NCBI GenBank assembly: GCA_021793405.1
Contig: JAJYSV010000026.1
Coordinates: 1-52,484, forward strand
Source of the DNA: Acidobacteriota bacterium
GTDB lineage: Bacteria; Acidobacteriota; Terriglobia; Terriglobales; Acidobacteriaceae
Reading direction: 5' to 3'
Length of the DNA stretch: 52,484 bases
Each line of letters opens with the position of its first letter. Position 1 is the first letter of the stretch. Made by a program: the position numbers and the translations under genes. Of this stretch, positions 1-52,484 are shown piece by piece. The notes beneath the pieces were generated by a model. The model was not told the DNA's origin. It saw nothing but the letters and a program-made list of their open reading frames with translations, and made no database searches.

Positions 1-1
1 A

Positions 2-79
2 TTCCTGGGAGTCATCTATCACACCCTCAAAAATAACTGGGTGTTCGAGGACTTCCCCAATTTTGTCTTGGCCTCCTGA
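2..79 (+). CDS. C-terminal end of an upstream gene, possibly IS110-like transposase (partial)
   Basis: An open frame enters from the window edge and stops with TGA at 77-79, leaving 25 residues that end in FEDFPNFVLAS. The pattern I-Y-x-x-L-K-x-x-x-x-F resembles the last helix of IS110-family transposases, and I recall similar FEDFPNFVLA endings there, but 25 residues cannot prove it. The frame carries no start in the window. If it is a transposase, an insertion sequence ends just before eda. Confidence 0.35.
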   Translation, partial: FLGVIYHTLKNNWVFEDFPNFVLAS

Positions 80-129
80 AAACAGGCCGCAACTAAAGCA
101 TGAGTAGACAACTATTCATGGGAGAAACC

Positions 130-786
130 ATGATGGACAAAAGTACAATCATGCAGCATATGCGCGAGCTGGGATTGATTCCAGTTTTGCGCGCAACATC
201 CGCCGAGGAAGCGATGACTCTCGCCGATGCCATTCTGGCTGGCGGCATCGACATCCTGGAAGTGACGATGACCGTGCCGGGTGCCATTCGCGTCATTGAG
301 CAACTGACCGATCATCATGGCGACAAATTGCTGCTCGGTGCCGGTACCGTTCTCGATGCGGAGACCGCTCGCAACTGCCTGCTCGCGGGCGCGCAATTTA
401 TCGTGAGTCCGGCGCTCGATCTGCGCACCATTGAGCTATGCCGCCGTTACAGCGTTCCCATCATGCCAGGCGCGTTAACGCCAACGGAAATTCTGACCGC
501 GTGGCAAGCGGGAGCCGATGTGGTGAAAGTGTTTCCATGCAGTGCTCTTGGCGGCGCGAAATATCTGAAGGCACTGCAAGGTCCGCTGCCGCAGATTCAA
601 TTGATTCCCACCGGAGGCGTTTCGCTCAGTACGGCGGAAGAATTCCTTGCGGCGGGCGCGTTTGCGCTCGGAGTGGGCGGCGATCTGGTCGATGCCAAGG
701 CAGCCCGCGAGGGCCGCACCAGCGTCATCACAGAAAATGCACAGAAGTACATTAGCATCGTAAAGAAGTTTCGCAGCGCTAGCTAG
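130..786 (+). CDS. eda: 2-dehydro-3-deoxy-6-phosphogluconate (KDPG) aldolase
   Basis: Class I aldolase that splits KDPG into pyruvate and glyceraldehyde-3-phosphate in the Entner-Doudoroff route; cytosolic TIM barrel, 218 residues, the usual family size. Visible family features are GLIPVLRA near the N-terminus with the catalytic-type Glu in DILEVTMT, LLLGAGTV, PGALTPTEI, the Schiff-base lysine segment VVKVFPCSALGG and the phosphate-binding PTGGVS. ATG at 130 is preferred over the upstream ATGs at 100 and 118 because GGAGAAA at 121-127 lies just before it; ATG 133 is equally possible. It stands alone here, with no 6-phosphogluconate dehydratase next to it. It may also act on 2-dehydro-3-deoxy-phosphogalactonate, as many relatives do. 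Confidence 0.93.
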   Translation: MMDKSTIMQHMRELGLIPVLRATSAEEAMTLADAILAGGIDILEVTMTVPGAIRVIEQLTDHHGDKLLLGAGTVLDAETARNCLLAGAQFIVSPALDLRTIELCRRYSVPIMPGALTPTEILTAWQAGADVVKVFPCSALGGAKYLKALQGPLPQIQLIPTGGVSLSTAEEFLAAGAFALGVGGDLVDAKAAREGRTSVITENAQKYISIVKKFRSAS

Positions 787-871
787 AGAGCATCGCCTAG
801 GGAAACTTGCCGGATAGCAAACACGCAGCGCTTCAGCATGTTCTGGTTCAACCAGAAGGGACCTTAAACCC

Positions 872-1984
872 ATGCAACCTATGCGATATGGCGACATCAT
901 CGGGCAAGAGGATGTAGTAGCTCGATTGAAGGGATTCGGGGAGTTCTATGCTTCCAAACACAGCACGCCTGGACACATTTTGTTCACCGGTGAAGATGGG
1001 ATGGGGAAAGAGACCATCACCAAAATTTTCGCGAACGAAATGGGCGTTGGATTCCAGAAGGTGGATGCTTCTGAGCTGAAGATTATCGGAGACTTGAGCG
1101 CACTTGTTACAAACCTAAAAAAGTGCCAAGTTTTATTGCTCTCGAATCTTCAATTGCTTAGACAATCTCTCGCTAACCGACTGCGCGGTGTTTACGATTA
1201 CAGATACGACATCATCATCGGACAGGGACCAGCGCAGCGCACTCATGTCATGGATCTTCACCCATTCACTTTGATCGCCACCTGCCCCAAGAAGGCCGAT
1301 TGTCCACAAGAATTGTTGAGCGAGTTTTCCTTGGCCTTGAGCTTCCAGCCGTATACCAGGCCCCAGCTCCAGGCAATTGCGGACAGCATCGCCAACCAAG
1401 TTGGAGTCTCGCTGGAACGCGGGGCTGCTGAGCTAATCACTCAAAACTGTGATCGGCCAGGTGCTATCGATATCGTGTTTCGGCGACTCGTGCGGGCCAT
1501 CAATAAATCCGTCATCACAATCGAGGATGTGTCGCAGGCATTCCTTGTATTCGGGATCAACGTGCGTCCAGGCGCCGCACCAACAAATGATGTTAGCAAT
1601 CTCCAGCATTTATCAGGACAGGAGTTCGAGCGACTGATTGCAGTCTTGCTCTCTCGAATGGGATTTCAAGCCGAAATGACAAAAACCTCTGGAGATGGCG
1701 GAATCGACATTATCGCCATGCTCGATAAGCCTATCTTCGGGGGACGCTATTTGTTCCAATGCAAACGATTCACACCCGATGCCCTTGTTGGAGCGCCCCT
1801 TGTGAGGGATTTCTATGGGGCGGTCAGAGCTGACAACGCCATGAAAGGCATCTTCATCACGACGTCGGATTTCACTATGCAGGCACGAGAATTTGGGGAA
1901 AGGGTTGGTTTGGAATTGATCAACTCCGTACAGCTTCAAAAGCTGTTCCTCGAATACGGAATGCTCGAATTAGAAAACGGGTAA
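872..1984 (+). CDS. RuvB-like AAA domain fused to an Mrr-type nuclease domain
   Basis: A 370-residue two-domain protein. Residues 1 to about 230 follow RuvB closely: MRYGDIIGQEDVV, a Walker A region at 40-48 (GEDGMGKET), the GDLSALVTNL stretch, the YRYDIIIGQGPAQRT segment, and the small helical domain with its terminal helix. Several catalytic positions differ from RuvB as I remember it: the Walker A residue after Lys is Glu47, the Walker B acidic pair is Ser91-Asn92, the RSRF arginine finger is LSEF (149-152), and the sensor-2 Arg is Gly197. Residues about 247-365 match the Mrr/PD-(D/E)xK restriction fold: GQEFE, DGGID with Asp279, and QCKR with Gln296 and Lys298. An AAGGGA ribosome site precedes the ATG. 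It looks like an intact DNA nuclease carried on a degenerate ATPase, possibly a defence gene. The gene looks more AT-rich than its neighbours and stands alone. Confidence 0.8.
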   Translation: MQPMRYGDIIGQEDVVARLKGFGEFYASKHSTPGHILFTGEDGMGKETITKIFANEMGVGFQKVDASELKIIGDLSALVTNLKKCQVLLLSNLQLLRQSLANRLRGVYDYRYDIIIGQGPAQRTHVMDLHPFTLIATCPKKADCPQELLSEFSLALSFQPYTRPQLQAIADSIANQVGVSLERGAAELITQNCDRPGAIDIVFRRLVRAINKSVITIEDVSQAFLVFGINVRPGAAPTNDVSNLQHLSGQEFERLIAVLLSRMGFQAEMTKTSGDGGIDIIAMLDKPIFGGRYLFQCKRFTPDALVGAPLVRDFYGAVRADNAMKGIFITTSDFTMQAREFGERVGLELINSVQLQKLFLEYGMLELENG

Positions 1985-2061
1985 ACGCTGGCCTTAACCT
2001 TGGTGCGCGACTCGACCACGATCTGCGCACTTCGTTACACTACCCCAGTCGCCTAAAGTGT

Positions 2062-2832
2062 ATGAAAATTCTGGTTTGCATGAAACAAGTCCCGCAGAAG
2101 GACGCACCGCTGAAATTAAATGAGGCGGGAACGTGGATTCGCGAGGACGTTTCCTACGAAGTCAACGAGCCCGACGCCTATGCGCTGGAAGAAGCCCTGC
2201 GCCAGAAGGAAAAGCATGGCGGCGAAGTGGTGGTGGTCACTGCGGGCCCGGCGCGCGCGCAGCAGGTGCTGCGGGAGGCGCTGGCAAAAGGGGCCGACCG
2301 CGCCATTCATCTTGTCGACGATTCATTCGCCACGATCGATCCAGTCAGCACGGCACGCGCCATCGCGGCTGCCATCGAAAGCGAGTCCTTCGATGTGGTC
2401 TTGACCGGGCTGCAATCCGATGACTTTGGCTTCGCGCAAACCGGCGTCCTACTGGCGGAGCTTCTCGGCTGGCCACACGGAACCATTATCATCGGGATCG
2501 AAAAGACGGAAACCGGGCTGCGCCTGAAGCGCGAGCTTGAGGCTGGGCACTATCAATGGATGGATATACCGTTGCCGTGCGTGCTGACCATCCAAAGCGG
2601 AATCAACAAGTTACGCTATGCAACCTTGATTGGAATCAAACAGGCGAGGAACAAGCCGGTCAAGCAGATGACGCTGGCCGATGTCGCAGACAAGCTGGGA
2701 ACAAATCTGCAAACGATTGAACGGCTGTATATTCCCGTGAAGCAGAAGAAGACAGAGATGCTTCAGGGATCGTCTGCTGAAATTGCGAAAAAATTGGTCG
2801 ACAAGCTTCGCAACGAAGCCCGCGTGATTTAA
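2062..2832 (+). CDS. etfB: Electron transfer flavoprotein beta subunit
   Basis: AMP-binding subunit of the ETF heterodimer that takes electrons from acyl-CoA and related dehydrogenases. The 256 residues open with MKILVCMKQVPQKD and carry the family segments NEPDAYALEEALR, VVVVTAGP and DVVLTGLQSDD, plus the conserved beta-subunit region around LPCVLTIQSGINKLRYAT. It is the first gene of a plus-strand set followed by a small membrane protein, etfA and ETF-quinone oxidoreductase, so the dimer probably passes electrons to the quinone pool. No strong ribosome site lies before the ATG. The sequence alone does not settle whether it belongs to a bifurcating group, but a partner oxidoreductase with its own iron-sulfur domain argues for the classical route. 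Confidence 0.93.
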   Translation: MKILVCMKQVPQKDAPLKLNEAGTWIREDVSYEVNEPDAYALEEALRQKEKHGGEVVVVTAGPARAQQVLREALAKGADRAIHLVDDSFATIDPVSTARAIAAAIESESFDVVLTGLQSDDFGFAQTGVLLAELLGWPHGTIIIGIEKTETGLRLKRELEAGHYQWMDIPLPCVLTIQSGINKLRYATLIGIKQARNKPVKQMTLADVADKLGTNLQTIERLYIPVKQKKTEMLQGSSAEIAKKLVDKLRNEARVI

Positions 2833-2916
2833 TGATTGAATGATGTTGCATGGGTTGCGGACCGGAGAAACTCAACCGTCCGCGCAATACAGAGAATTGC
2901 AAGGAGAACCAAAACA

Positions 2917-3195
2917 ATGCCGAATATGCTGTTGCCTCCGGAAGAGCGCGACCTGACGCCAGACCAGGTGGTCGCGCTCGATAAGCGCCGTTTCCGTGGC
3001 TTGATGCTGCAGGTGATGGGCGGAATTTTGGGAATCATGGCCACATTGTTGACGGTATGGGCTGGCCAGGATTTCACCTATGACCCGGGATGGATTCACC
3101 CCATGGGCTATTACATGATTATCGCCGGCACGCTCTCGGCTATCTGTCTGGTGACCGGGACAGCGTTGCGCAAGGGCAGTCCTGAATTCGACTGA
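2917..3195 (+). CDS. Small two-helix membrane protein inside the etf cluster
   Basis: A 92-residue protein of unknown function. After a charged N-terminus (PPEERDLTPDQ) there are two probable membrane helices, about residues 30-52 (LMLQVMGGILGIMATLLTVW) and 65-85 (GYYMIIAGTLSAICLVTGTA). ATG 2917 is chosen because AAGGAG at 2901-2906 is well placed; the frame could extend to 2836 but lacks a ribosome site there. It lies between etfB and etfA on the same strand, which suggests a role near the membrane-bound electron acceptor. I recognise no family. Confidence 0.72.
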   Translation: MPNMLLPPEERDLTPDQVVALDKRRFRGLMLQVMGGILGIMATLLTVWAGQDFTYDPGWIHPMGYYMIIAGTLSAICLVTGTALRKGSPEFD

Positions 3196-3291
3196 GATCT
3201 TCAAGGACGACCCGGATCGCCTTCTTCGAAGATCGCTTGCCGCTTCGTCAGCCCGTGCTTCGGCATGGGCTGACTTTTGGAATTGAGCCGT

Positions 3292-4284
3292 ATGCCCGAA
3301 ACGATTCTGGTCCTCGTTGAGCAGCAGCAATCGAAGCTGAACCGTGTCTCGCTGGAAACGATCGCGGCTGCCCAGTCGATCGCCAAAGATACCGGCTGGC
3401 AGGTGGAGATTGCTGTAATCGGCAGCGGCATCGCGGCCATCGCAGAGGAGTTGGCAAGCAAAGGCGCTACCAAGATCTACGCCATCGAATCCCCCCAGCT
3501 GACCGCGTATACCTCCGACGCCTTCGTCTATGTGCTGAAAGAGTTTCTTTCCAGTAAGCAGCCGAAATTGGTTCTGATGCCGCACACATACCAGGTGCGG
3601 GACTTTGCGCCGCGCCTGGCTCTGGCGCTCGGCAAGACCATCATTCCCGATGCGATCGGCTACAAATACGAAAACGGCAAGCTGCTGTTTACACGGCAGA
3701 TGTTTCAAGGGAAATTTGTCGCCGATGTCTCGCTTAGCGATGACGGACCATTATGGATGGCGACCTTCCAGAACGCCGCATTTCGCGGCGATCTGGCGGA
3801 AGCCGGGACCGCGCCGGTTGAAACCATCCATGTGACCGTGCCGGACGGCGCGATTCGTGTGCAGCCGCACGAAATTTTCAAAGAAGTAAAGCAGGCCGTC
3901 GATCTTTCTCAATCTGAAGTCATCGTCGCCGTGGGGCGAGGCATCAAGGAGCAAAAAAATCTGGCCATGGCGGAAGAATTGGCAACATTGCTGGGGGGCG
4001 ACATTGCGGCGTCGCGACCCATCTGCGATTTGGGCTGGCTACCGCTCGACCGGCAGATCGGCAGCTCCGGCCAGACAATTGCGCCCAAGCTCTACATCGC
4101 GCTCGGCATCAGCGGAGCGATCCAGCATATCGTCGGCATGAAGGGCTCACGCACCATCGTCGCGATCAACAAGGATGCCGAAGCACCAATCTTTGAGATC
4201 GCTGACATCGGCGTGGCGGCCAACCTGTTCGACGTGGTGCCGCCGCTGATCGAAGAAATCAAGAAGGCAAAAGCGGGAGCGTAA
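3292..4284 (+). CDS. etfA: Electron transfer flavoprotein alpha subunit
   Basis: FAD-carrying subunit of ETF, 330 residues. The N-terminal domain ([11 protein letters not shown]) is followed by the diagnostic C-terminal FAD domain with [10 protein letters not shown], the [20 protein letters not shown] stretch and [12 protein letters not shown], then [21 protein letters not shown] 3292 gives the normal N-terminus; a TTG five codons upstream (3277) is possible but less likely. It lies 96 bases after the small membrane protein and 9 bases before the oxidoreductase gene, so the three are probably one transcript with etfB. It works as a soluble dimer with EtfB and delivers electrons to the next gene product. 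Confidence 0.94.
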
Positions 4285-4293
4285 TTCCTCCTC

Positions 4294-6018
4294 ATGATCC
4301 ACTTCCGTACACCCATCGAAGGCGTGGAGCGTCCGCGGATGGAAGCCGATGTGGTCATCGTCGGCGGCGGTCCGGCTGGAATGGCCTGCGCCCTGCGCCT
4401 TGCGCAGCTGATTGACGCGCATAACGCGGCGCACCCTGATGCTGCGCTGAGCAAAGAGAATATTTATCTGCTCGAAAAATCGCGCGAGGCTGGCCAGCAT
4501 TGCCTTTCGGGGGCCCTGCTCGACCCGCGTTCCATGCGGGAACTGTTGCCGAGCTTTGAGAAAGAAGCTCCAATCGACGGGGAATGCACGAAAGAATCCA
4601 TCTACTACCTGACCCGCACCGGGAAGCGCAGATTTCCCTTTACTCCGCCGCCCATGCGCGACCATGGCAACTACGTTATCTCCATCAACAAATTTGTGAA
4701 GTGGATGGCAGAGAAGGTAGAGGCAGCGGGAATCACTGTCTTTACGGGCTTTGCCGCCAGCGAGGTTCTATTCGACGGTGACGCGGTCATCGGAGTGCAG
4801 ACCGACGACAAAGGTATCGACAAGAATGGCCAGCCGAAAGCCAATTTCGAACCCGGATACAACCTGCACGCCAAAGTGACGGTTTTCTGCGAAGGCGCGC
4901 GCGGTTCATGCACGAAGCAGCTCGTCGAACGTTATCGCCTGGAAGATCCGAAGCACGCACAGGTTTACGGCGTCGGCATCAAGGAGTTGTGGGAGATTCC
5001 GACCGGTCGTATCGCCAAGGGGGAGATCATCTACACGCTCGGCTACCCGCTGACCACCAAGGAATACGGCGGCGCGTGGATTTACGGCATGCGCGATTCC
5101 CTGCTATCCGTTGGCTATGTGACCGGACTGGACTATGAAGATCCGCGCACGGACCCGCACCACGCCTTCCAATCTTTCAAGGAGCATCCCGTTCTGCGCG
5201 GCATTCTCAAGGACGGTAAGATGATTCGCTATGGCGCGAAGAGCCTGCCCTATGGCGGATGGAACTCCATGCCCCGGCTTTTCGGCCATGGATGGATGCT
5301 GGCAGGTGACTCGGCGGGATTTCTGAATTCGCAGCGCCTAAAAGGCATCCATCTCGCCATCAAGAGCGGCATGCTGGCTGCGGAGACGGCCTTCGATGCA
5401 CTGCTCGCCGGCGATGCTTCAGCCCCGGAACTGGCTACCTATAAAGCTCGGGTCGATGCCAGCTGGATTCGTGAGGAACTTTATCCTGTCCGCAATTTTC
5501 ATCAGGCTTTCGAGCATGGGCTATGGCAAGGCATGGCGAAGGCGGGCCTGCAGCACGTAATGGGCGGGGCAAACCTTGGGCCGGACTCCAAAGCGCATCC
5601 TGGATATGAGAACATGCGGCATGTGAACGCGCTCAACCCTTTCCGCGAGGGTCGCATGCAATTTCTTGGAGCGGCCAAAGGCGATCGCAAGCTGACCTTC
5701 GACAAGCTCACCGACGTCTACTATTCCGGCACGCGGCATGAGGATGACCAGCCCACCCATCTTGTCATCGCCGATCTGAGCATCTGCAACGACCGCTGCA
5801 CTAAGGAGTTCGGCAATCCCTGCCAATTCTTCTGCCCAGCAGCGGTGTACGAAATGGTGGAAGAGGCCGGGGAAAAGAGCAGTGCGCCAGAGAAGAAACT
5901 GCATATCAGCTTTGCCAACTGCGTCCACTGCAAGACCTGCGACATCCAGGATCCGTATCAGATCATCACCTGGGTTCCGCCCGAGGGTGGCGGCGGACCG
6001 AACTACGACGGCATGTAA
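4294..6018 (+). CDS. Electron transfer flavoprotein-quinone oxidoreductase
   Basis: A 574-residue flavoprotein that moves electrons from reduced ETF to membrane quinone. The N-terminus has the FAD dinucleotide fold [19 protein letters not shown] near residue 20. The middle carries [21 protein letters not shown] and [10 protein letters not shown], and the [20 protein letters not shown] segment is typical of ETF-QO and FixC. The C-terminus has the 4Fe-4S cysteines [18 protein letters not shown] and CVHCKTCDI, ending in the usual [12 protein letters not shown]. The ferredoxin-like part, a separate FixX protein in nitrogen-fixing FixABCX systems, is fused here. Length matches the mitochondrial and bacterial ETF-QO family. 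It follows etfA by 9 bases. The acyl-CoA dehydrogenases feeding it are not in this window. Confidence 0.93.
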
Positions 6019-6092
6019 CATGAGAATTGCCGCATCGGTGACAGTTTGGCGAGTAATTCCCTGCTTCCAAACCAGTCTTCCCGCATCCGATA

Positions 6093-7178
6093 ATGGTAAG
6101 GAACATGGCTGCAAGCGCAACCCATCCCGACGCCAGATTTCTGGCGACTTTGCCCCGTTTGACTGACAAGCATGGCCGCGCGATCACGGACCTGCGCGTC
6201 TCGGTCACCGACCGCTGCAACTACAAATGCGTGTACTGTCGCACCGGAACGGAAGGAGCGCAGTATACCGAGTTACCCATTGCCGACTACCTCCGGATGG
6301 TGCGCGTCTTCGTCTCGCTGGGCATTGAGAAGATCCGACTGACAGGCGGCGAACCTTTGCTGCGCAAAGGTCTGGTCGCAATGATCTCCGAACTGGCGAC
6401 GATGCGGACGGCTTTTGAAGCAGATGGCACTCTATTCGACCATGGCGCGGGCCAACCGCTGGACATCGCCCTGACCACCAACGGGCATCTGCTGGAAGAT
6501 TTGGCGCAGCCGTTGAAAGACGCGGGGCTGAAGCGCATCACGGTTAGCATGGATGCCGTCGATCATGATAAATTCGCGCGCATCACGCGCGTGCCGGACA
6601 GCTTCGGCAAGGTTCTCGCCGGTGTTCGCGCCGCCAAACGCGTCGGGCTCGATCCGGTGAAAGTCAACTGCGTGCTGCTGCGCGGATTCAACGAAGACCA
6701 GATCGTCGAGTTCGCAAAGTTTTCGCGCGAGGAAGGCGTCATCGTCCGATTTATCGAATTTATGCCGCTGGAAGAAGACCGCGTCTGGACCCCTGAAGTG
6801 GTCGTCCGGATGGAGGAGATTCTGGCGGCGCTCAACAGCTTCCAGCCGGTTGTGCCGCTGGCACCCAACGCCGCCAGCGAAACTGCGCTTCGCTACACGT
6901 TTGAGGATGGCGCAGGCGAGGTCGGGATCATCGCGCCGGTTTCGCATCCCTTCTGCGGACATTGCAGCAGGGTCCGGCTCACTTCGGATGGCAAACTGCG
7001 CACGTGCCTGTTCTCCCAGTTCGATCACGATCTATACGGCGTTTTGCGGCGGGGCGGGGACGACGCCGAGCTGGCCCAATTCATCCGCCGCACTGTGGAC
7101 AGAAAAGAAGCGCGGCACCATATTGGGGAGCCGGACTTTCTGAAGCCTTCGCGCAGCATGGTGCATATCGGCGGATAA
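6093..7178 (+). CDS. moaA: GTP 3',8-cyclase (molybdenum cofactor biosynthesis protein A)
   Basis: Radical SAM enzyme that rearranges GTP in the first step of molybdopterin synthesis. The radical-SAM cluster motif CNYKCVYC gives Cys42, Cys46 and Cys49; the second cluster uses Cys288 and Cys291 (HPFCGHC) and Cys305. RLTGGEPLLR supplies the SAM-binding stretch. The C-terminus ends in Gly-Gly (MVHIGG), needed in the family for activity. ATG 6105, twelve bases further in, is an alternative: AAGGA at 6098-6102 sits almost on top of it, and no clear ribosome site precedes 6093. It follows the etf genes on the same strand after a 74-base gap; no other mo genes are nearby. Confidence 0.93.
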   Translation: MVRNMAASATHPDARFLATLPRLTDKHGRAITDLRVSVTDRCNYKCVYCRTGTEGAQYTELPIADYLRMVRVFVSLGIEKIRLTGGEPLLRKGLVAMISELATMRTAFEADGTLFDHGAGQPLDIALTTNGHLLEDLAQPLKDAGLKRITVSMDAVDHDKFARITRVPDSFGKVLAGVRAAKRVGLDPVKVNCVLLRGFNEDQIVEFAKFSREEGVIVRFIEFMPLEEDRVWTPEVVVRMEEILAALNSFQPVVPLAPNAASETALRYTFEDGAGEVGIIAPVSHPFCGHCSRVRLTSDGKLRTCLFSQFDHDLYGVLRRGGDDAELAQFIRRTVDRKEARHHIGEPDFLKPSRSMVHIGG

Positions 7179-7288
7179 GGCGATCTCCGAGTCGGTGGCC
7201 TGAAGAGCCCAGCACTGGATCGCTCTGAGGTAGAATTTTGCAATACAGCATGGAGTTTCGATAGTTTTTCATTGCAGCGCGCAGGATA

Positions 7289-8401
7289 ATGGGGTCGCAC
7301 GCATCGCGAGCCCAACCCATTACGCTGACAGAAGGGGTTCTGCTGGTGAAACCGATTCGCTTCCCGGATGGCCAGCCAGCGCTGGAGATTCAGACGTTCC
7401 ACGAGGTCGCCCGCGCGCTCACCTCATCCGTCGATCTCAGCGCGATTTTGAATGCCATCATGCAGCAGATGACCCGCTTCTTCAATCCCCAAGCCTGGTC
7501 GCTGCTGGTTCTGGATGAGCCGAAGCGCCAACTGTATTATGGCGTCATTTCCGGCGGACAAACGGAGAAATTGCGTCACAAACGAATTCCTCTAGGCCAG
7601 GGGATTCCCGGCTGGGTGGCGCTCCACGGCGAACCGATGATCCTGAGCAGCATTCCTGAAGACCCTGATTTGTCCGACGAAATTCCAGAGAACAGCGGTC
7701 GCGTGGAGTCCATTATCTGTCTTCCTCTGCGAGTGCGTAACCGAACCTACGGCGTGCTCCAACTGGTGAATTGCCATCCGGAGAAGATGGACAATCATGA
7801 AATATTTTTTCTGCACGCTCTCTGCGACTATGCAGCCATTGCCATCCAGAATGCTCGTACGCTGGAACAAATTCAGCAGCTGACGATCACCGATGACTGT
7901 ACCGGTCTGTTCAACGCGCGCCATCTTTATGAACGGCTGGAACATTCACTGGATCGCAGCCAACGCAGCCGAAAGCCTGTCAGCCTGATCTTCTTCGACC
8001 TGGACCATTTCAAGCAGGTCAATGATACCTACGGGCACCTGAACGGAAGCCGCCTGCTGGCTGAAGTGGGCAATATGGTACGCGACAGCCTGGGCTTGAT
8101 CGAAACGGGATACCGATATGGCGGCGACGAATTTGTTGTGTTGATGCCCCATCAATCGAAACAGCGGGCGATGGAGCTGGCCCACCGGCTGATGGATAAG
8201 CTTCGCACCACAAAATTCTTGCCGGACTCAGGTTTGAATCTGTGCATCCTCGCCAGCTTTGGCGTCTCCAGCTTTCCGGAAGATGGACTGGATATCCATG
8301 CGGTGATCCGCGCCGCGGACGCGGCCATGTATCACGTGAAAAATACCACGCGCAATGGAGTCGCCGCCGCCGGACAATTCACCTCCGGGCCAGCGATCTG
8401 A
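7289..8401 (+). CDS. GAF domain-containing diguanylate cyclase
   Basis: A 370-residue signalling protein. An N-terminal GAF domain (about residues 25-190, with LGQGIPGWVA and ICLPLRVRNRTYGVLQLVN) is joined to a GGDEF domain with RYGGDEF at 278-282 and FDLDHFKQVNDTYGHLNG upstream of it. The active-site residues for making cyclic di-GMP are intact. The four residues at the usual inhibitory I-site (RxxD) are GLIE, so product inhibition at that site is unlikely. No membrane segment is seen. ATG 7289 has an AGGA very close upstream; an in-frame GTG at 7346 would also keep the GAF domain. It converges with the DUF4097 gene, 16 bases apart. Confidence 0.9.
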   Translation: MGSHASRAQPITLTEGVLLVKPIRFPDGQPALEIQTFHEVARALTSSVDLSAILNAIMQQMTRFFNPQAWSLLVLDEPKRQLYYGVISGGQTEKLRHKRIPLGQGIPGWVALHGEPMILSSIPEDPDLSDEIPENSGRVESIICLPLRVRNRTYGVLQLVNCHPEKMDNHEIFFLHALCDYAAIAIQNARTLEQIQQLTITDDCTGLFNARHLYERLEHSLDRSQRSRKPVSLIFFDLDHFKQVNDTYGHLNGSRLLAEVGNMVRDSLGLIETGYRYGGDEFVVLMPHQSKQRAMELAHRLMDKLRTTKFLPDSGLNLCILASFGVSSFPEDGLDIHAVIRAADAAMYHVKNTTRNGVAAAGQFTSGPAI

Positions 8402-8417
8402 GCTCAGACGCCAGATA

Positions 8418-9911
8418 TTATTGGCTGACTTTCGCACTGGCCTTGTGGAGAGTAATATCCCCTTTTTCCGCGACGATATTCAGCAGCGGGCCACCTCCGC
8501 CGACGGAGCCGGATGCCACACTGCGATCGTTGGCATCCTTGATGGAGAGCTGGAAGTCCGAATTCACTTCGCCATCGGCGGAGGCGGCCTGCACAGAGAA
8601 CTTCGCGTCCTCCGGAAGCGTCACCTGCACCGACCCGTTGCGGTTTTCGAGGTTCATGGCAGCGACCGGATCGAGCACCGTAACCGCGATACTGCCATCG
8701 GCGTTGCTCACCCGAACTTCGCCAAGGATGCGTTGCAGGCTGATGTCCATGGCGTGGGTGCTGACTGAAACCGGGCCAGTGGCGTTGTCCACTCCCAGAT
8801 CGCCGTTATCCAGCGAAACCGAGCCATCCAGTCGCACCAATTGAATATCGGTGCGACTGGAATGAAAGTGTACCGGCCCCAGCACACGTTCCAGGTGCAC
8901 GTCCCCGAAGAAATCACCCGTCAAGGTGGAGGATCCGGAGATCTGTGACAGAGTGACATCGCTCATTCGCCCATTGAGCGTCAAATCTCCTTGAACATCG
9001 CTGGCGGAAAAATCGCCATGGTGCATCGTCACCTGCACCGGGCCCGCAATGCTGGTCAGTTGTACATCTCCCCGGCTGGAGTTGACGGTGACCGCCGCTT
9101 TGCGGCCGGTGACAGTGACGTCACCACGGTCGGACCGCACTTGCACGACTGCATTTGCGGGCAATGCCATGGTCATATCGGCGACCTGTCTCTCGCTGGA
9201 GGGCATATGGACAGTCACCACGCTGCCAGTGGAAGTGATCAGCGGCTCTAGTTCCTCCATCTCCCGTTTGGCGTCTCTGTCGGAGTCGCTATACACCGTT
9301 TTGTCCAGGGTCAGATGCATTTGATCGTCGCTGCCAGCGGTCAGCGTTACATCGCCGCGCGCGTTTTGAATGACAAGAGTCGCATTGGCTGGCAATGCGT
9401 GGACGATCTGCTCGCTGGCTTCATGTTTGTTTCCGAACATCTGGGCTAGATCGACGTTGTCGCCCAGCTGTAGCTGGTCGCCAATCGAGCTCCAATTCAT
9501 GTGATTGTGCGAAGCCGCAATCCCAAGAGCCGCCAGCACGATGATCAGCAGGACGACGCCTCCACCCAGGCGTATGCGGGAGTGCCGCGCCCACACCAGC
9601 GATTCCAGTGCCAACAACACGCCGGCGCCGATTAGGAGGAGTGGCCACCAATGCCCATACCACTGCCAGAAGGAAGCGAAATTGATCTTGTGCATTGTCA
9701 TCAGCAACGCGTAGACACCGATAGCGATCAGGAACAGCGGCCCTAGAATAGATCGGCGTGCAGAACCGCGATAAGAGGCACGATACGCGGCACGCTGCAT
9801 CCTGGATTGCATCTTCCATTGCGCCCGTTGCGCCCTCCACTGCGCACGGGACTGCGGATACGGCGGCGGGGGTGGCTGAGGTGGTAGCGGCGGCTGCGGA
9901 GGAATCCCCAT
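8418..9911 (-). CDS. Membrane-anchored DUF4097 beta-repeat protein
   Basis: A 497-residue protein, last of the five-gene sigma operon. The proline- and arginine-rich N-terminus is cytoplasmic in character and is followed by three hydrophobic helices (ILGPLFLIAIGVYALLM, WWPLLLIGAGVLLALESL, LGGGVVLLIIVLAALGIA) like the LiaF membrane region. The remainder is a long run of short beta repeats of the form GDVTLTG / GPVQV, the DUF4097 fold, which probably forms an outward-facing beta-helix. ATG 9911 is chosen because it lies 4 bases past the stop of the previous gene; the frame could open at 10031 but would then overlap that gene. Probably an envelope sensor or adhesin-like output of the upstream sigma factor; function not established. 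Confidence 0.8.
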   Translation of the reverse strand: MGIPPQPPLPPQPPPPPYPQSRAQWRAQRAQWKMQSRMQRAAYRASYRGSARRSILGPLFLIAIGVYALLMTMHKINFASFWQWYGHWWPLLLIGAGVLLALESLVWARHSRIRLGGGVVLLIIVLAALGIAASHNHMNWSSIGDQLQLGDNVDLAQMFGNKHEASEQIVHALPANATLVIQNARGDVTLTAGSDDQMHLTLDKTVYSDSDRDAKREMEELEPLITSTGSVVTVHMPSSERQVADMTMALPANAVVQVRSDRGDVTVTGRKAAVTVNSSRGDVQLTSIAGPVQVTMHHGDFSASDVQGDLTLNGRMSDVTLSQISGSSTLTGDFFGDVHLERVLGPVHFHSSRTDIQLVRLDGSVSLDNGDLGVDNATGPVSVSTHAMDISLQRILGEVRVSNADGSIAVTVLDPVAAMNLENRNGSVQVTLPEDAKFSVQAASADGEVNSDFQLSIKDANDRSVASGSVGGGGPLLNIVAEKGDITLHKASAKVSQ

Positions 9912-9915
9912 GGCG

Positions 9916-10281
9916 TTACCGGTCTTCTCTGCCGAAATCTTCCGGCGCAGGTGGATGAGACTGGATAAATGACCCGGCTCCGGTATCGCCGGTGGGGCGC
10001 GACGGGGTGGTCCAGGCGGAGTCGGTGGCACCGGGTGGAGAGGACTGATCTGGCGTGTGCTCCGCTATACCGGGAACAAATCCCTGCGCTGCCTGTTGCT
10101 GGCGGACGTCGGCGACCCATGCAGCCCGTTCGGCCAACATCAGCAGACCGAAGACGATCAGAATCAAAGGCCAGCTTTGGTGCAAGCGCAAAATATCCCA
10201 CTGATGCAGTAAGGCTAGGGTCCCAATGAGAATGAGAACAACCGCCCCGCGTAATCTGCGAATCTGATACCAGCGGTTCAT
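9916..10281 (-). CDS. LiaI/LiaF-like (DUF5668-type) membrane protein
   Basis: A 121-residue protein with two membrane helices near the N-terminus (LRGAVVLILIGTLALLHQW and WPLILIVFGLLMLAERAAW), the pattern of LiaI/LiaF transmembrane modules, followed by a low-complexity Pro/Ser/Thr-rich tail. Its ATG overlaps the stop codon of the preceding gene (ATGA, bases 10278-10281), so translation is probably coupled. The same helix pair recurs at the C-terminus of the preceding protein and the start of the next, so the three proteins share one membrane module. In Firmicutes such proteins report on cell-envelope damage; a similar role is inferred here. Confidence 0.75.
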   Translation of the reverse strand: MNRWYQIRRLRGAVVLILIGTLALLHQWDILRLHQSWPLILIVFGLLMLAERAAWVADVRQQQAAQGFVPGIAEHTPDQSSPPGATDSAWTTPSRPTGDTGAGSFIQSHPPAPEDFGREDR

Positions 10282-11180
10282 CGCACACCTCCAGCCGGTG
10301 GCATTTGGCTACGTTGGATTACGAGCCAAATACCCAAAGCGATCAGGAGGATGGGCCAACCTCGCCCCAGCCAATGATCACTGAGAATGCCCAGGTTCCC
10401 CAGAAGAAATGCAATACCAAGAATGATTAGCACTAACGCCCCAGTGGGGATCCCGTGGTTGCGCCAGTATTGCCCCGTCGGGTCGACTGGACTGGGGTGT
10501 ACAGGCGGTACAGGAGGAGCACCGTAGGGAGGAATAAATTCTCCGGGAGGCACGCCTACCGTTCCAGCGGGTGGCCCTCCTGGGTTAGCAGGATCAGTGT
10601 TCTGATTTGTGGCATTTGGATTCCCGGCGTATCCGACCCAGGGATTCTGAGCGGGTGGAATGGGTATTGCTCTCGCGCTAAACCACTGCGCAACATCGTT
10701 TAGTCCCAGGGGATTTGGCAGAGGCAGTCCATCGCGCCGAGCGATCGCGGTTTGATACGCGTCAAAGACCTGATAAAAGATCCATGCAGCGACCATCAGA
10801 CCCAGCACGCCATTGTAATGGCTGAAATCGACCAGCAAGGCAAAGATGATGACATGCGCCAGGGCTTTAGCGAACTGCCCGTTGTACATGGCTCCGACGC
10901 CCGGAATCCAACCCAGAATAAAGGCAATCCAAGGCTCCGTGCCCCAGCTTGGCGGTACGCTGCCGGACGGAAGCGGTCCGGCAGATGTGTATGGGTGCCC
11001 TGTGGCGTCATTGACAGGAACACCGTAGGCGGCCCCGGCCGCTGCTTGGACGCGTGCCGCCAGACATGGCTCGCAACTCACGATGTTATTGATCTTGTGG
11101 GCGCACAGGGCGCATAGCGGTTTCCCGCAGAATTGGCAGTAGGACGCAACCGGAGTTTCGGGATGATTAACGCAATTCAT
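10278..11180 (-). CDS. B-box zinc-finger membrane protein with C-terminal LiaI-like helices
   Basis: A 300-residue protein. The N-terminus is a B-box-like zinc site (CVNHPETPVASYCQFCGKPL, then CALCAH and CEPC). A middle membrane part (WIAFILGWIPGVGAMYNGQF and LAHVIIFALLVDFS) is followed by a long Pro/Gly/Asn-rich linker and a C-terminal pair of LiaI-like helices (ALVLIILGIAFLLGNLG, WPILLIALGIWLVIQR). ATG 11180 has AAGGAG seven bases upstream; the frame extends to 11369 but that stretch lies inside the anti-sigma gene. Start and stop both form ATGA overlaps with neighbours. Likely a cytoplasm-facing zinc sensor tied to the membrane; no enzymatic motif is seen. Confidence 0.78.
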   Translation of the reverse strand: MNCVNHPETPVASYCQFCGKPLCALCAHKINNIVSCEPCLAARVQAAAGAAYGVPVNDATGHPYTSAGPLPSGSVPPSWGTEPWIAFILGWIPGVGAMYNGQFAKALAHVIIFALLVDFSHYNGVLGLMVAAWIFYQVFDAYQTAIARRDGLPLPNPLGLNDVAQWFSARAIPIPPAQNPWVGYAGNPNATNQNTDPANPGGPPAGTVGVPPGEFIPPYGAPPVPPVHPSPVDPTGQYWRNHGIPTGALVLIILGIAFLLGNLGILSDHWLGRGWPILLIALGIWLVIQRSQMPPAGGVR

Positions 11181-12352
11181 GCCAATCTCCTTTCTCGCGA
11201 GGAAATACGACGCACGGAAAAACAAATAGTAGTAATGGGCACGCACGCGAAAGGCTGCGGTGCGAACTGAACTGGAAAGTGGAGCGCACCCAGCACTCTC
11301 TCCTGCTTGGCGAAGACAGGATCGATCGACGCGTCGTCCATCCAGTTTTTGATAGACTGCGAACGCCACGCCGGTGGCTGGAAAGCTGCATCCAGCCGTG
11401 GGCCCGTTATCACCGGTTTGGGTTCTGGCCGCATCCCATGCTGCTTGCCATGGGCTTCGGGATTGGCAGCGAGGCCTTCTCTATGCGACTCTGTTGGATC
11501 GTTGCTGGAATCGCTGGTGGAATTCGACGAGCGTTTTGCAGGTTTGCCCCCGGTCTGCGTCGGTTGTGAGCTGGTTTCCGTCGCCTGCCGAAGTTGATGG
11601 ACGCGCGTTTCTACTTCGTAGACGATGCGAAGATTTTCGTAGTACCGCACAACGCGGGCATTGGCCTCGGCATATTGGCGAGTGACTGCTCGACGCATGG
11701 ACTGCGGCTCCAGATCGGCGGCGTGCAGGTTCGTGAGCCTTACCCCCATCAGGTTGAGCGTCAAGGAGATGGAGAAGAAAGCCATGGCCGCAACCAGCGC
11801 CAAGCGCGGTTCCAATACCGTTCTCCGCAATAACACGACGGAAGTAGGTTGCCAGATGGGCGGAGAAGCAACGGATGGGCCTTCGTCGCTCACTCGCCTT
11901 TCATGGTCGCCGGTACTTTTCGCAGCGATGCTGGCGTGTTGGTTTTCCGCGGAAGAGAGGCCAAACAGGCGATAGGGTATTTCATGGCGAACGCGAACCG
12001 CTGCCGGAACGCTCGACATCACTGGCGTTGGAAGATGCGTTGCCGCCTCTGGCGCGTCAGCGGTGTTTGCCAGAATCTTCGCGACCAGATCGGATGGTGG
12101 AACCAACGGCTCCTGTTTCAGCACCAGCAGCCACTCGCGGCCGCTGCGCGCGAGCCCAATCTTTTCGCGGCAGGAGGTACACTCCGCGGTATGAGCGCAC
12201 AATTGCTCCGAAACAACATCTTCCAAGGTCGCCTCGGCGGCCTCGGCCCACAACAATTCGACGGCCGCACAGTCGATCCGGCCGGATGAAACGCCACCGG
12301 ATTTCCCAGCTGGCACCGTCAGCCTCGCTCCGAATTCATCCTGGTCCTTCAT
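11177..12352 (-). CDS. Zinc-finger anti-sigma factor
   Basis: A 391-residue membrane protein following an ECF sigma gene. A HxxxCxxC site (His54, Cys58, Cys61 in LCAHTAECTSCREKI) marks it as a zinc anti-sigma (ZAS) protein. One membrane helix lies about residues 184-204 (LALVAAMAFFSISLTLNLMG). A coiled, charged outer segment and a Ser/Thr-rich low-complexity tail follow. The ATG shares one base with the sigma stop (TAATG), typical of sigma/anti-sigma pairs, and its own stop overlaps the next start. It should hold the sigma factor at the membrane until an envelope signal releases it. The outer part resembles no sensor domain I know. Confidence 0.83.
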   Translation of the reverse strand: MKDQDEFGARLTVPAGKSGGVSSGRIDCAAVELLWAEAAEATLEDVVSEQLCAHTAECTSCREKIGLARSGREWLLVLKQEPLVPPSDLVAKILANTADAPEAATHLPTPVMSSVPAAVRVRHEIPYRLFGLSSAENQHASIAAKSTGDHERRVSDEGPSVASPPIWQPTSVVLLRRTVLEPRLALVAAMAFFSISLTLNLMGVRLTNLHAADLEPQSMRRAVTRQYAEANARVVRYYENLRIVYEVETRVHQLRQATETSSQPTQTGGKPAKRSSNSTSDSSNDPTESHREGLAANPEAHGKQHGMRPEPKPVITGPRLDAAFQPPAWRSQSIKNWMDDASIDPVFAKQERVLGALHFPVQFAPQPFACVPITTICFSVRRISSRERRLA

Positions 12353-13017
12353 TACATCACCTGCTTCTTAGTACGTTCCAACAGCCTTGCCAGTTCCATG
12401 CGGCCGCGGTTAATTCTGGACTTTACGGTTCCTTCTGGGATCCGCAAAACTTCAGCAATTTCCTTGTAATCCATATCTTTCAGGTCGCGCAGGATCACGG
12501 CCTCGCGCAACTCCGGTGAAACCCGCAACAGGGCCCGCTGGACGAGCGTTTGGAGTTCGCGGTCAATGCAATGCTGCAGCGGGTCGGATTCCGGCCCCTG
12601 AATTCTCTCCGCTGGCGAGGAAAGCCCCTCTGGATCGTCCCACCCGGCGTCGAGGGAATCGGTGGTCTGTTCGGCGCGGGTGCGGCGAAAGTGGTCGACC
12701 AGCAGATTCCGGGTCAGGGTGGTCAGCCAGGTATGAAAGCTGCCACGTTCGACGTCAAATGTTTTCAGATTGCGATAGACCTTCAGAAATACATCCTGCG
12801 TCAGGTCCTCAGCATTCCCAGTGGAGCCGGTGAAACGATAGCAAAGGCTGTAGACACGACGATGTTGAGACTCGACGATTTGCCGCCAAGCATGATTGTC
12901 TCCCTGCAGGCAACGACGTACAAGCGCGTTGGTCTGTTCGACGGAGTCTGGATCTGTGGGCATCCGCTGTTTGACTGCGGGTATCCCCTTCGGTGCGGAG
13001 TGCGTCGCATGGCCCAT
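12352..13017 (-). CDS. ECF-family RNA polymerase sigma factor (RpoE-like)
   Basis: A sigma-70 family factor of about 221 residues. Region 2 is clear (NALVRRCLQGDNHAWRQIVE, the NAEDLTQDVFLKVYRNL core, then RGSFHTWLTTLTRNLLVDHF), as is region 4 (LRVSPELREAVILRDL, EIAEVLRIPEGTVKSRINRG). There is no region 1 or 3. The frame is open to ATG 13089, but a good ECF promoter ends near 13097, which would leave almost no leader, so ATG 13017 is preferred; ATG 12963 is also possible. It heads a five-gene minus-strand operon with its anti-sigma factor and envelope proteins, and probably drives its own transcription. Confidence 0.88.
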   Translation of the reverse strand: MGHATHSAPKGIPAVKQRMPTDPDSVEQTNALVRRCLQGDNHAWRQIVESQHRRVYSLCYRFTGSTGNAEDLTQDVFLKVYRNLKTFDVERGSFHTWLTTLTRNLLVDHFRRTRAEQTTDSLDAGWDDPEGLSSPAERIQGPESDPLQHCIDRELQTLVQRALLRVSPELREAVILRDLKDMDYKEIAEVLRIPEGTVKSRINRGRMELARLLERTKKQVM

Positions 13018-13096
13018 GTTGCCACTGCCGTCCAGCAGGTCGAATCGCGTGATGCACTTGCGCGAGCATGGCCAAGCCGACAATCCCATAGCAAAG

Positions 13097-13124
13097 GATA
13101 CGCAGGCAATCGCCTTTCAGTTCC
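13097..13124 (-). promoter_or_regulatory. Putative ECF-type promoter of the sigma operon
   Basis: Read on the minus strand, GGAAC (13124-13120) is followed by a 17-base spacer and CGTATC (13102-13097). This is the GGAAC-N17-CGT pattern used by many ECF sigma factors. It lies just upstream of the sigma gene, so self-activation is likely. Confidence 0.5.
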
Positions 13125-13139
13125 CTCACATACTACAGA

Positions 13140-13185
13140 AAAGCGAGGTATACGGCGACTTTAAAGCGAGGTATACGGCAACTTT
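13140..13185. repeat. 23-bp tandem direct repeat upstream of the sigma promoter
   Basis: Two adjoining 23-base units, 13140-13162 and 13163-13185, beginning AAAGCGAGGTATACGGC and differing at one base (G/A). They lie 16 bases upstream of the putative ECF promoter and 30 bases past the glgC stop. The position would suit a transcription-factor site; a chance slippage duplication is the alternative. Confidence 0.75.
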
Positions 13186-13215
13186 CTTGCGCGAGCGCAA
13201 CGACAATGGCTGGCA

Positions 13216-14481
13216 CTACATGTCGTGGGGAACGAAGTCGGAGGCAACCGGATTTTCGTATAGAGAGTAGTCTCTGCTGACGACCGTAATACCGCTCTCC
13301 GTGACCAGGTAGTTTTTTCGATCTTCATTCGCGTCGTAGCCGATGACGGTGCCTTCAGGAATCTGCACGTCGCGATCGATAATGGCGCGTCGAATTCGGC
13401 AATGTCGCCCGATCCTGACATGAGAAAACAAAATGCTCGAATCGACTTCCCCATAGGAATTGACGCGAACATCGTGGGATAACACGCTATTGCGTACGGT
13501 GGCGCCGGAGATAATGCAACCCGCAGAAACCACTGTGTTAATGGCCATGCCGGTTCGCCCGGGCTCGCCGAAGACGAACTTCGCCGGAGGGTATTGGAGA
13601 GGCCGGGTACGCATGGGCCAGCTTTTGTCGTAGAGATTGAAGATGGGCGTCACCGATGCAACATCCATATTGGCGTCGTAGTAGGCATCAAGCGTTCCCA
13701 CGTCGCGCCAGTAGAGCGCTTCCTGCTTGTTTTCGTCGACAAAGTTGAACGCGTACATTTTGTACTGGCCAAGCATGGAGGGAAGAATATTATGGCCAAA
13801 ATCGTGCTGCGAATTTGGATCCTCCGCATCGCGAATCAACGCCGGCAGCAGTACATCGGTGTTGAACAAATAGACGCCCATGGACGCGTCGACCTTGTCC
13901 TGATTGAAAGGCGAGCGCGCATTCGTTTGCTGAGGCTTCTCCTGAAAGCCGGTGACTTCACCGGTTTGCGAAACCTCAACTACGCCGAACCGGGAAACTT
14001 CGGACGGATCGATGGGCAGGGTGGCCAGGGTGACATCCGCCCCCGAATCCAGATGTTGAAGCACCATGCGTCCGTAGTTCATCTTGTAGATGTGATCGCC
14101 TGAGAGAATCAGCACGCGCGCCGGCTGCTCGCTGCCAATGGAGTAGATGTTCTGATACACCGCGTCGGCAGTTCCCATGTACCAGTTGGCGCTCACGCGC
14201 TGCATGGGCGGCAGGATTTCAATAAATTCGCCCAGTTCGCTGGCGACCACCGAACCCCAACCTTCGCGAATGTGCCGGTTCAGTGAAAGTGCTTTATATT
14301 GCGTGAGAATGTAAATGTGGCGCAAATCGGAATTGATGCAATTCGACAGGGTGATGTCGATGATGCGATAGTTTCCGCCGAAGGGCACGGCCGGTTTGGC
14401 GCGATCGCGGGTAAGTGGATACAGCCGCTCGCCAGCCCCACCTGCCAGTAGAACTCCCAAAGTATCTCTCATTGGCGGCAT
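13216..14481 (-). CDS. glgC: Glucose-1-phosphate adenylyltransferase
   Basis: Makes ADP-glucose for glycogen synthesis. The 421-residue protein has the nucleotidyl-transferase signature VLLAGGAGERLYPLT near residue 10, PAVPFGGNYRIIDI with the regulatory Arg/Lys region, WYMGTADAVYQN, the sugar-phosphate site GFQEKP and YWRDVGTLDAY, and a C-terminal left-handed beta-helix (SGATVRNSVLS, IGRHCRIRRAIID). ATG 14481 is chosen because GAGAGG lies about nine bases before it; the frame extends to 14526 without a ribosome site. No other glycogen gene is adjacent. Regulation by fructose-1,6-bisphosphate or similar is usual in the family and cannot be read from the sequence. Confidence 0.93.
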   Translation of the reverse strand: MPPMRDTLGVLLAGGAGERLYPLTRDRAKPAVPFGGNYRIIDITLSNCINSDLRHIYILTQYKALSLNRHIREGWGSVVASELGEFIEILPPMQRVSANWYMGTADAVYQNIYSIGSEQPARVLILSGDHIYKMNYGRMVLQHLDSGADVTLATLPIDPSEVSRFGVVEVSQTGEVTGFQEKPQQTNARSPFNQDKVDASMGVYLFNTDVLLPALIRDAEDPNSQHDFGHNILPSMLGQYKMYAFNFVDENKQEALYWRDVGTLDAYYDANMDVASVTPIFNLYDKSWPMRTRPLQYPPAKFVFGEPGRTGMAINTVVSAGCIISGATVRNSVLSHDVRVNSYGEVDSSILFSHVRIGRHCRIRRAIIDRDVQIPEGTVIGYDANEDRKNYLVTESGITVVSRDYSLYENPVASDFVPHDM

Positions 14482-14682
14482 TGAATTCGACCTCTCTGAA
14501 CAATACGACCCTGAATTGTAGTCCAATCACGTTAGACCGCGATGACCAAAAAATGTTCGATGCTGCGCGTCTATGGCCTCTCGTAGGATGCACAAGAGCC
14601 GGGCCAACGATCCCGTGGTGCAAGTTTTCTTGAAGAAAGATCCACGTGGATATCTGTCCTCTCGATATGCCATGGAACCGCT

Positions 14683-14979
14683 CTAGCCTGCGGCCTCGGC
14701 GTTGTCTGCCTCTTCGGTAATCCGAATCCTCAAGGTGCGCAAGAAGTTCACATCCTGCGCGGTGAATGGGCCGGATTCTGCGGTGGTCTCTGTTTCCGAT
14801 TTTTCGGCAGGGTCTTTTGCCGCCTCATTCAGCCCGATGGTCGCCTCCAGCATCAGCATCACCTCAAAACCCTCGGCACGGATATTTCGCACCACCCCGG
14901 CGATTTGATCGGATTCGGCAACGGTTTCGTGGATGGCTTCGCCCAACTGCTCAATGAGATTGCGTATCTTGCGATTCAA
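14683..14979 (-). CDS. Conserved small acidic protein, unknown function
   Basis: A 98-residue soluble protein, largely helical, with an acidic Glu/Thr-rich stretch in the middle (AEKSETETTAES). The start appears to be TTG at 14979, because GGGGAGG lies seven bases upstream and no ATG is near. The N-terminus (NRKIRNLIEQLGEAIHETVA) is amphipathic. It lies between glgC and a membrane-protein gene, divergent from the latter. I do not recognise a family. Confidence 0.6.
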   Translation of the reverse strand: MNRKIRNLIEQLGEAIHETVAESDQIAGVVRNIRAEGFEVMLMLEATIGLNEAAKDPAEKSETETTAESGPFTAQDVNFLRTLRIRITEEADNAEAAG

Positions 14980-15079
14980 ATTCAGCCTCCCCGCGCCAGG
15001 ATGGTCGCGTTTTTCTTACCATACTTCCCTTTCCAAAAGAGGGCAACGAAGTTCGATTCCGCTGCTACACTTTTTCTGT

Positions 15080-15553
15080 GTGGACAAGGTTCGTCTAGGT
15101 CGAAGGCTGGGGATCGGCACTCGCCTGGCCGCGAAGGTTTTGCGTGAGCAGGCGGGGAAGGCGACTTCCACGGTTGGCGCGCGGCAGCCCATCCCCGCCG
15201 GAGAGCGACGGCCCGAGGAGAGACGAATTCCTACGCCTGGGGCGCCGCGTCCCGCAGCCAGGCGTACCCCAGTGCCGAGCAGCGTTGTGCGACAGGCGGC
15301 CCGAGGCGGTCGCGGCTTTGGACGGGCATTCTGGGGATCATTTGCTCGCGCAGGCCGCGCGCTCTGGCATGAGGTGACAGGAGTGTTCTTTGCCCTGTTT
15401 GCACTTTTCTTTCTCCAGGGACTCTGGCGCTTGCGCGGGGGCTGGAGATCGGGACCTGAACATCGCCACTTTGAGATCGATCTGGTCATGGCAATCTTGT
15501 TTCTCTATTTTTCCGTCAGCGCGTTCGTCCATTCGCGCCGCACGCAGCGTTAG
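15080..15553 (+). CDS. Hypothetical membrane protein
   Basis: About 157 residues from a GTG start. The first 90 residues are rich in Arg and Pro and probably disordered; two hydrophobic helices follow (VTGVFFALFALFFLQGLW and LVMAILFLYFSVSAFVHS). The open frame continues upstream to 14933 but would then cross the divergent TTG gene, so an internal start is more likely. No strong ribosome site was found, so the start is uncertain. It ends 45 bases before the mutase gene on the same strand. No family recognised. Confidence 0.55.
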   Translation: MDKVRLGRRLGIGTRLAAKVLREQAGKATSTVGARQPIPAGERRPEERRIPTPGAPRPAARRTPVPSSVVRQAARGGRGFGRAFWGSFARAGRALWHEVTGVFFALFALFFLQGLWRLRGGWRSGPEHRHFEIDLVMAILFLYFSVSAFVHSRRTQR

Positions 15554-15598
15554 GTTTCCCGACTGCACCGCCGTGTGCAGTAGCAAGGTCGTTGGGCC

Positions 15599-17242
15599 AT
15601 GTCGAGCCATTCCGCTTCACGAGATGGAAGCCGCAGACCGGACGCATCCTCGAATTCGAGCTTTCCGATCGAGCCTACTTATGCCCTGTCGGAAGCTGCC
15701 CTAGTAAATCCATCCCAGAAGGTTGCAGCGGTAACCCACGAGAAAATCGGATATCCGGGGGAATATCCCTATACTCGCGGCATTCAACCCACCATGTATC
15801 GCGGACGGCTGTGGACTATGCGCCAGTATGCCGGGATGGGCGACGCGGAAGAGAGCAATCGCCGTTACAAATTTTTGCTGGCTAGCGGAACAGCGGGATT
15901 GTCCGTTGCCTTTGACTTGCCGACGCAAATTGGCTATGACTCCGATGACCCCATGTCGATTGGAGAGGTGGGCAAGGTCGGAGTCGCGATCGACTCCATC
16001 GAGGACATGGAGAGACTGTTTGCCGATATTCCGCTGGACAAGATCTCCACGTCGATGACCATCAACTCGACCGCTAGTATTCTTCTCGCGTTGTATATTG
16101 CAGTAGCGCGCCGGAACAGACTGACCACGAAACATCTCTCTGGCACCGTGCAGAACGACATTCTGAAGGAGTACATCGCGCGGGGGACCTACATTTATCC
16201 GGTGGCGCATGCAATGCGCATCATCACCGACATGTTTGCGTGGACCCACGACCACGTACCGGACTGGAATACGATTTCCATTTCCGGCTACCACATGCGG
16301 GAGGCGGGTTCGACCGCTGTCCAGGAAGTGGCCTTCACCCTGGCGAATGGAAAGACCTACGTACGGGCAGCCATGGACGCGGGTCTCGATATTGACGTGT
16401 TCGCCCCGCGGCTGTCATTTTTCTTCAATGCGCACAGCAATTTTCTGGAAGAGGTTGCGAAGTTCCGCGCGGCGCGGCGGATGTGGGCCCGCATCATGCG
16501 GGAAGAATTTGGTGCGAAGAATCCGCGTTCCTGGATGCTGCGGTTCCACGCGCAAACGGCGGGTTCGACGCTGACCGCGCAACAGCCGGAGAACAACATT
16601 GTGCGCACGGCGGTGGAGGCCATGGCCGCGGTGTTGTGCGGAACGCAGTCGCTGCATACCAACGGCTACGACGAAGCGCTGGCGCTGCCCACGGAGCTGG
16701 CTGCTCGCACCGCGCTGCGCACGCAGCAGATTCTGGCATTCGAATCCGGCGTGGCGCAGACCATCGACCCGTTCGCCGGATCGTATTGCATCGAAGCGCT
16801 GACGGATGAAATTGAGAATCGGGCGATGGAATACCTCAGTAAAATCGCGGCCATGGGTGGAATGCTCCGCGCCATAGAGCGCGGATACGTGCAGCAGGAG
16901 ATCCAGAATGCCGCCTATGAATTTCAGCAGGCGGTCGATAACGGTGCTGCCGTTATTGTGGGCGTCAACCGCTTCACACAGGAAAATGACCCCCCGATTC
17001 CAGTGCAGCGCGTGGATGAATCTCTGGAACGCAAACAGGTCGAGCGACTGCGAGCCATGCGTACCCGTCGCGAACCCACCCGGTGGCAGGCCTCTATCCG
17101 TGGAGTTACAGAAGCGGCGCGCGGCGGCACCAATCTGATGCCCGCGATACTGGAAGCAGTGGAAAGCTATGCAACGGTCGGCGAAATCGCAGGGACTCTG
17201 CGAGATGTTTTCGGCGAATATCAAGAGACAGTTGTGACCTGA
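15599..17242 (+). CDS. Methylmalonyl-CoA mutase large (catalytic) subunit, without B12 domain
   Basis: A 547-residue acyl-CoA mutase catalytic barrel. It shows [73 protein letters not shown] and [20 protein letters not shown], all mutase signatures. The Tyr in RQYAG matches methylmalonyl-CoA mutases; isobutyryl- and hydroxyisobutyryl-CoA mutases have Phe or Ile there, as I remember. The protein stops before the cobalamin-binding DxHxxG domain, so it needs a separate small subunit, which is not in the window. It would interconvert methylmalonyl-CoA and succinyl-CoA. No epimerase or MeaB-type chaperone is adjacent. Confidence 0.85.
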
Positions 17243-17302
17243 GCAGGAAACAAGACGGACGGCGCCGCAAGGGGTGGGAAAACGCATCCAAATGAGGCAG
17301 GC

Positions 17303-17956
17303 ATGAGAATGAGAGGAAGTTCCGTCGTGGCGCCTGAGCGCAGAAGAAGCTGTTTCCCTGCTTTGCTGGTCGGAATCCTATTGGGCGTCGTTGGCTTCGC
17401 CATCTTTGCGCGCAATTCGAAGACTGGCGTGTGGGACCATCTGGCTGCGATCATGACTGGCAGAAGCCTGTCCATCGATACCTCGCAGCCTTCCGTGGTG
17501 AATAAAATTCAGCGCTTGCAGCGGTTGGAAACGGTCACTTACTCGCTCGACAAAATCGTTGAGGGCGAGCGGCAAAGTCCAATCCTGCCAAATTTTCTGG
17601 TGGGAGATAAATTGCTGCTGGTCGTGCATGGCGCAGTCGTCGCCGGAGTTGACCTGGGCCAATTGAAAACGGACGATATCCAAGTTCATGGACGGTCGGT
17701 TCAGGTACATTTGCCACCCTCGCAGATTTTCATGACGGCGCTCGACAATTCGAAAACGCGGGTTTATTCGCGCACTACTGGTTTGCTGGTTCCGGAAGAT
17801 CCCAATCTCGAAAGCGAAGTCCGCGCCAAGGCGCAGGAGCAGATTCAGCAGGCCGCACTCGCCGACGGCATCTTGGCAACGGCCAACAAGAACGCTCAAG
17901 CCACGGTCATGTCTATGCTGCTCGGTGTAGGCTTTGAACGCGTGACTTTCGATTAG
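17303..17956 (+). CDS. DUF4230 domain-containing membrane-anchored protein
   Basis: A 217-residue protein with one N-terminal membrane helix (ALLVGILLGVVGFAIF) and a periplasmic DUF4230 domain: VVNKIQRLQRLETVTYSLDK, GDKLLLVVHGAVVAGVDL, then LPPSQIFMTALDN. Members are widespread but have no established function. It follows the mutase by 60 bases on the same strand, though a functional tie is not evident. Confidence 0.78.
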   Translation: MRMRGSSVVAPERRRSCFPALLVGILLGVVGFAIFARNSKTGVWDHLAAIMTGRSLSIDTSQPSVVNKIQRLQRLETVTYSLDKIVEGERQSPILPNFLVGDKLLLVVHGAVVAGVDLGQLKTDDIQVHGRSVQVHLPPSQIFMTALDNSKTRVYSRTTGLLVPEDPNLESEVRAKAQEQIQQAALADGILATANKNAQATVMSMLLGVGFERVTFD

Positions 17957-18184
17957 ACCGGATTTACAGTTTGTAAGGTCTTTCGTGGCGAAAAATCGCG
18001 GCGATATCCGCATCGTAAACGCTGCAAACGCCCTCCGGATTTCTCGCGGCGCTCAGAATGACTCCTTCCATTTTGATTACAGTATCTGTAGATCCGCCTT
18101 GGAGCAGATTTTCTCTAGGCGATATCGTAAGTTGATGGTTCGCGCTCGGATCGCGAGGCTTATTTTGCTACAGTCAATCTAGCG

Positions 18185-18883
18185 ATGCACACTCGGATTT
18201 TTCCTTTGGTAATTCGCCTGTTCGATTTTTTTACGATCGCCTTCAGCGCTTTGTTCCCTCTTATCAACCCCTTGGGATCGGCGATGTTGTTTCTCGGGCT
18301 TGCGGGTCCCGCGGACGAGGTGGTGTACAAGCATTTAGCCCGCAGGATCGCACTGTTTACTGTGCTGTTTTTGGTCGTGGTCGACTTGGCGGGAGCGCTG
18401 CTTCTCACGTTTTTTGGCATTTCTCTTCCCGTCGTCCAGGTTGCAGGCGGACTGGTGCTTGCCTCTATGGGTTGGAAGCTTTTAAATGAACCGGATGCGC
18501 AACCGCCCAATCCAAGTCAAGCAACAGAACCGTCCAGTTCATTGCAGACCCTCGACTCCAAAGTTTTCTATCCCTTCACCTTTCCACTGACAGCCGGTCC
18601 GGGGACGGTGGTGGTTACTCTAACCCTGGCAGCCCATGCCGAGCAGCCGACCATAATCGACAGCATTTTCAGCCAACTAGGTTTTTTCCTGGCAATTGTT
18701 GCTTTGTGTGTTCTGGTATATTTCGCCTACGGATACGCACCGACATTGGCCAGGAAGGTCTCTCAGCAGACAATCCACGGAATTCTCCGGATTATCTCGT
18801 TTATTCTGCTTGCCATCGGCGTGCAGATCTTTTGGCGGGGAGCGGCGACTTTGCTGCAGCAAGCACTCCACATCCATCCCTAA
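18185..18883 (+). CDS. MarC-family integral membrane protein
   Basis: A 232-residue polytopic protein of the MarC/UPF0056 family. Features are the family signature LFPLINPLGSAMLFLGL near residue 25, about six membrane helices, GISLPVVQVAGGLVL and the second-half motif FYPFTFPLTAGPGTVVV. The family was once linked to multiple antibiotic resistance but its transport role is unproven. A charged insert with Pro/Ser (residues about 105-125) separates the two halves. No clear ribosome site precedes the ATG. Confidence 0.85.
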   Translation: MHTRIFPLVIRLFDFFTIAFSALFPLINPLGSAMLFLGLAGPADEVVYKHLARRIALFTVLFLVVVDLAGALLLTFFGISLPVVQVAGGLVLASMGWKLLNEPDAQPPNPSQATEPSSSLQTLDSKVFYPFTFPLTAGPGTVVVTLTLAAHAEQPTIIDSIFSQLGFFLAIVALCVLVYFAYGYAPTLARKVSQQTIHGILRIISFILLAIGVQIFWRGAATLLQQALHIHP

Positions 18884-19118
18884 CCATCGCTCCCAGAATT
18901 TCCCTTAGTTTTCTATTATTTAGAAGAGAATTCCGCCTCCGCCGATGTATAAAGAACTCCTCAGGCAAAGCGGTTGCCTCGCCAGTTCGCTGTTGATTTT
19001 TGAAGCAACCTTACGTAAAATTGGACGTGGTTCATCTCTTAGCACCCTTCTGCTAAGCGGATCGCACATTCTCTCGTTGATACCGCACACATTCTCGCAG
19101 CAAAGGAATAGCGAATTC

Positions 19119-19346
19119 ATGGCAAAACGCCGCGGAAACCCAAACTGGGGCAAGCCCGAACCGATCGGTCCGGTTGTGCCTACGGTTACTTCGTTTGAAC
19201 AGGTTGTCAAGGAATATAAGCTGACCCCCGACCAGTACATTCGGTCCACTCGCTTACGGGAATGGGCACGCCGGAACAAAAACTCGAAGTACATTCCGGA
19301 AGCACTTCTTGAAGCGTGGGGTTTTGAGATCGAATCGTCGCTGTAA
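19119..19346 (+). CDS. Small basic protein, unknown function
   Basis: A 75-residue soluble protein starting MAKRRGNPNWGKPEP, with a helical C-terminal half (SFEQVVKEYKLTPDQYIRS, EWARRNKNSKYIPEALLEAW). ATG 19119 is chosen because AAGGA lies eleven bases upstream; the frame extends back to 18945. A hairpin terminator follows directly. I do not recognise a named family. Confidence 0.65.
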   Translation: MAKRRGNPNWGKPEPIGPVVPTVTSFEQVVKEYKLTPDQYIRSTRLREWARRNKNSKYIPEALLEAWGFEIESSL

Positions 19347-19368
19347 AACACGATTTTCTCAGAGAGAG

Positions 19369-19398
19369 ATGCCACCTCAATCGGGTGGCATTTCTTTT
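19369..19398 (+). terminator. Rho-independent terminator
   Basis: ATGCCACC (19369-19376) and GGTGGCAT (19384-19391) form a perfect 8-bp stem with a 7-base loop, followed by TTCTTTTG. It closes the small gene ending at 19346 and lies about 45 bases before ribBA. Confidence 0.85.
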
Positions 19399-19442
19399 GT
19401 CCGCAAGACTATGTCACAAGGAGTGCCGGTACAATCAATGCA

Positions 19443-20615
19443 ATGACCGCGCCGAGCCCATTTGTCGATGTTCCGACCGCATTGGAAGAGATACGGACAG
19501 GCCGCATGATCGTCGTGGTGGATGACGAAAACCGCGAGAATGAGGGCGATTTGACTCTGGCGGCGGAATTTGTGACGCCAGAAGCCATTAATTTCATGGC
19601 GCGCTTTGGGCGAGGACTTATCTGTCTGGCGCTCACGGAAGACCGCGCCGACCATCTCCGTCTGCGTCCAATGACAGAGGAGAACACCTCGCGCTTCGGC
19701 ACCGCCTTCACGGAGAGCATCGAGGCGCGGGAAGGCGTGACAACGGGAATCTCCGCGCATGATCGCGCCCATACCATCCGGGTGGCCATCGATCCTAAAT
19801 CCGGCGCGGCGGATCTGGCGCGGCCAGGACACGTATTTCCGCTGCGGGCGCGCCGTGGTGGAGTCCTCGTGCGCGCCGGTCAAACCGAGGCATCTGTCGA
19901 TCTGGCAAGGTTGGCCGGGCTTGTTCCTGCTGGGGTCATTTGCGAAATCATGAAGGACGACGGGACGATGGCGCGAGTGCCGGACCTGATTCATTTCTGC
20001 GAAGAACATGGCATCAAGCTGTTGACCGTTGCAGAAGTGATCCGCTATCGGTTGCAGCATGAGCGCAACATCTATCGTGTCGCTGAATCCATGCTGCCGA
20101 CTCCGTTCGGGGATTTCCGCATGATCGCCTATGAGAGCGAAGTGGATGGCGGAGAAAGCCACGTTGCTCTGGTGCTTGGGGATGTGGCGCAAAGTGAATC
20201 ACCGGTGTTGGTGCGCGTACATACGCATTGCCTGGCCGGAGATGTATTCGGCACCCCGCTGTGCGATTGCCAGCCGGTCGTGCGTCGTTCCTTGCAGATG
20301 ATTGCCGAAGCGGGATGCGGCGCGCTGATCTATCTGCATAACAACACGAAAGGTTTTGGGATCGATAGCAAGGGTCCCGAGGCGCGGCTGGTCTTTCATC
20401 ACGATATACGCGCGCATGAGCGCAGTGAAGACCGCCAGTATCGTATTTTGCGCCAGGTCGGATTGGGCGGCCAGATTCTGTCGGACCTGAAGATCCGCAA
20501 GATTCGTCTGCTGACGAATACTCCCACGCACGTTCCTGCGCTACAGGGCTTCAACGTCGAAATTGTCGAACAGGTCCCAGTCCCGATCGAGCATGCGCAT
20601 TTACAACCTCGCTAG
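19443..20615 (+). CDS. ribBA: RibBA: DHBP synthase with a degenerate GTP cyclohydrolase II domain
   Basis: A 390-residue riboflavin protein. Residues 1-205 are 3,4-dihydroxy-2-butanone-4-phosphate synthase: [48 protein letters not shown]. Gln147 (GQTEA) stands where E. coli RibB has the metal-binding His; I recall Gln in other RibBA proteins, so this may not inactivate it. Residues 206-390 are the cyclohydrolase II half. Its zinc cysteines remain (Cys263, Cys274, Cys276 in [14 protein letters not shown]), but the catalytic EGRGIGL is NTKGFGI (301-307) and TNNPKK is TNTPTH (358-363). The second half is therefore probably inactive for GTP, and the complete RibA at 26735-27400 would supply that step. 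No FMN riboswitch is seen upstream. Confidence 0.88.
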
Positions 20616-20658
20616 AATTTTGTCATTCTCTTGAGCGATGTGCGCGGCTTTCGGTGTT

Positions 20659-21294
20659 CTACGCCATGACTGGCGGCAACTGGCTGGCCCAGCCCTCTCG
20701 TTCGAGGTCTGCCTGCAGGGTTTGTGGATTGTGGAATACGAGAGCATGCAATCCCACCTGGCGCGCCCCTTCCACATTTTCTACCTTATCGTCGAGGAAG
20801 AGCGCTTCTTCGGGTCGGACGCCCAGTTTTTCGAGAGTATGTTGATAGATGGCCGTGTGGGGTTTGACCAGGTTCAATTCACAGGACCAAGTGAGATGAT
20901 GAAATTCGTCGAGCCAGCGAAAGTTCTTTCGCATATGTGCCAGCAGTTCCTCACCCATATTCGACAGGATGGCGGTCTTCATCCCGGAAGCCTGAACGCG
21001 ACCCGCCCACGCCAGCATGATTGGATCGACACTGGCCCACATCCGAACGTCGTGCTCGATCAGAGCGTCGATTCGCTCCGGCGCCAACGCTATGCCGGTG
21101 TCGCTCGCGAAGGTCTGCCAATAGGTGCGGCCATTCAACGTGCCGCGGTCGTAATCCACGCGATATTTCCAGTAATGCGCGTCGAAGATCTCCGGGGAAA
21201 GTCCGGAGATATCGATCAGATGCGCGCGGGCGGCCGGCTCCGGAGGACCGGAAAGCACAAGGCCGTAGTCGAAGATGATCGCGCGCAGAGGCAT
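20659..21294 (-). CDS. HAD-superfamily hydrolase
   Basis: A 211-residue haloacid-dehalogenase-type protein, probably a phosphatase. Motif I is IIFDYGLVLSG with Asp9 as the likely nucleophile; the second motif-I Asp is absent, as in several YihX-like members. Motif II is AILSNMG, motif III centres on LVKPHTAIYQ, and motif IV is EALFLDDKVENVEGA. A helical cap domain lies between residues 15 and 95. It lies downstream of tpiA on the same strand, 128 bases away, and converges with ribBA. Substrate unknown; a sugar phosphate is possible from the context. Confidence 0.82.
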   Translation of the reverse strand: MPLRAIIFDYGLVLSGPPEPAARAHLIDISGLSPEIFDAHYWKYRVDYDRGTLNGRTYWQTFASDTGIALAPERIDALIEHDVRMWASVDPIMLAWAGRVQASGMKTAILSNMGEELLAHMRKNFRWLDEFHHLTWSCELNLVKPHTAIYQHTLEKLGVRPEEALFLDDKVENVEGARQVGLHALVFHNPQTLQADLEREGWASQLPPVMA

Positions 21295-21422
21295 CGAGGT
21301 TCATTCCCTGGAGTAAAAATCAGCTTGCGGTTTGCAAATTGAAGCGAGCCGGCCACTACTTCCGCCTGAAATGGTGCAGTAGCTCGCCTTCTAAAGAATA
21401 CATGCCGAGAAAAATGCTCGAT

Positions 21423-22178
21423 TTAGTAGAGAACGATCTTGGAAAAGGATTGCGGGTCAAGGCTGGCGCCGCCTACCAAGGCTCCGTCGATCTCCGGCTG
21501 GTTTAGCAGCGAAGTCGCGTTGGCCGGCTTGACGCTGCCGCCGTATAGAATGCGCATTTTATCGGCCACTTCGCGACCCAACGAAATCGCAACTTGCTCG
21601 CGAACGATTCGATGCGCTTCTGCCGCAATCTCTGGCGTGGCCGTTTTGCCTGTACCGATGGCCCACACCGGTTCATATGCAATCACGATGGATCCAGCGT
21701 GTTCCGGCGCTATGCCAGTCAGAGCCTCCGCGGTTTGCCTTACCAGGACATCTGCGGTTTTGCCGCTTTCGCGCTGGGCCAACAACTCGCCAACGCAGAC
21801 GATAGGAATGAGTTTGTGTTTGAGCGCTGCATGAAGTCTCTTATTGACAGTTTCGTCCGTTTCGCCGAAAAACTGACGCCGCTCGGAATGGCCGAGGACG
21901 ACATGGGTACAGCCGGCGGCAACCAGCATGGGAGCGGAAATCTCTCCCGTGAAAGCGCCTTCTTCTTTCCAATACATGTTCTGTCCGCCGACGTGGACAT
22001 TGCTGCCATGTACCGCCGCAACAACAGAAGCGATATCGACGAATGGGGGACAGAGGACGATCTCGTCACGAGTGTGGCTGTGAACCAGAGGCAGAAATGC
22101 TGCAACAAAATCTTTTGCCTGCGCCGGAGTTTTATACATCTTCCAGTTGGCTGCAATCAAAGGTTTGCGAGTGCTCAC
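21423..22178 (-). CDS. tpiA: Triosephosphate isomerase
   Basis: Interconverts dihydroxyacetone phosphate and glyceraldehyde-3-phosphate. The 251 residues show the active-site Lys in ANWKMYKT, the catalytic His in [13 protein letters not shown], the catalytic Glu in [14 protein letters not shown], and the phosphate loop [11 protein letters not shown]. Length is normal. Its ATG overlaps the pgk stop by four bases (22175-22178), so translation is coupled. It belongs to the gap-ridA-pgk-tpiA cluster. Confidence 0.96.
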
Positions 22179-23395
22179 GCGGTCTTCTCCGTCAGGGCTT
22201 CGACGCCCGGTAATTTCTTGCCTTCAAGGAATTCCAGCGACGCGCCACCGCCGGTAGAAATGTGAGTGATTTTATCGGCCAATCCGGCTTTACCGATCGC
22301 GGCAACAGAATCTCCGCCGCCGACGATTGAAATCGCCGAAGGATTGTCCGCGACGGCCTGCGCAACCTGCATGGTGCCATGCGCGAAGGCGGGCATCTCA
22401 AAGACTCCCATGGGGCCATTCCACACGATGGTGCGGGCGCGAGAGATTTCGTCCACAAACAGGTCGATGGTTGCTGGGCCGATATCGAGCGCCATCCAAT
22501 CGGCGGGGAAAGATTTGTCGCCGGAGAATATCTGCGTGTGCGCGTCGGCGGCAAATTTATCTGCCAGGATGTGATCGACCGGGAGCAAGAAACGCACTCC
22601 ACGCTTGGTCGCGGCTTCCATGGCTTGGCGTGCCACATCGAGTTTGTCGGCCTCCAGCAAAGATTTGCCGACGTCCTGCCCTTTGGCCTTGAGAAATGTA
22701 TACGCCATGCCGCCGCCGATCAGCAGAGCGTCGACTTTGTCGAGCAGATTCTGGATTACCTCAATCTTGTCGGAGACCTTGGCACCCCCCAGAATGGCGA
22801 CAAACGGCTTGTCGGGGCCGCTGAGCGCCTTACCGAGATAGTTCAGCTCCTTTTCCATCAGCAAACCGGCGGCGGATTGCGTGACGAAATGCGTAATGCC
22901 TTCGGTAGAGGCATGGGCGCGGTGGGCGCTGCCGAAGGCGTCATTGACGTATACGTCGCAAAGTTTCGCGAGCTGTTTCGCGAAGACAGGATCGTTCTTT
23001 TCTTCTTCCGCATGAAAGCGAAGATTTTCCAGCAGCAGCACCTGCCCGGATTCCAACATACGCACCATTTCTTTTGCGGTCTCGCCTACGCAGTCCGGCG
23101 AAAAGCCAACATTGACCGACTGACCCAGGCTGTGACCCAGGAGTTGCCGCAGGCGATCGACAACCGGGCGCAGGCTCATCTGGGGGTTGGGCTTGCCCTT
23201 GGGTCGACCCAGATGCGATGCGAGAATGACCTTGGCGCGGTGGCGGAGGGCGTATTCCAGGGTAGGGAGCGTCTCGCGGATGCGCGTATCATCCATGATC
23301 TGGGTTCCATCTTCAGAGAGAGGGACGTTAAAGTCCACGCGGATCAAAACATGCTTATGTTCCAGGGATACATCGCGAATCGATAGCTTTGCCAT
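22175..23395 (-). CDS. pgk: Phosphoglycerate kinase
   Basis: ATP-forming step of lower glycolysis. The 406 residues carry the N-terminal substrate signature [73 protein letters not shown] and the nucleotide-site stretch [14 protein letters not shown] near the C-terminus. All motifs are intact. The gene overlaps tpiA by four bases and starts 21 bases after the ridA stop. Confidence 0.96.
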
Positions 23396-23416
23396 ACGTA
23401 CGCTCGCTTATTTTTC

Positions 23417-23788
23417 TTAGTTGGGAAGAATCGCTTCCGCTTCGATTTCTATACGCCACGCCGGATTCAGCAGTTTGGCAACAACGATCATCGTAGCAGC
23501 CGGGCGGACGGTGCCGAAGTACTCGCCGTGGACGTGGCCAATCGCTTCCCAGTCCTCGACGTGGGTCAGATACATGCGGGTTCGCACCACATCTTCCAGC
23601 TTCGCTCCTGCCTGGGCAAGGATGTTCTGGATGATGTCCAGGACGTGGCGCGTCTGGGCGGCGGCATCTGCTTGCTCCGCGCCCACTGGACCAGTACCGG
23701 ACACATGGACCGTGTTACCGATACGCACGGCGCGTGAAAACCCGATGATGGGTTCGTACGGGGATGTGCCGGCGATATTCTGTCGCAT
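23417..23788 (-). CDS. RidA-superfamily protein lacking the deaminase arginine
   Basis: A 123-residue Rid/YjgF-fold protein with VSGTGPVG, LEDVVRTRMYLTHVEDW and the C-terminal IEIEAEAIL. In true RidA the motif near residue 105 is PARS, whose Arg binds the imine substrate; here it reads PAATM, so 2-aminoacrylate deaminase activity is doubtful and one of the other Rid subgroups is more likely. It sits between gap and pgk, 97 bases after gap, within the glycolytic cluster. Confidence 0.8.
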   Translation of the reverse strand: MRQNIAGTSPYEPIIGFSRAVRIGNTVHVSGTGPVGAEQADAAAQTRHVLDIIQNILAQAGAKLEDVVRTRMYLTHVEDWEAIGHVHGEYFGTVRPAATMIVVAKLLNPAWRIEIEAEAILPN

Positions 23789-23885
23789 GATGCTACTCCC
23801 ATAGATGGAATTTACAGGATCTCCCGAAGGGCCACGGCATGGTCCCGCAGTCCTTCGGAAATCTCTCGCCAGCGGGGGAATCGCG

Positions 23886-25034
<1,149 letters not shown>

Positions 25035-25139
25035 TCAGGCGTCGAAGAGCTTGTAACGCGCTTCGCACCGGACGTGGATTTGGCAAGGGAATGAGTCGCC
25101 AGTTTGCAGCGTATGCAGTCAATGTGTTACAAGCGCATC

Positions 25140-26066
25140 ATGCGCGATTGGGTGCGCGAAAAACTAATGAGACGTCGTAAGAAGCCGGTGACGAACAATT
25201 CCGAGTCCACCGGAAAGATTGGTCACGAGATTCCGCAGGACCAGCCAACGCCTTTGCAACCGTCCTATCCTCAATCGCCCGCACATGAGGATGGGACGCA
25301 GGTCCAAGCTCGAACCGAACCCGCCGAGCAACACTCCAATGACAACGCGGGCACGGCGGTGCAGTCCTCCGATCGCAACGCGAAGCAGTCGGTCAGGCAG
25401 TGGCGAAACCGGCACGGCAATCGCTCCGAAGACCAAACCAGCGGTGGTGGAGAGACCAAGCCGGAAAGCCCCGGAAAGGCTGCCGCCGCGGCTTCGACTG
25501 GGGAACCGAGCCTGGTAGTGGAGACGCAGCCGGAGTCTCTGGGACAGCCTCCCGCTGAACTGCAGGCGTCCAAATCGCCGAAAGGGTATGTTGTGCTAGC
25601 GATTGGATTGCCCGGATCGGGCAAGACTACCTGGTTCAAGCGTCGCGGGGTCACGCCGCTGTCGAGCGACATGCTGCGCAGCATTCTGTTCGACGACATC
25701 ACCGAGCAGCGATATCAGGGGCTGGTGTTTTCGACGTTGCGTTCGCTGCTGCGTGCCCGGCTGATCGCGAAGATGCCGTGGAACTATGTGGATGCGACGA
25801 ATCTGTCGCCCCATGAGAGGCGACAGTGGATCAAAATGGCGAGGAGCTTCGGATATGAAGTCCATGCCGTCTTTTTCGACGTTCCGTTCGAGGTCTGCAT
25901 GGAACGAAACCAGCGCCGCGACTATGTTGTGAACGAAGCGGCGATGCGCGGCATGGCAGAGCGACTGCGTCCGCCTTCGTTCAAAGAAGGTTTCCATAAA
26001 ATTACCGTCGTTCGCGTGAAAAACGATCCGGGAACGCCGGTGGAAGCCTTCCATCCGCAGGGATGA
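25140..26066 (+). CDS. P-loop polynucleotide/zeta-type kinase with long disordered N-terminus
   Basis: About 308 residues. The first 145 are low-complexity, rich in Gln, Glu, Pro, Ser and Thr and probably disordered. The remainder is an AAA_33-type kinase domain with Walker A GLPGSGKTT at 156-164, a following Asp in SSDMLRS, WNYVDATNLSPHERRQW and the lid-type Arg segment CMERNQRRDY. This resembles the 5'-kinase domain of Pnkp and related small-molecule or RNA kinases. The start could be ATG 25104, 25140 or 25167; none has a strong ribosome site. It is divergent from gap. Substrate unknown. Confidence 0.75.
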   Translation: MRDWVREKLMRRRKKPVTNNSESTGKIGHEIPQDQPTPLQPSYPQSPAHEDGTQVQARTEPAEQHSNDNAGTAVQSSDRNAKQSVRQWRNRHGNRSEDQTSGGGETKPESPGKAAAAASTGEPSLVVETQPESLGQPPAELQASKSPKGYVVLAIGLPGSGKTTWFKRRGVTPLSSDMLRSILFDDITEQRYQGLVFSTLRSLLRARLIAKMPWNYVDATNLSPHERRQWIKMARSFGYEVHAVFFDVPFEVCMERNQRRDYVVNEAAMRGMAERLRPPSFKEGFHKITVVRVKNDPGTPVEAFHPQG

Positions 26067-26081
26067 AATGCAGGGAATTGC

Positions 26082-26120
26082 CGAGGAGGGCGCAAGAAGG
26101 GCGGCCCTCCTCGCTTTCGA
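26082..26120 (+). terminator. Hairpin terminator-like structure
   Basis: CGAGGAGGGC (26082-26091) and GCCCTCCTCG (26104-26113) form a perfect 10-bp stem with a 12-base loop, followed by a weak CTTTC tail. It lies 15 bases after the kinase stop and probably ends its transcript. Confidence 0.7.
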
Positions 26121-26204
26121 TCGCCGTGCCGCGACTGCTTGCAGCCATCCTCCGTCTTACATTCCAATGAGGCCGGACAAGCCATTTGCCCGCGTTGAAA
26201 ATCT

Positions 26205-26738
26205 ATGCCGCAAATAAAACCTGGCCCCATATCTGAACCATGGCTGCGTGGCACACTGGCCGAACTGTCGGCGGAACAGCGAGCTGTCCTGCACGCTCTT
26301 GAACTGGCGAAAGAAGATATCGAGCGCTGGTGTGGAGATTTGAGCGAAGATGAACTGCACTCCAGTCCTTATGGGCTGCCACCAATGGCATTTCATGTGC
26401 GCCACATCGCGGGCAGCCTGGACCGTTTGCTGACATATGCCGAGGAAAATCTTCTGAGCGATGAGCAGATGCGACAGCTCGCAGCAGAGCGAAACGCAGA
26501 GGGCAGCAAAGAGAAAATCCTCGCGGAGTTTGAGCGAGGAATACGCGCTGCCGAACGGCGGATTCGCTCCATCGACGTAGCGCGCTGGTCAGAACCGCGA
26601 ACGGTGGGCCGCAAGAAGCTGCCGACGACGGTGGCCGGGCTGCTGATTCACGGTGCGGATCACACCCAGCGCCACGTCGGCCAGGCAATCACGACAGCCA
26701 AAGTATTGCTTGGTCTAAGAGACCATCCCTCGGATTAA
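26205..26738 (+). CDS. DinB-family (DinB_2) putative metal-dependent protein
   Basis: A 177-residue four-helix-bundle protein. The three metal-ligand histidines of the DinB/YfiT fold can be placed in AFHVRHIAGSLDR and in LLIHGADHTQRHVGQ. Members include thiol-dependent transferases such as bacillithiol S-transferases; a bshA gene nearby (28790-29932) makes that worth noting, but the substrate is not evident. It converges with ribA and overlaps its end by four bases. Confidence 0.82.
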   Translation: MPQIKPGPISEPWLRGTLAELSAEQRAVLHALELAKEDIERWCGDLSEDELHSSPYGLPPMAFHVRHIAGSLDRLLTYAEENLLSDEQMRQLAAERNAEGSKEKILAEFERGIRAAERRIRSIDVARWSEPRTVGRKKLPTTVAGLLIHGADHTQRHVGQAITTAKVLLGLRDHPSD

Positions 26739-27400
26739 GAGTTCACCGAATCTCCTGCTTCGGTGATGTGGCCCATCTTGTCGCGCTTAACCTGAAGATA
26801 TTTCTCAAAACTTTCCTGGGATTCAACGGCGGACGAGATTCTCTCGATGACACGAATGCCCGCCGACTCCAGAGCCGCAACCTTTTCAGGATTGTTCGTC
26901 ATCAGCCGGACTTCCTTGATTCCCATGAGCTTGAGAACTTCGGCGGGAAGCTCGAAGGCGCGGCAATCCGCCTTGAAACCCAATTCCTCATTGGCCTCGA
27001 CCGTGTCGAGGCCCTTGTCCTGCAGGGCGTACGCCTGGAGCTTGGGCATCAGGCCGATGCCGCGGCCTTCCTGCTCTTCGTACAGCAGGATGCCCGCGCC
27101 GGCATCGGCGATGGTGCGCAATGCCAATTCGAGTTGAAGACGGCAGTCGCAACGCAGGGAACCGAAGACATCCCCGGTTAAACATTGCGAATGGATGCGG
27201 ACAATCGGCGGCGCGCTGGAAACATCCCCCATGATGAGCGCCACCATTTCCTCCACCATTTCATTCTGTGAGGGATTCGATTCACAGCCAGGTTCGGGAG
27301 CCCGCTCCGGGCGCGTCCCTACAAAGCCGAAGATGCGGAAATGGCCCCACCGCGTAGGGAAGTCGGCTTCTGCAGCTTTGCGTACACTTTCAAATGGCAT
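26735..27400 (-). CDS. ribA: GTP cyclohydrolase II (stand-alone)
   Basis: First step of riboflavin synthesis from GTP. The 221-residue protein has all family features: zinc cysteines Cys73, Cys84 and Cys86 in CLTGDVFGSLRCDC, the catalytic EGRGIGL with Arg113, the ALQDKGLDTVEAN stretch, and RLMTNNPEKV with Lys173. Contrast this with the altered half of RibBA at 19443-20615. ATG 27400 is chosen by alignment with the family; the frame stays open to 27832 but that part overlaps the divergent kinase gene. A Gly/Pro/Glu insert at residues 27-48 is unusual. Confidence 0.92.
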   Translation of the reverse strand: MPFESVRKAAEADFPTRWGHFRIFGFVGTRPERAPEPGCESNPSQNEMVEEMVALIMGDVSSAPPIVRIHSQCLTGDVFGSLRCDCRLQLELALRTIADAGAGILLYEEQEGRGIGLMPKLQAYALQDKGLDTVEANEELGFKADCRAFELPAEVLKLMGIKEVRLMTNNPEKVAALESAGIRVIERISSAVESQESFEKYLQVKRDKMGHITEAGDSVNS

Positions 27401-27464
27401 ATTTCGATTATAGGACTCGCATTCTTCCCTACGCTTCGTCGCGCGAGCGGAGTAAAGTGAAACC

Positions 27465-28823
27465 GTGGTTGACTCCAAGCTGATTCTGATCACGCTTTTG
27501 ATCAAACTGGGCGTAGCCGCCGCGGTTTCCAGCGCGCTCGCGCGGTCGACAGTTTTCAAGGATCTGCTGCTAAGCCAGCGACGCAGCGCTCGGCAGATGC
27601 TGGGATTGTTGGCGTGTATTTGTGTTCCTCTCACGCTAGGAGTCTGGGTTCGAGTCGTAGTTCCAAATTTTCTGGCTGCGGACATTTCTTTTGAAGCGGT
27701 CATTCTGGTGGCGCTGTTGCTCGGCACCGGTCCAGCTATCCTCGCCGGGGCATTCCTTGCCATCCCAGCAGTGCTGCATCGCGAATATCTCACGCTGCCG
27801 TTCAATCTGATCGTTGCGTTGATCTTTGGCACCTATCGCGCGTTTGTCTCGGAAGAAGACATCTGGTCCTTTTCTCCGTTTGTGGATCTCAGCATTTATC
27901 GCTGGATTCGGAGAAATCTGATGCGTCCGCGCGTCGATCGCCAGGTTCTGCTTCTGATGCTGATTCTGGGGATGCAGATGATGCGGAACTGGATCGCGCA
28001 TCTGTACCCACGCCGCTTATTTGCGCTGCACTCCAACAACTGGTGGTTGCTGCTGGCGATTTTTCTCTGCACCCCCATGGTGGTTGGGATTCCACTGAAA
28101 ATCTGGAATGCCATCCGCATCGAGCGCAAGCTGAAGGAGCAGGAACGGCTGCTGATGGACGCACGTCTCGATGCACTCCAGCGACAGATCAATCCTCATT
28201 TTCTTTTCAATACGCTCAACTCCATCGCTTCGCTGGTGCGCTTTCGCCCGGAACTGGCGAGGGAATTGATCGTGAAGCTGGCCAGCATCCTGCGTGTTTT
28301 GCTGCAAGACCGAGACGACCTGATGCCACTGCGGGAAGAATTGCAGTTTGCCGACGACTACCTGGATATTGAAGTGGTGCGTTTTGGCACCGAGAAGCTG
28401 CGCATCGTGAAGGATATTCCCCCCGAAACGCTGGAGATTCTGGTGCCCAGCATGCTGCTGCAGCCGCTGATCGAAAATGGCATCAAGCATGGATTGGAGC
28501 CACGGATAGGCGGAGGCACCATTACGCTACGGAGCCGATTGCTGCAGGACAAGCTGGTGATTACCGTTGAGGACGACGGAGTGGGGATGCCGGCAGAAAC
28601 CGGGATGCCCGTCCATCGTAGTGGACTGTTACAGGCGGGTACCGGCGTGGGAATGCGGAACGTGCGGGAACGCATGCAGGTTTTGTGTGGACCAGAGGCT
28701 GGTTTCGAAATTCTCAGCCGCCCGGGCCGGGGCACGCGCGTTATTTTGACGATTCCGCTGACCCACGCGAATACAGGTACAGGGATCAGTCATCTGACGG
28801 AAGCGCGCAGTATCGATTCGTAA
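27465..28823 (+). CDS. LytS/YehU-type sensor histidine kinase
   Basis: A 452-residue membrane kinase. The N-terminal half has several membrane helices, matching the 5TMR-LYT sensor (for example LVALLLGTGPAILAGAFLAI). The His_kinase domain has the phosphoacceptor His245 in QINPHFLFNTLNSIASL, and the ATPase domain has PLIENGIKHGL, EDDGVGMP and GTGVGMRNVRERM. Kinases of this class usually pair with LytTR-type regulators; none is adjacent. The start is GTG at 27465 with GGAG twelve bases before it. It is divergent from ribA by only 64 bases. Its last 34 bases overlap the end of bshA on the other strand. Confidence 0.88.
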   Translation: MVDSKLILITLLIKLGVAAAVSSALARSTVFKDLLLSQRRSARQMLGLLACICVPLTLGVWVRVVVPNFLAADISFEAVILVALLLGTGPAILAGAFLAIPAVLHREYLTLPFNLIVALIFGTYRAFVSEEDIWSFSPFVDLSIYRWIRRNLMRPRVDRQVLLLMLILGMQMMRNWIAHLYPRRLFALHSNNWWLLLAIFLCTPMVVGIPLKIWNAIRIERKLKEQERLLMDARLDALQRQINPHFLFNTLNSIASLVRFRPELARELIVKLASILRVLLQDRDDLMPLREELQFADDYLDIEVVRFGTEKLRIVKDIPPETLEILVPSMLLQPLIENGIKHGLEPRIGGGTITLRSRLLQDKLVITVEDDGVGMPAETGMPVHRSGLLQAGTGVGMRNVRERMQVLCGPEAGFEILSRPGRGTRVILTIPLTHANTGTGISHLTEARSIDS

Positions 28824-29932
28824 AACGCCTCATATTTTGGGATGACGCGGGAGGCACAGTACGTCCGCTGCGCTTCCTGCCGGCCAGCGAGGGCCATTGC
28901 TTGCAAGCGGTCGCGATCCTGAAGCAATGCGACCGCCGCTTGAGACATAGCATTCACGTCTCCCACAGGAAACAGCAGGCCGGTGACGCCATTCTGAATC
29001 ATCTCCGGCACGCCACCCACAGCCGTGGCGATGGTGGGAACCTCGCAAGCCATAGCTTCCAGCGCAGCCAGCCCGAACGACTCCAGTTCGCTTGGCATCA
29101 GCATCAAATCAGCGGCGGGCAGCAACTGATTAACCTGGTCGTGTTTGCCGAGGAAGTGGACGCGATCGCTGATTTCCAGACTTTTCGCCAGCCATTCCGC
29201 CGAGGAACGCTCCGGTCCATCCCCAACCATCAGCAGCCTGGCAGGGATTTCTCGAGCGACACCAGCAAAAATCTGAATTACGTCCTGGATTCTTTTGACC
29301 GGACGGAAGTTCGACAGGTGAACCAGAACGGCTTCTCCCGGTTCCGCATATTGTGCACGCATCGTCTTGCTCGCAACAGGATCGCGTACATAGACGTCGC
29401 AATTGACGAAGTTGGAGATCACCTCGATATGCCGCGTGGTGCCGAAGGTCTCCACCGTCTGGCGCCGGAGATATTCTGAGATGGACGTGACGCCGTCGCT
29501 CTCGTCGATGGCATACTTCGTAATCGGCAAATAGGCTCGGTCGGCACCGACCAGCGTGATGTCCGTACCGTGCAGCGTGGTGACAAAAGGGAGCCGGCGA
29601 CCGCTGCGCGCGAGCATCTGCCTGGCCAGCATCGCACTGACGGAGTGGGGAATGGCATAGTGGACATGCAGCAGATCGAGATCGTAGTATTCCGCCACTT
29701 CCGACATCCGCGTCGCCAATGCCAGCGAGTAGGGAGGAAATTCAAACAGCGGGTAATTCGAGACCGGAACTTCATGAAACTGAATCCGCTCTTCGCGGCC
29801 GCTGAGGCGAAATGGCTGCGCATAGGAGATGAAATGAATCTCATGGCCGCGGTGTGCCAGTTCGATTCCCAGTTCGGTGGCCACTACACCGCTGCCGCCA
29901 TAAGTTGGGTAACAGGTAATACCGATTTTCAT
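28790..29932 (-). CDS. bshA: N-acetyl-alpha-D-glucosaminyl L-malate synthase
   Basis: GT-B glycosyltransferase of 380 residues that joins UDP-GlcNAc and L-malate, the first step of bacillithiol synthesis. The N-terminus MKIGITCYPTYGGSGVVATE is diagnostic for BshA, as are HEIHFISYAQPFRL and LLHVHYAIPHSVSA. The C-terminal half has VHLSNFRPVKRIQDVI and the GT4 donor loop ESFGLAALEAMACEVPTIAT. It follows a YdjC-type deacetylase gene by 65 bases. BshB and BshC are not in the window. The 3' end overlaps the histidine kinase gene. Confidence 0.92.
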   Translation of the reverse strand: MKIGITCYPTYGGSGVVATELGIELAHRGHEIHFISYAQPFRLSGREERIQFHEVPVSNYPLFEFPPYSLALATRMSEVAEYYDLDLLHVHYAIPHSVSAMLARQMLARSGRRLPFVTTLHGTDITLVGADRAYLPITKYAIDESDGVTSISEYLRRQTVETFGTTRHIEVISNFVNCDVYVRDPVASKTMRAQYAEPGEAVLVHLSNFRPVKRIQDVIQIFAGVAREIPARLLMVGDGPERSSAEWLAKSLEISDRVHFLGKHDQVNQLLPAADLMLMPSELESFGLAALEAMACEVPTIATAVGGVPEMIQNGVTGLLFPVGDVNAMSQAAVALLQDRDRLQAMALAGRQEAQRTYCASRVIPKYEAFYESILRASVR

Positions 29933-29997
29933 ATATGGGTCGCTCTTTGCCTCTTAGTAGATGCTCCTCGAAGACACTCCGCTACTTAATCTCAACC

Positions 29998-30888
29998 TCA
30001 GGCTGACCGGGCAGATGGAAGCAACTGACCGAAGTGGATGGTTTCGATCGGCGAGCCCGAGTTCGCGAGCATCGCAGGCAGCGTTTGCAAGGCATTCAGC
30101 TCTACCTGGCGGGATTGCTGCAGCCGCGTCCGAGTTGCCAATAGTTCCGCATCCAGGCAAGCGGGATGGCAGACCAGCTCCCAGGTGCCCTCCGGCAGGC
30201 GATCCAGCAGGGCATGGAGCGTGGTTTCGTCTAGCGTTCCGGTGGCGGCGACTCCCAGGCAGCCATCCGTGGTGGCAAATTCTCGCTCCCGCGCCCGCCG
30301 CAGGAAATGGCGGCGCAAGTTGCCTAGAAGCCGGACCTGCCACGTACGAACCATCCCGGCATTCGGTGTGGCCGCGACGCTCCACAACGGTTCAAAGGGA
30401 TTGCGTATTGCGTGGATGTCGCATGCTTTCGCGGCCCGCATGACTGCATCGAGGACTGGGGGAAACATATGTGTATGCTTGTGAGTATCGAGGTGAGTGA
30501 CGGCGATACCGGCTTGGCGCAGTCGCAGGATCTGCGCAATCGCTTCCTGCTCGATGTGGGCCCGATCGATCCGGCCCAGATACAAGTCGCGCACGAACTC
30601 TCCCAAAGTCGATCGAAAGCGGGCCTCTCCGCCACGGTCGCGCCGGGATGAGAGCAGGGTCGGAATGGCCGCGGAATTCGCAACCGGTGAGCCATCGACC
30701 AGCACGATGTGACAGCCCACTCCGAGAGAACTCTGCAGCCTGGACATTTTCACCGCCTCGGGAAAATGCAGGGCGGCGGCCATCAGCGTGGTGGAGTGCA
30801 GCGCGCCCATTTGATGCAGCTGGATGATCGCGCGGTTAATGCCGTCGGTCAATCCGAAGTCGTCTGCATTCACGATGAGTCGGCGCAC
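29998..30888 (-). CDS. YdjC/ChbG-family carbohydrate deacetylase
   Basis: About 296 residues. The N-terminal metal-site motif is RRLIVNADDFGLTDGINRAI, and the second site is THLDTHKHTHMFPPV, both typical of YdjC deacetylases that remove an N-acetyl group from chitobiose-like sugars; HpnK of hopanoid clusters is a relative. The family motif FYRTHGNPFE-like segment appears as ACDIHAIRNPFEPLW. GTG 30888 places the start at the family N-terminus; other GTG/TTG codons upstream are possible and no ribosome site decides. It lies directly upstream of bshA, which makes a role in GlcNAc-malate deacetylation conceivable. Confidence 0.83.
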   Translation of the reverse strand: MRRLIVNADDFGLTDGINRAIIQLHQMGALHSTTLMAAALHFPEAVKMSRLQSSLGVGCHIVLVDGSPVANSAAIPTLLSSRRDRGGEARFRSTLGEFVRDLYLGRIDRAHIEQEAIAQILRLRQAGIAVTHLDTHKHTHMFPPVLDAVMRAAKACDIHAIRNPFEPLWSVAATPNAGMVRTWQVRLLGNLRRHFLRRAREREFATTDGCLGVAATGTLDETTLHALLDRLPEGTWELVCHPACLDAELLATRTRLQQSRQVELNALQTLPAMLANSGSPIETIHFGQLLPSARSA

Positions 30889-31010
30889 AGGGATGAGTCT
30901 ATCAAGCCCAGCAGTGGTGTCCCAATTTGAATCCCCATATCCCGAGATCGTGCCCCAATCCACATTCACCTGTGGAGCGCCACGGCTGAGATCGAGACAC
31001 CACGAGTCCT

Positions 31011-31781
31011 TTATGGCTCGCTGGCTTTCGCGGCGGGTGCCCGCCGCGCGGCCCGTCGCGCCGCTAGCGGAAGAATCATCGATACCTGCCCCCGATAATG
31101 CTGATACGCTTCGCCATGGAACCGCAGCAAATCCCGCTCTTCGAGCGCGATCCCCACAAAAATGTATCCCGCGGTTGCCAGCGAAAAGAGCAGGTGTCCG
31201 GCTGTCATCAGCGGCGTCGACCAGAAAGCTAGCAAAAATCCCAAATATATGGGATGCCGCACCGCCTTGTAAAGCCACGGTGTTTGGAATCCTACGGGCT
31301 GATACTCACGCTGCGAATAGTACAGCCAAACCTGCCGCAAACCGAAAAGATCAAAATGGCTGATCAGAAATGTTGAGAACAGCACGATCCCCCAGCCGAT
31401 CCAGGACAGCCCAAGCAGCGCGGCGGCGCCCACCGGATTCTCTACCTTCCAGACCACGTCCAGCATCGGCCGCCATTGCCAGTACAGCAGTATCAGCGAA
31501 AGACTCGCGATCAGCACATATGTGCTCCGCTCGATCTGCGGCGGAACCAGTCGCGTCCACCAAGCCTTGAAGCTCTGCCGCGACATGCCGCTGTGCTGAA
31601 TCGCGAACAGGCTGAGCAGGGCAGCGTCGATCAGGAGCGCGATACCGATTCGCCCGCCCACCCCGGAATCCACAGACTTCGGCACGACCAGGTTTTCGAC
31701 AAATCCGATCGCGTATAGAAACGATGCGAAGAACACGCAATAACAAAATACCCCGTAACACAGCGCCAGTACTCTCCTCAT
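31011..31781 (-). CDS. mddA: Methanethiol S-methyltransferase (MddA-like)
   Basis: A 256-residue polytopic membrane enzyme of the isoprenylcysteine methyltransferase/NnrU fold. Features include [35 protein letters not shown], the SAM region [16 protein letters not shown] and the C-terminal [16 protein letters not shown] recognise these from MddA proteins, which methylate methanethiol to dimethyl sulfide. ATG 31781 follows GGAGGGGG; the frame extends to 31910 without one. It lies upstream of ydjC and bshA on the same strand, giving a possible sulfur/thiol theme. Confidence 0.82.
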
Positions 31782-31974
31782 TTGATTTCCCCCCTCCTGG
31801 TCGCCTCCCCCTGGCATTGCACAGCCACGAACCGGAATTTCCAATTTTGGACCCCTGCGCGAGTTGGCTGGCATTTCCGCCTTGGCTCCCTGGTCGGGCA
31901 GAGTATACATCAGGCCGGCTCTGAGTGAACGCTTGAGGCCCGGTTGATTTTCCCCGGCTGCCCCCGGGGTTTGC

Positions 31975-32003
31975 TTGACCCATGGAAATCCCTTCCATAG
32001 ACT
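31975..32003 (+). promoter_or_regulatory. Promoter of tRNA-Val
   Basis: TTGACC (31975-31980), a 17-base spacer and TAGACT (31998-32003) form a good sigma-70 type promoter ending 28 bases before the tRNA. Confidence 0.75.
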
Positions 32004-32031
32004 GGGGAGACGCCGTAGAGTAAGCCTTCAT

Positions 32032-32108
32032 GGGCGGTTAGCTCAGTTGGTTAGAGCGCCTGCCTTACAAGCAGGAAGTCGGGGGTTCGAGTCCCTCACT
32101 GCCCACCA
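32032..32108 (+). tRNA. tRNA-Val (anticodon UAC)
   Basis: A full 77-base cloverleaf with encoded CCA: acceptor GGGCGGT/ACTGCCC, D-arm GCTC/GAGC, anticodon stem CCTGC/GCAGG with loop CTTACAA (anticodon TAC reads GUA), and the T-arm around TTCGAGT. Its 3' 47 bases (32062-32108) serve as the attachment site of the integrated element, whose insertion leaves this gene intact. The native terminator now appears to lie 11.5 kb downstream at 43659-43684. Confidence 0.97.
32062..32108 (+). other. attL core within tRNA-Val
   Basis: The last 47 bases of the tRNA, from the anticodon stem to CCA, recur at 42127-42173 with one A/T difference. This is the expected attL of a tyrosine-integrase element using a tRNA 3' end. 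Confidence 0.9.
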
Positions 32109-32122
32109 TGATTCTAAATGAC

Positions 32123-33265
32123 TTACATGATATTCATGTTTCTGCTGGTCGCAAACTGTGGGGAGTTTTGTGGGGAGTCTGTTTCAGAACTGGCCACATC
32201 GAACACGGAGACGGCCTTGCGCTTGGCTTCCGCCCGGACGTGGCTGTAGCGTTCGATCATCTTGGGATTCATCCATCCGAGTAATGCCTGTAGGGTCTGG
32301 TCTGTTGCGCCGCCCGCCGCCAGCCTTGAGGCGCACGAATGCCTCAGATCATGCCATCTGCATTCCACGCCAGCGGCCTTCTTTGCCGTGCGCCATGCAG
32401 TTTGAAAGCTACGGATCGGCTGATCGTGGAACGTCCTGTAGGGTACGACAATTCCGCCAAACGTGCCCTTCTTGCCTTTCAGCGCGTAGGATTCCCGTGG
32501 AAAGACGGCATGGCTGGGCTCGACAGCAGGAAACTGCGCGCGCCAATGCTTGAGGGTCTCGACTGCCAGCGCGGAGAGATAGACGAGACGGCCTTCTCCG
32601 CCTTCCGTCTTCGACTTGCCGACCGTGATGGTTCCTTCGATGAAATCAATTTGATGCCAGCGGAGCAGGCGCAATTCTATCGAGCGCAGCCCGGTATGAA
32701 TGCTGGTGAGCACGGCGGGATAGAGCGCCCGGCTGACACTGGCCTTGCACGCCAGCAACAGGCGGTGGACTTCATCGTCCGACAATTCGCGGCCAACATT
32801 CGAGTTTTCCTTTAGCGGCTTTACATCGTCCGCAAGGTTGCTCCATAACTTCGCCTTGCGCAGCACCAGGCGCAGCAGGTTGGTTTCGATGTTGACCGTG
32901 CGACCGGATGCGCCTTCCCTGATTCTGCTGCGCTGATACTTGGAAACATGCTCCGAGCGAATCTCATTCAACAGCAGCTTGCCGAAGTGCGGCTCCAGAT
33001 GCTTCAGGCTATTGGCGTGTATCTCGCGTGTCTTCTTTTGCCAGTGCGCTTCACGTTCCAACAGGTAGGCTTTGGCCACCACGCCGAACGTCTTTGGCTG
33101 TGTCGCCTTCGTCAAGCCATGCGTACCTAGCTCAAGCTGTCTGTGCCGTTCGCGCTCAATTCGCAGCGCCACGGACTTGATTGGACTGTGGCTCGTCTCA
33201 CGGATGCGCGCGCCCAAATACCGGAACTCATACCACCAAACTTCGCCGCGCTGAAAAACTGCCAT
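32123..33265 (-). CDS. Tyrosine-type integrase
   Basis: A 380-residue site-specific recombinase that lies 14 bases from the tRNA end. Catalytic residues are Arg194 (TGLRSIEL), His305 and Arg308 (HDLRHSC), Trp331 in place of the second His (GWMNPK), and the nucleophile Tyr340 (ERYSHV). The N-terminal SAM-like core-binding domain spans about residues 60-150. ATG 33265 has AGGAGG five bases upstream; the frame extends to 33325. It is the last gene of a minus-strand set led by the treble-clef gene, so it may be read from that operon's promoter. It should catalyse insertion into tRNA-Val. Confidence 0.95.
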   Translation of the reverse strand: MAVFQRGEVWWYEFRYLGARIRETSHSPIKSVALRIERERHRQLELGTHGLTKATQPKTFGVVAKAYLLEREAHWQKKTREIHANSLKHLEPHFGKLLLNEIRSEHVSKYQRSRIREGASGRTVNIETNLLRLVLRKAKLWSNLADDVKPLKENSNVGRELSDDEVHRLLLACKASVSRALYPAVLTSIHTGLRSIELRLLRWHQIDFIEGTITVGKSKTEGGEGRLVYLSALAVETLKHWRAQFPAVEPSHAVFPRESYALKGKKGTFGGIVVPYRTFHDQPIRSFQTAWRTAKKAAGVECRWHDLRHSCASRLAAGGATDQTLQALLGWMNPKMIERYSHVRAEAKRKAVSVFDVASSETDSPQNSPQFATSRNMNIM

Positions 33266-33273
33266 CGTCCCTC

Positions 33274-33549
33274 CTACGCTGCCAGCGGCTTGATCTTGCG
33301 CCGTTTCTTTTGCGACTCCTGCCACAAGTCGTATTGCAGTTGCGCTTTGCTGAAAAAATCGGGAGACAAGGAAAGCGCCTCGCCCAGCCGGATGCTCAAG
33401 TCCGTCGTGACCGCTGTACGGCCATTCAGCGTGCGTGAGATGGTGGCGCGAGACACGCCAATATGTTGCGCCAGTTCTGTCGTAGTGCGGCTGCCAAGGA
33501 ACTCCCGCAGCAGTTCGCCGGGGCTTGCCGGGTTGTACATCGTCGCCAT
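33274..33549 (-). CDS. higA: HigA-type antitoxin (XRE family)
   Basis: A 91-residue helix-turn-helix protein: PASPGELLREFLGSR and the recognition helices TELAQHIGVSRATISRTLNG, as in HigA/VapI antidotes. The basic tail (KKRRKIK) is typical. It follows the toxin gene by 12 bases, in the toxin-first order of HigBA systems, and lies 8 bases before the integrase gene. It would bind the toxin and repress the shared promoter. Confidence 0.92.
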   Translation of the reverse strand: MATMYNPASPGELLREFLGSRTTTELAQHIGVSRATISRTLNGRTAVTTDLSIRLGEALSLSPDFFSKAQLQYDLWQESQKKRRKIKPLAA

Positions 33550-33561
33550 AGGTTTCCCCTC

Positions 33562-33840
33562 CTAGTGGTAATCCTGATAGTCCACAAGAATCGCGTCTTC
33601 ACCTGCAAACGAGAACGTCAGACGCCAGTTGCCATTTACCGTCACGGCCCAATGACCTTTGAGTTTTCCTTCGAGCGGATGCCAGCCCCAGCCTGCCCGG
33701 TTCATGTCTTGCGGAGTAGCGGCAAGATTCAGGGTTGTAAGCATCAGTCTCAGCCTGGCCTCATGCTTCGGCTGAATACCCGCCTTCGATCCTGTACGGA
33801 AAAACCTCTCAACCCCGCTGTGCCGGAAACTTCGTATCAC
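33562..33840 (-). CDS. higB: HigB-type toxin (RelE/ParE superfamily)
   Basis: A 92-residue probable mRNA interferase. MIRSFRHSGVERFF, the Pro/His-rich LNLAATPQDMNR segment, WHPLEGKLKGHWAVTVNGNW and RLTFSF are HigB signatures. The start is GTG at 33840. It precedes higA on the same strand. The pair probably stabilises the integrated element. Confidence 0.92.
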   Translation of the reverse strand: MIRSFRHSGVERFFRTGSKAGIQPKHEARLRLMLTTLNLAATPQDMNRAGWGWHPLEGKLKGHWAVTVNGNWRLTFSFAGEDAILVDYQDYH

Positions 33841-33849
33841 TACCGCAGT

Positions 33850-33859
33850 GTAACATTAC
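33850..33859. promoter_or_regulatory. Possible HigA operator
   Basis: GTAACATTAC, half-sites GTAA/TTAC around a CA centre, lies 10 bases upstream of the higB start, where HigA proteins usually bind. The match is short, so this is tentative. Confidence 0.3.
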
Positions 33860-33890
33860 GTGCTACGGGTTGCCATACTTTCCTGCCGGA

Positions 33891-34256
33891 CTACCGGCGC
33901 TTGCCGGTTCCCGCAAAGATCGCCAGAATGCCAGCCATGCCCACCAGAGCGAGGCCGACACCCTCAAGGATGACCAGTAGGACGTGTCCAACAGCCTGCC
34001 AGCCGGAACGCTGTACACTGGGCGCTGGAGTTGCGTTAGCGAAGTGCTCAGATGTATGCACGCCAGAATGCCAGCCGGTCTTGCTGGTGAAAAAGCAGCC
34101 GGAACCCGGCAGGCCGACTGTTTTGCGGATGCCGGTACGCGATGCCGTGATGTGTGCGCCGCGAACGCCAAGGCTCACAGACGGCCCGGTCTTCGCAAGG
34201 TTGACTGTCACCCCTGGTGCGACATGCACACGCCGGAAAAGCCGGAAGTATGCCAT
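33891..34256 (-). CDS. DUF4236 domain-containing protein
   Basis: A 121-residue protein with the DUF4236 N-terminal domain (FRLFRRVHVAPGVTVNLAKT, VSLGVRGAHIT, TVGLPGSGCFFTS) and a C-terminal membrane helix (VLLVILEGVGLALVGMAGIL). The family is frequent on mobile elements and has no established role. ATG 34256 has AAAGGGAAA upstream. It starts just after the stop of the treble-clef gene and ends 50 bases before higB. Confidence 0.82.
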   Translation of the reverse strand: MAYFRLFRRVHVAPGVTVNLAKTGPSVSLGVRGAHITASRTGIRKTVGLPGSGCFFTSKTGWHSGVHTSEHFANATPAPSVQRSGWQAVGHVLLVILEGVGLALVGMAGILAIFAGTGKRR

Positions 34257-34257
34257 A

Positions 34258-35034
34258 TCATTTCCCTTTCCGCGTCCGCTTGAGTGTGCTCAAATGGGCT
34301 TGCTGGCGTCGCGCGAGCTTCAACCCGCCCGGCTTCCCTTGAATGCCCCGGTTGAAAGAGCGGGTTAGGTAACTAATCGTAACTCCGGCATGGTTTGCAA
34401 CCCATGCCTTCCAGTCTTGCGTGGCGGGCTTGTCCCAGAAAAATGCATCCACGGCCTTCTTGATCTTCGAGTTTTTCTCGCGGCGCTGCTTGGCTGTCCG
34501 CCTGGCTTGGCGTTCCGTGGCCGTGCCGAGTCCCTCGCACTTTCGCCCGCAAAAACGCTTGTTTCGGTGTCCCCAGCGATTCCAATAAAACTTGTGGCAA
34601 CGGTCACATTTTCCCACGGCAAAGCGCGGAGCCGCGCAAAGCAGGAAGGCAGCAAAAGCCTGATAGCCGGAGTATTCCTGCGTGTTGCGGATTCTCCCGC
34701 GCGTGCCGATGCGCTCGTAGCTGGAAATAATCGGCAGTGGCTTTCCCTTCCCGCCAGCGGCGAATAGGAGCCTCCATCGGCTTGTTTCCCGGCTCAGGGT
34801 TTGGGCCTGCTTGGGATTGGCTTCCTGCCAGCGATCAAACCGGCATTCGGCGGTAATCCACGATTCCACCAGTCCCCGCAAAACAGGCTCATGCCGAGGA
34901 TTGCTCGCCGGATAGTTGGCCTGTTTGATCGTGTTGGCCGCGACCATGGGGCGGTCAATCGTGTTGGCCGCGACCCTCGCGGCCTTGGGGCGGTCAATTT
35001 TGTCGGGAAGGATGGTGAGTTGCACGATTTTCAT
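34258..35034 (-). CDS. Treble-clef (CGNR-like) zinc-finger protein of the element
   Basis: About 258 residues. The central zinc site CDRCHKFYWNRWGHRNKRFC, followed by GRKC, gives a CxxC...CxxxC arrangement like CGNR zinc fingers, flanked by very basic helices (RQARRTAKQRREKN, LKRTRKGK), suggesting DNA or RNA binding. The N-terminus has an internal repeat, VAANTIDRP / VAANTIK. This reflects two ~30-base DNA repeats at 34928-34990 (ATCGTGTTGGCCGCGACC). The start at 35034 is uncertain; the frame runs to 35178. It heads the minus-strand set and is divergent from the excisionase-like gene by 85 bases. Function unknown. Confidence 0.65.
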   Translation of the reverse strand: MKIVQLTILPDKIDRPKAARVAANTIDRPMVAANTIKQANYPASNPRHEPVLRGLVESWITAECRFDRWQEANPKQAQTLSRETSRWRLLFAAGGKGKPLPIISSYERIGTRGRIRNTQEYSGYQAFAAFLLCAAPRFAVGKCDRCHKFYWNRWGHRNKRFCGRKCEGLGTATERQARRTAKQRREKNSKIKKAVDAFFWDKPATQDWKAWVANHAGVTISYLTRSFNRGIQGKPGGLKLARRQQAHLSTLKRTRKGK

Positions 35035-35119
35035 TCTCCAATCATCACATCGTCTGCCGAACATTTTATCAGGACAGGAGCGGTACATCAAGAATAAAAA
35101 GTAATTGGGGGTGTGCACC

Positions 35120-35308
35120 ATGAAAACTGAGTTGTGGAGGGTCCCGGAAGCCGCGCCACGTTTGGGGCTGGCCGACAAAACTTTGTGGGCTTGGATTGGC
35201 GCAAGAAAAATCGGCGTTCATCATGTCGGACGAAGCGTTCGTATTCCAGAATCCGAGATTCAGAGGATTTTGGCTGAAGGTTATGTGCCTGCCCTGGAGC
35301 AGAAATGA
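35120..35308 (+). CDS. Excisionase-like helix-turn-helix protein
   Basis: A 62-residue winged-helix (HTH_17/MerR-type) protein: ELWRVPEAAPRLGLADKTLW, then VGRSVRIPESEIQRIL. This is the common form of excisionases and AlpA-type regulators of integrated elements. ATG 35120 has a GGGGG stretch about nine bases upstream. It starts the plus-strand replication module and overlaps the next gene by four bases. It may control excision or switch between the divergent operons. Confidence 0.82.
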   Translation: MKTELWRVPEAAPRLGLADKTLWAWIGARKIGVHHVGRSVRIPESEIQRILAEGYVPALEQK

Positions 35309-35877
35309 CTCTTGAATCCTTTGCGGAGCTACTAGACGCGCGGCAGACCGGCCCGAACCGCTGGCAGGCACGTTGCCCAGCGCACAGCCCTGACAGGCAT
35401 CCGAGTTTGTCGATCCGGCAAGGCGACCGGGGCGTGTTGCTCAAATGTTGGGCGGGTTGCTCCACGGATGCCGTCCTGAAGGCGCTGGGCTCGACCATGC
35501 CCGCCCTGTTCGATGCGCCGTTGACGCCAGAGCAACGGCGGGAAGCCGCACAACGAAGCCGGGAACGCGATGCCAAGGCACGCGCCCTGCATCACGCCGG
35601 AGTCGCACGCAATCGGCAATTGCTCAGACTGGAATCGCTGCGCGATGCTATCGGCGCGAAGCTGGCGCGAAACCCCGATGATCGGGAGCTTGGACGGCTG
35701 TTTCATCTGGCCTGCGACCGCCTGCATGAGGCGGAAGCGACCATGCCACATCACGAAGACGGCCCGCACGGACAGGAACCGGCACCAGAAACGCCCGTCG
35801 CTATTGCCGATGCCCTGTACCAGATCGGCGCGAATTTTAATGCAAAAGAAACGGCCCGTTCGACGCGGGCCGCATGA
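35305..35877 (+). CDS. CHC2-like zinc-finger (primase-related) protein
   Basis: A 190-residue protein. The N-terminal part resembles the DnaG zinc-binding domain: WQARCPAHSPDRHPSLSI with a CxxH pair, then VLLKCWAGCSTDAVLKAL with a CxxxC pair. No catalytic TOPRIM follows; the rest is helical and charged. Such short zinc proteins accompany DUF3987/helicase proteins in phage and satellite replication modules. The start overlaps the previous stop (ATGA) and the next gene begins 12 bases after the stop. Confidence 0.78.
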   Translation: MTLESFAELLDARQTGPNRWQARCPAHSPDRHPSLSIRQGDRGVLLKCWAGCSTDAVLKALGSTMPALFDAPLTPEQRREAAQRSRERDAKARALHHAGVARNRQLLRLESLRDAIGAKLARNPDDRELGRLFHLACDRLHEAEATMPHHEDGPHGQEPAPETPVAIADALYQIGANFNAKETARSTRAA

Positions 35878-35889
35878 AGGTGAAACTTA

Positions 35890-37632
35890 ATGTCTACCGA
35901 GAGTGTACCTCACACCGAAAGCGCCCGCGAGATTTTCGAATCCATTCTTGGCCGCTTGCCAGATAGCGATACTGCCAACGTGGCCTGCCCCTTCTGTGGC
36001 TCGAAAAGTATGACCCTTGAGCTGACCGGGCAAGGTCTATGCTTTTGTGACAGATGCGCCAATGGTGGGAGCGCCGCGCAGATAAGCCGCCAGCTAGCCG
36101 AACGCGCCCCGAGCGATGAACCGGTTTCTGGTAGTTTTGTCAATTCTGTCAGTGCCTATCCGGGGAATACTGAAATAATTTGGCCGGAACCGGAGCCGCT
36201 GGGAAGCGAACTCCCGCCTGTACCTGTCTTCGATCCGGAACTTTTGCCGGATGCCTTGCGCGACTGGTGCGCGGACATTGCCGAGCGGATGCAAGTGCCG
36301 CTCGACTTCCCGGCAATTTCGGCAGTCGCCACAATGGGCGCAACCGTCATGCGCCGCGCTGAAATTCAACCAAAAGCAAACGACACGTCATGGACGGAAT
36401 ATCCGAATTTATGGGGCGGGATAGTGGCCCCGCCCGGCATGATGAAGTCGCCCACAATTGACGCGGCGACGGCCCCGCTGCGCAGAGTGGAAGCCTTGTG
36501 GCGGGCGGAATATGAGAGCGAACTGGCCGAGGCCCAAGCAGGCAAGGAATTGGCCGAACTGCGAACCCGCGCATGGGAGCAGCAATATGTTGCGGCGTCC
36601 AAGAAAAAAGATGCGGAGCTTCCAATCCGGCCTGACGATAGCGTGCCCGAGCCGCACCATAAACGCCTTATCACGAGTGATGCCACGTTTGAAAGCCTGC
36701 ACCAGATCCTTGCCGACAATCCCGCTGGCGTTGCCTGCTGGCGAGATGAACTGACAGGATGGCTGGCATCTTTGGAACGTCAAGGACGCGAAGCTGAGAG
36801 AGCATTTTTTCTGGAAGGATGGAGTGGCCATTCCGGTTTCACTATCGACCGAATCGGACGAGGCAGCGTGCATGTCGAGCATTGTTGCGTATCCGTCTTT
36901 GGGGGGATTCAACCGGCAAGACTGCGAAGCTACTTGGCGGATGTGCTGAAAGACGGCCCCAGCAACGATGGCCTGGTACAGCGGTTCCAACTACTCGTTT
37001 GGCCAGACTTCGACGGCGAATGGAGCTACATTGACCGCCAGCCGAACATGGTCGCACAGCAGCGAGCGGAAAGCGTCTATCGCCGGTTGGTTGCATTGGA
37101 TGTGGACAATCCGTTGAGGCTGAAATTTGATTCCGATGCACAGCGAATGTTTATTGCATGGCTGACCGCATTAGAAACGAAAATCCGCTCTGTCGATACC
37201 CCGCCCGTGTTACAGGCGCACCTTGCAAAATACCGGAAGCTGATGCCCGCACTCGCTCTGTTGTGTTCGCTGGCGGATGGACACACGGAAGCTGTACCGC
37301 TGGCGAGTGCCAACCGCGCCGCCGCCTGGTGCGAATACCTGGAGCCGCACGCAAGGCGTATCTACGCCAGCAAGCTCGCCCCGGAGATGGCCGCCGCGCA
37401 AACTCTATCGCGCAAACTGAAATCCGGTTGGCACAAGATGGATGGATCGTTCACGCTGCGCGATGCGTACCGCACGCAATGGTCTGGACTCACAACCCCG
37501 GACGAGGCCCGCGCCGCCCTGCATGTTCTTTGCGAGTATGAGTGGCTGCGCAAGGTACAGGTAACGCCCGATGGGGCGGGCAGACCCAGCGAAACCTATC
37601 GGATCAATCCGAGAATCGCGGGGGTGAAGTGA
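35890..37632 (+). CDS. DUF3987 replication protein (YfjI-like)
   Basis: A 580-residue protein. An N-terminal zinc ribbon (CPFCGSKS, CFCDRC) precedes the DUF3987 domain, with the P-loop-like segment LWGGIVAPPGMMKSPTID near residue 180, VACWRDELTGWLASLERQ and the VSVFGGIQPARL stretch. DUF3987 proteins are found in phage and island replication modules, next to primases. The C-terminal 100 residues form a small winged-helix-like tail. It is the largest gene in the element and probably drives its replication. The next gene starts on its stop codon. Confidence 0.85.
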   Translation: MSTESVPHTESAREIFESILGRLPDSDTANVACPFCGSKSMTLELTGQGLCFCDRCANGGSAAQISRQLAERAPSDEPVSGSFVNSVSAYPGNTEIIWPEPEPLGSELPPVPVFDPELLPDALRDWCADIAERMQVPLDFPAISAVATMGATVMRRAEIQPKANDTSWTEYPNLWGGIVAPPGMMKSPTIDAATAPLRRVEALWRAEYESELAEAQAGKELAELRTRAWEQQYVAASKKKDAELPIRPDDSVPEPHHKRLITSDATFESLHQILADNPAGVACWRDELTGWLASLERQGREAERAFFLEGWSGHSGFTIDRIGRGSVHVEHCCVSVFGGIQPARLRSYLADVLKDGPSNDGLVQRFQLLVWPDFDGEWSYIDRQPNMVAQQRAESVYRRLVALDVDNPLRLKFDSDAQRMFIAWLTALETKIRSVDTPPVLQAHLAKYRKLMPALALLCSLADGHTEAVPLASANRAAAWCEYLEPHARRIYASKLAPEMAAAQTLSRKLKSGWHKMDGSFTLRDAYRTQWSGLTTPDEARAALHVLCEYEWLRKVQVTPDGAGRPSETYRINPRIAGVK

Positions 37633-38090
37633 TGGCTTATGCATGGCGTAGCAAGTGGCTGGACTGGAAACCGGGGGACGAAATTATTTCGGGATTCCCC
37701 TACAGTGAACTGACAAAACTGACAAAAACCCATTCTGTCAATTTTGGCAGTGCCATATTGGGGGAAACCCAGATTATTTCAGCCCCAGCGGATGCCCCGG
37801 ACGCATGGCGCGAACCGTTCCACGCTTGGGCGCTTTCAGAGTGTGTTTTCAAGGATCGTTGCTTTGGCGGGATCGGCTGTCTGCATGTCCACTTTTGCGA
37901 ATGGGCGGACGCGCACAATGCCGTACCTTGCACACGCCAAACCTTCGAGCAACTGCTGAAGGTTGCTGGGTTCCTTGTCTGCGACGGCATGGTGTCCGGC
38001 CTGATCCTCTTGGAAGACTGGGAAGCGGCCCACTGGAAACCGGAACCGCCAAAGGCCACGCCTGTTCGCAGAAAGGCAGTGCGTCGATGA
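37632..38090 (+). CDS. Hypothetical element protein
   Basis: A 152-residue protein starting MAYAWRSKWLDWKPGDEI. The ATG shares one base with the stop of the DUF3987 gene (TGATG), indicating coupled translation. It has four scattered Cys residues and a His in a CVFKDRCFGGIGCLHVHF segment that might hold a metal. The C-terminus is basic. I do not recognise a family; the position suggests a replication accessory role. Confidence 0.7.
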   Translation: MAYAWRSKWLDWKPGDEIISGFPYSELTKLTKTHSVNFGSAILGETQIISAPADAPDAWREPFHAWALSECVFKDRCFGGIGCLHVHFCEWADAHNAVPCTRQTFEQLLKVAGFLVCDGMVSGLILLEDWEAAHWKPEPPKATPVRRKAVRR

Positions 38091-38155
38091 AAATTCTGTT
38101 GGCTCTTTACTGGCGATTGGCAATTCTCGCATGGTGCATCGGGCGGGGCGTGTGA
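38087..38155 (+). CDS. Possible 22-residue hydrophobic peptide
   Basis: A short frame (MKILLALYWRLAILAWCIG and three more residues). Its ATG overlaps the previous stop as ATGA and its TGA overlaps the GTG of the next gene. The chain of overlaps suggests it is translated, as a small membrane peptide or only as a coupling device. No independent proof. Confidence 0.45.
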   Translation: MKILLALYWRLAILAWCIGRGV

Positions 38156-38331
38156 TCGCCACTGAAACGCAATTCGAGATCGGTTCTCGCGTTCGCCTGG
38201 TCGCAGCGCCGGAATATCGGGGCGAGGTGATCGCAGTCGAGGCCGATAGCGTGAAGGTCTCGTGGCGGGTTGGCGATTCGCTGGCGACTGGACAGCACAA
38301 CCCGGATGCACTGGAAAGGATCGAACCATGA
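38152..38331 (+). CDS. Small beta-barrel (KOW-like) protein 1
   Basis: 59 residues from GTG 38152, which overlaps the preceding stop as GTGA. The pattern FEIGSRVRLVAAPEYRGEV / VKVSWRVGDS is like KOW or SH3-type barrels. An ATG at 38131 is an alternative start. It overlaps the next, similar gene by four bases. Confidence 0.6.
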   Translation: MIATETQFEIGSRVRLVAAPEYRGEVIAVEADSVKVSWRVGDSLATGQHNPDALERIEP

Positions 38332-38507
38332 CGAAGGTTGACCTGCAAAAAATGTATCCGATTGGCTGCGGCGTCCATGTCAAGGCCGCGCCGCATGGTC
38401 GGCCCGGTCAAGTAACCGGCCATGTTCGTAACCGGGTTCTCGTTTGTTTCCCGTCCCTCGGCGGGTATGTCGCCGCCTTCCACCCTGAATCGCTGGTGCG
38501 CGAATGA
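38328..38507 (+). CDS. Small beta-barrel (KOW-like) protein 2
   Basis: 59 residues, starting MTKVDLQKMYPIGCGVHV. The pattern YPIGCGVHVKAAPHGRPGQV, VLVCFPS matches the arrangement of the previous protein (G..V.V.A.P...G.V, then V.V.W or V.V.F), so the two may be duplicates. ATG overlaps the previous stop (ATGA). Unknown function. Confidence 0.6.
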   Translation: MTKVDLQKMYPIGCGVHVKAAPHGRPGQVTGHVRNRVLVCFPSLGGYVAAFHPESLVRE

Positions 38508-38553
38508 GCGCCGCTAACGTAACGCAATTTCCCGAATCGAAAGGACAAAACAG

Positions 38554-39330
38554 ATGGAATACTTTCAGGAATTAATTCAAGCGGAAACCGAAATTCAACA
38601 GGCCGCGTTGGCCGGGAACGTCAGCCGGGCACGGGCTGCATCCCAGCGCCGCAAACAGCTACAGGCAAAGGCGAAGCTGGAAAGCCAACAGCTTGTCGCC
38701 AACATGCCGGAAGCGCCGCGTGGCCCAGAAAGCCCGCAACGAGGCGAAGAGAGGCGGCTCACCGAGGACTTGCGCCGCATTGAGTCGGATATTGCGCGGC
38801 TGACGGTCACACGCCAAAACCACCTGGCGAAGCTGGCATCTTCCCCGGACGATGAAAGCCTGCTGGCCGTGGCGGAGGACTGCGAACATAGACTCACAAC
38901 GGCGCGGCGACAACAGCAAGCCATCGAAGCGCGGCAGGGCCAGATCGCCGCCTTCCACCAGCAACAGCAACGCATCGCCCAGGAACAGGCTGAGGCCAAA
39001 GCTGCGAAGGGACGAACGAAGGAGCGGGAGCGATTGGAGAAGGCTGCAACGGCAACTGGCGGCCTCATCGCCGAACTTTGGCAGGAATTACTTTTGACGT
39101 TGAGAAAGTTGGACGAAACCGAGATCCGATTGAAGGAATTGTCTGGCCTGAAAAACTCATGCCCGCCGGTGGACAAGGCGCGTGCTCGAATCCAACAGGC
39201 CACAAGCGGCGCTGTCAAGTTCATTGAAGGCGACGGGCCGCGAATTCCGAGAGAAACAGCCATTAGCTACTCAACCGGCGGACGGACGTACCTGCCCGCC
39301 GTTTCTCAAAGTCGTTACAACGTCATTTGA
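38554..39330 (+). CDS. Coiled-coil protein of the element
   Basis: A 258-residue protein dominated by helices with high Gln, Glu, Arg and Ala content (for example EERRLTEDLRRIESDIARLT), predicting long coiled coils between residues 10 and 200. No enzymatic motif or membrane segment. AAAGGA lies upstream of the ATG. Phage scaffold-like and recombination-mediator proteins have this look, but there is nothing to decide between them. Confidence 0.7.
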   Translation: MEYFQELIQAETEIQQAALAGNVSRARAASQRRKQLQAKAKLESQQLVANMPEAPRGPESPQRGEERRLTEDLRRIESDIARLTVTRQNHLAKLASSPDDESLLAVAEDCEHRLTTARRQQQAIEARQGQIAAFHQQQQRIAQEQAEAKAAKGRTKERERLEKAATATGGLIAELWQELLLTLRKLDETEIRLKELSGLKNSCPPVDKARARIQQATSGAVKFIEGDGPRIPRETAISYSTGGRTYLPAVSQSRYNVI

Positions 39331-39340
39331 AAGGGGATTT

Positions 39341-39601
39341 ATGGCAAGCAAAAAAGATGAGAACTTCAACGTTTTGACGGCTGCCGAGGCCGCCGAACAA
39401 ATCCGGGCAATGGCCAACCTGGGCGCAATGGATGGGCTTCAGGCGTTGACTGCCGGTTTGCCGGGTGTCCCTCCACCGCCCAAGTACAGCTACAACCCGG
39501 CCCTGTGGCGCTCCGACAAGATCGTGGAATGGTGCAAAGAACACCGCGAGGCGCTGGCCTCTATGCCGCGCAAGGTGGCCCATGTAAAGTCACTACCGTA
39601 A
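39341..39601 (+). CDS. Hypothetical small element protein
   Basis: An 86-residue soluble protein starting MASKKDENFNVLTAAEAAEQ, mainly helical with a Pro-rich centre (GLPGVPPPPKYSYN). ATG 39341 follows AAGGGG closely; the frame extends to 39182 inside the coiled-coil gene. No family recognised. Confidence 0.62.
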   Translation: MASKKDENFNVLTAAEAAEQIRAMANLGAMDGLQALTAGLPGVPPPPKYSYNPALWRSDKIVEWCKEHREALASMPRKVAHVKSLP

Positions 39602-39692
39602 TCCGTGTAATCCCGCATGGACACTGGCGATTGCAACTAGGCTGGTGTAATCCCGCGTAAGAATTGTTTGAATGTTTTGAAAGGCTTTCATT

Positions 39693-40055
39693 ATGGAACG
39701 TGGTGGAAAACGTGAAGGCTCAGGACGCAAACCGAAGACGATTAAGATTGTCCGCAAAGTCATGGCTGAAGCGGTCCTTGCCGGCATTGACGAGACTGCG
39801 GCATGGCGCAAACTCCTCCAGTCGAAAGATGAACGTATCGCCTTGGAATCGCTGAAGTATTTGACCAACCGGCGCGATGGTTTGCCAGCACAGTCCATCG
39901 CGCTGAAGGATGAGACCCCACAGCGCCAGCCGCTCGCGTCTGAATACATCGAATCCGTCAAGATCGCGCTGGGCATCACAGGCGTGCTGACGCCGATCCG
40001 CAGTGAGCCTGAACCTACACCAGGACTTCCGAGGCCACGGGCCTTGCCGGACTGA
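39693..40055 (+). CDS. Possible terminase-small-subunit-like DNA-binding protein
   Basis: A 120-residue basic protein beginning MERGGKREGSGRKPKTIKIV. The GGxREGSGRKP start is common to phage small terminase subunits and related DNA-binding proteins, and the helical part ETAAWRKLLQSKDERIALES plus KYLTNRRDGLPAQ fits that family loosely. If real it would suggest a packaging-related function in a satellite, but the match is by memory and weak. It ends the plus-strand module of the element. Confidence 0.5.
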   Translation: MERGGKREGSGRKPKTIKIVRKVMAEAVLAGIDETAAWRKLLQSKDERIALESLKYLTNRRDGLPAQSIALKDETPQRQPLASEYIESVKIALGITGVLTPIRSEPEPTPGLPRPRALPD

Positions 40056-40094
40056 CTAGGGCTGACGCATAGGCCGTCCGGCCCAGGGCGGCAC

Positions 40095-40646
40095 TCAACT
40101 ACCTGTCATCGTCCCGACGGTTTGCACCAGAGTAAACGTGCCAGTGTCCTGCGCTGGAAAGCCTGGACAAATAGTCGCGGCGGATTCCGTGAGATCGTTC
40201 ATGTTGTACACCCGATACGTACCGCTGGTTTCCGTTGCACTGTCGAATGTTCCGCTCGGTGTTTTTGCCGTCGCGGTAGGTGAATTTTGCCCAATGTTGT
40301 ATCCGCCATATACTCCATCATTCGAGTTAAAGCCAAATGTCCATCCAGGCCATGCTGTGACCCAGTTGCACATGCTGGTCACTGGCAGACTGTAGGTTGC
40401 CGATATGACCGTGCCAGAGTCGAGCATGGCAACTATCGAGGTATTGTCTTTCGCCGGGGCTTGGATCGTATATGCGACCAGTTGTGTGTCTAGACTATCG
40501 ACCAGCGTAAATGTCCAACAGTTCCCCGTAGTACACGTTTGAGCGGCTGGGGTACTCGGTGGGACAGGTGTGCCGCTTCCCTTGCTCATGGAAGAGCCGC
40601 CGCAGCCGGACAATAGGAGCGCGAGAATAATTACAAGTGTTTTCAT
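40095..40646 (-). CDS. Putative lipoprotein (element cargo)
   Basis: A 183-residue protein with a signal peptide and lipobox (LVIILALLLSGC), then a Ser/Gly/Pro-rich linker and an Ig-like or beta-sandwich rich segment (GNCWTFTLVDSLDTQLVAYT, TWTFG-like WPGWTFGFNSND). It is expected to be anchored in the outer or inner membrane. Its ATG overlaps the previous stop (ATGA), so it is coupled to the secreted-protein gene. Unknown function. Confidence 0.68.
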   Translation of the reverse strand: MKTLVIILALLLSGCGGSSMSKGSGTPVPPSTPAAQTCTTGNCWTFTLVDSLDTQLVAYTIQAPAKDNTSIVAMLDSGTVISATYSLPVTSMCNWVTAWPGWTFGFNSNDGVYGGYNIGQNSPTATAKTPSGTFDSATETSGTYRVYNMNDLTESAATICPGFPAQDTGTFTLVQTVGTMTGS

Positions 40647-41620
40647 TGTGGACATCCGACTGCGGCTTCAATCTCCTTTCGTGGATTCCAATGGAATCCA
40701 TTGCCCATGACGAACCAGTCCGATATCAGCTTCCCGCTCTTAGGATCAACGAAATACCAAGCGGGGCCAACTTGATCGTCGCCCGTATTCACGTTGGGAA
40801 CTTCGGTATCAGTCCATCCGCCTGCACCAAAGTTGGTGATGTCAAAACTGCCGTCCCCATTGCCGCAGATCATTCGGCTATTGGACATGGAACAGACAGA
40901 CGTGTATTGCATGACCGACTGGGTGGCATCGTAGGCGCGGTTGATAGCACCCACCCATCCTATGTTTCTGTGCGGCATAGGAACAAGTATCGCATCGGCC
41001 TTGGACGGGTCTGCTGCTATCTGCAAACATTTACTCTTGCCGAGTGACTTGACGAGCGTCTTGCCTTCGAGCACAAGAGCCCTTTCATAAGGCGGCGAGG
41101 TCAATTTTATTTTGATTCCAGTAGGATACATCACATAGATTTTCCGTACTTCCGAGATTGATTGTGCGGGTGTGTTCTGGCTTTTCGTGTCTGTCCGTTT
41201 CACAGGTGACCCCGCACCTGATGAACTGGACTGCGGATTTTCTGCTGACGAAGCTCCTGAGTCCTGCACCGCGATATGCCATTTGCATTCAGAATCCACT
41301 TCGAGATAATACGACCCGCCGGTATGGTAATACTCGATATCCGCCCCAGAAGTCCCAGATTGGCTAACGTCTTCATTATCAGAAGGCGATCCATCGCTGT
41401 TCTTAATTGCAACCATGAAGCTCCCTGAGTCCCCAAAGTTGCTACAGTCGTAACTCCACTGCAACAGCCAGCTTTTTTCAACGGTAAAAGTCTGTGTCGA
41501 TTTTGTTCCACCGCCGGAGATATCAAGCACAGTGCGCGGTTGAGCGAACGCTGGGCAGCACAGGACAGCAGCTTGCAGGAGTGCGACATAGATCGTGGTG
41601 CGCATCGACTCAGAGTGCAT
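40643..41620 (-). CDS. Secreted protein of unknown function (element cargo)
   Basis: A 325-residue protein with a signal peptide (MRTTIYVALLQAAVLCCPAF, cleavage after AFA). The N-terminal half (residues 25-115) looks like a beta-sandwich binding domain, then a Ser-rich linker, then a domain with two or more Cys residues. RBS GGAGGGAAA lies about nine bases before ATG 41620. GC content looks lower by eye than in the flanking chromosome, suggesting a foreign source. Coupled to the lipoprotein gene. Confidence 0.7.
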   Translation of the reverse strand: MHSESMRTTIYVALLQAAVLCCPAFAQPRTVLDISGGGTKSTQTFTVEKSWLLQWSYDCSNFGDSGSFMVAIKNSDGSPSDNEDVSQSGTSGADIEYYHTGGSYYLEVDSECKWHIAVQDSGASSAENPQSSSSGAGSPVKRTDTKSQNTPAQSISEVRKIYVMYPTGIKIKLTSPPYERALVLEGKTLVKSLGKSKCLQIAADPSKADAILVPMPHRNIGWVGAINRAYDATQSVMQYTSVCSMSNSRMICGNGDGSFDITNFGAGGWTDTEVPNVNTGDDQVGPAWYFVDPKSGKLISDWFVMGNGFHWNPRKEIEAAVGCPQ

Positions 41621-41963
41621 GGGATGAAGTTTCCCTCCGGTTACGCTGGTTTGCTACGATGCCAGCGATTTTACGCCCCTTGCCGGACTGACGGCGCAGC
41701 ACCACGTCTTTGCCGCTTGCGCACGGCATTTCAGGCGATAGACGCCAAGCGCCATACCAAACCATCATCCATTTTGAACCGGCCCGTCCTGGGGCAACGT
41801 GGGGCGATGTTCGACGCCGGAAAGTGCCCATTTCTGGACATATCCGCATATCCATTGGCGATTCGTCATAGCCTGAAACGCGAAATACATTCCTACGGCG
41901 CTTTTGGCACTCACGGAAACCAGCATGGATCGCGGCTGGAATGGGTGTTTTTCGACTGTGGGG

Positions 41964-41994
41964 ACTGTGGGGACTTTTGTGGGGACTCTGTATC
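41964..41994. repeat. 31-bp near-copy of the integrase 3' region
   Basis: ACTGTGGGGACTTTTGTGGG and following bases match 32155-32185 at 28 of 31 positions, in the same orientation. Read on the minus strand it gives DTESPQKSPQ against ETDSPQNSPQ at the integrase C-terminus, so it may be the vestige of another integrase gene, or a DNA site. Confidence 0.6.
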
Positions 41995-41997
41995 GAA

Positions 41998-42019
41998 AAT
42001 GGCAGTAAATGGCAGTAAG
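41998..42019. repeat. Direct repeat A, possible integrase arm site
   Basis: AATGGCAGTAAATGGCAGTA plus AG. It matches 42082-42103 at 19 of 22 positions. Itself it is a partial tandem of ATGGCAGTAA. Position close to attR suggests arm-type integrase binding. Confidence 0.5.
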
Positions 42020-42081
42020 CGTATGCATGGCGAAACCGGCTTTATACCATGATAAACACTGGACAATATGACGTAGTAGCA

Positions 42082-42103
42082 AATGGAAGTAAATTGCGGT
42101 AAG
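42082..42103. repeat. Direct repeat B, possible integrase arm site
   Basis: AATGGAAGTAAATTGCGGTA plus AG, the second copy of the 22-base repeat, 23 bases before attR. GGTAAGTT and GCAGTAAGTT elements also occur just right of attR (42181-42235). Confidence 0.5.
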
Positions 42104-42126
42104 TCTAATAAAAGCGCCGCAATACC

Positions 42127-42173
42127 GCCTTACAAGCAGGATGTCGGGGGTTCGAGTCCCTCACTGCCCACCA
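42127..42173 (+). other. attR core (tRNA-Val 3' copy)
   Basis: 47 bases identical to 32062-32108 except one T for A. It includes CTTACAA, the T-arm and CCA, but lacks the 5' half of the tRNA, so it is not a tRNA gene. It bounds the 10-kb element on the right. Confidence 0.9.
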
Positions 42174-42351
42174 AGCTTTTTGGTAAGTTGTTAAAAATAG
42201 GTAAGTTAAAGCTGTGAAAGAGTTTGCAGTAAGTTTTTTAGTCAGTTGCGCAGCCAAAAGTGCCCTCTGGAGGGCGGTTGGAGCGGGTTTTTCGTGCTAA
42301 GCGATTTTTACTGACTACGGGTTTCTGTCCAAGGGAAGCAGAGCATCGACA

Positions 42352-42819
42352 ATGTCGGAGATAGTTGCGATCTATTGCCGAAATGGTCATTACGTCGGGG
42401 GGATCAGCGTCTATGGCTATCCGGGTCATACACCCGTCAAAACAAATTCGGATCAATCGTTTTGTAAGGGATGCGGAGCTCCAACGATTAACGCCTGCAC
42501 ATCTTGTAAAGAAGTCATTCTTCTGAGTAGTGATCAGCCACGGTACTGCGGTGCGTGTGGCAAGCCTTATCCGTGGACCGAGGCGACGCTCACTGCCGCG
42601 AAGGAGTATACGCAAGAGCTGGAAGAACTGACCGCTGAAGACAAAGCCGCACTCATCGCAACGTTCGATGATTTGGTTGCGGATACTCCGAGAACAGAGC
42701 TCGCCGCACATCGCTTCAAGAAATTGATCCGCAAGAGTGGGCCGGTAGCAGGAGAGTTCTTGAGGAAGATGATCGTGGACATCGCTAGCGAGACGGCTGT
42801 AAAGCTTCTAAAGCCCTGA
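42352..42819 (+). CDS. DUF2321-family zinc-ribbon protein
   Basis: A 155-residue soluble protein. Features are CRNGHYVGG, FCKGCGAPTINACTSC and YCGACGKPYPW, three Cys-pair knuckles of the DUF2321 pattern, then a helical C-terminal half (LTAEDKAALIATFDDLV, AGEFLRKMIVDIASETA). The family is uncharacterised and often met in accessory DNA. No ribosome site stands out. It is the only clear gene of the remnant region. Confidence 0.78.
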   Translation: MSEIVAIYCRNGHYVGGISVYGYPGHTPVKTNSDQSFCKGCGAPTINACTSCKEVILLSSDQPRYCGACGKPYPWTEATLTAAKEYTQELEELTAEDKAALIATFDDLVADTPRTELAAHRFKKLIRKSGPVAGEFLRKMIVDIASETAVKLLKP

Positions 42820-42917
42820 TGGCACCACGGCTTTATTGCCTGATTCCGGGCATATTGCAAATGCAGCCAAAAAGTGGTGAATAGTGGTTTTTGTAATGCA
42901 ACTGCGTTAATATAGGC

Positions 42918-42937
42918 ATTGACACCGTGGTGTCAAT
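42918..42937. promoter_or_regulatory. Operator-like palindrome
   Basis: ATTGACACC and GGTGTCAAT flank a GT centre, a perfect 9-bp inverted repeat, typical of a dimeric repressor site. The left arm contains TTGACA, a possible -35, but no good -10 is correctly spaced. Confidence 0.6.
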
Positions 42938-42939
42938 CG

Positions 42940-43099
42940 GTGTTCTTAAGTGTTGCCGGTATTCGATCACTGCAAAGAGCTATAAAAAGGATCGTCCCCG
43001 GAGTACGGTCGGCTTTGGACGGCTGAACCGTATGGACCCCCGGAGACGCGGGCTAGTCACCTATCAGTGAACAAGGCGGGGTTTGGAGCCTCGCCTTTT
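42940..43099 (+). ncRNA. Candidate small RNA
   Basis: Between the palindrome and the hairpin terminator lies a stretch with nested pairing (TACGGT with ACCGTA) and two copies of CCCCGGAG-like sequence. No reading frame is evident. Presence of a transcript is inference only. Confidence 0.3.
43073..43099 (+). terminator. Rho-independent terminator
   Basis: AAGGCGGGG (43073-43081) pairs with CCTCGCCTT (43089-43097), one G-T pair, 7-base loop, then a T-rich end. It lies 254 bases after the DUF2321 gene. Confidence 0.65.
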
Positions 43100-43303
43100 C
43101 GCTTGTATGAAGTATACGTGATATTTGACCGTAACCTGCCAGTGAAATTGAAAGTGGAAATCCGGACCACAAAGGTATCATAAGGATTTTCGTTCCTACC
43201 CTTAGACTTCTACGTTGGCCGGTCCCCGTACAGACGTACACAACAAAAAGGGCGAAGCCTAAGCCCCGCCCCTCTCGATCCCAACCGTACCGCGTACGCC
43301 CGT

Positions 43304-43606
43304 CTACGCTGCCTTCTTGCGCTTCGCTACCGGCTTCGATGCTACCGGCTGCGGATACTTGCGCTGGATGTACGCGACGAGCCTATCACCTTCATAGTCC
43401 ATCCACTCTTTGCAAGCGTCGTTGATGGCTCGTTCGACTGAGATGTTGGCAACTTTGGCGTAGGCATCCGGCAGGGGTTCGGCAGTAGTACACGAGAGCG
43501 ACAACACGGTTAGCCATACCCAGAATAATAGTGCTAAATACTGACTAAGGCAACATGGAACAATGAAAACAAACACGCTATATGCAGTAGAGTGACAGTC
43601 CCTCAC
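43304..43606 (-). CDS. Possible small membrane-anchored protein
   Basis: A 100-residue frame starting with GTG 43606 inside the third tRNA-end copy. It has one hydrophobic segment (SQYLALLFWVWLTVLSLSC) and a basic C-terminus (KPVAKRKKAA). No family or ribosome site. It may be a chance frame; the hydrophobic segment followed by a helical, charged part is its only protein-like character. Confidence 0.35.
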   Translation of the reverse strand: MRDCHSTAYSVFVFIVPCCLSQYLALLFWVWLTVLSLSCTTAEPLPDAYAKVANISVERAINDACKEWMDYEGDRLVAYIQRKYPQPVASKPVAKRKKAA

Positions 43607-43615
43607 TGCCCACCA
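43597..43615 (+). other. Third tRNA-Val 3'-end copy (19 bp att-like)
   Basis: AGTCCCTCACTGCCCACCA, identical to the last 19 bases of the tRNA. It is followed by a tRNA-type terminator, so it probably marks the original chromosomal flank. Confidence 0.8.
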
Positions 43616-44083
43616 TTAATCCGTTCCAACACGTCCAAGAAAGTCCAAGAACTAAAGAAAAACCCCACTAAATGCTGGGGTTTTCGTCTGCAGCTTGCCC
43701 ACGCGCCACGCAATGCTGTAAGCGCCGCATACAACCATGCATTGTATCTGGGGCCACGCGCCAAAATGATGCAGGACTGTGCAGATCTTCTGGAATAGAC
43801 GCAACGCGGCGGCAAGGTGCTGCCTTTCCGTGGTTATGCCGCATGAAAATATCTGCCTCTCAATCCTCTCATTTAGACGCGATTCCGCGAGTGATCCGGA
43901 TGCGACTTGCGGGCGCTCTCACTGCTGTCTACTTCAATAGGAGATTCCCGGAGAAGCTATTTCCCCACCCGAGGAGGAAAGCCAAACCCCAATTGGGGGA
44001 AATAGATAGAAGAGAACCATGACGCAAAAATTCGTCAAGAGCATTCATGGCTGAGGTTGATTTTCCAACGACATGTCCCTGAG
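43616..44083. other. Intergenic stretch beyond the integrated DNA
   Basis: 468 bases. It holds the terminator at 43659-43684 and an inverted repeat, CTATTTCCCC (43957-43966) with GGGGAAATAG (43996-44005), which encloses the 12-bp palindrome CCCCAATTGGGG (43987-43998). On the minus strand this could terminate the sulfatase transcript. No gene can be supported. Confidence 0.5.
43659..43684 (+). terminator. Terminator, probably the original one of tRNA-Val
   Basis: AAAACCCCA (43659-43667) pairs with TGGGGTTTT (43676-43684), 8-base loop. It lies 43 bases beyond the third tRNA-end copy, the right distance for a tRNA terminator, supporting the view that all DNA from 32109 to about 43615 was inserted. 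Confidence 0.75.
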
Positions 44084-46471
44084 CTATCGCTTCAGTTGAA
44101 GCGTTACTGTTTCTATCCTGCCCGTAAACGGGTTCGGACTTTCATAGTCTGGACTTACCGCGGAGCCGAGATCACGCCCAATATCCAGCGTCTCCTTCTG
44201 CGCTGCGCCGGTATAGACGTTTGTATTAGCAAAGTGCCCCGTGCCTTCGAATTTGCCGTTGATCCGAAGTGTGCCGGTGGCCGGGTGCAGGCCAGAAGTA
44301 TGCAGTCCAGAAGTGTTAGTCGCAGCCGGATTCTGTGATTTCGCGATGCTGTCCGGTACCATATCCACCACTATATGAGCCTTGCCCGCAGTCAAAGCAT
44401 CCGATGAGACAACTTGCCCAGCCCGGTTTCCGAAGGAATTGATTTCATACACGATGTGCCCGTCTTTCACAAAGAGGGTAAACCCTCCGTATCTTCCACC
44501 TCGCGCAATAATCACGCCGTTGGCGCCGCTCGCGGGAACATCGACATCCGCGCGAATGGTGTACGCCTTGCTCATCAGGTCAGGAGTAATGGCGTAGGCG
44601 AGTCGGTCCACGCCTGCGCGATAGGTGAAGGTAGCTTGTCCCGCTGGATAGGGTGTGGGGAGCAACGCGATCGCAGGCATGAGCGGGTACACGTGGTTGC
44701 GTTTGGCTTCTTGATCGAAGAGTTGCTGTAATTCCTTCAGCTTCTCAGGATATTTCCGGGCCAGGTCATCTGCCTGACTGTAATCGGTGTTCAAGTCATA
44801 CAACTCCCACGGATGAACGTTGTAGTCCTCCAAAGTGCCGCTTTCCGTGTCTGAATGCCGAGCGCGTTCCCAGCTGAAACGCACGCGATCGCCCGCCCAC
44901 CATCCATCTTTGTAGATGGCGCGGTTACCTTCGACGCTGGCAAAGTACTGCACGTGGTGGCGGCTCGGCGCATTCGGATTATCAAAAGTGTAGACAAGGC
45001 TCGTCCCTTCCAGTGGAGTTTGTCGCACACCATTGACGAACTTGGGCGGAGTGATGCCCGCCACTGCGTACAGAGTGGGCGCAATATCATTCAAATGCCC
45101 GAACTGGCTTCTCAGTCCGCCCACATCCTTGATGCGCGCCGGCCAGGAAATGATCATGGGATCGCGAGTCCCACCAAGATGCGACGCATCCGTCTTTGTG
45201 CCCTGGAACGGAGTACTGAAGGCCCAGGCCCAGGCAGCGGCGAAATGGTTATAGTACACGTCGCTGCCCAGCTCATTCTCGATTGCCAGCCGATCTTCCA
45301 CGCTTCTCGGCCGCCCGTTCATTTGTTTGGCATCTGTGCCCAGCAACCCGCCCTCCGCGCTGCCGCCGTTATCGCCGAATAGCCACAGAACGATGGTGTT
45401 GTCGCTCTTGCCTTCGTCCTTGATTGTCTGCAAGAGCCGTCCGATTTCATAATCGGCCTCCGCCGTGTAGCCGGCATACACTTCCGCTTGACGCGCCAGC
45501 AGCTTCTTCTCATCCGGGCTGAGCGAATCCCAGGCTGGAAGGCCCTCCGGTCGTGGCGTCAACTTCGTATTCGCCGGAATCACGCCTAACTTCTTTTCTC
45601 GATTAAAGTTTTCTTCGCGCAGCTTGTCCCAGCCTTCGTCGAAATCTCCCTTGTACTTGTCGATCCATTCCTTGGGGATCTGGTGTGGAGTGTGTGTTGC
45701 TCCAGTCGCAAAATAGATGAAGAAGGGCTTCGTGCCCGCTACAGCATCCTGCTGGTGCAGCCAGCGAATCGCATCATTGGTGATGTCCGTTGTTAAATAG
45801 TAGCCTTGGTCCGGCGTTGAGGACGGCTCCACCGGAGTGGTGTCCCGATAGAGGCGCGGATAGTACTCGCTGTCCGACCCGCTCATGAATCCATAAAAAT
45901 AGTCGAAACCTAAACCGGTCGGCCACCGGTCGAAAGGTCCAGCCGGACTCACTTGCCACATCGGGGTGTTGTGCCACTTCCCAAACGCTGCCGTGTTGTA
46001 CCCGTTGTCTCTCAGCACTTCCGCCACACAGGCGGAACTCTTCGGCCACATCGTGTTATAGCCGGGATATCCCGCTCCCCATTCCGCAATCGTTCCAAAT
46101 CCCACTTCGTGACTATTCCGGCCAGAGAGCAGCGCGGCCCGGCTCGGTGAGCAAAGCGCATTCACCGCAAATTCGTTATAGCGGAGCCCGGCAGCGGCCA
46201 GGCCGCTGAAGTTCGGCGTTGGAATCGGCCCGCCAAAGGTTGATGTCGTACTGAACCCAACATCATCCACAAGTATCAGCACAATGTTCGGCGCGCCTTT
46301 GGGAGCTGTTGTTTCCTGCGGCCATGCCGGAACGGATCGCCGAGCATCCATCTCGATCTTTCCCGTAAATGGAAGTTCGGGCTTCGGCAAAGTGTCCTGT
46401 GCGAACGACAGGTAGGGGGGTACAGTCAATATAATCCCCGCCGTCACGAGCGCGCTGCGAGACAGTTTCAT
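44084..46471 (-). CDS. Secreted arylsulfatase
   Basis: A 795-residue type I sulfatase. A signal peptide (SALVTAGIILTVPPYLSFAQ) precedes the catalytic domain: metal-site Asp69-Asp70 in IVLILVDDVGFSTTS and the modifiable Cys107 in CSPSRAALLSGR, which should become formylglycine. AAFGKWHNTPMW and LWLFGDNGGS follow. The C-terminal 150 residues are beta-rich and may bind the substrate. The length and order match the PAS/AtsA-type arylsulfatases. ATG 46471 has GGAGAAAA upstream; the frame extends to 46498. The maturing enzyme is not in the window. It is the last gene of the uptake locus. Confidence 0.92.
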   Translation of the reverse strand: MKLSRSALVTAGIILTVPPYLSFAQDTLPKPELPFTGKIEMDARRSVPAWPQETTAPKGAPNIVLILVDDVGFSTTSTFGGPIPTPNFSGLAAAGLRYNEFAVNALCSPSRAALLSGRNSHEVGFGTIAEWGAGYPGYNTMWPKSSACVAEVLRDNGYNTAAFGKWHNTPMWQVSPAGPFDRWPTGLGFDYFYGFMSGSDSEYYPRLYRDTTPVEPSSTPDQGYYLTTDITNDAIRWLHQQDAVAGTKPFFIYFATGATHTPHQIPKEWIDKYKGDFDEGWDKLREENFNREKKLGVIPANTKLTPRPEGLPAWDSLSPDEKKLLARQAEVYAGYTAEADYEIGRLLQTIKDEGKSDNTIVLWLFGDNGGSAEGGLLGTDAKQMNGRPRSVEDRLAIENELGSDVYYNHFAAAWAWAFSTPFQGTKTDASHLGGTRDPMIISWPARIKDVGGLRSQFGHLNDIAPTLYAVAGITPPKFVNGVRQTPLEGTSLVYTFDNPNAPSRHHVQYFASVEGNRAIYKDGWWAGDRVRFSWERARHSDTESGTLEDYNVHPWELYDLNTDYSQADDLARKYPEKLKELQQLFDQEAKRNHVYPLMPAIALLPTPYPAGQATFTYRAGVDRLAYAITPDLMSKAYTIRADVDVPASGANGVIIARGGRYGGFTLFVKDGHIVYEINSFGNRAGQVVSSDALTAGKAHIVVDMVPDSIAKSQNPAATNTSGLHTSGLHPATGTLRINGKFEGTGHFANTNVYTGAAQKETLDIGRDLGSAVSPDYESPNPFTGRIETVTLQLKR

Positions 46472-46573
46472 TCGATTTTCTCCGCGTCTGGAATCCAAAG
46501 GACCGGCGTGTCAGCCTCCGTCTCCGAATTATCCCTGCCGATCTGAACACCGCTGGGCACCTAGTTGCTCTGC

Positions 46574-46614
46574 GGATCGCAGTGCCTGGTCGACGGAAGC
46601 AGGCACTGCGATCC
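46574..46614. repeat. REP-like hairpin between the two sulfatase genes
   Basis: GGATCGCAGTGCCTG (46574-46588) and CAGGCACTGCGATCC (46600-46614) form a perfect 15-bp stem with loop GTCGACGGAAG. It has no T tract, so it is not an ordinary terminator; a repetitive extragenic palindrome is likely. Confidence 0.75.
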
Positions 46615-46659
46615 CTCAAGGCGCAGGACTGACACAATCCCTCGCGATCGGGTTGCTAT

Positions 46660-48135
46660 TCAACTTGTAACTCTGGGATCTCCAATTTCTCGTCTGAGCT
46701 CCGCCATACGTTTCCATAAATGCGCCTGCACATCGGCAACCGCGGGGTCGCCATACAGGTTGTTTCGTTCTCCCGGGTCGGTCTGCAAATCGTACAGCTC
46801 ATACTCCTTCGATTCCAAATAGGAATCCAGTGGATAGTAATAGATCAGCTTGTAGCGCTCTGTGCGCACTCCGCGATGTGGCCGCACATGCTCCGCTCCA
46901 GGATAATCGTAATATTCGTAGAGCCAGTCTTTGCGCCAGCTCGTGGCTTCGCCATTTGCCAAAGGCAGAAGGCTATGTCCCTGCATGTGACTCGGAATTC
47001 TAACTCCAGCCAGGTCGAGTAACGTTGGAGCGATGTCCACATTCAAAACCATTTCTTCTTTCACCGTTCCGGCCTTGATCCTCGCTGGATATCTCACCAT
47101 CATCGGAATCCGTGAAGACGGTTCATGCATGAGACGTTTGTCAAATAAGCGCCACTCACCAAGAAAATATCCGTGGTCCGAGCTGTGGACAATTGCCGTA
47201 TCGTCCATTTTGCCGGATTTCTCCAACGAGTCGAGCACTCGGCCAATATTTTCATCCACTGCCACAAATCCGGCATAGTAGTTCTTGACCAGTTCCTCCA
47301 AAGAGCGCACAGAGTCATACAGCATGTCTGTGCTTCCCACCTTGTTTTTTGCGTTGGCAAAGGCGCGAGGCTTTCCCGGATAGCCTTTCAGATCATCATC
47401 AAAAGTAACAGGCTTCGGAATGGGAACTCCGTTATAAAGATCGAGAAGGCGGCGCGGCCGAAAAAAAGGACCGTGCGGCGCTTGGGGCCACAGCAACAGA
47501 CAAAAAGGCTTGTCGCGTTTCTCGTTGAGCCACGCCAAAGCACGGTCTGTCGCCAAGTCATCGGCATACTCGTTGTAGGTGATCTCTTGACCCATCTCGC
47601 CTTTGCGACCTTCGTAGAACTTGGGGTGATCGTAATCCGTATTGCCGGCATTGAAGCCAAAATAGTGATCCCAGTAACGCTCCCGGACTCCATTTTTGAC
47701 ATGTACCTTGCCGAAGATGCCAACCTCATATCCAGCTTGATGCAGTAAGTCAGTGAACAGAGGAATATCGGACGGAAGCGGCGCATCCGTCGTCGTGTTA
47801 TCCAGAGCCCCGGTCGCGTATGAATACATTCCCGTTAGGGCTACAGCTCTGGCCGGAGCGCAGAGGGCGTTCGTGCAAAATGCATTCTTGAACTGGACCC
47901 CCTCACGTCCGATGCGGTCCTGATTGGGTGTCTTCAGGATAGGATGACCCGCCAGACTGAGCGCATCGGAGCGCTGAGCCTCGGTATAAAAGAAAACCAG
48001 ATTTGGTCGCTTCTCTGTTGTTTGCGCCGCTGCTTTTGGCAGAATCGAAGATGCGAGAGCCGCACCTACAGTAGCTACCCCGGCTTGGATGAACTCCCGC
48101 CGGGAACTGGATTCGAGTGCATCTGCACTACTCAT
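46660..48135 (-). CDS. Tat-exported sulfatase
   Basis: A 491-residue sulfatase. Twin-arginine signal: SSRREFIQAGVATVGAALAS (Arg12-Arg13). The modifiable Cys92 lies in LCAPARAVALTG (CxPxR). The metal site normally reading DD or DQ is Thr51-Glu52 here (FFYTEAQRSD), a change that could affect calcium binding. HGPFFRPR and SSDHGYFLGEW are family features. Similar to iduronate/choline-type sulfatases. A GAGGAG ribosome site precedes ATG 48135. It lies between the receptor and the arylsulfatase. Substrate unknown. Confidence 0.9.
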   Translation of the reverse strand: MSSADALESSSRREFIQAGVATVGAALASSILPKAAAQTTEKRPNLVFFYTEAQRSDALSLAGHPILKTPNQDRIGREGVQFKNAFCTNALCAPARAVALTGMYSYATGALDNTTTDAPLPSDIPLFTDLLHQAGYEVGIFGKVHVKNGVRERYWDHYFGFNAGNTDYDHPKFYEGRKGEMGQEITYNEYADDLATDRALAWLNEKRDKPFCLLLWPQAPHGPFFRPRRLLDLYNGVPIPKPVTFDDDLKGYPGKPRAFANAKNKVGSTDMLYDSVRSLEELVKNYYAGFVAVDENIGRVLDSLEKSGKMDDTAIVHSSDHGYFLGEWRLFDKRLMHEPSSRIPMMVRYPARIKAGTVKEEMVLNVDIAPTLLDLAGVRIPSHMQGHSLLPLANGEATSWRKDWLYEYYDYPGAEHVRPHRGVRTERYKLIYYYPLDSYLESKEYELYDLQTDPGERNNLYGDPAVADVQAHLWKRMAELRREIGDPRVTS

Positions 48136-48415
48136 TTCTTTTCTCCTCGTGTAGGCTTTCGGATTCTCTCTTCCAAGTGTTCATCTATGCAGAGTTGTTC
48201 CTGTGAGCGGTTCGGGCGGCGCAGCTATAGGCGAAAAGGTTGACCCGAGCTGACAACCGCAAATAAGGATGGGGCATCCTGGGCGACTTCGGTTCCGAAC
48301 CTCATTGCATATCGCCTTCGGCCGGATGTACATTGTCCATGCGCAAGCATGCAGATCCCGTTTATCCCATCGTGGTGCTTTAGCGTAGACCAACTGCAAC
48401 ATGCTGGTTCACTCT

Positions 48416-51400
48416 TCAAAAAAGTATCTTCAGAGCAAACTGAAGCTCTCGCGGCGCGTTCGCCTGGGATGAAATCACGCCAAATTGGCCAGAGCTTAGC
48501 ACCTGGTTGGGTGCGCCGAAGACCACTTGATTGAGCATGTTGTAGGACTCCGCCCGGAACTGCGCATTGACGCGGTTGGTGATCGGAAAATTCTTGAAAA
48601 GCGAGAAGTCGATGTTATGCATGCCCGGCGCTCGCAGATCGGAGAGTGTCCGGGGAGCGTTGCCAAACGTGAACGGCGCGGGCTGCGAGAACGCGGCCGA
48701 ATTGATATATTTGTTCCGTTTGGATATGACCGATCCTGGTTCAACTGGGCTGATTCCGGTGAGATTCGGTCGCAAAACATTGCCGCCGGCCCCAGAGGTA
48801 TTCTGAGTGGATATCGAGAGTGGATAGCCAGTCTGTTCTGTCACAATTGTGTTGATCTGCCAGCCTCCAATCACAGCGTCAACCGGTCGGCTCCAATTGG
48901 ACCCAAACTGTTGTCCGCGACCGAACGGCAGATTGTAAATTCCGCTGATGATCAGTTGTTGCGAGATATTGTTGGCCGATAGCGCGCGCTCGCCGTCAGG
49001 ATTGTAAATGTTCTGGATCCCTGCGCCGAAGTTTCCAACATTCGACAGCGCCGAATAGTCATCCACCTGTTTCTGATTTGTATATGACACAAGCAGACTT
49101 AGACCATGAGAGAAGCGCTTGTTCACCTTCAACTGAAAAGAGTTGTAGATTTCATAGCCTCCAGTGAGGTACGACAAATAGACCGCCACAAATTGTGGAA
49201 ACGGTGCTTCCAGGTAACTGCGTGCGATGGTCCGCCCTGATTCCGGGCCTGTCGCGATAATCCCGTAGAACGGGTTGGTCACGCTTTGTTGAAGCTGAGT
49301 ACCCAGCGTCAGGGCTTCCGGAGTCAGCTGATTCGCATTCCAGTCGTTTTCACCGGATTTGTTCAGATGCACTCCATGGCTTCCAACATAAGCCGCATCG
49401 ACCAGAAACCCGTAAGGTAACTGTCGCTGAACATCCAGGTTCCAATTTTCCGTATAACCGACTTTGTTATCCCCGGTCTGCGAATTTTCGAAAGTGGACC
49501 CAATCCCTGTGAGCAGGCCTTGGGAACTTCCCGAGATAGGATTCAGTCCATTCGGGAAGGGATTGCTGAGGTAGACAGAAGGTGTCAGTCCGTTTGGACT
49601 TCCCGTATAGGTCGTTGCGCTGCTAAATCCCTCGGTACCTACGGTGCCGGCTGCGGCCCGCATTGAAGGACCATAGAAAATTCCATAGGCGCCGCGAATA
49701 ACAGTGTTTTCGTCCGCTTGGTAGGAAAATCCCAGGCGCGGACTGAAGTTCGTCCATTGCGGTTCGAACTGGCGGCGACTCCTGCCGCCGACGCCGACGA
49801 AGACCAGTCCTCCTTTCAATCCGCTCAACCCTGTTGCCTGTGCCAGCGCCGTGGACGGGATGTCTGGACTGAATGTTTCCATGTGGTTGTGCCGCTCTGT
49901 GCGTGGAATATCGAGATCGTAGCGAAGTCCAAGATTGAGCGAGAGCCGGTCATTAACTCTCCAGTTGTCCTGAAAATACGCCCCGTAGTATTTACTCTCC
50001 GTAGCGACATCCTTCGCGAATCTATCCATGACGCCGCTACCCACCCCAAGCAACAATGATGCGACGGCGTTGCCTCCAGTCGGCGTTGCGACATTCGGAT
50101 TCGGTCCTTGCGTTATGGCCTGAGAAAAGTTGTAATTCCCCGTGGACGCACCAGATTCGTTATCGTTGACGATTAATAGCCGCCCCTCGCCACCGAACTG
50201 GAGGACATGTGCGCCGATAACCTTGGTATTGTTCATGCCCAGCAGGTTGCTCTCGAAGGCCGACACTTTGGAAACCCCCTGTCCGCCGTCGCCTAGCGTG
50301 TAGTAGTTCGCCGGAGCAATGCCGGGGAAGAGTAGGTGATCGGCATTCGATGCAATATAACCCGGAAAACCCAGCTCTGTGGACGGATTGAATCCCGCGC
50401 TGCCCGCAACGAAATTGAGAAGCATTCGCGAAAACCCGTAACGAAATTCCATTACATAGTTGGGGTTGGGTGTGAATGTGTAATCGATTGCGGCGCCGTT
50501 GGAAGTCTCCGGCTGAGATGCCGCGCTTCCACCTTCGGCGACCTTAACGGCAGCAGGGAATAAGAACGTCCCCGGTTGCGCATAGTTACGACGGGAATAG
50601 CGTACGAACATTCGACTCTTCTCGTTGAAAACCTCGTCCACCTTCGTGTCATATGTATCGATGTTCACGGTCGAGGTACCTGAAGCAAAGTAATTGTTCT
50701 GGCCGGATACCGTGCCGGTGGCGTTGGGCAAGGGATAGTAATTGATAATTTTAGCGGCGACAGGATCAATATCCTGTGGAGGAATCTTGTTGCCTAGAAA
50801 AGGTTGCCGCACGTATCCCGATCCAGAGGGGGTTGTTGTTGTTGGATCGTAAATAACCACATGTTGGCCGGCTGCGTCTAAGGTTTGTGAGAAATCTCCA
50901 GTTCGCTGCAGGGCAGTAGGAACGGTGGCAGTCAACTGTGCAGCCGTCCCTTGTCGTAATCCTTCATAGGAAAAGAAGAAAAATGTCTTGTCTCTTCCCT
51001 TATAAAGTCCAGGGATATCGACCGGTCCTCCGATGCTGGCCCCAAACTGACTGCGCTTGAAACTGGGTATGGGAACGCCATGCAGGTTGGAAAAGTAGCT
51101 GTTGGCATCCAGAGCGGAGTTGCGCAAAAACTCGTAGGCGCTCCCATGAAACTGGTTGGTGCCTGACTTTAAAATGATATTGACGATCCCGCTGCCGCTC
51201 CGTCCGAATTCGGCGGCGTAATTCTCCGTCTCCATCTTGAACTCTTGCACCGCCTCCACCGAAGGAAACGCGGAGAAGCCTTGAATGGGATTCACCAGCG
51301 GTGGCGATGCAGGGATTCCATCGATCAGAATGTCGGAACTTCCTGGACGGCCACCATTGACAGATAGATTCATGCCGTTGAATACGTCTGAAACGGTTCC

Positions 51401-51985
51401 CGTGGTTCCGGGTACCAGAAACATCAGCGAGTAAACGTTTCGCTGGTTGAGGGGCAAGTCCACGATCGAGCGATTCGGTATGACCTGGCCCAAAGCCGAG
51501 TTGGTCGTTTCAAGTTGCGTTACGTCGCCATACACCTGGACCTTCTGCGTCACCGCTCCCACCTGCAACAAGATATTGACACTCGCTTGCTGATTTACTG
51601 CGAGAATGATGCCAGAGCGCTCCTCAGCCTTGAAATTGGGCGCTTGTACCGTAAGCGAATAGGGTCCCCCAATGGCTAAAGACGGGAAGATAAAGAAACC
51701 TTGTGCGTCCGTCTGCGTGTTGCTGCTAACGCCCGTGGCGAGATCCAATGCTGTTACTTTGGCTGTTGGAACGGGCGCGCCAGATGGATCCTTCACGGTT
51801 CCTTGCAGACTGGCAGTCACAACCTGACCATAGATTCCACCCGAGGCCAGCATACAGAGCAGGCACAGGGCCGTCATGGAACGGCGTGTGAAGAGATGAA
51901 GAGTTGCGGCCAAACGCTGCAAGCGAATGGAGTAATTGTGCTCACACGAGCTGATCTGGGGCCTGACTGAAAAATTCACTTTCAT
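48416..51985 (-). CDS. TonB-dependent receptor with carboxypeptidase-like N-terminal domain
   Basis: A 1189-residue outer-membrane protein of the large Oar-like type abundant in Acidobacteria. After a signal peptide (ALCLLCMLASGGIYGQ) comes a carboxypeptidase-regulatory-like domain (about residues 55-140: GTVKDPSGAPVPTAKVTALD, GFFIFPSLAIGGPYSLTVQA), then a plug (NRSIVDLPLNQRNVYSLMFL, SVNGGRPGSSDILIDGIPAS) and a long beta-barrel ending in ALKILF, with a final Phe as in outer-membrane barrels. ATG 51985 has GGAGG four bases upstream; the frame extends to 52018. It probably imports the compound handled by the two sulfatases. Confidence 0.92.
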   Translation of the reverse strand: MKVNFSVRPQISSCEHNYSIRLQRLAATLHLFTRRSMTALCLLCMLASGGIYGQVVTASLQGTVKDPSGAPVPTAKVTALDLATGVSSNTQTDAQGFFIFPSLAIGGPYSLTVQAPNFKAEERSGIILAVNQQASVNILLQVGAVTQKVQVYGDVTQLETTNSALGQVIPNRSIVDLPLNQRNVYSLMFLVPGTTGTVSDVFNGMNLSVNGGRPGSSDILIDGIPASPPLVNPIQGFSAFPSVEAVQEFKMETENYAAEFGRSGSGIVNIILKSGTNQFHGSAYEFLRNSALDANSYFSNLHGVPIPSFKRSQFGASIGGPVDIPGLYKGRDKTFFFFSYEGLRQGTAAQLTATVPTALQRTGDFSQTLDAAGQHVVIYDPTTTTPSGSGYVRQPFLGNKIPPQDIDPVAAKIINYYPLPNATGTVSGQNNYFASGTSTVNIDTYDTKVDEVFNEKSRMFVRYSRRNYAQPGTFLFPAAVKVAEGGSAASQPETSNGAAIDYTFTPNPNYVMEFRYGFSRMLLNFVAGSAGFNPSTELGFPGYIASNADHLLFPGIAPANYYTLGDGGQGVSKVSAFESNLLGMNNTKVIGAHVLQFGGEGRLLIVNDNESGASTGNYNFSQAITQGPNPNVATPTGGNAVASLLLGVGSGVMDRFAKDVATESKYYGAYFQDNWRVNDRLSLNLGLRYDLDIPRTERHNHMETFSPDIPSTALAQATGLSGLKGGLVFVGVGGRSRRQFEPQWTNFSPRLGFSYQADENTVIRGAYGIFYGPSMRAAAGTVGTEGFSSATTYTGSPNGLTPSVYLSNPFPNGLNPISGSSQGLLTGIGSTFENSQTGDNKVGYTENWNLDVQRQLPYGFLVDAAYVGSHGVHLNKSGENDWNANQLTPEALTLGTQLQQSVTNPFYGIIATGPESGRTIARSYLEAPFPQFVAVYLSYLTGGYEIYNSFQLKVNKRFSHGLSLLVSYTNQKQVDDYSALSNVGNFGAGIQNIYNPDGERALSANNISQQLIISGIYNLPFGRGQQFGSNWSRPVDAVIGGWQINTIVTEQTGYPLSISTQNTSGAGGNVLRPNLTGISPVEPGSVISKRNKYINSAAFSQPAPFTFGNAPRTLSDLRAPGMHNIDFSLFKNFPITNRVNAQFRAESYNMLNQVVFGAPNQVLSSGQFGVISSQANAPRELQFALKILF

Positions 51986-52045
51986 GACGCCTCCAAAATG
52001 GGTGGAAAACACGAGCATTTTCTCTTGGGAATTAAACGAATAAAA

Positions 52046-52074
52046 AGTTAATAATCAGGAATCACTTTTGTCAA
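52046..52074 (-). promoter_or_regulatory. Promoter of the receptor-sulfatase genes
   Basis: On the minus strand TTGACA (52074-52069), 17-base spacer, TTAACT (52051-52046). The -35 is a perfect match. It lies about 60 bases before ATG 51985. AACGTT overlaps the upstream side of the -35, a possible LacI-type site. Confidence 0.6.
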
Positions 52075-52312
52075 CGTTTTTCACGGTTATTTCACTCGTT
52101 AATGAAGGGCCGAAGCACCCGAATCGCTAGGCTGAGCCACCGGATAAACACTGCGCTCCCGGGTCAGTTTCACTGCGGCCTGCCAAAGTGAATTCGGCAA
52201 CCTGGTCTGATCCGGCCCGCTGCTGCGAAACTAATCCAACGGGCGTGCCTTGGCTGTAAAATGAGAGTCGTTTTCACCGATCTCTCAGCGAGAGCACGCC
52301 GAGTGAATTCGC

Positions 52313-52344
52313 CAGTCCGTTCGCCGCTAGCCGCGAACGGACTG
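52313..52344. repeat. REP-like hairpin upstream of the receptor
   Basis: CAGTCCGTTCGC (52313-52324) and GCGAACGGACTG (52333-52344) form a perfect 12-bp stem with loop CGCTAGCC. No T tract. Together with the hairpin at 46574 it suggests repetitive extragenic palindromes. Confidence 0.7.
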
Positions 52345-52484
52345 CAGGCTAAACCAGCCCACAACTAACCCTTGGCTTGGCACTAAGAAGCGGATCCGGT
52401 CAGTTGATTACGTTACGACCTGCACGGGATCCGAGGGCGAGATTTCAGTTTGCGGGTTGATCCGTGCACCTGGAGGCGCCTTGA

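Follow-up and report, generated by a model that had tools for sequence, protein, structure and literature searches.

An Mrr-type nuclease joined to a degenerate RuvB-like AAA+ part that retains the putative RuvA-docking surface in the Acidobacteriaceae

We confirmed that an AAA+ part resembling RuvB is joined to an Mrr-type nuclease domain in a single open reading frame of an Acidobacteriota bacterium of the family Acidobacteriaceae. The gene lies near the beginning of a 52,484-nucleotide stretch of DNA, which was analysed as a whole and is called the window here (positions 1 to 52,484 of contig JAJYSV010000026.1, assembly GCA_021793405.1). In this protein and its relatives the residues of the ATPase motor are changed, the nuclease residues are kept, and the best-kept stretches of the RuvB-like part are those that correspond to the surface on which RuvB is bound by RuvA. 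We propose, with about an even chance of being right as judged from the sequences, that the fusion is a pseudo-RuvB nuclease adaptor, which docks on RuvA and would bring the Mrr nuclease to Holliday junctions or reversed forks.

Results

A RuvB-like part and an Mrr-type nuclease domain in one protein

The features of the gene are collected in Table 1. In the window protein the Pfam profiles RuvB_N and Mrr_cat scored 89.4 bits (cut-off 27) and 102.4 bits (gathering cut-off 21), respectively, and no Pfam match to RuvB_C or to the RuvB lid was obtained up to E = 1. The NCBIfam models of RuvB align to about residue 220, and both score below their cut-offs (110.8 versus 282 bits and 104.8 versus 299.05 bits). 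The fusion is not a RuvB, as it lacks defining features of that protein; its nuclease is an ordinary Mrr_cat domain, and the novelty is in the combination. No published description of a RuvB-Mrr fusion was found by title and opening of the abstract, with subscription papers and bioRxiv outside the scope of this search.

Table 1. Features of the RuvB-like/Mrr fusion gene, with positions in the window
Feature	Position	Strand	Evidence
RuvB-like/Mrr fusion gene, complete	872..1984	+	ORF, 370 aa and stop
RuvB-like AAA+ large domain, residues 2-154	875..1333	+	Pfam RuvB_N 2.8e-25; AlphaFold2 model and Foldseek
Degenerate Walker A GEDGMGKET, residues 40-48	989..1015	+	Alignment of copies
Helix alpha3 GDLSALVTNL, residues 73-82, half of the docking surface for RuvA domain III, kept	1088..1117	+	Alignment; model helix 72-80; interface according to the available part of PMC9477746
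Lost Walker B LLSNLQ, residues 89-94	1136..1153	+	Alignment of copies
Presensor-1 beta-hairpin YDIIIGQGPAQRTHVMDL, residues 112-129	1205..1258	+	Alignments; model strands 111-116 and 123-128
Family-specific loop TCPKKADCPQELLSEF, residues 137-152, replacing sensor 1 and arginine finger	1280..1327	+	This loop or one close to it in 6 of the 7 copies aligned
Lid-like helical part, residues 155-228, sensor-2 Arg changed to G197	1334..1555	+	Alignment, model
Mrr-type nuclease domain, residues 245-358	1604..1945	+	Pfam Mrr_cat 2e-29; better-modelled half of the full-length model
Nuclease active site DGGID, residues 275-279	1694..1708	+	Identical in 7 aligned copies and the G615 piece
Nuclease active site QCKR, residues 296-299	1757..1768	+	Identical in 7 aligned copies and the G615 and G565 pieces

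An earlier sequence-only reading of the window had assigned the N-terminal part to RuvB. This homology was upheld by profile, tree and fold, and the alternative, that the N-terminal part does not belong to RuvB, was checked and not borne out. Residues 1-243 were modelled by AlphaFold2 from 27 alignment rows with a mean pLDDT of 91.8 and a pTM of 0.85, and the 46 best of the 50 PDB fold matches listed by Foldseek for this model were RuvB. The TM score was 0.89 for 9dx3_B and 0.86 for 1ixs_B, a RuvB chain that was solved together with RuvA domain III. RuvB also accounted for 18 of the 27 PDB sequence matches of the window protein, these being the top ones, and the separate RuvB encoded in the same genome is 39% identical to the fusion over residues 2-205. 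The mean pLDDT of the full-length model was 58.7, and since this model is reliable in the nuclease part only, we claim no arrangement of the two domains. The residues that had been named in the reading (K46-E47, S91-N92, E151 in LSEF, G197, D279, Q296 and K298) were all found to be as described.

The claim that the Mrr active-site residues are kept also held, Asp279, Gln296 and Lys298 lying in motifs that the window shares with the other aligned copies, DGGID and QCKR; in the remnant of G565 the first motif is changed to DSGID. In PADLOC-DB 2.0.0 the best matches were PDC-S02 and type IV methyl-directed enzymes, all on the nuclease domain, and a weak match to VakA was located on the P-loop (residues 36-62, E 0.006). 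No known defence system in that database matched the whole protein. The nuclease has a weak sequence resemblance to MspJI (E 0.55), and MspJI and AspBHI were matched with low TM scores in the fold search with the full-length model, which can be relied on for the nuclease only. No RuvB-like N-terminal part was visible in the Mrr-type relatives examined at 11 loci. From its residues, the fusion is likely to have nuclease activity. The viral contigs L217-L219 carry, in ORF 1087-1854, proteins of 256 aa. Their nuclease domain and the Mrr part of the window share 53% identity, and their N-terminal half, of about 138 aa, is a different one.

Loss of the ATPase motor in the fusion copies

The motor residues were compared in seven rows, namely the six full copies and the first open piece of G615; the copy of G447, which runs into a contig end, was not counted, and the remnant of G565 was left out. 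Walker B is changed in all seven rows, with E-D for D-E in G653 and G615 and E-R in G483. The Walker A lysine is kept in five rows and lost in G483 and G666, and the residue that follows it is Glu47 in the window and the normal serine in G466, where Lys-Ser is preserved. Sensor 1 is absent in all six rows that cover that stretch, and at the arginine-finger position four of the full copies have E, one has S and one V, so that all six have lost the finger. The sensor-2 arginine, replaced by Gly197 in the window, survives in G483 and G664. No row has the trans-acting Glu-Asp pair intact (its Asp is kept in the window and G466). The loss of the motor was thus borne out, and the lost residues are not uniform over the family. 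Because the loss is uneven with respect to the Walker A lysine, the Lys-Ser of G466 and the sensor-2 arginine of G483 and G664, nucleotide binding could conceivably have persisted in some members.

The arginine next to Walker B forms part of a second DNA contact in RuvB, according to the available part of PMC10272136. The residue that we assigned as its counterpart is kept in G653 only and lost in five of the six full copies. Where RuvB has sensor 1 and the arginine finger, six of the seven copies have the loop TCPxKx(D/E)CPxxLLxEF or a near form of it. The gain of this loop and its sharing among these copies argue for a new function, not decay. The loop contains two cysteines, six residues apart, in five of the seven fusion copies. 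Decay of the motor private to the window was tested and ruled out, since the motor of its relatives is lost too: the available sequence of eight related genomes, with the G447 copy cut and the G565 copy without its RuvB part, holds no intact motor.

Retention of the RuvA-docking surface

RuvA domain III (D3) binds alpha3 and the presensor-1 hairpin of RuvB, as stated in the available part of PMC9477746, and the hairpin of E. coli RuvB is given as L135-L152 in that of PMC2628435. By alignment to a PDB RuvB, this hairpin maps to residues 112-129 of the window protein. In the AlphaFold2 model, the helix at 72-80 is the third long helix, which we assigned to the alpha3 of these papers by its place in the fold, and strands are found at 111-116 and 123-128.

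Columns that are at least 90% conserved in 49 RuvBs of the family were scored in the seven fusion rows. In the docking set, consisting of alpha3 and the hairpin, 115 of 155 conserved columns were kept; for the ATPase set the figure was 46 of 180, and for the remaining conserved columns it was 281 of 849. The Mann-Whitney p values, which are descriptive because the columns are few and phylogenetically linked by common history, were 6e-6 for the docking versus the ATPase set, 2e-6 for the docking set versus the rest and 0.27 for the ATPase set versus the rest. From the last value, the motor residues were lost at the background pace, and the retention of the docking surface is what stands out. 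Since the docking class had been defined after the alignment was inspected, a class-free test was performed with segments of 12 residues, each with at least six conserved columns, along the RuvB part of the six full copies. Of all these segments, those with the highest retention were the hairpin (0.78) and alpha3 (0.76).

The hairpin of the window agrees with that of the RuvB from its own genome at 16 of 18 positions. At the position of E. coli I148, His is found in 49/49 RuvBs of the family and in 6/6 fusions; at that of I150, Met is found in 48/49 and 5/6, respectively. Eight RuvBs of cellular type from viral contigs (four of them near-copies; among the best 80 of at least 352 loci) have V or I at the I148 position in seven cases and Met at the I150 position in none. 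The hairpin loop is altered to GQGSRT in G653 and to GQGSRR in G615. The partial copy of G447 is without the hairpin motif and without the Cys loop in the part present, and the three frames read contained no hairpin motif.

RuvA was matched in all nine genomes with the fusion or its remains, eight times above the cut-off; the RuvA of G653 is partial and scored below it (41 bits). RuvB was matched in nine of nine and RuvC in eight of nine. The idea that the fusion replaces RuvC was ruled out by this presence of RuvC, the ninth genome, G615, being rated 72% complete.

Opposite retention in phage RuvBs

The RuvB-type loci of viral contigs that were analysed are the best 80 of at least 352 found, and the counts in this section refer to these. 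Walker A was omitted from the contrast between the viral RuvBs and the fusions because the search pattern contained it. For counting, the 72 phage proteins among the 80 loci were reduced to 60 distinct ones. These retained the ATPase set at 917 of 1080 columns and the docking set at 195 of 1380, and the figure for all other columns was 2865 of 7800. On the other hand, the six full fusions kept, in the same columns, 18 of 108, 101 of 138 and 251 of 780, respectively. The eight cellular-like viral RuvBs kept 111 of 184 docking columns and 134 of 144 ATPase-set columns.

Most proteins of the phage group L144-L215 have Walker B, sensor 1, the arginine finger and sensor 2 and are without the alpha3/hairpin sequence; a few, such as L144, are intermediate. 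Six of the 72 were chosen by hand for a Pfam scan, and RuvB_N, lid and RuvB_C were present in each of them. The PHROGs label was "clamp loader" for three of three phage RuvBs scanned. The group may consist of RuvB motors that are independent of RuvA. The opposite retention in the fusions and the phage RuvBs suggests that either docking or the motor can be lost without the other, and that the docking sequence is not required for the fold.

The sequence-only reading had regarded the RuvB-like part as a scaffold that binds either DNA structures or RuvA. The RuvA half of this claim gained strong, though indirect, support from the kept docking columns, the class-free segments and the phage RuvBs as a reverse control; the other half was weakened, RuvB_C not having been found and the arginine adjacent to Walker B being lost in most full copies. 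Taken on these alignments, the fusion probably binds RuvA.

Distribution, origin and maintenance

With the nuclease part as a query, 56 of 398 genomes drawn from the family of the window were matched at E 1e-12. Nine of them matched at 57% identity or more and the other listed matches at 48% or less, and these nine genomes contain the fusion or its remains. With the full-length query against 397 genomes of the order, the same nine were recovered together with two RuvB-only matches. Six copies are full-length, the five relatives being identical to the window by 67% (G466), 55% (G483), 52% (G664), 52% (G653) and 43% (G666). The copy of G447 is cut at a contig end, that of G615 is split into separate frames, and that of G565 is a nuclease remnant without the RuvB part. 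A scan of genome contigs with six short peptide patterns gave one relative, L032 from an Acidobacteria MAG, which was taken as the record of G483. The homologue search and the alignment with RuvB thus showed that relatives share the two-domain architecture.

Among 396 genomes of the phylum, about 350 of them outside the family, no fusion was found outside the family at E 1e-30 in a draw where scoring was limited to five first-look candidates for many of the genomes; besides the window, only RuvB-only matches from the family were obtained. None of the 72,556 plasmid records and 50,697 phage records searched contained 80% of the protein, and viral contigs searched with two peptide patterns gave no relative of the fusion. 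A home on phages, plasmids or viral contigs was therefore rejected, as none of these searches gave a full-length relative.

In a tree of 32 rows, from which G447 and G565 are absent, the seven fusion rows formed one clade with support of 100/100 among the RuvBs of the family. The stem of this clade is 5.8 changes per column, with long-branch warnings, and because of this long stem the exact place of the fusion in the RuvB tree is unsure. It probably descends from a RuvB of the family, as far as the tree indicates. Between the six full copies, dN was 0.18-0.33 for the Mrr part and 0.26-0.87 for the RuvB part, and that of the Mrr part was the lower in 15 of 15 pairs. In most of the comparisons made for the two domains of these copies dS was not computable, or it was above 2. 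The restrained dN together with the very high dS argues against neutral decay. At the same time, the gene is missing from most of the family genomes searched and one copy within the genus has decayed, so that the fusion is dispensable.

Genomic neighbourhood

The site upstream of etfB is variable within the genus (787-2061 of the window; L124, L125, L128 and L131 in G447, G565, G577 and G527, respectively). It holds the fusion in the window, directly a KDPG aldolase gene in G447, a ParD-type antitoxin gene in G577, unnamed ORFs in G527, and a broken nuclease remnant behind a different gene in G565. Here, the genes that we take to be KDPG aldolase and etfB were named from their sequences without a profile. 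An ORF beside the remnant of G565 is a distant match (28%) of an ORF about 12 kb from the fusion of G653.

No conserved operon was seen when the ORFs in the first 15 kb of the window were compared with 4.8-19.5 kb around eight relatives. Besides the distant match between G565 and G653 given above, the neighbours shared between genera are ParB and an ArdC-type protein, which G664 and G666 have in common. Those of G666 include an SRAP gene, ParB, DUF6908, the ArdC-type gene and a set that was named ImuA/ImuB/DnaE2-like from its Pfam domains; G664 has ParB and an ArdC-type gene, the latter recognised by similarity to that of G666. EF-G neighbours the copy of G447, a neighbour in G483 is MutS2 (recognised from its sequence without a profile), and other neighbours are mostly ordinary or unnamed genes. 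In G653 and G615, which belong to one genus, an unnamed ORF of about 180-200 aa lies directly upstream of the fusion (L057:1723-2325, minus strand; L058:3582-4109, plus strand). The two ORFs are 82% identical and apparently form one operon with the fusion; neither had a Pfam match, and the L057 copy had no PADLOC match.

A perfect inverted repeat, TTCTGGTT-C-AACCAGAA, lies at 841-857, just before the start codon of the window's gene, and is possibly an operator or a hairpin at the ribosome site. By eye, no such repeat was found in common with six relatives, and regulation shared across the relatives was rejected on this ground. A scan for promoters and terminators gave nothing above chance. 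The varied neighbours fit a role as accessory cargo, partly on mobile islands.

Discussion

Most likely, a RuvB of the same bacterial family was duplicated and gave rise to the fusion. In the mechanism that we propose, this RuvB would have lost the ATPase motor, the catalytic residues acting between subunits and the C-terminal DNA-binding domain, the last of which would have been replaced by an Mrr-type nuclease, and it would have retained the composite surface of alpha3 and the presensor-1 beta-hairpin for docking on RuvA domain III. RuvA tetramers on a Holliday junction or a reversed fork could then catch several fusion copies through their flexible domain III arms, for which the fusion would compete with RuvB. 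The Mrr domains gathered in this way on the DNA arms beside the junction might cut there. Cutting at RuvA-bound junctions is a guess to which we give somewhat less than an even chance, and a role as an accessory defence or anti-mobile-element gene is a more tentative guess again. The patchy presence, the variable etfB site and the ParB and ArdC-type neighbours in two genomes fit such accessory or defence cargo without proving it.

The fusion shares the AAA+ and lid fold with RuvB, as well as alpha3 and the hairpin, but differs from it in Walker B, sensor 1, the arginine finger and the trans-acting Glu-Asp pair, and in having a nuclease where RuvB has RuvB_C. The proposed logic, and the logic only, is that of the RuvABC resolvasome, in which junction-bound RuvA recruits a partner and a nuclease cuts; here, however, the nuclease would be of Mrr type instead of RuvC and tethered to a dead RuvB. 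The D..QxK site is common to the fusion and the Mrr_cat and type IV restriction nucleases (Mrr and MspJI relatives), whereas the pseudo-RuvB N-terminal part is not. ZorD of Zorya, labelled in PADLOC as an SWI2/SNF2 helicase with an Mrr-like nuclease, is similar in that a member of a nucleic-acid motor family is fused to such a nuclease. Its helicase belongs to a superfamily other than that of RuvB; the PADLOC match to ZorD (2e-12) covers residues 233-362 only, and no Zorya partner genes were present among the neighbours scanned.

Other explanations need to be weighed against RuvA-directed nuclease recruitment. The fusion could act as a guard or trap. RuvB would outcompete it for RuvA in a healthy cell; were a phage or plasmid to remove or block RuvB, or to fill the cell with branched DNA, the fusion would capture RuvA and make cuts, acting as an alarm nuclease. 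A docking surface kept beside a dead motor would suit this, as would the accessory presence in 9 of 398 genomes with the site empty in G447 and occupied by a decayed remnant in G565, the ParB and ArdC-type neighbours common to G664 and G666, and the ParD-type antitoxin at the same site in G577. However, many neighbours are ordinary or unnamed genes, and the PADLOC matches are confined to the nuclease domain except for the weak VakA match on the P-loop; we regard this explanation as unlikely, but the strongest of those set out here. The same docking evidence would also serve for an antagonist that occupies RuvA domain III and so restrains RuvAB, with the nuclease being secondary. The identity of the nuclease residues in the seven aligned copies and the lower dN of the Mrr part in every pair make this very improbable.

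A subunit that joins the RuvB hexamer, and stalls the motor or rides along with its nuclease, would be in accordance with the model, which preserves the AAA+ and lid fold, and with the presence of RuvB in all nine genomes, but the arginine finger is lost in all six full copies, the trans-acting pair is intact in none, and RuvB_C was not found, so we consider it improbable. We give an equally small chance to a modification-dependent restriction enzyme of Mrr type, whose RuvB-like part would be no more than a scaffold for sensing DNA or its modification, and in which RuvA would have no part. The best PADLOC matches of the fusion, to PDC-S02 and to type IV methyl-directed enzymes, both within the nuclease domain, and the weak resemblance to MspJI (sequence and fold) and AspBHI (fold) are as such an enzyme would have them; nevertheless, this leaves unexplained that the RuvA surface is the best-kept RuvB-like stretch, and the known DNA-binding elements of RuvB are missing. 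Least probable by far is a decaying pseudogene of a RuvB-nuclease fusion. The lost motor motifs and the broken copies in G565 and G615 are what decay would leave, but six frames are open over their full length, five of them from relatives 43-67% identical to the window, dN is restrained at very high dS, and the nuclease residues are kept.

Returning to the pseudo-RuvB adaptor docked on RuvA, its function could tentatively be described as that of a RuvA-dependent junction nuclease that hijacks the Holliday-junction platform, perhaps as an alarm for RuvB being off RuvA, a description that we consider less likely than not. If the docking is true, a nuclease of restriction type would read DNA structure through a recombination protein of the host, and not sequence or methylation. 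The fusions and the phage RuvBs may together represent a natural separation of the two jobs of RuvB, in which the fusions kept the docking and lost the motor, and the phage proteins did the reverse.
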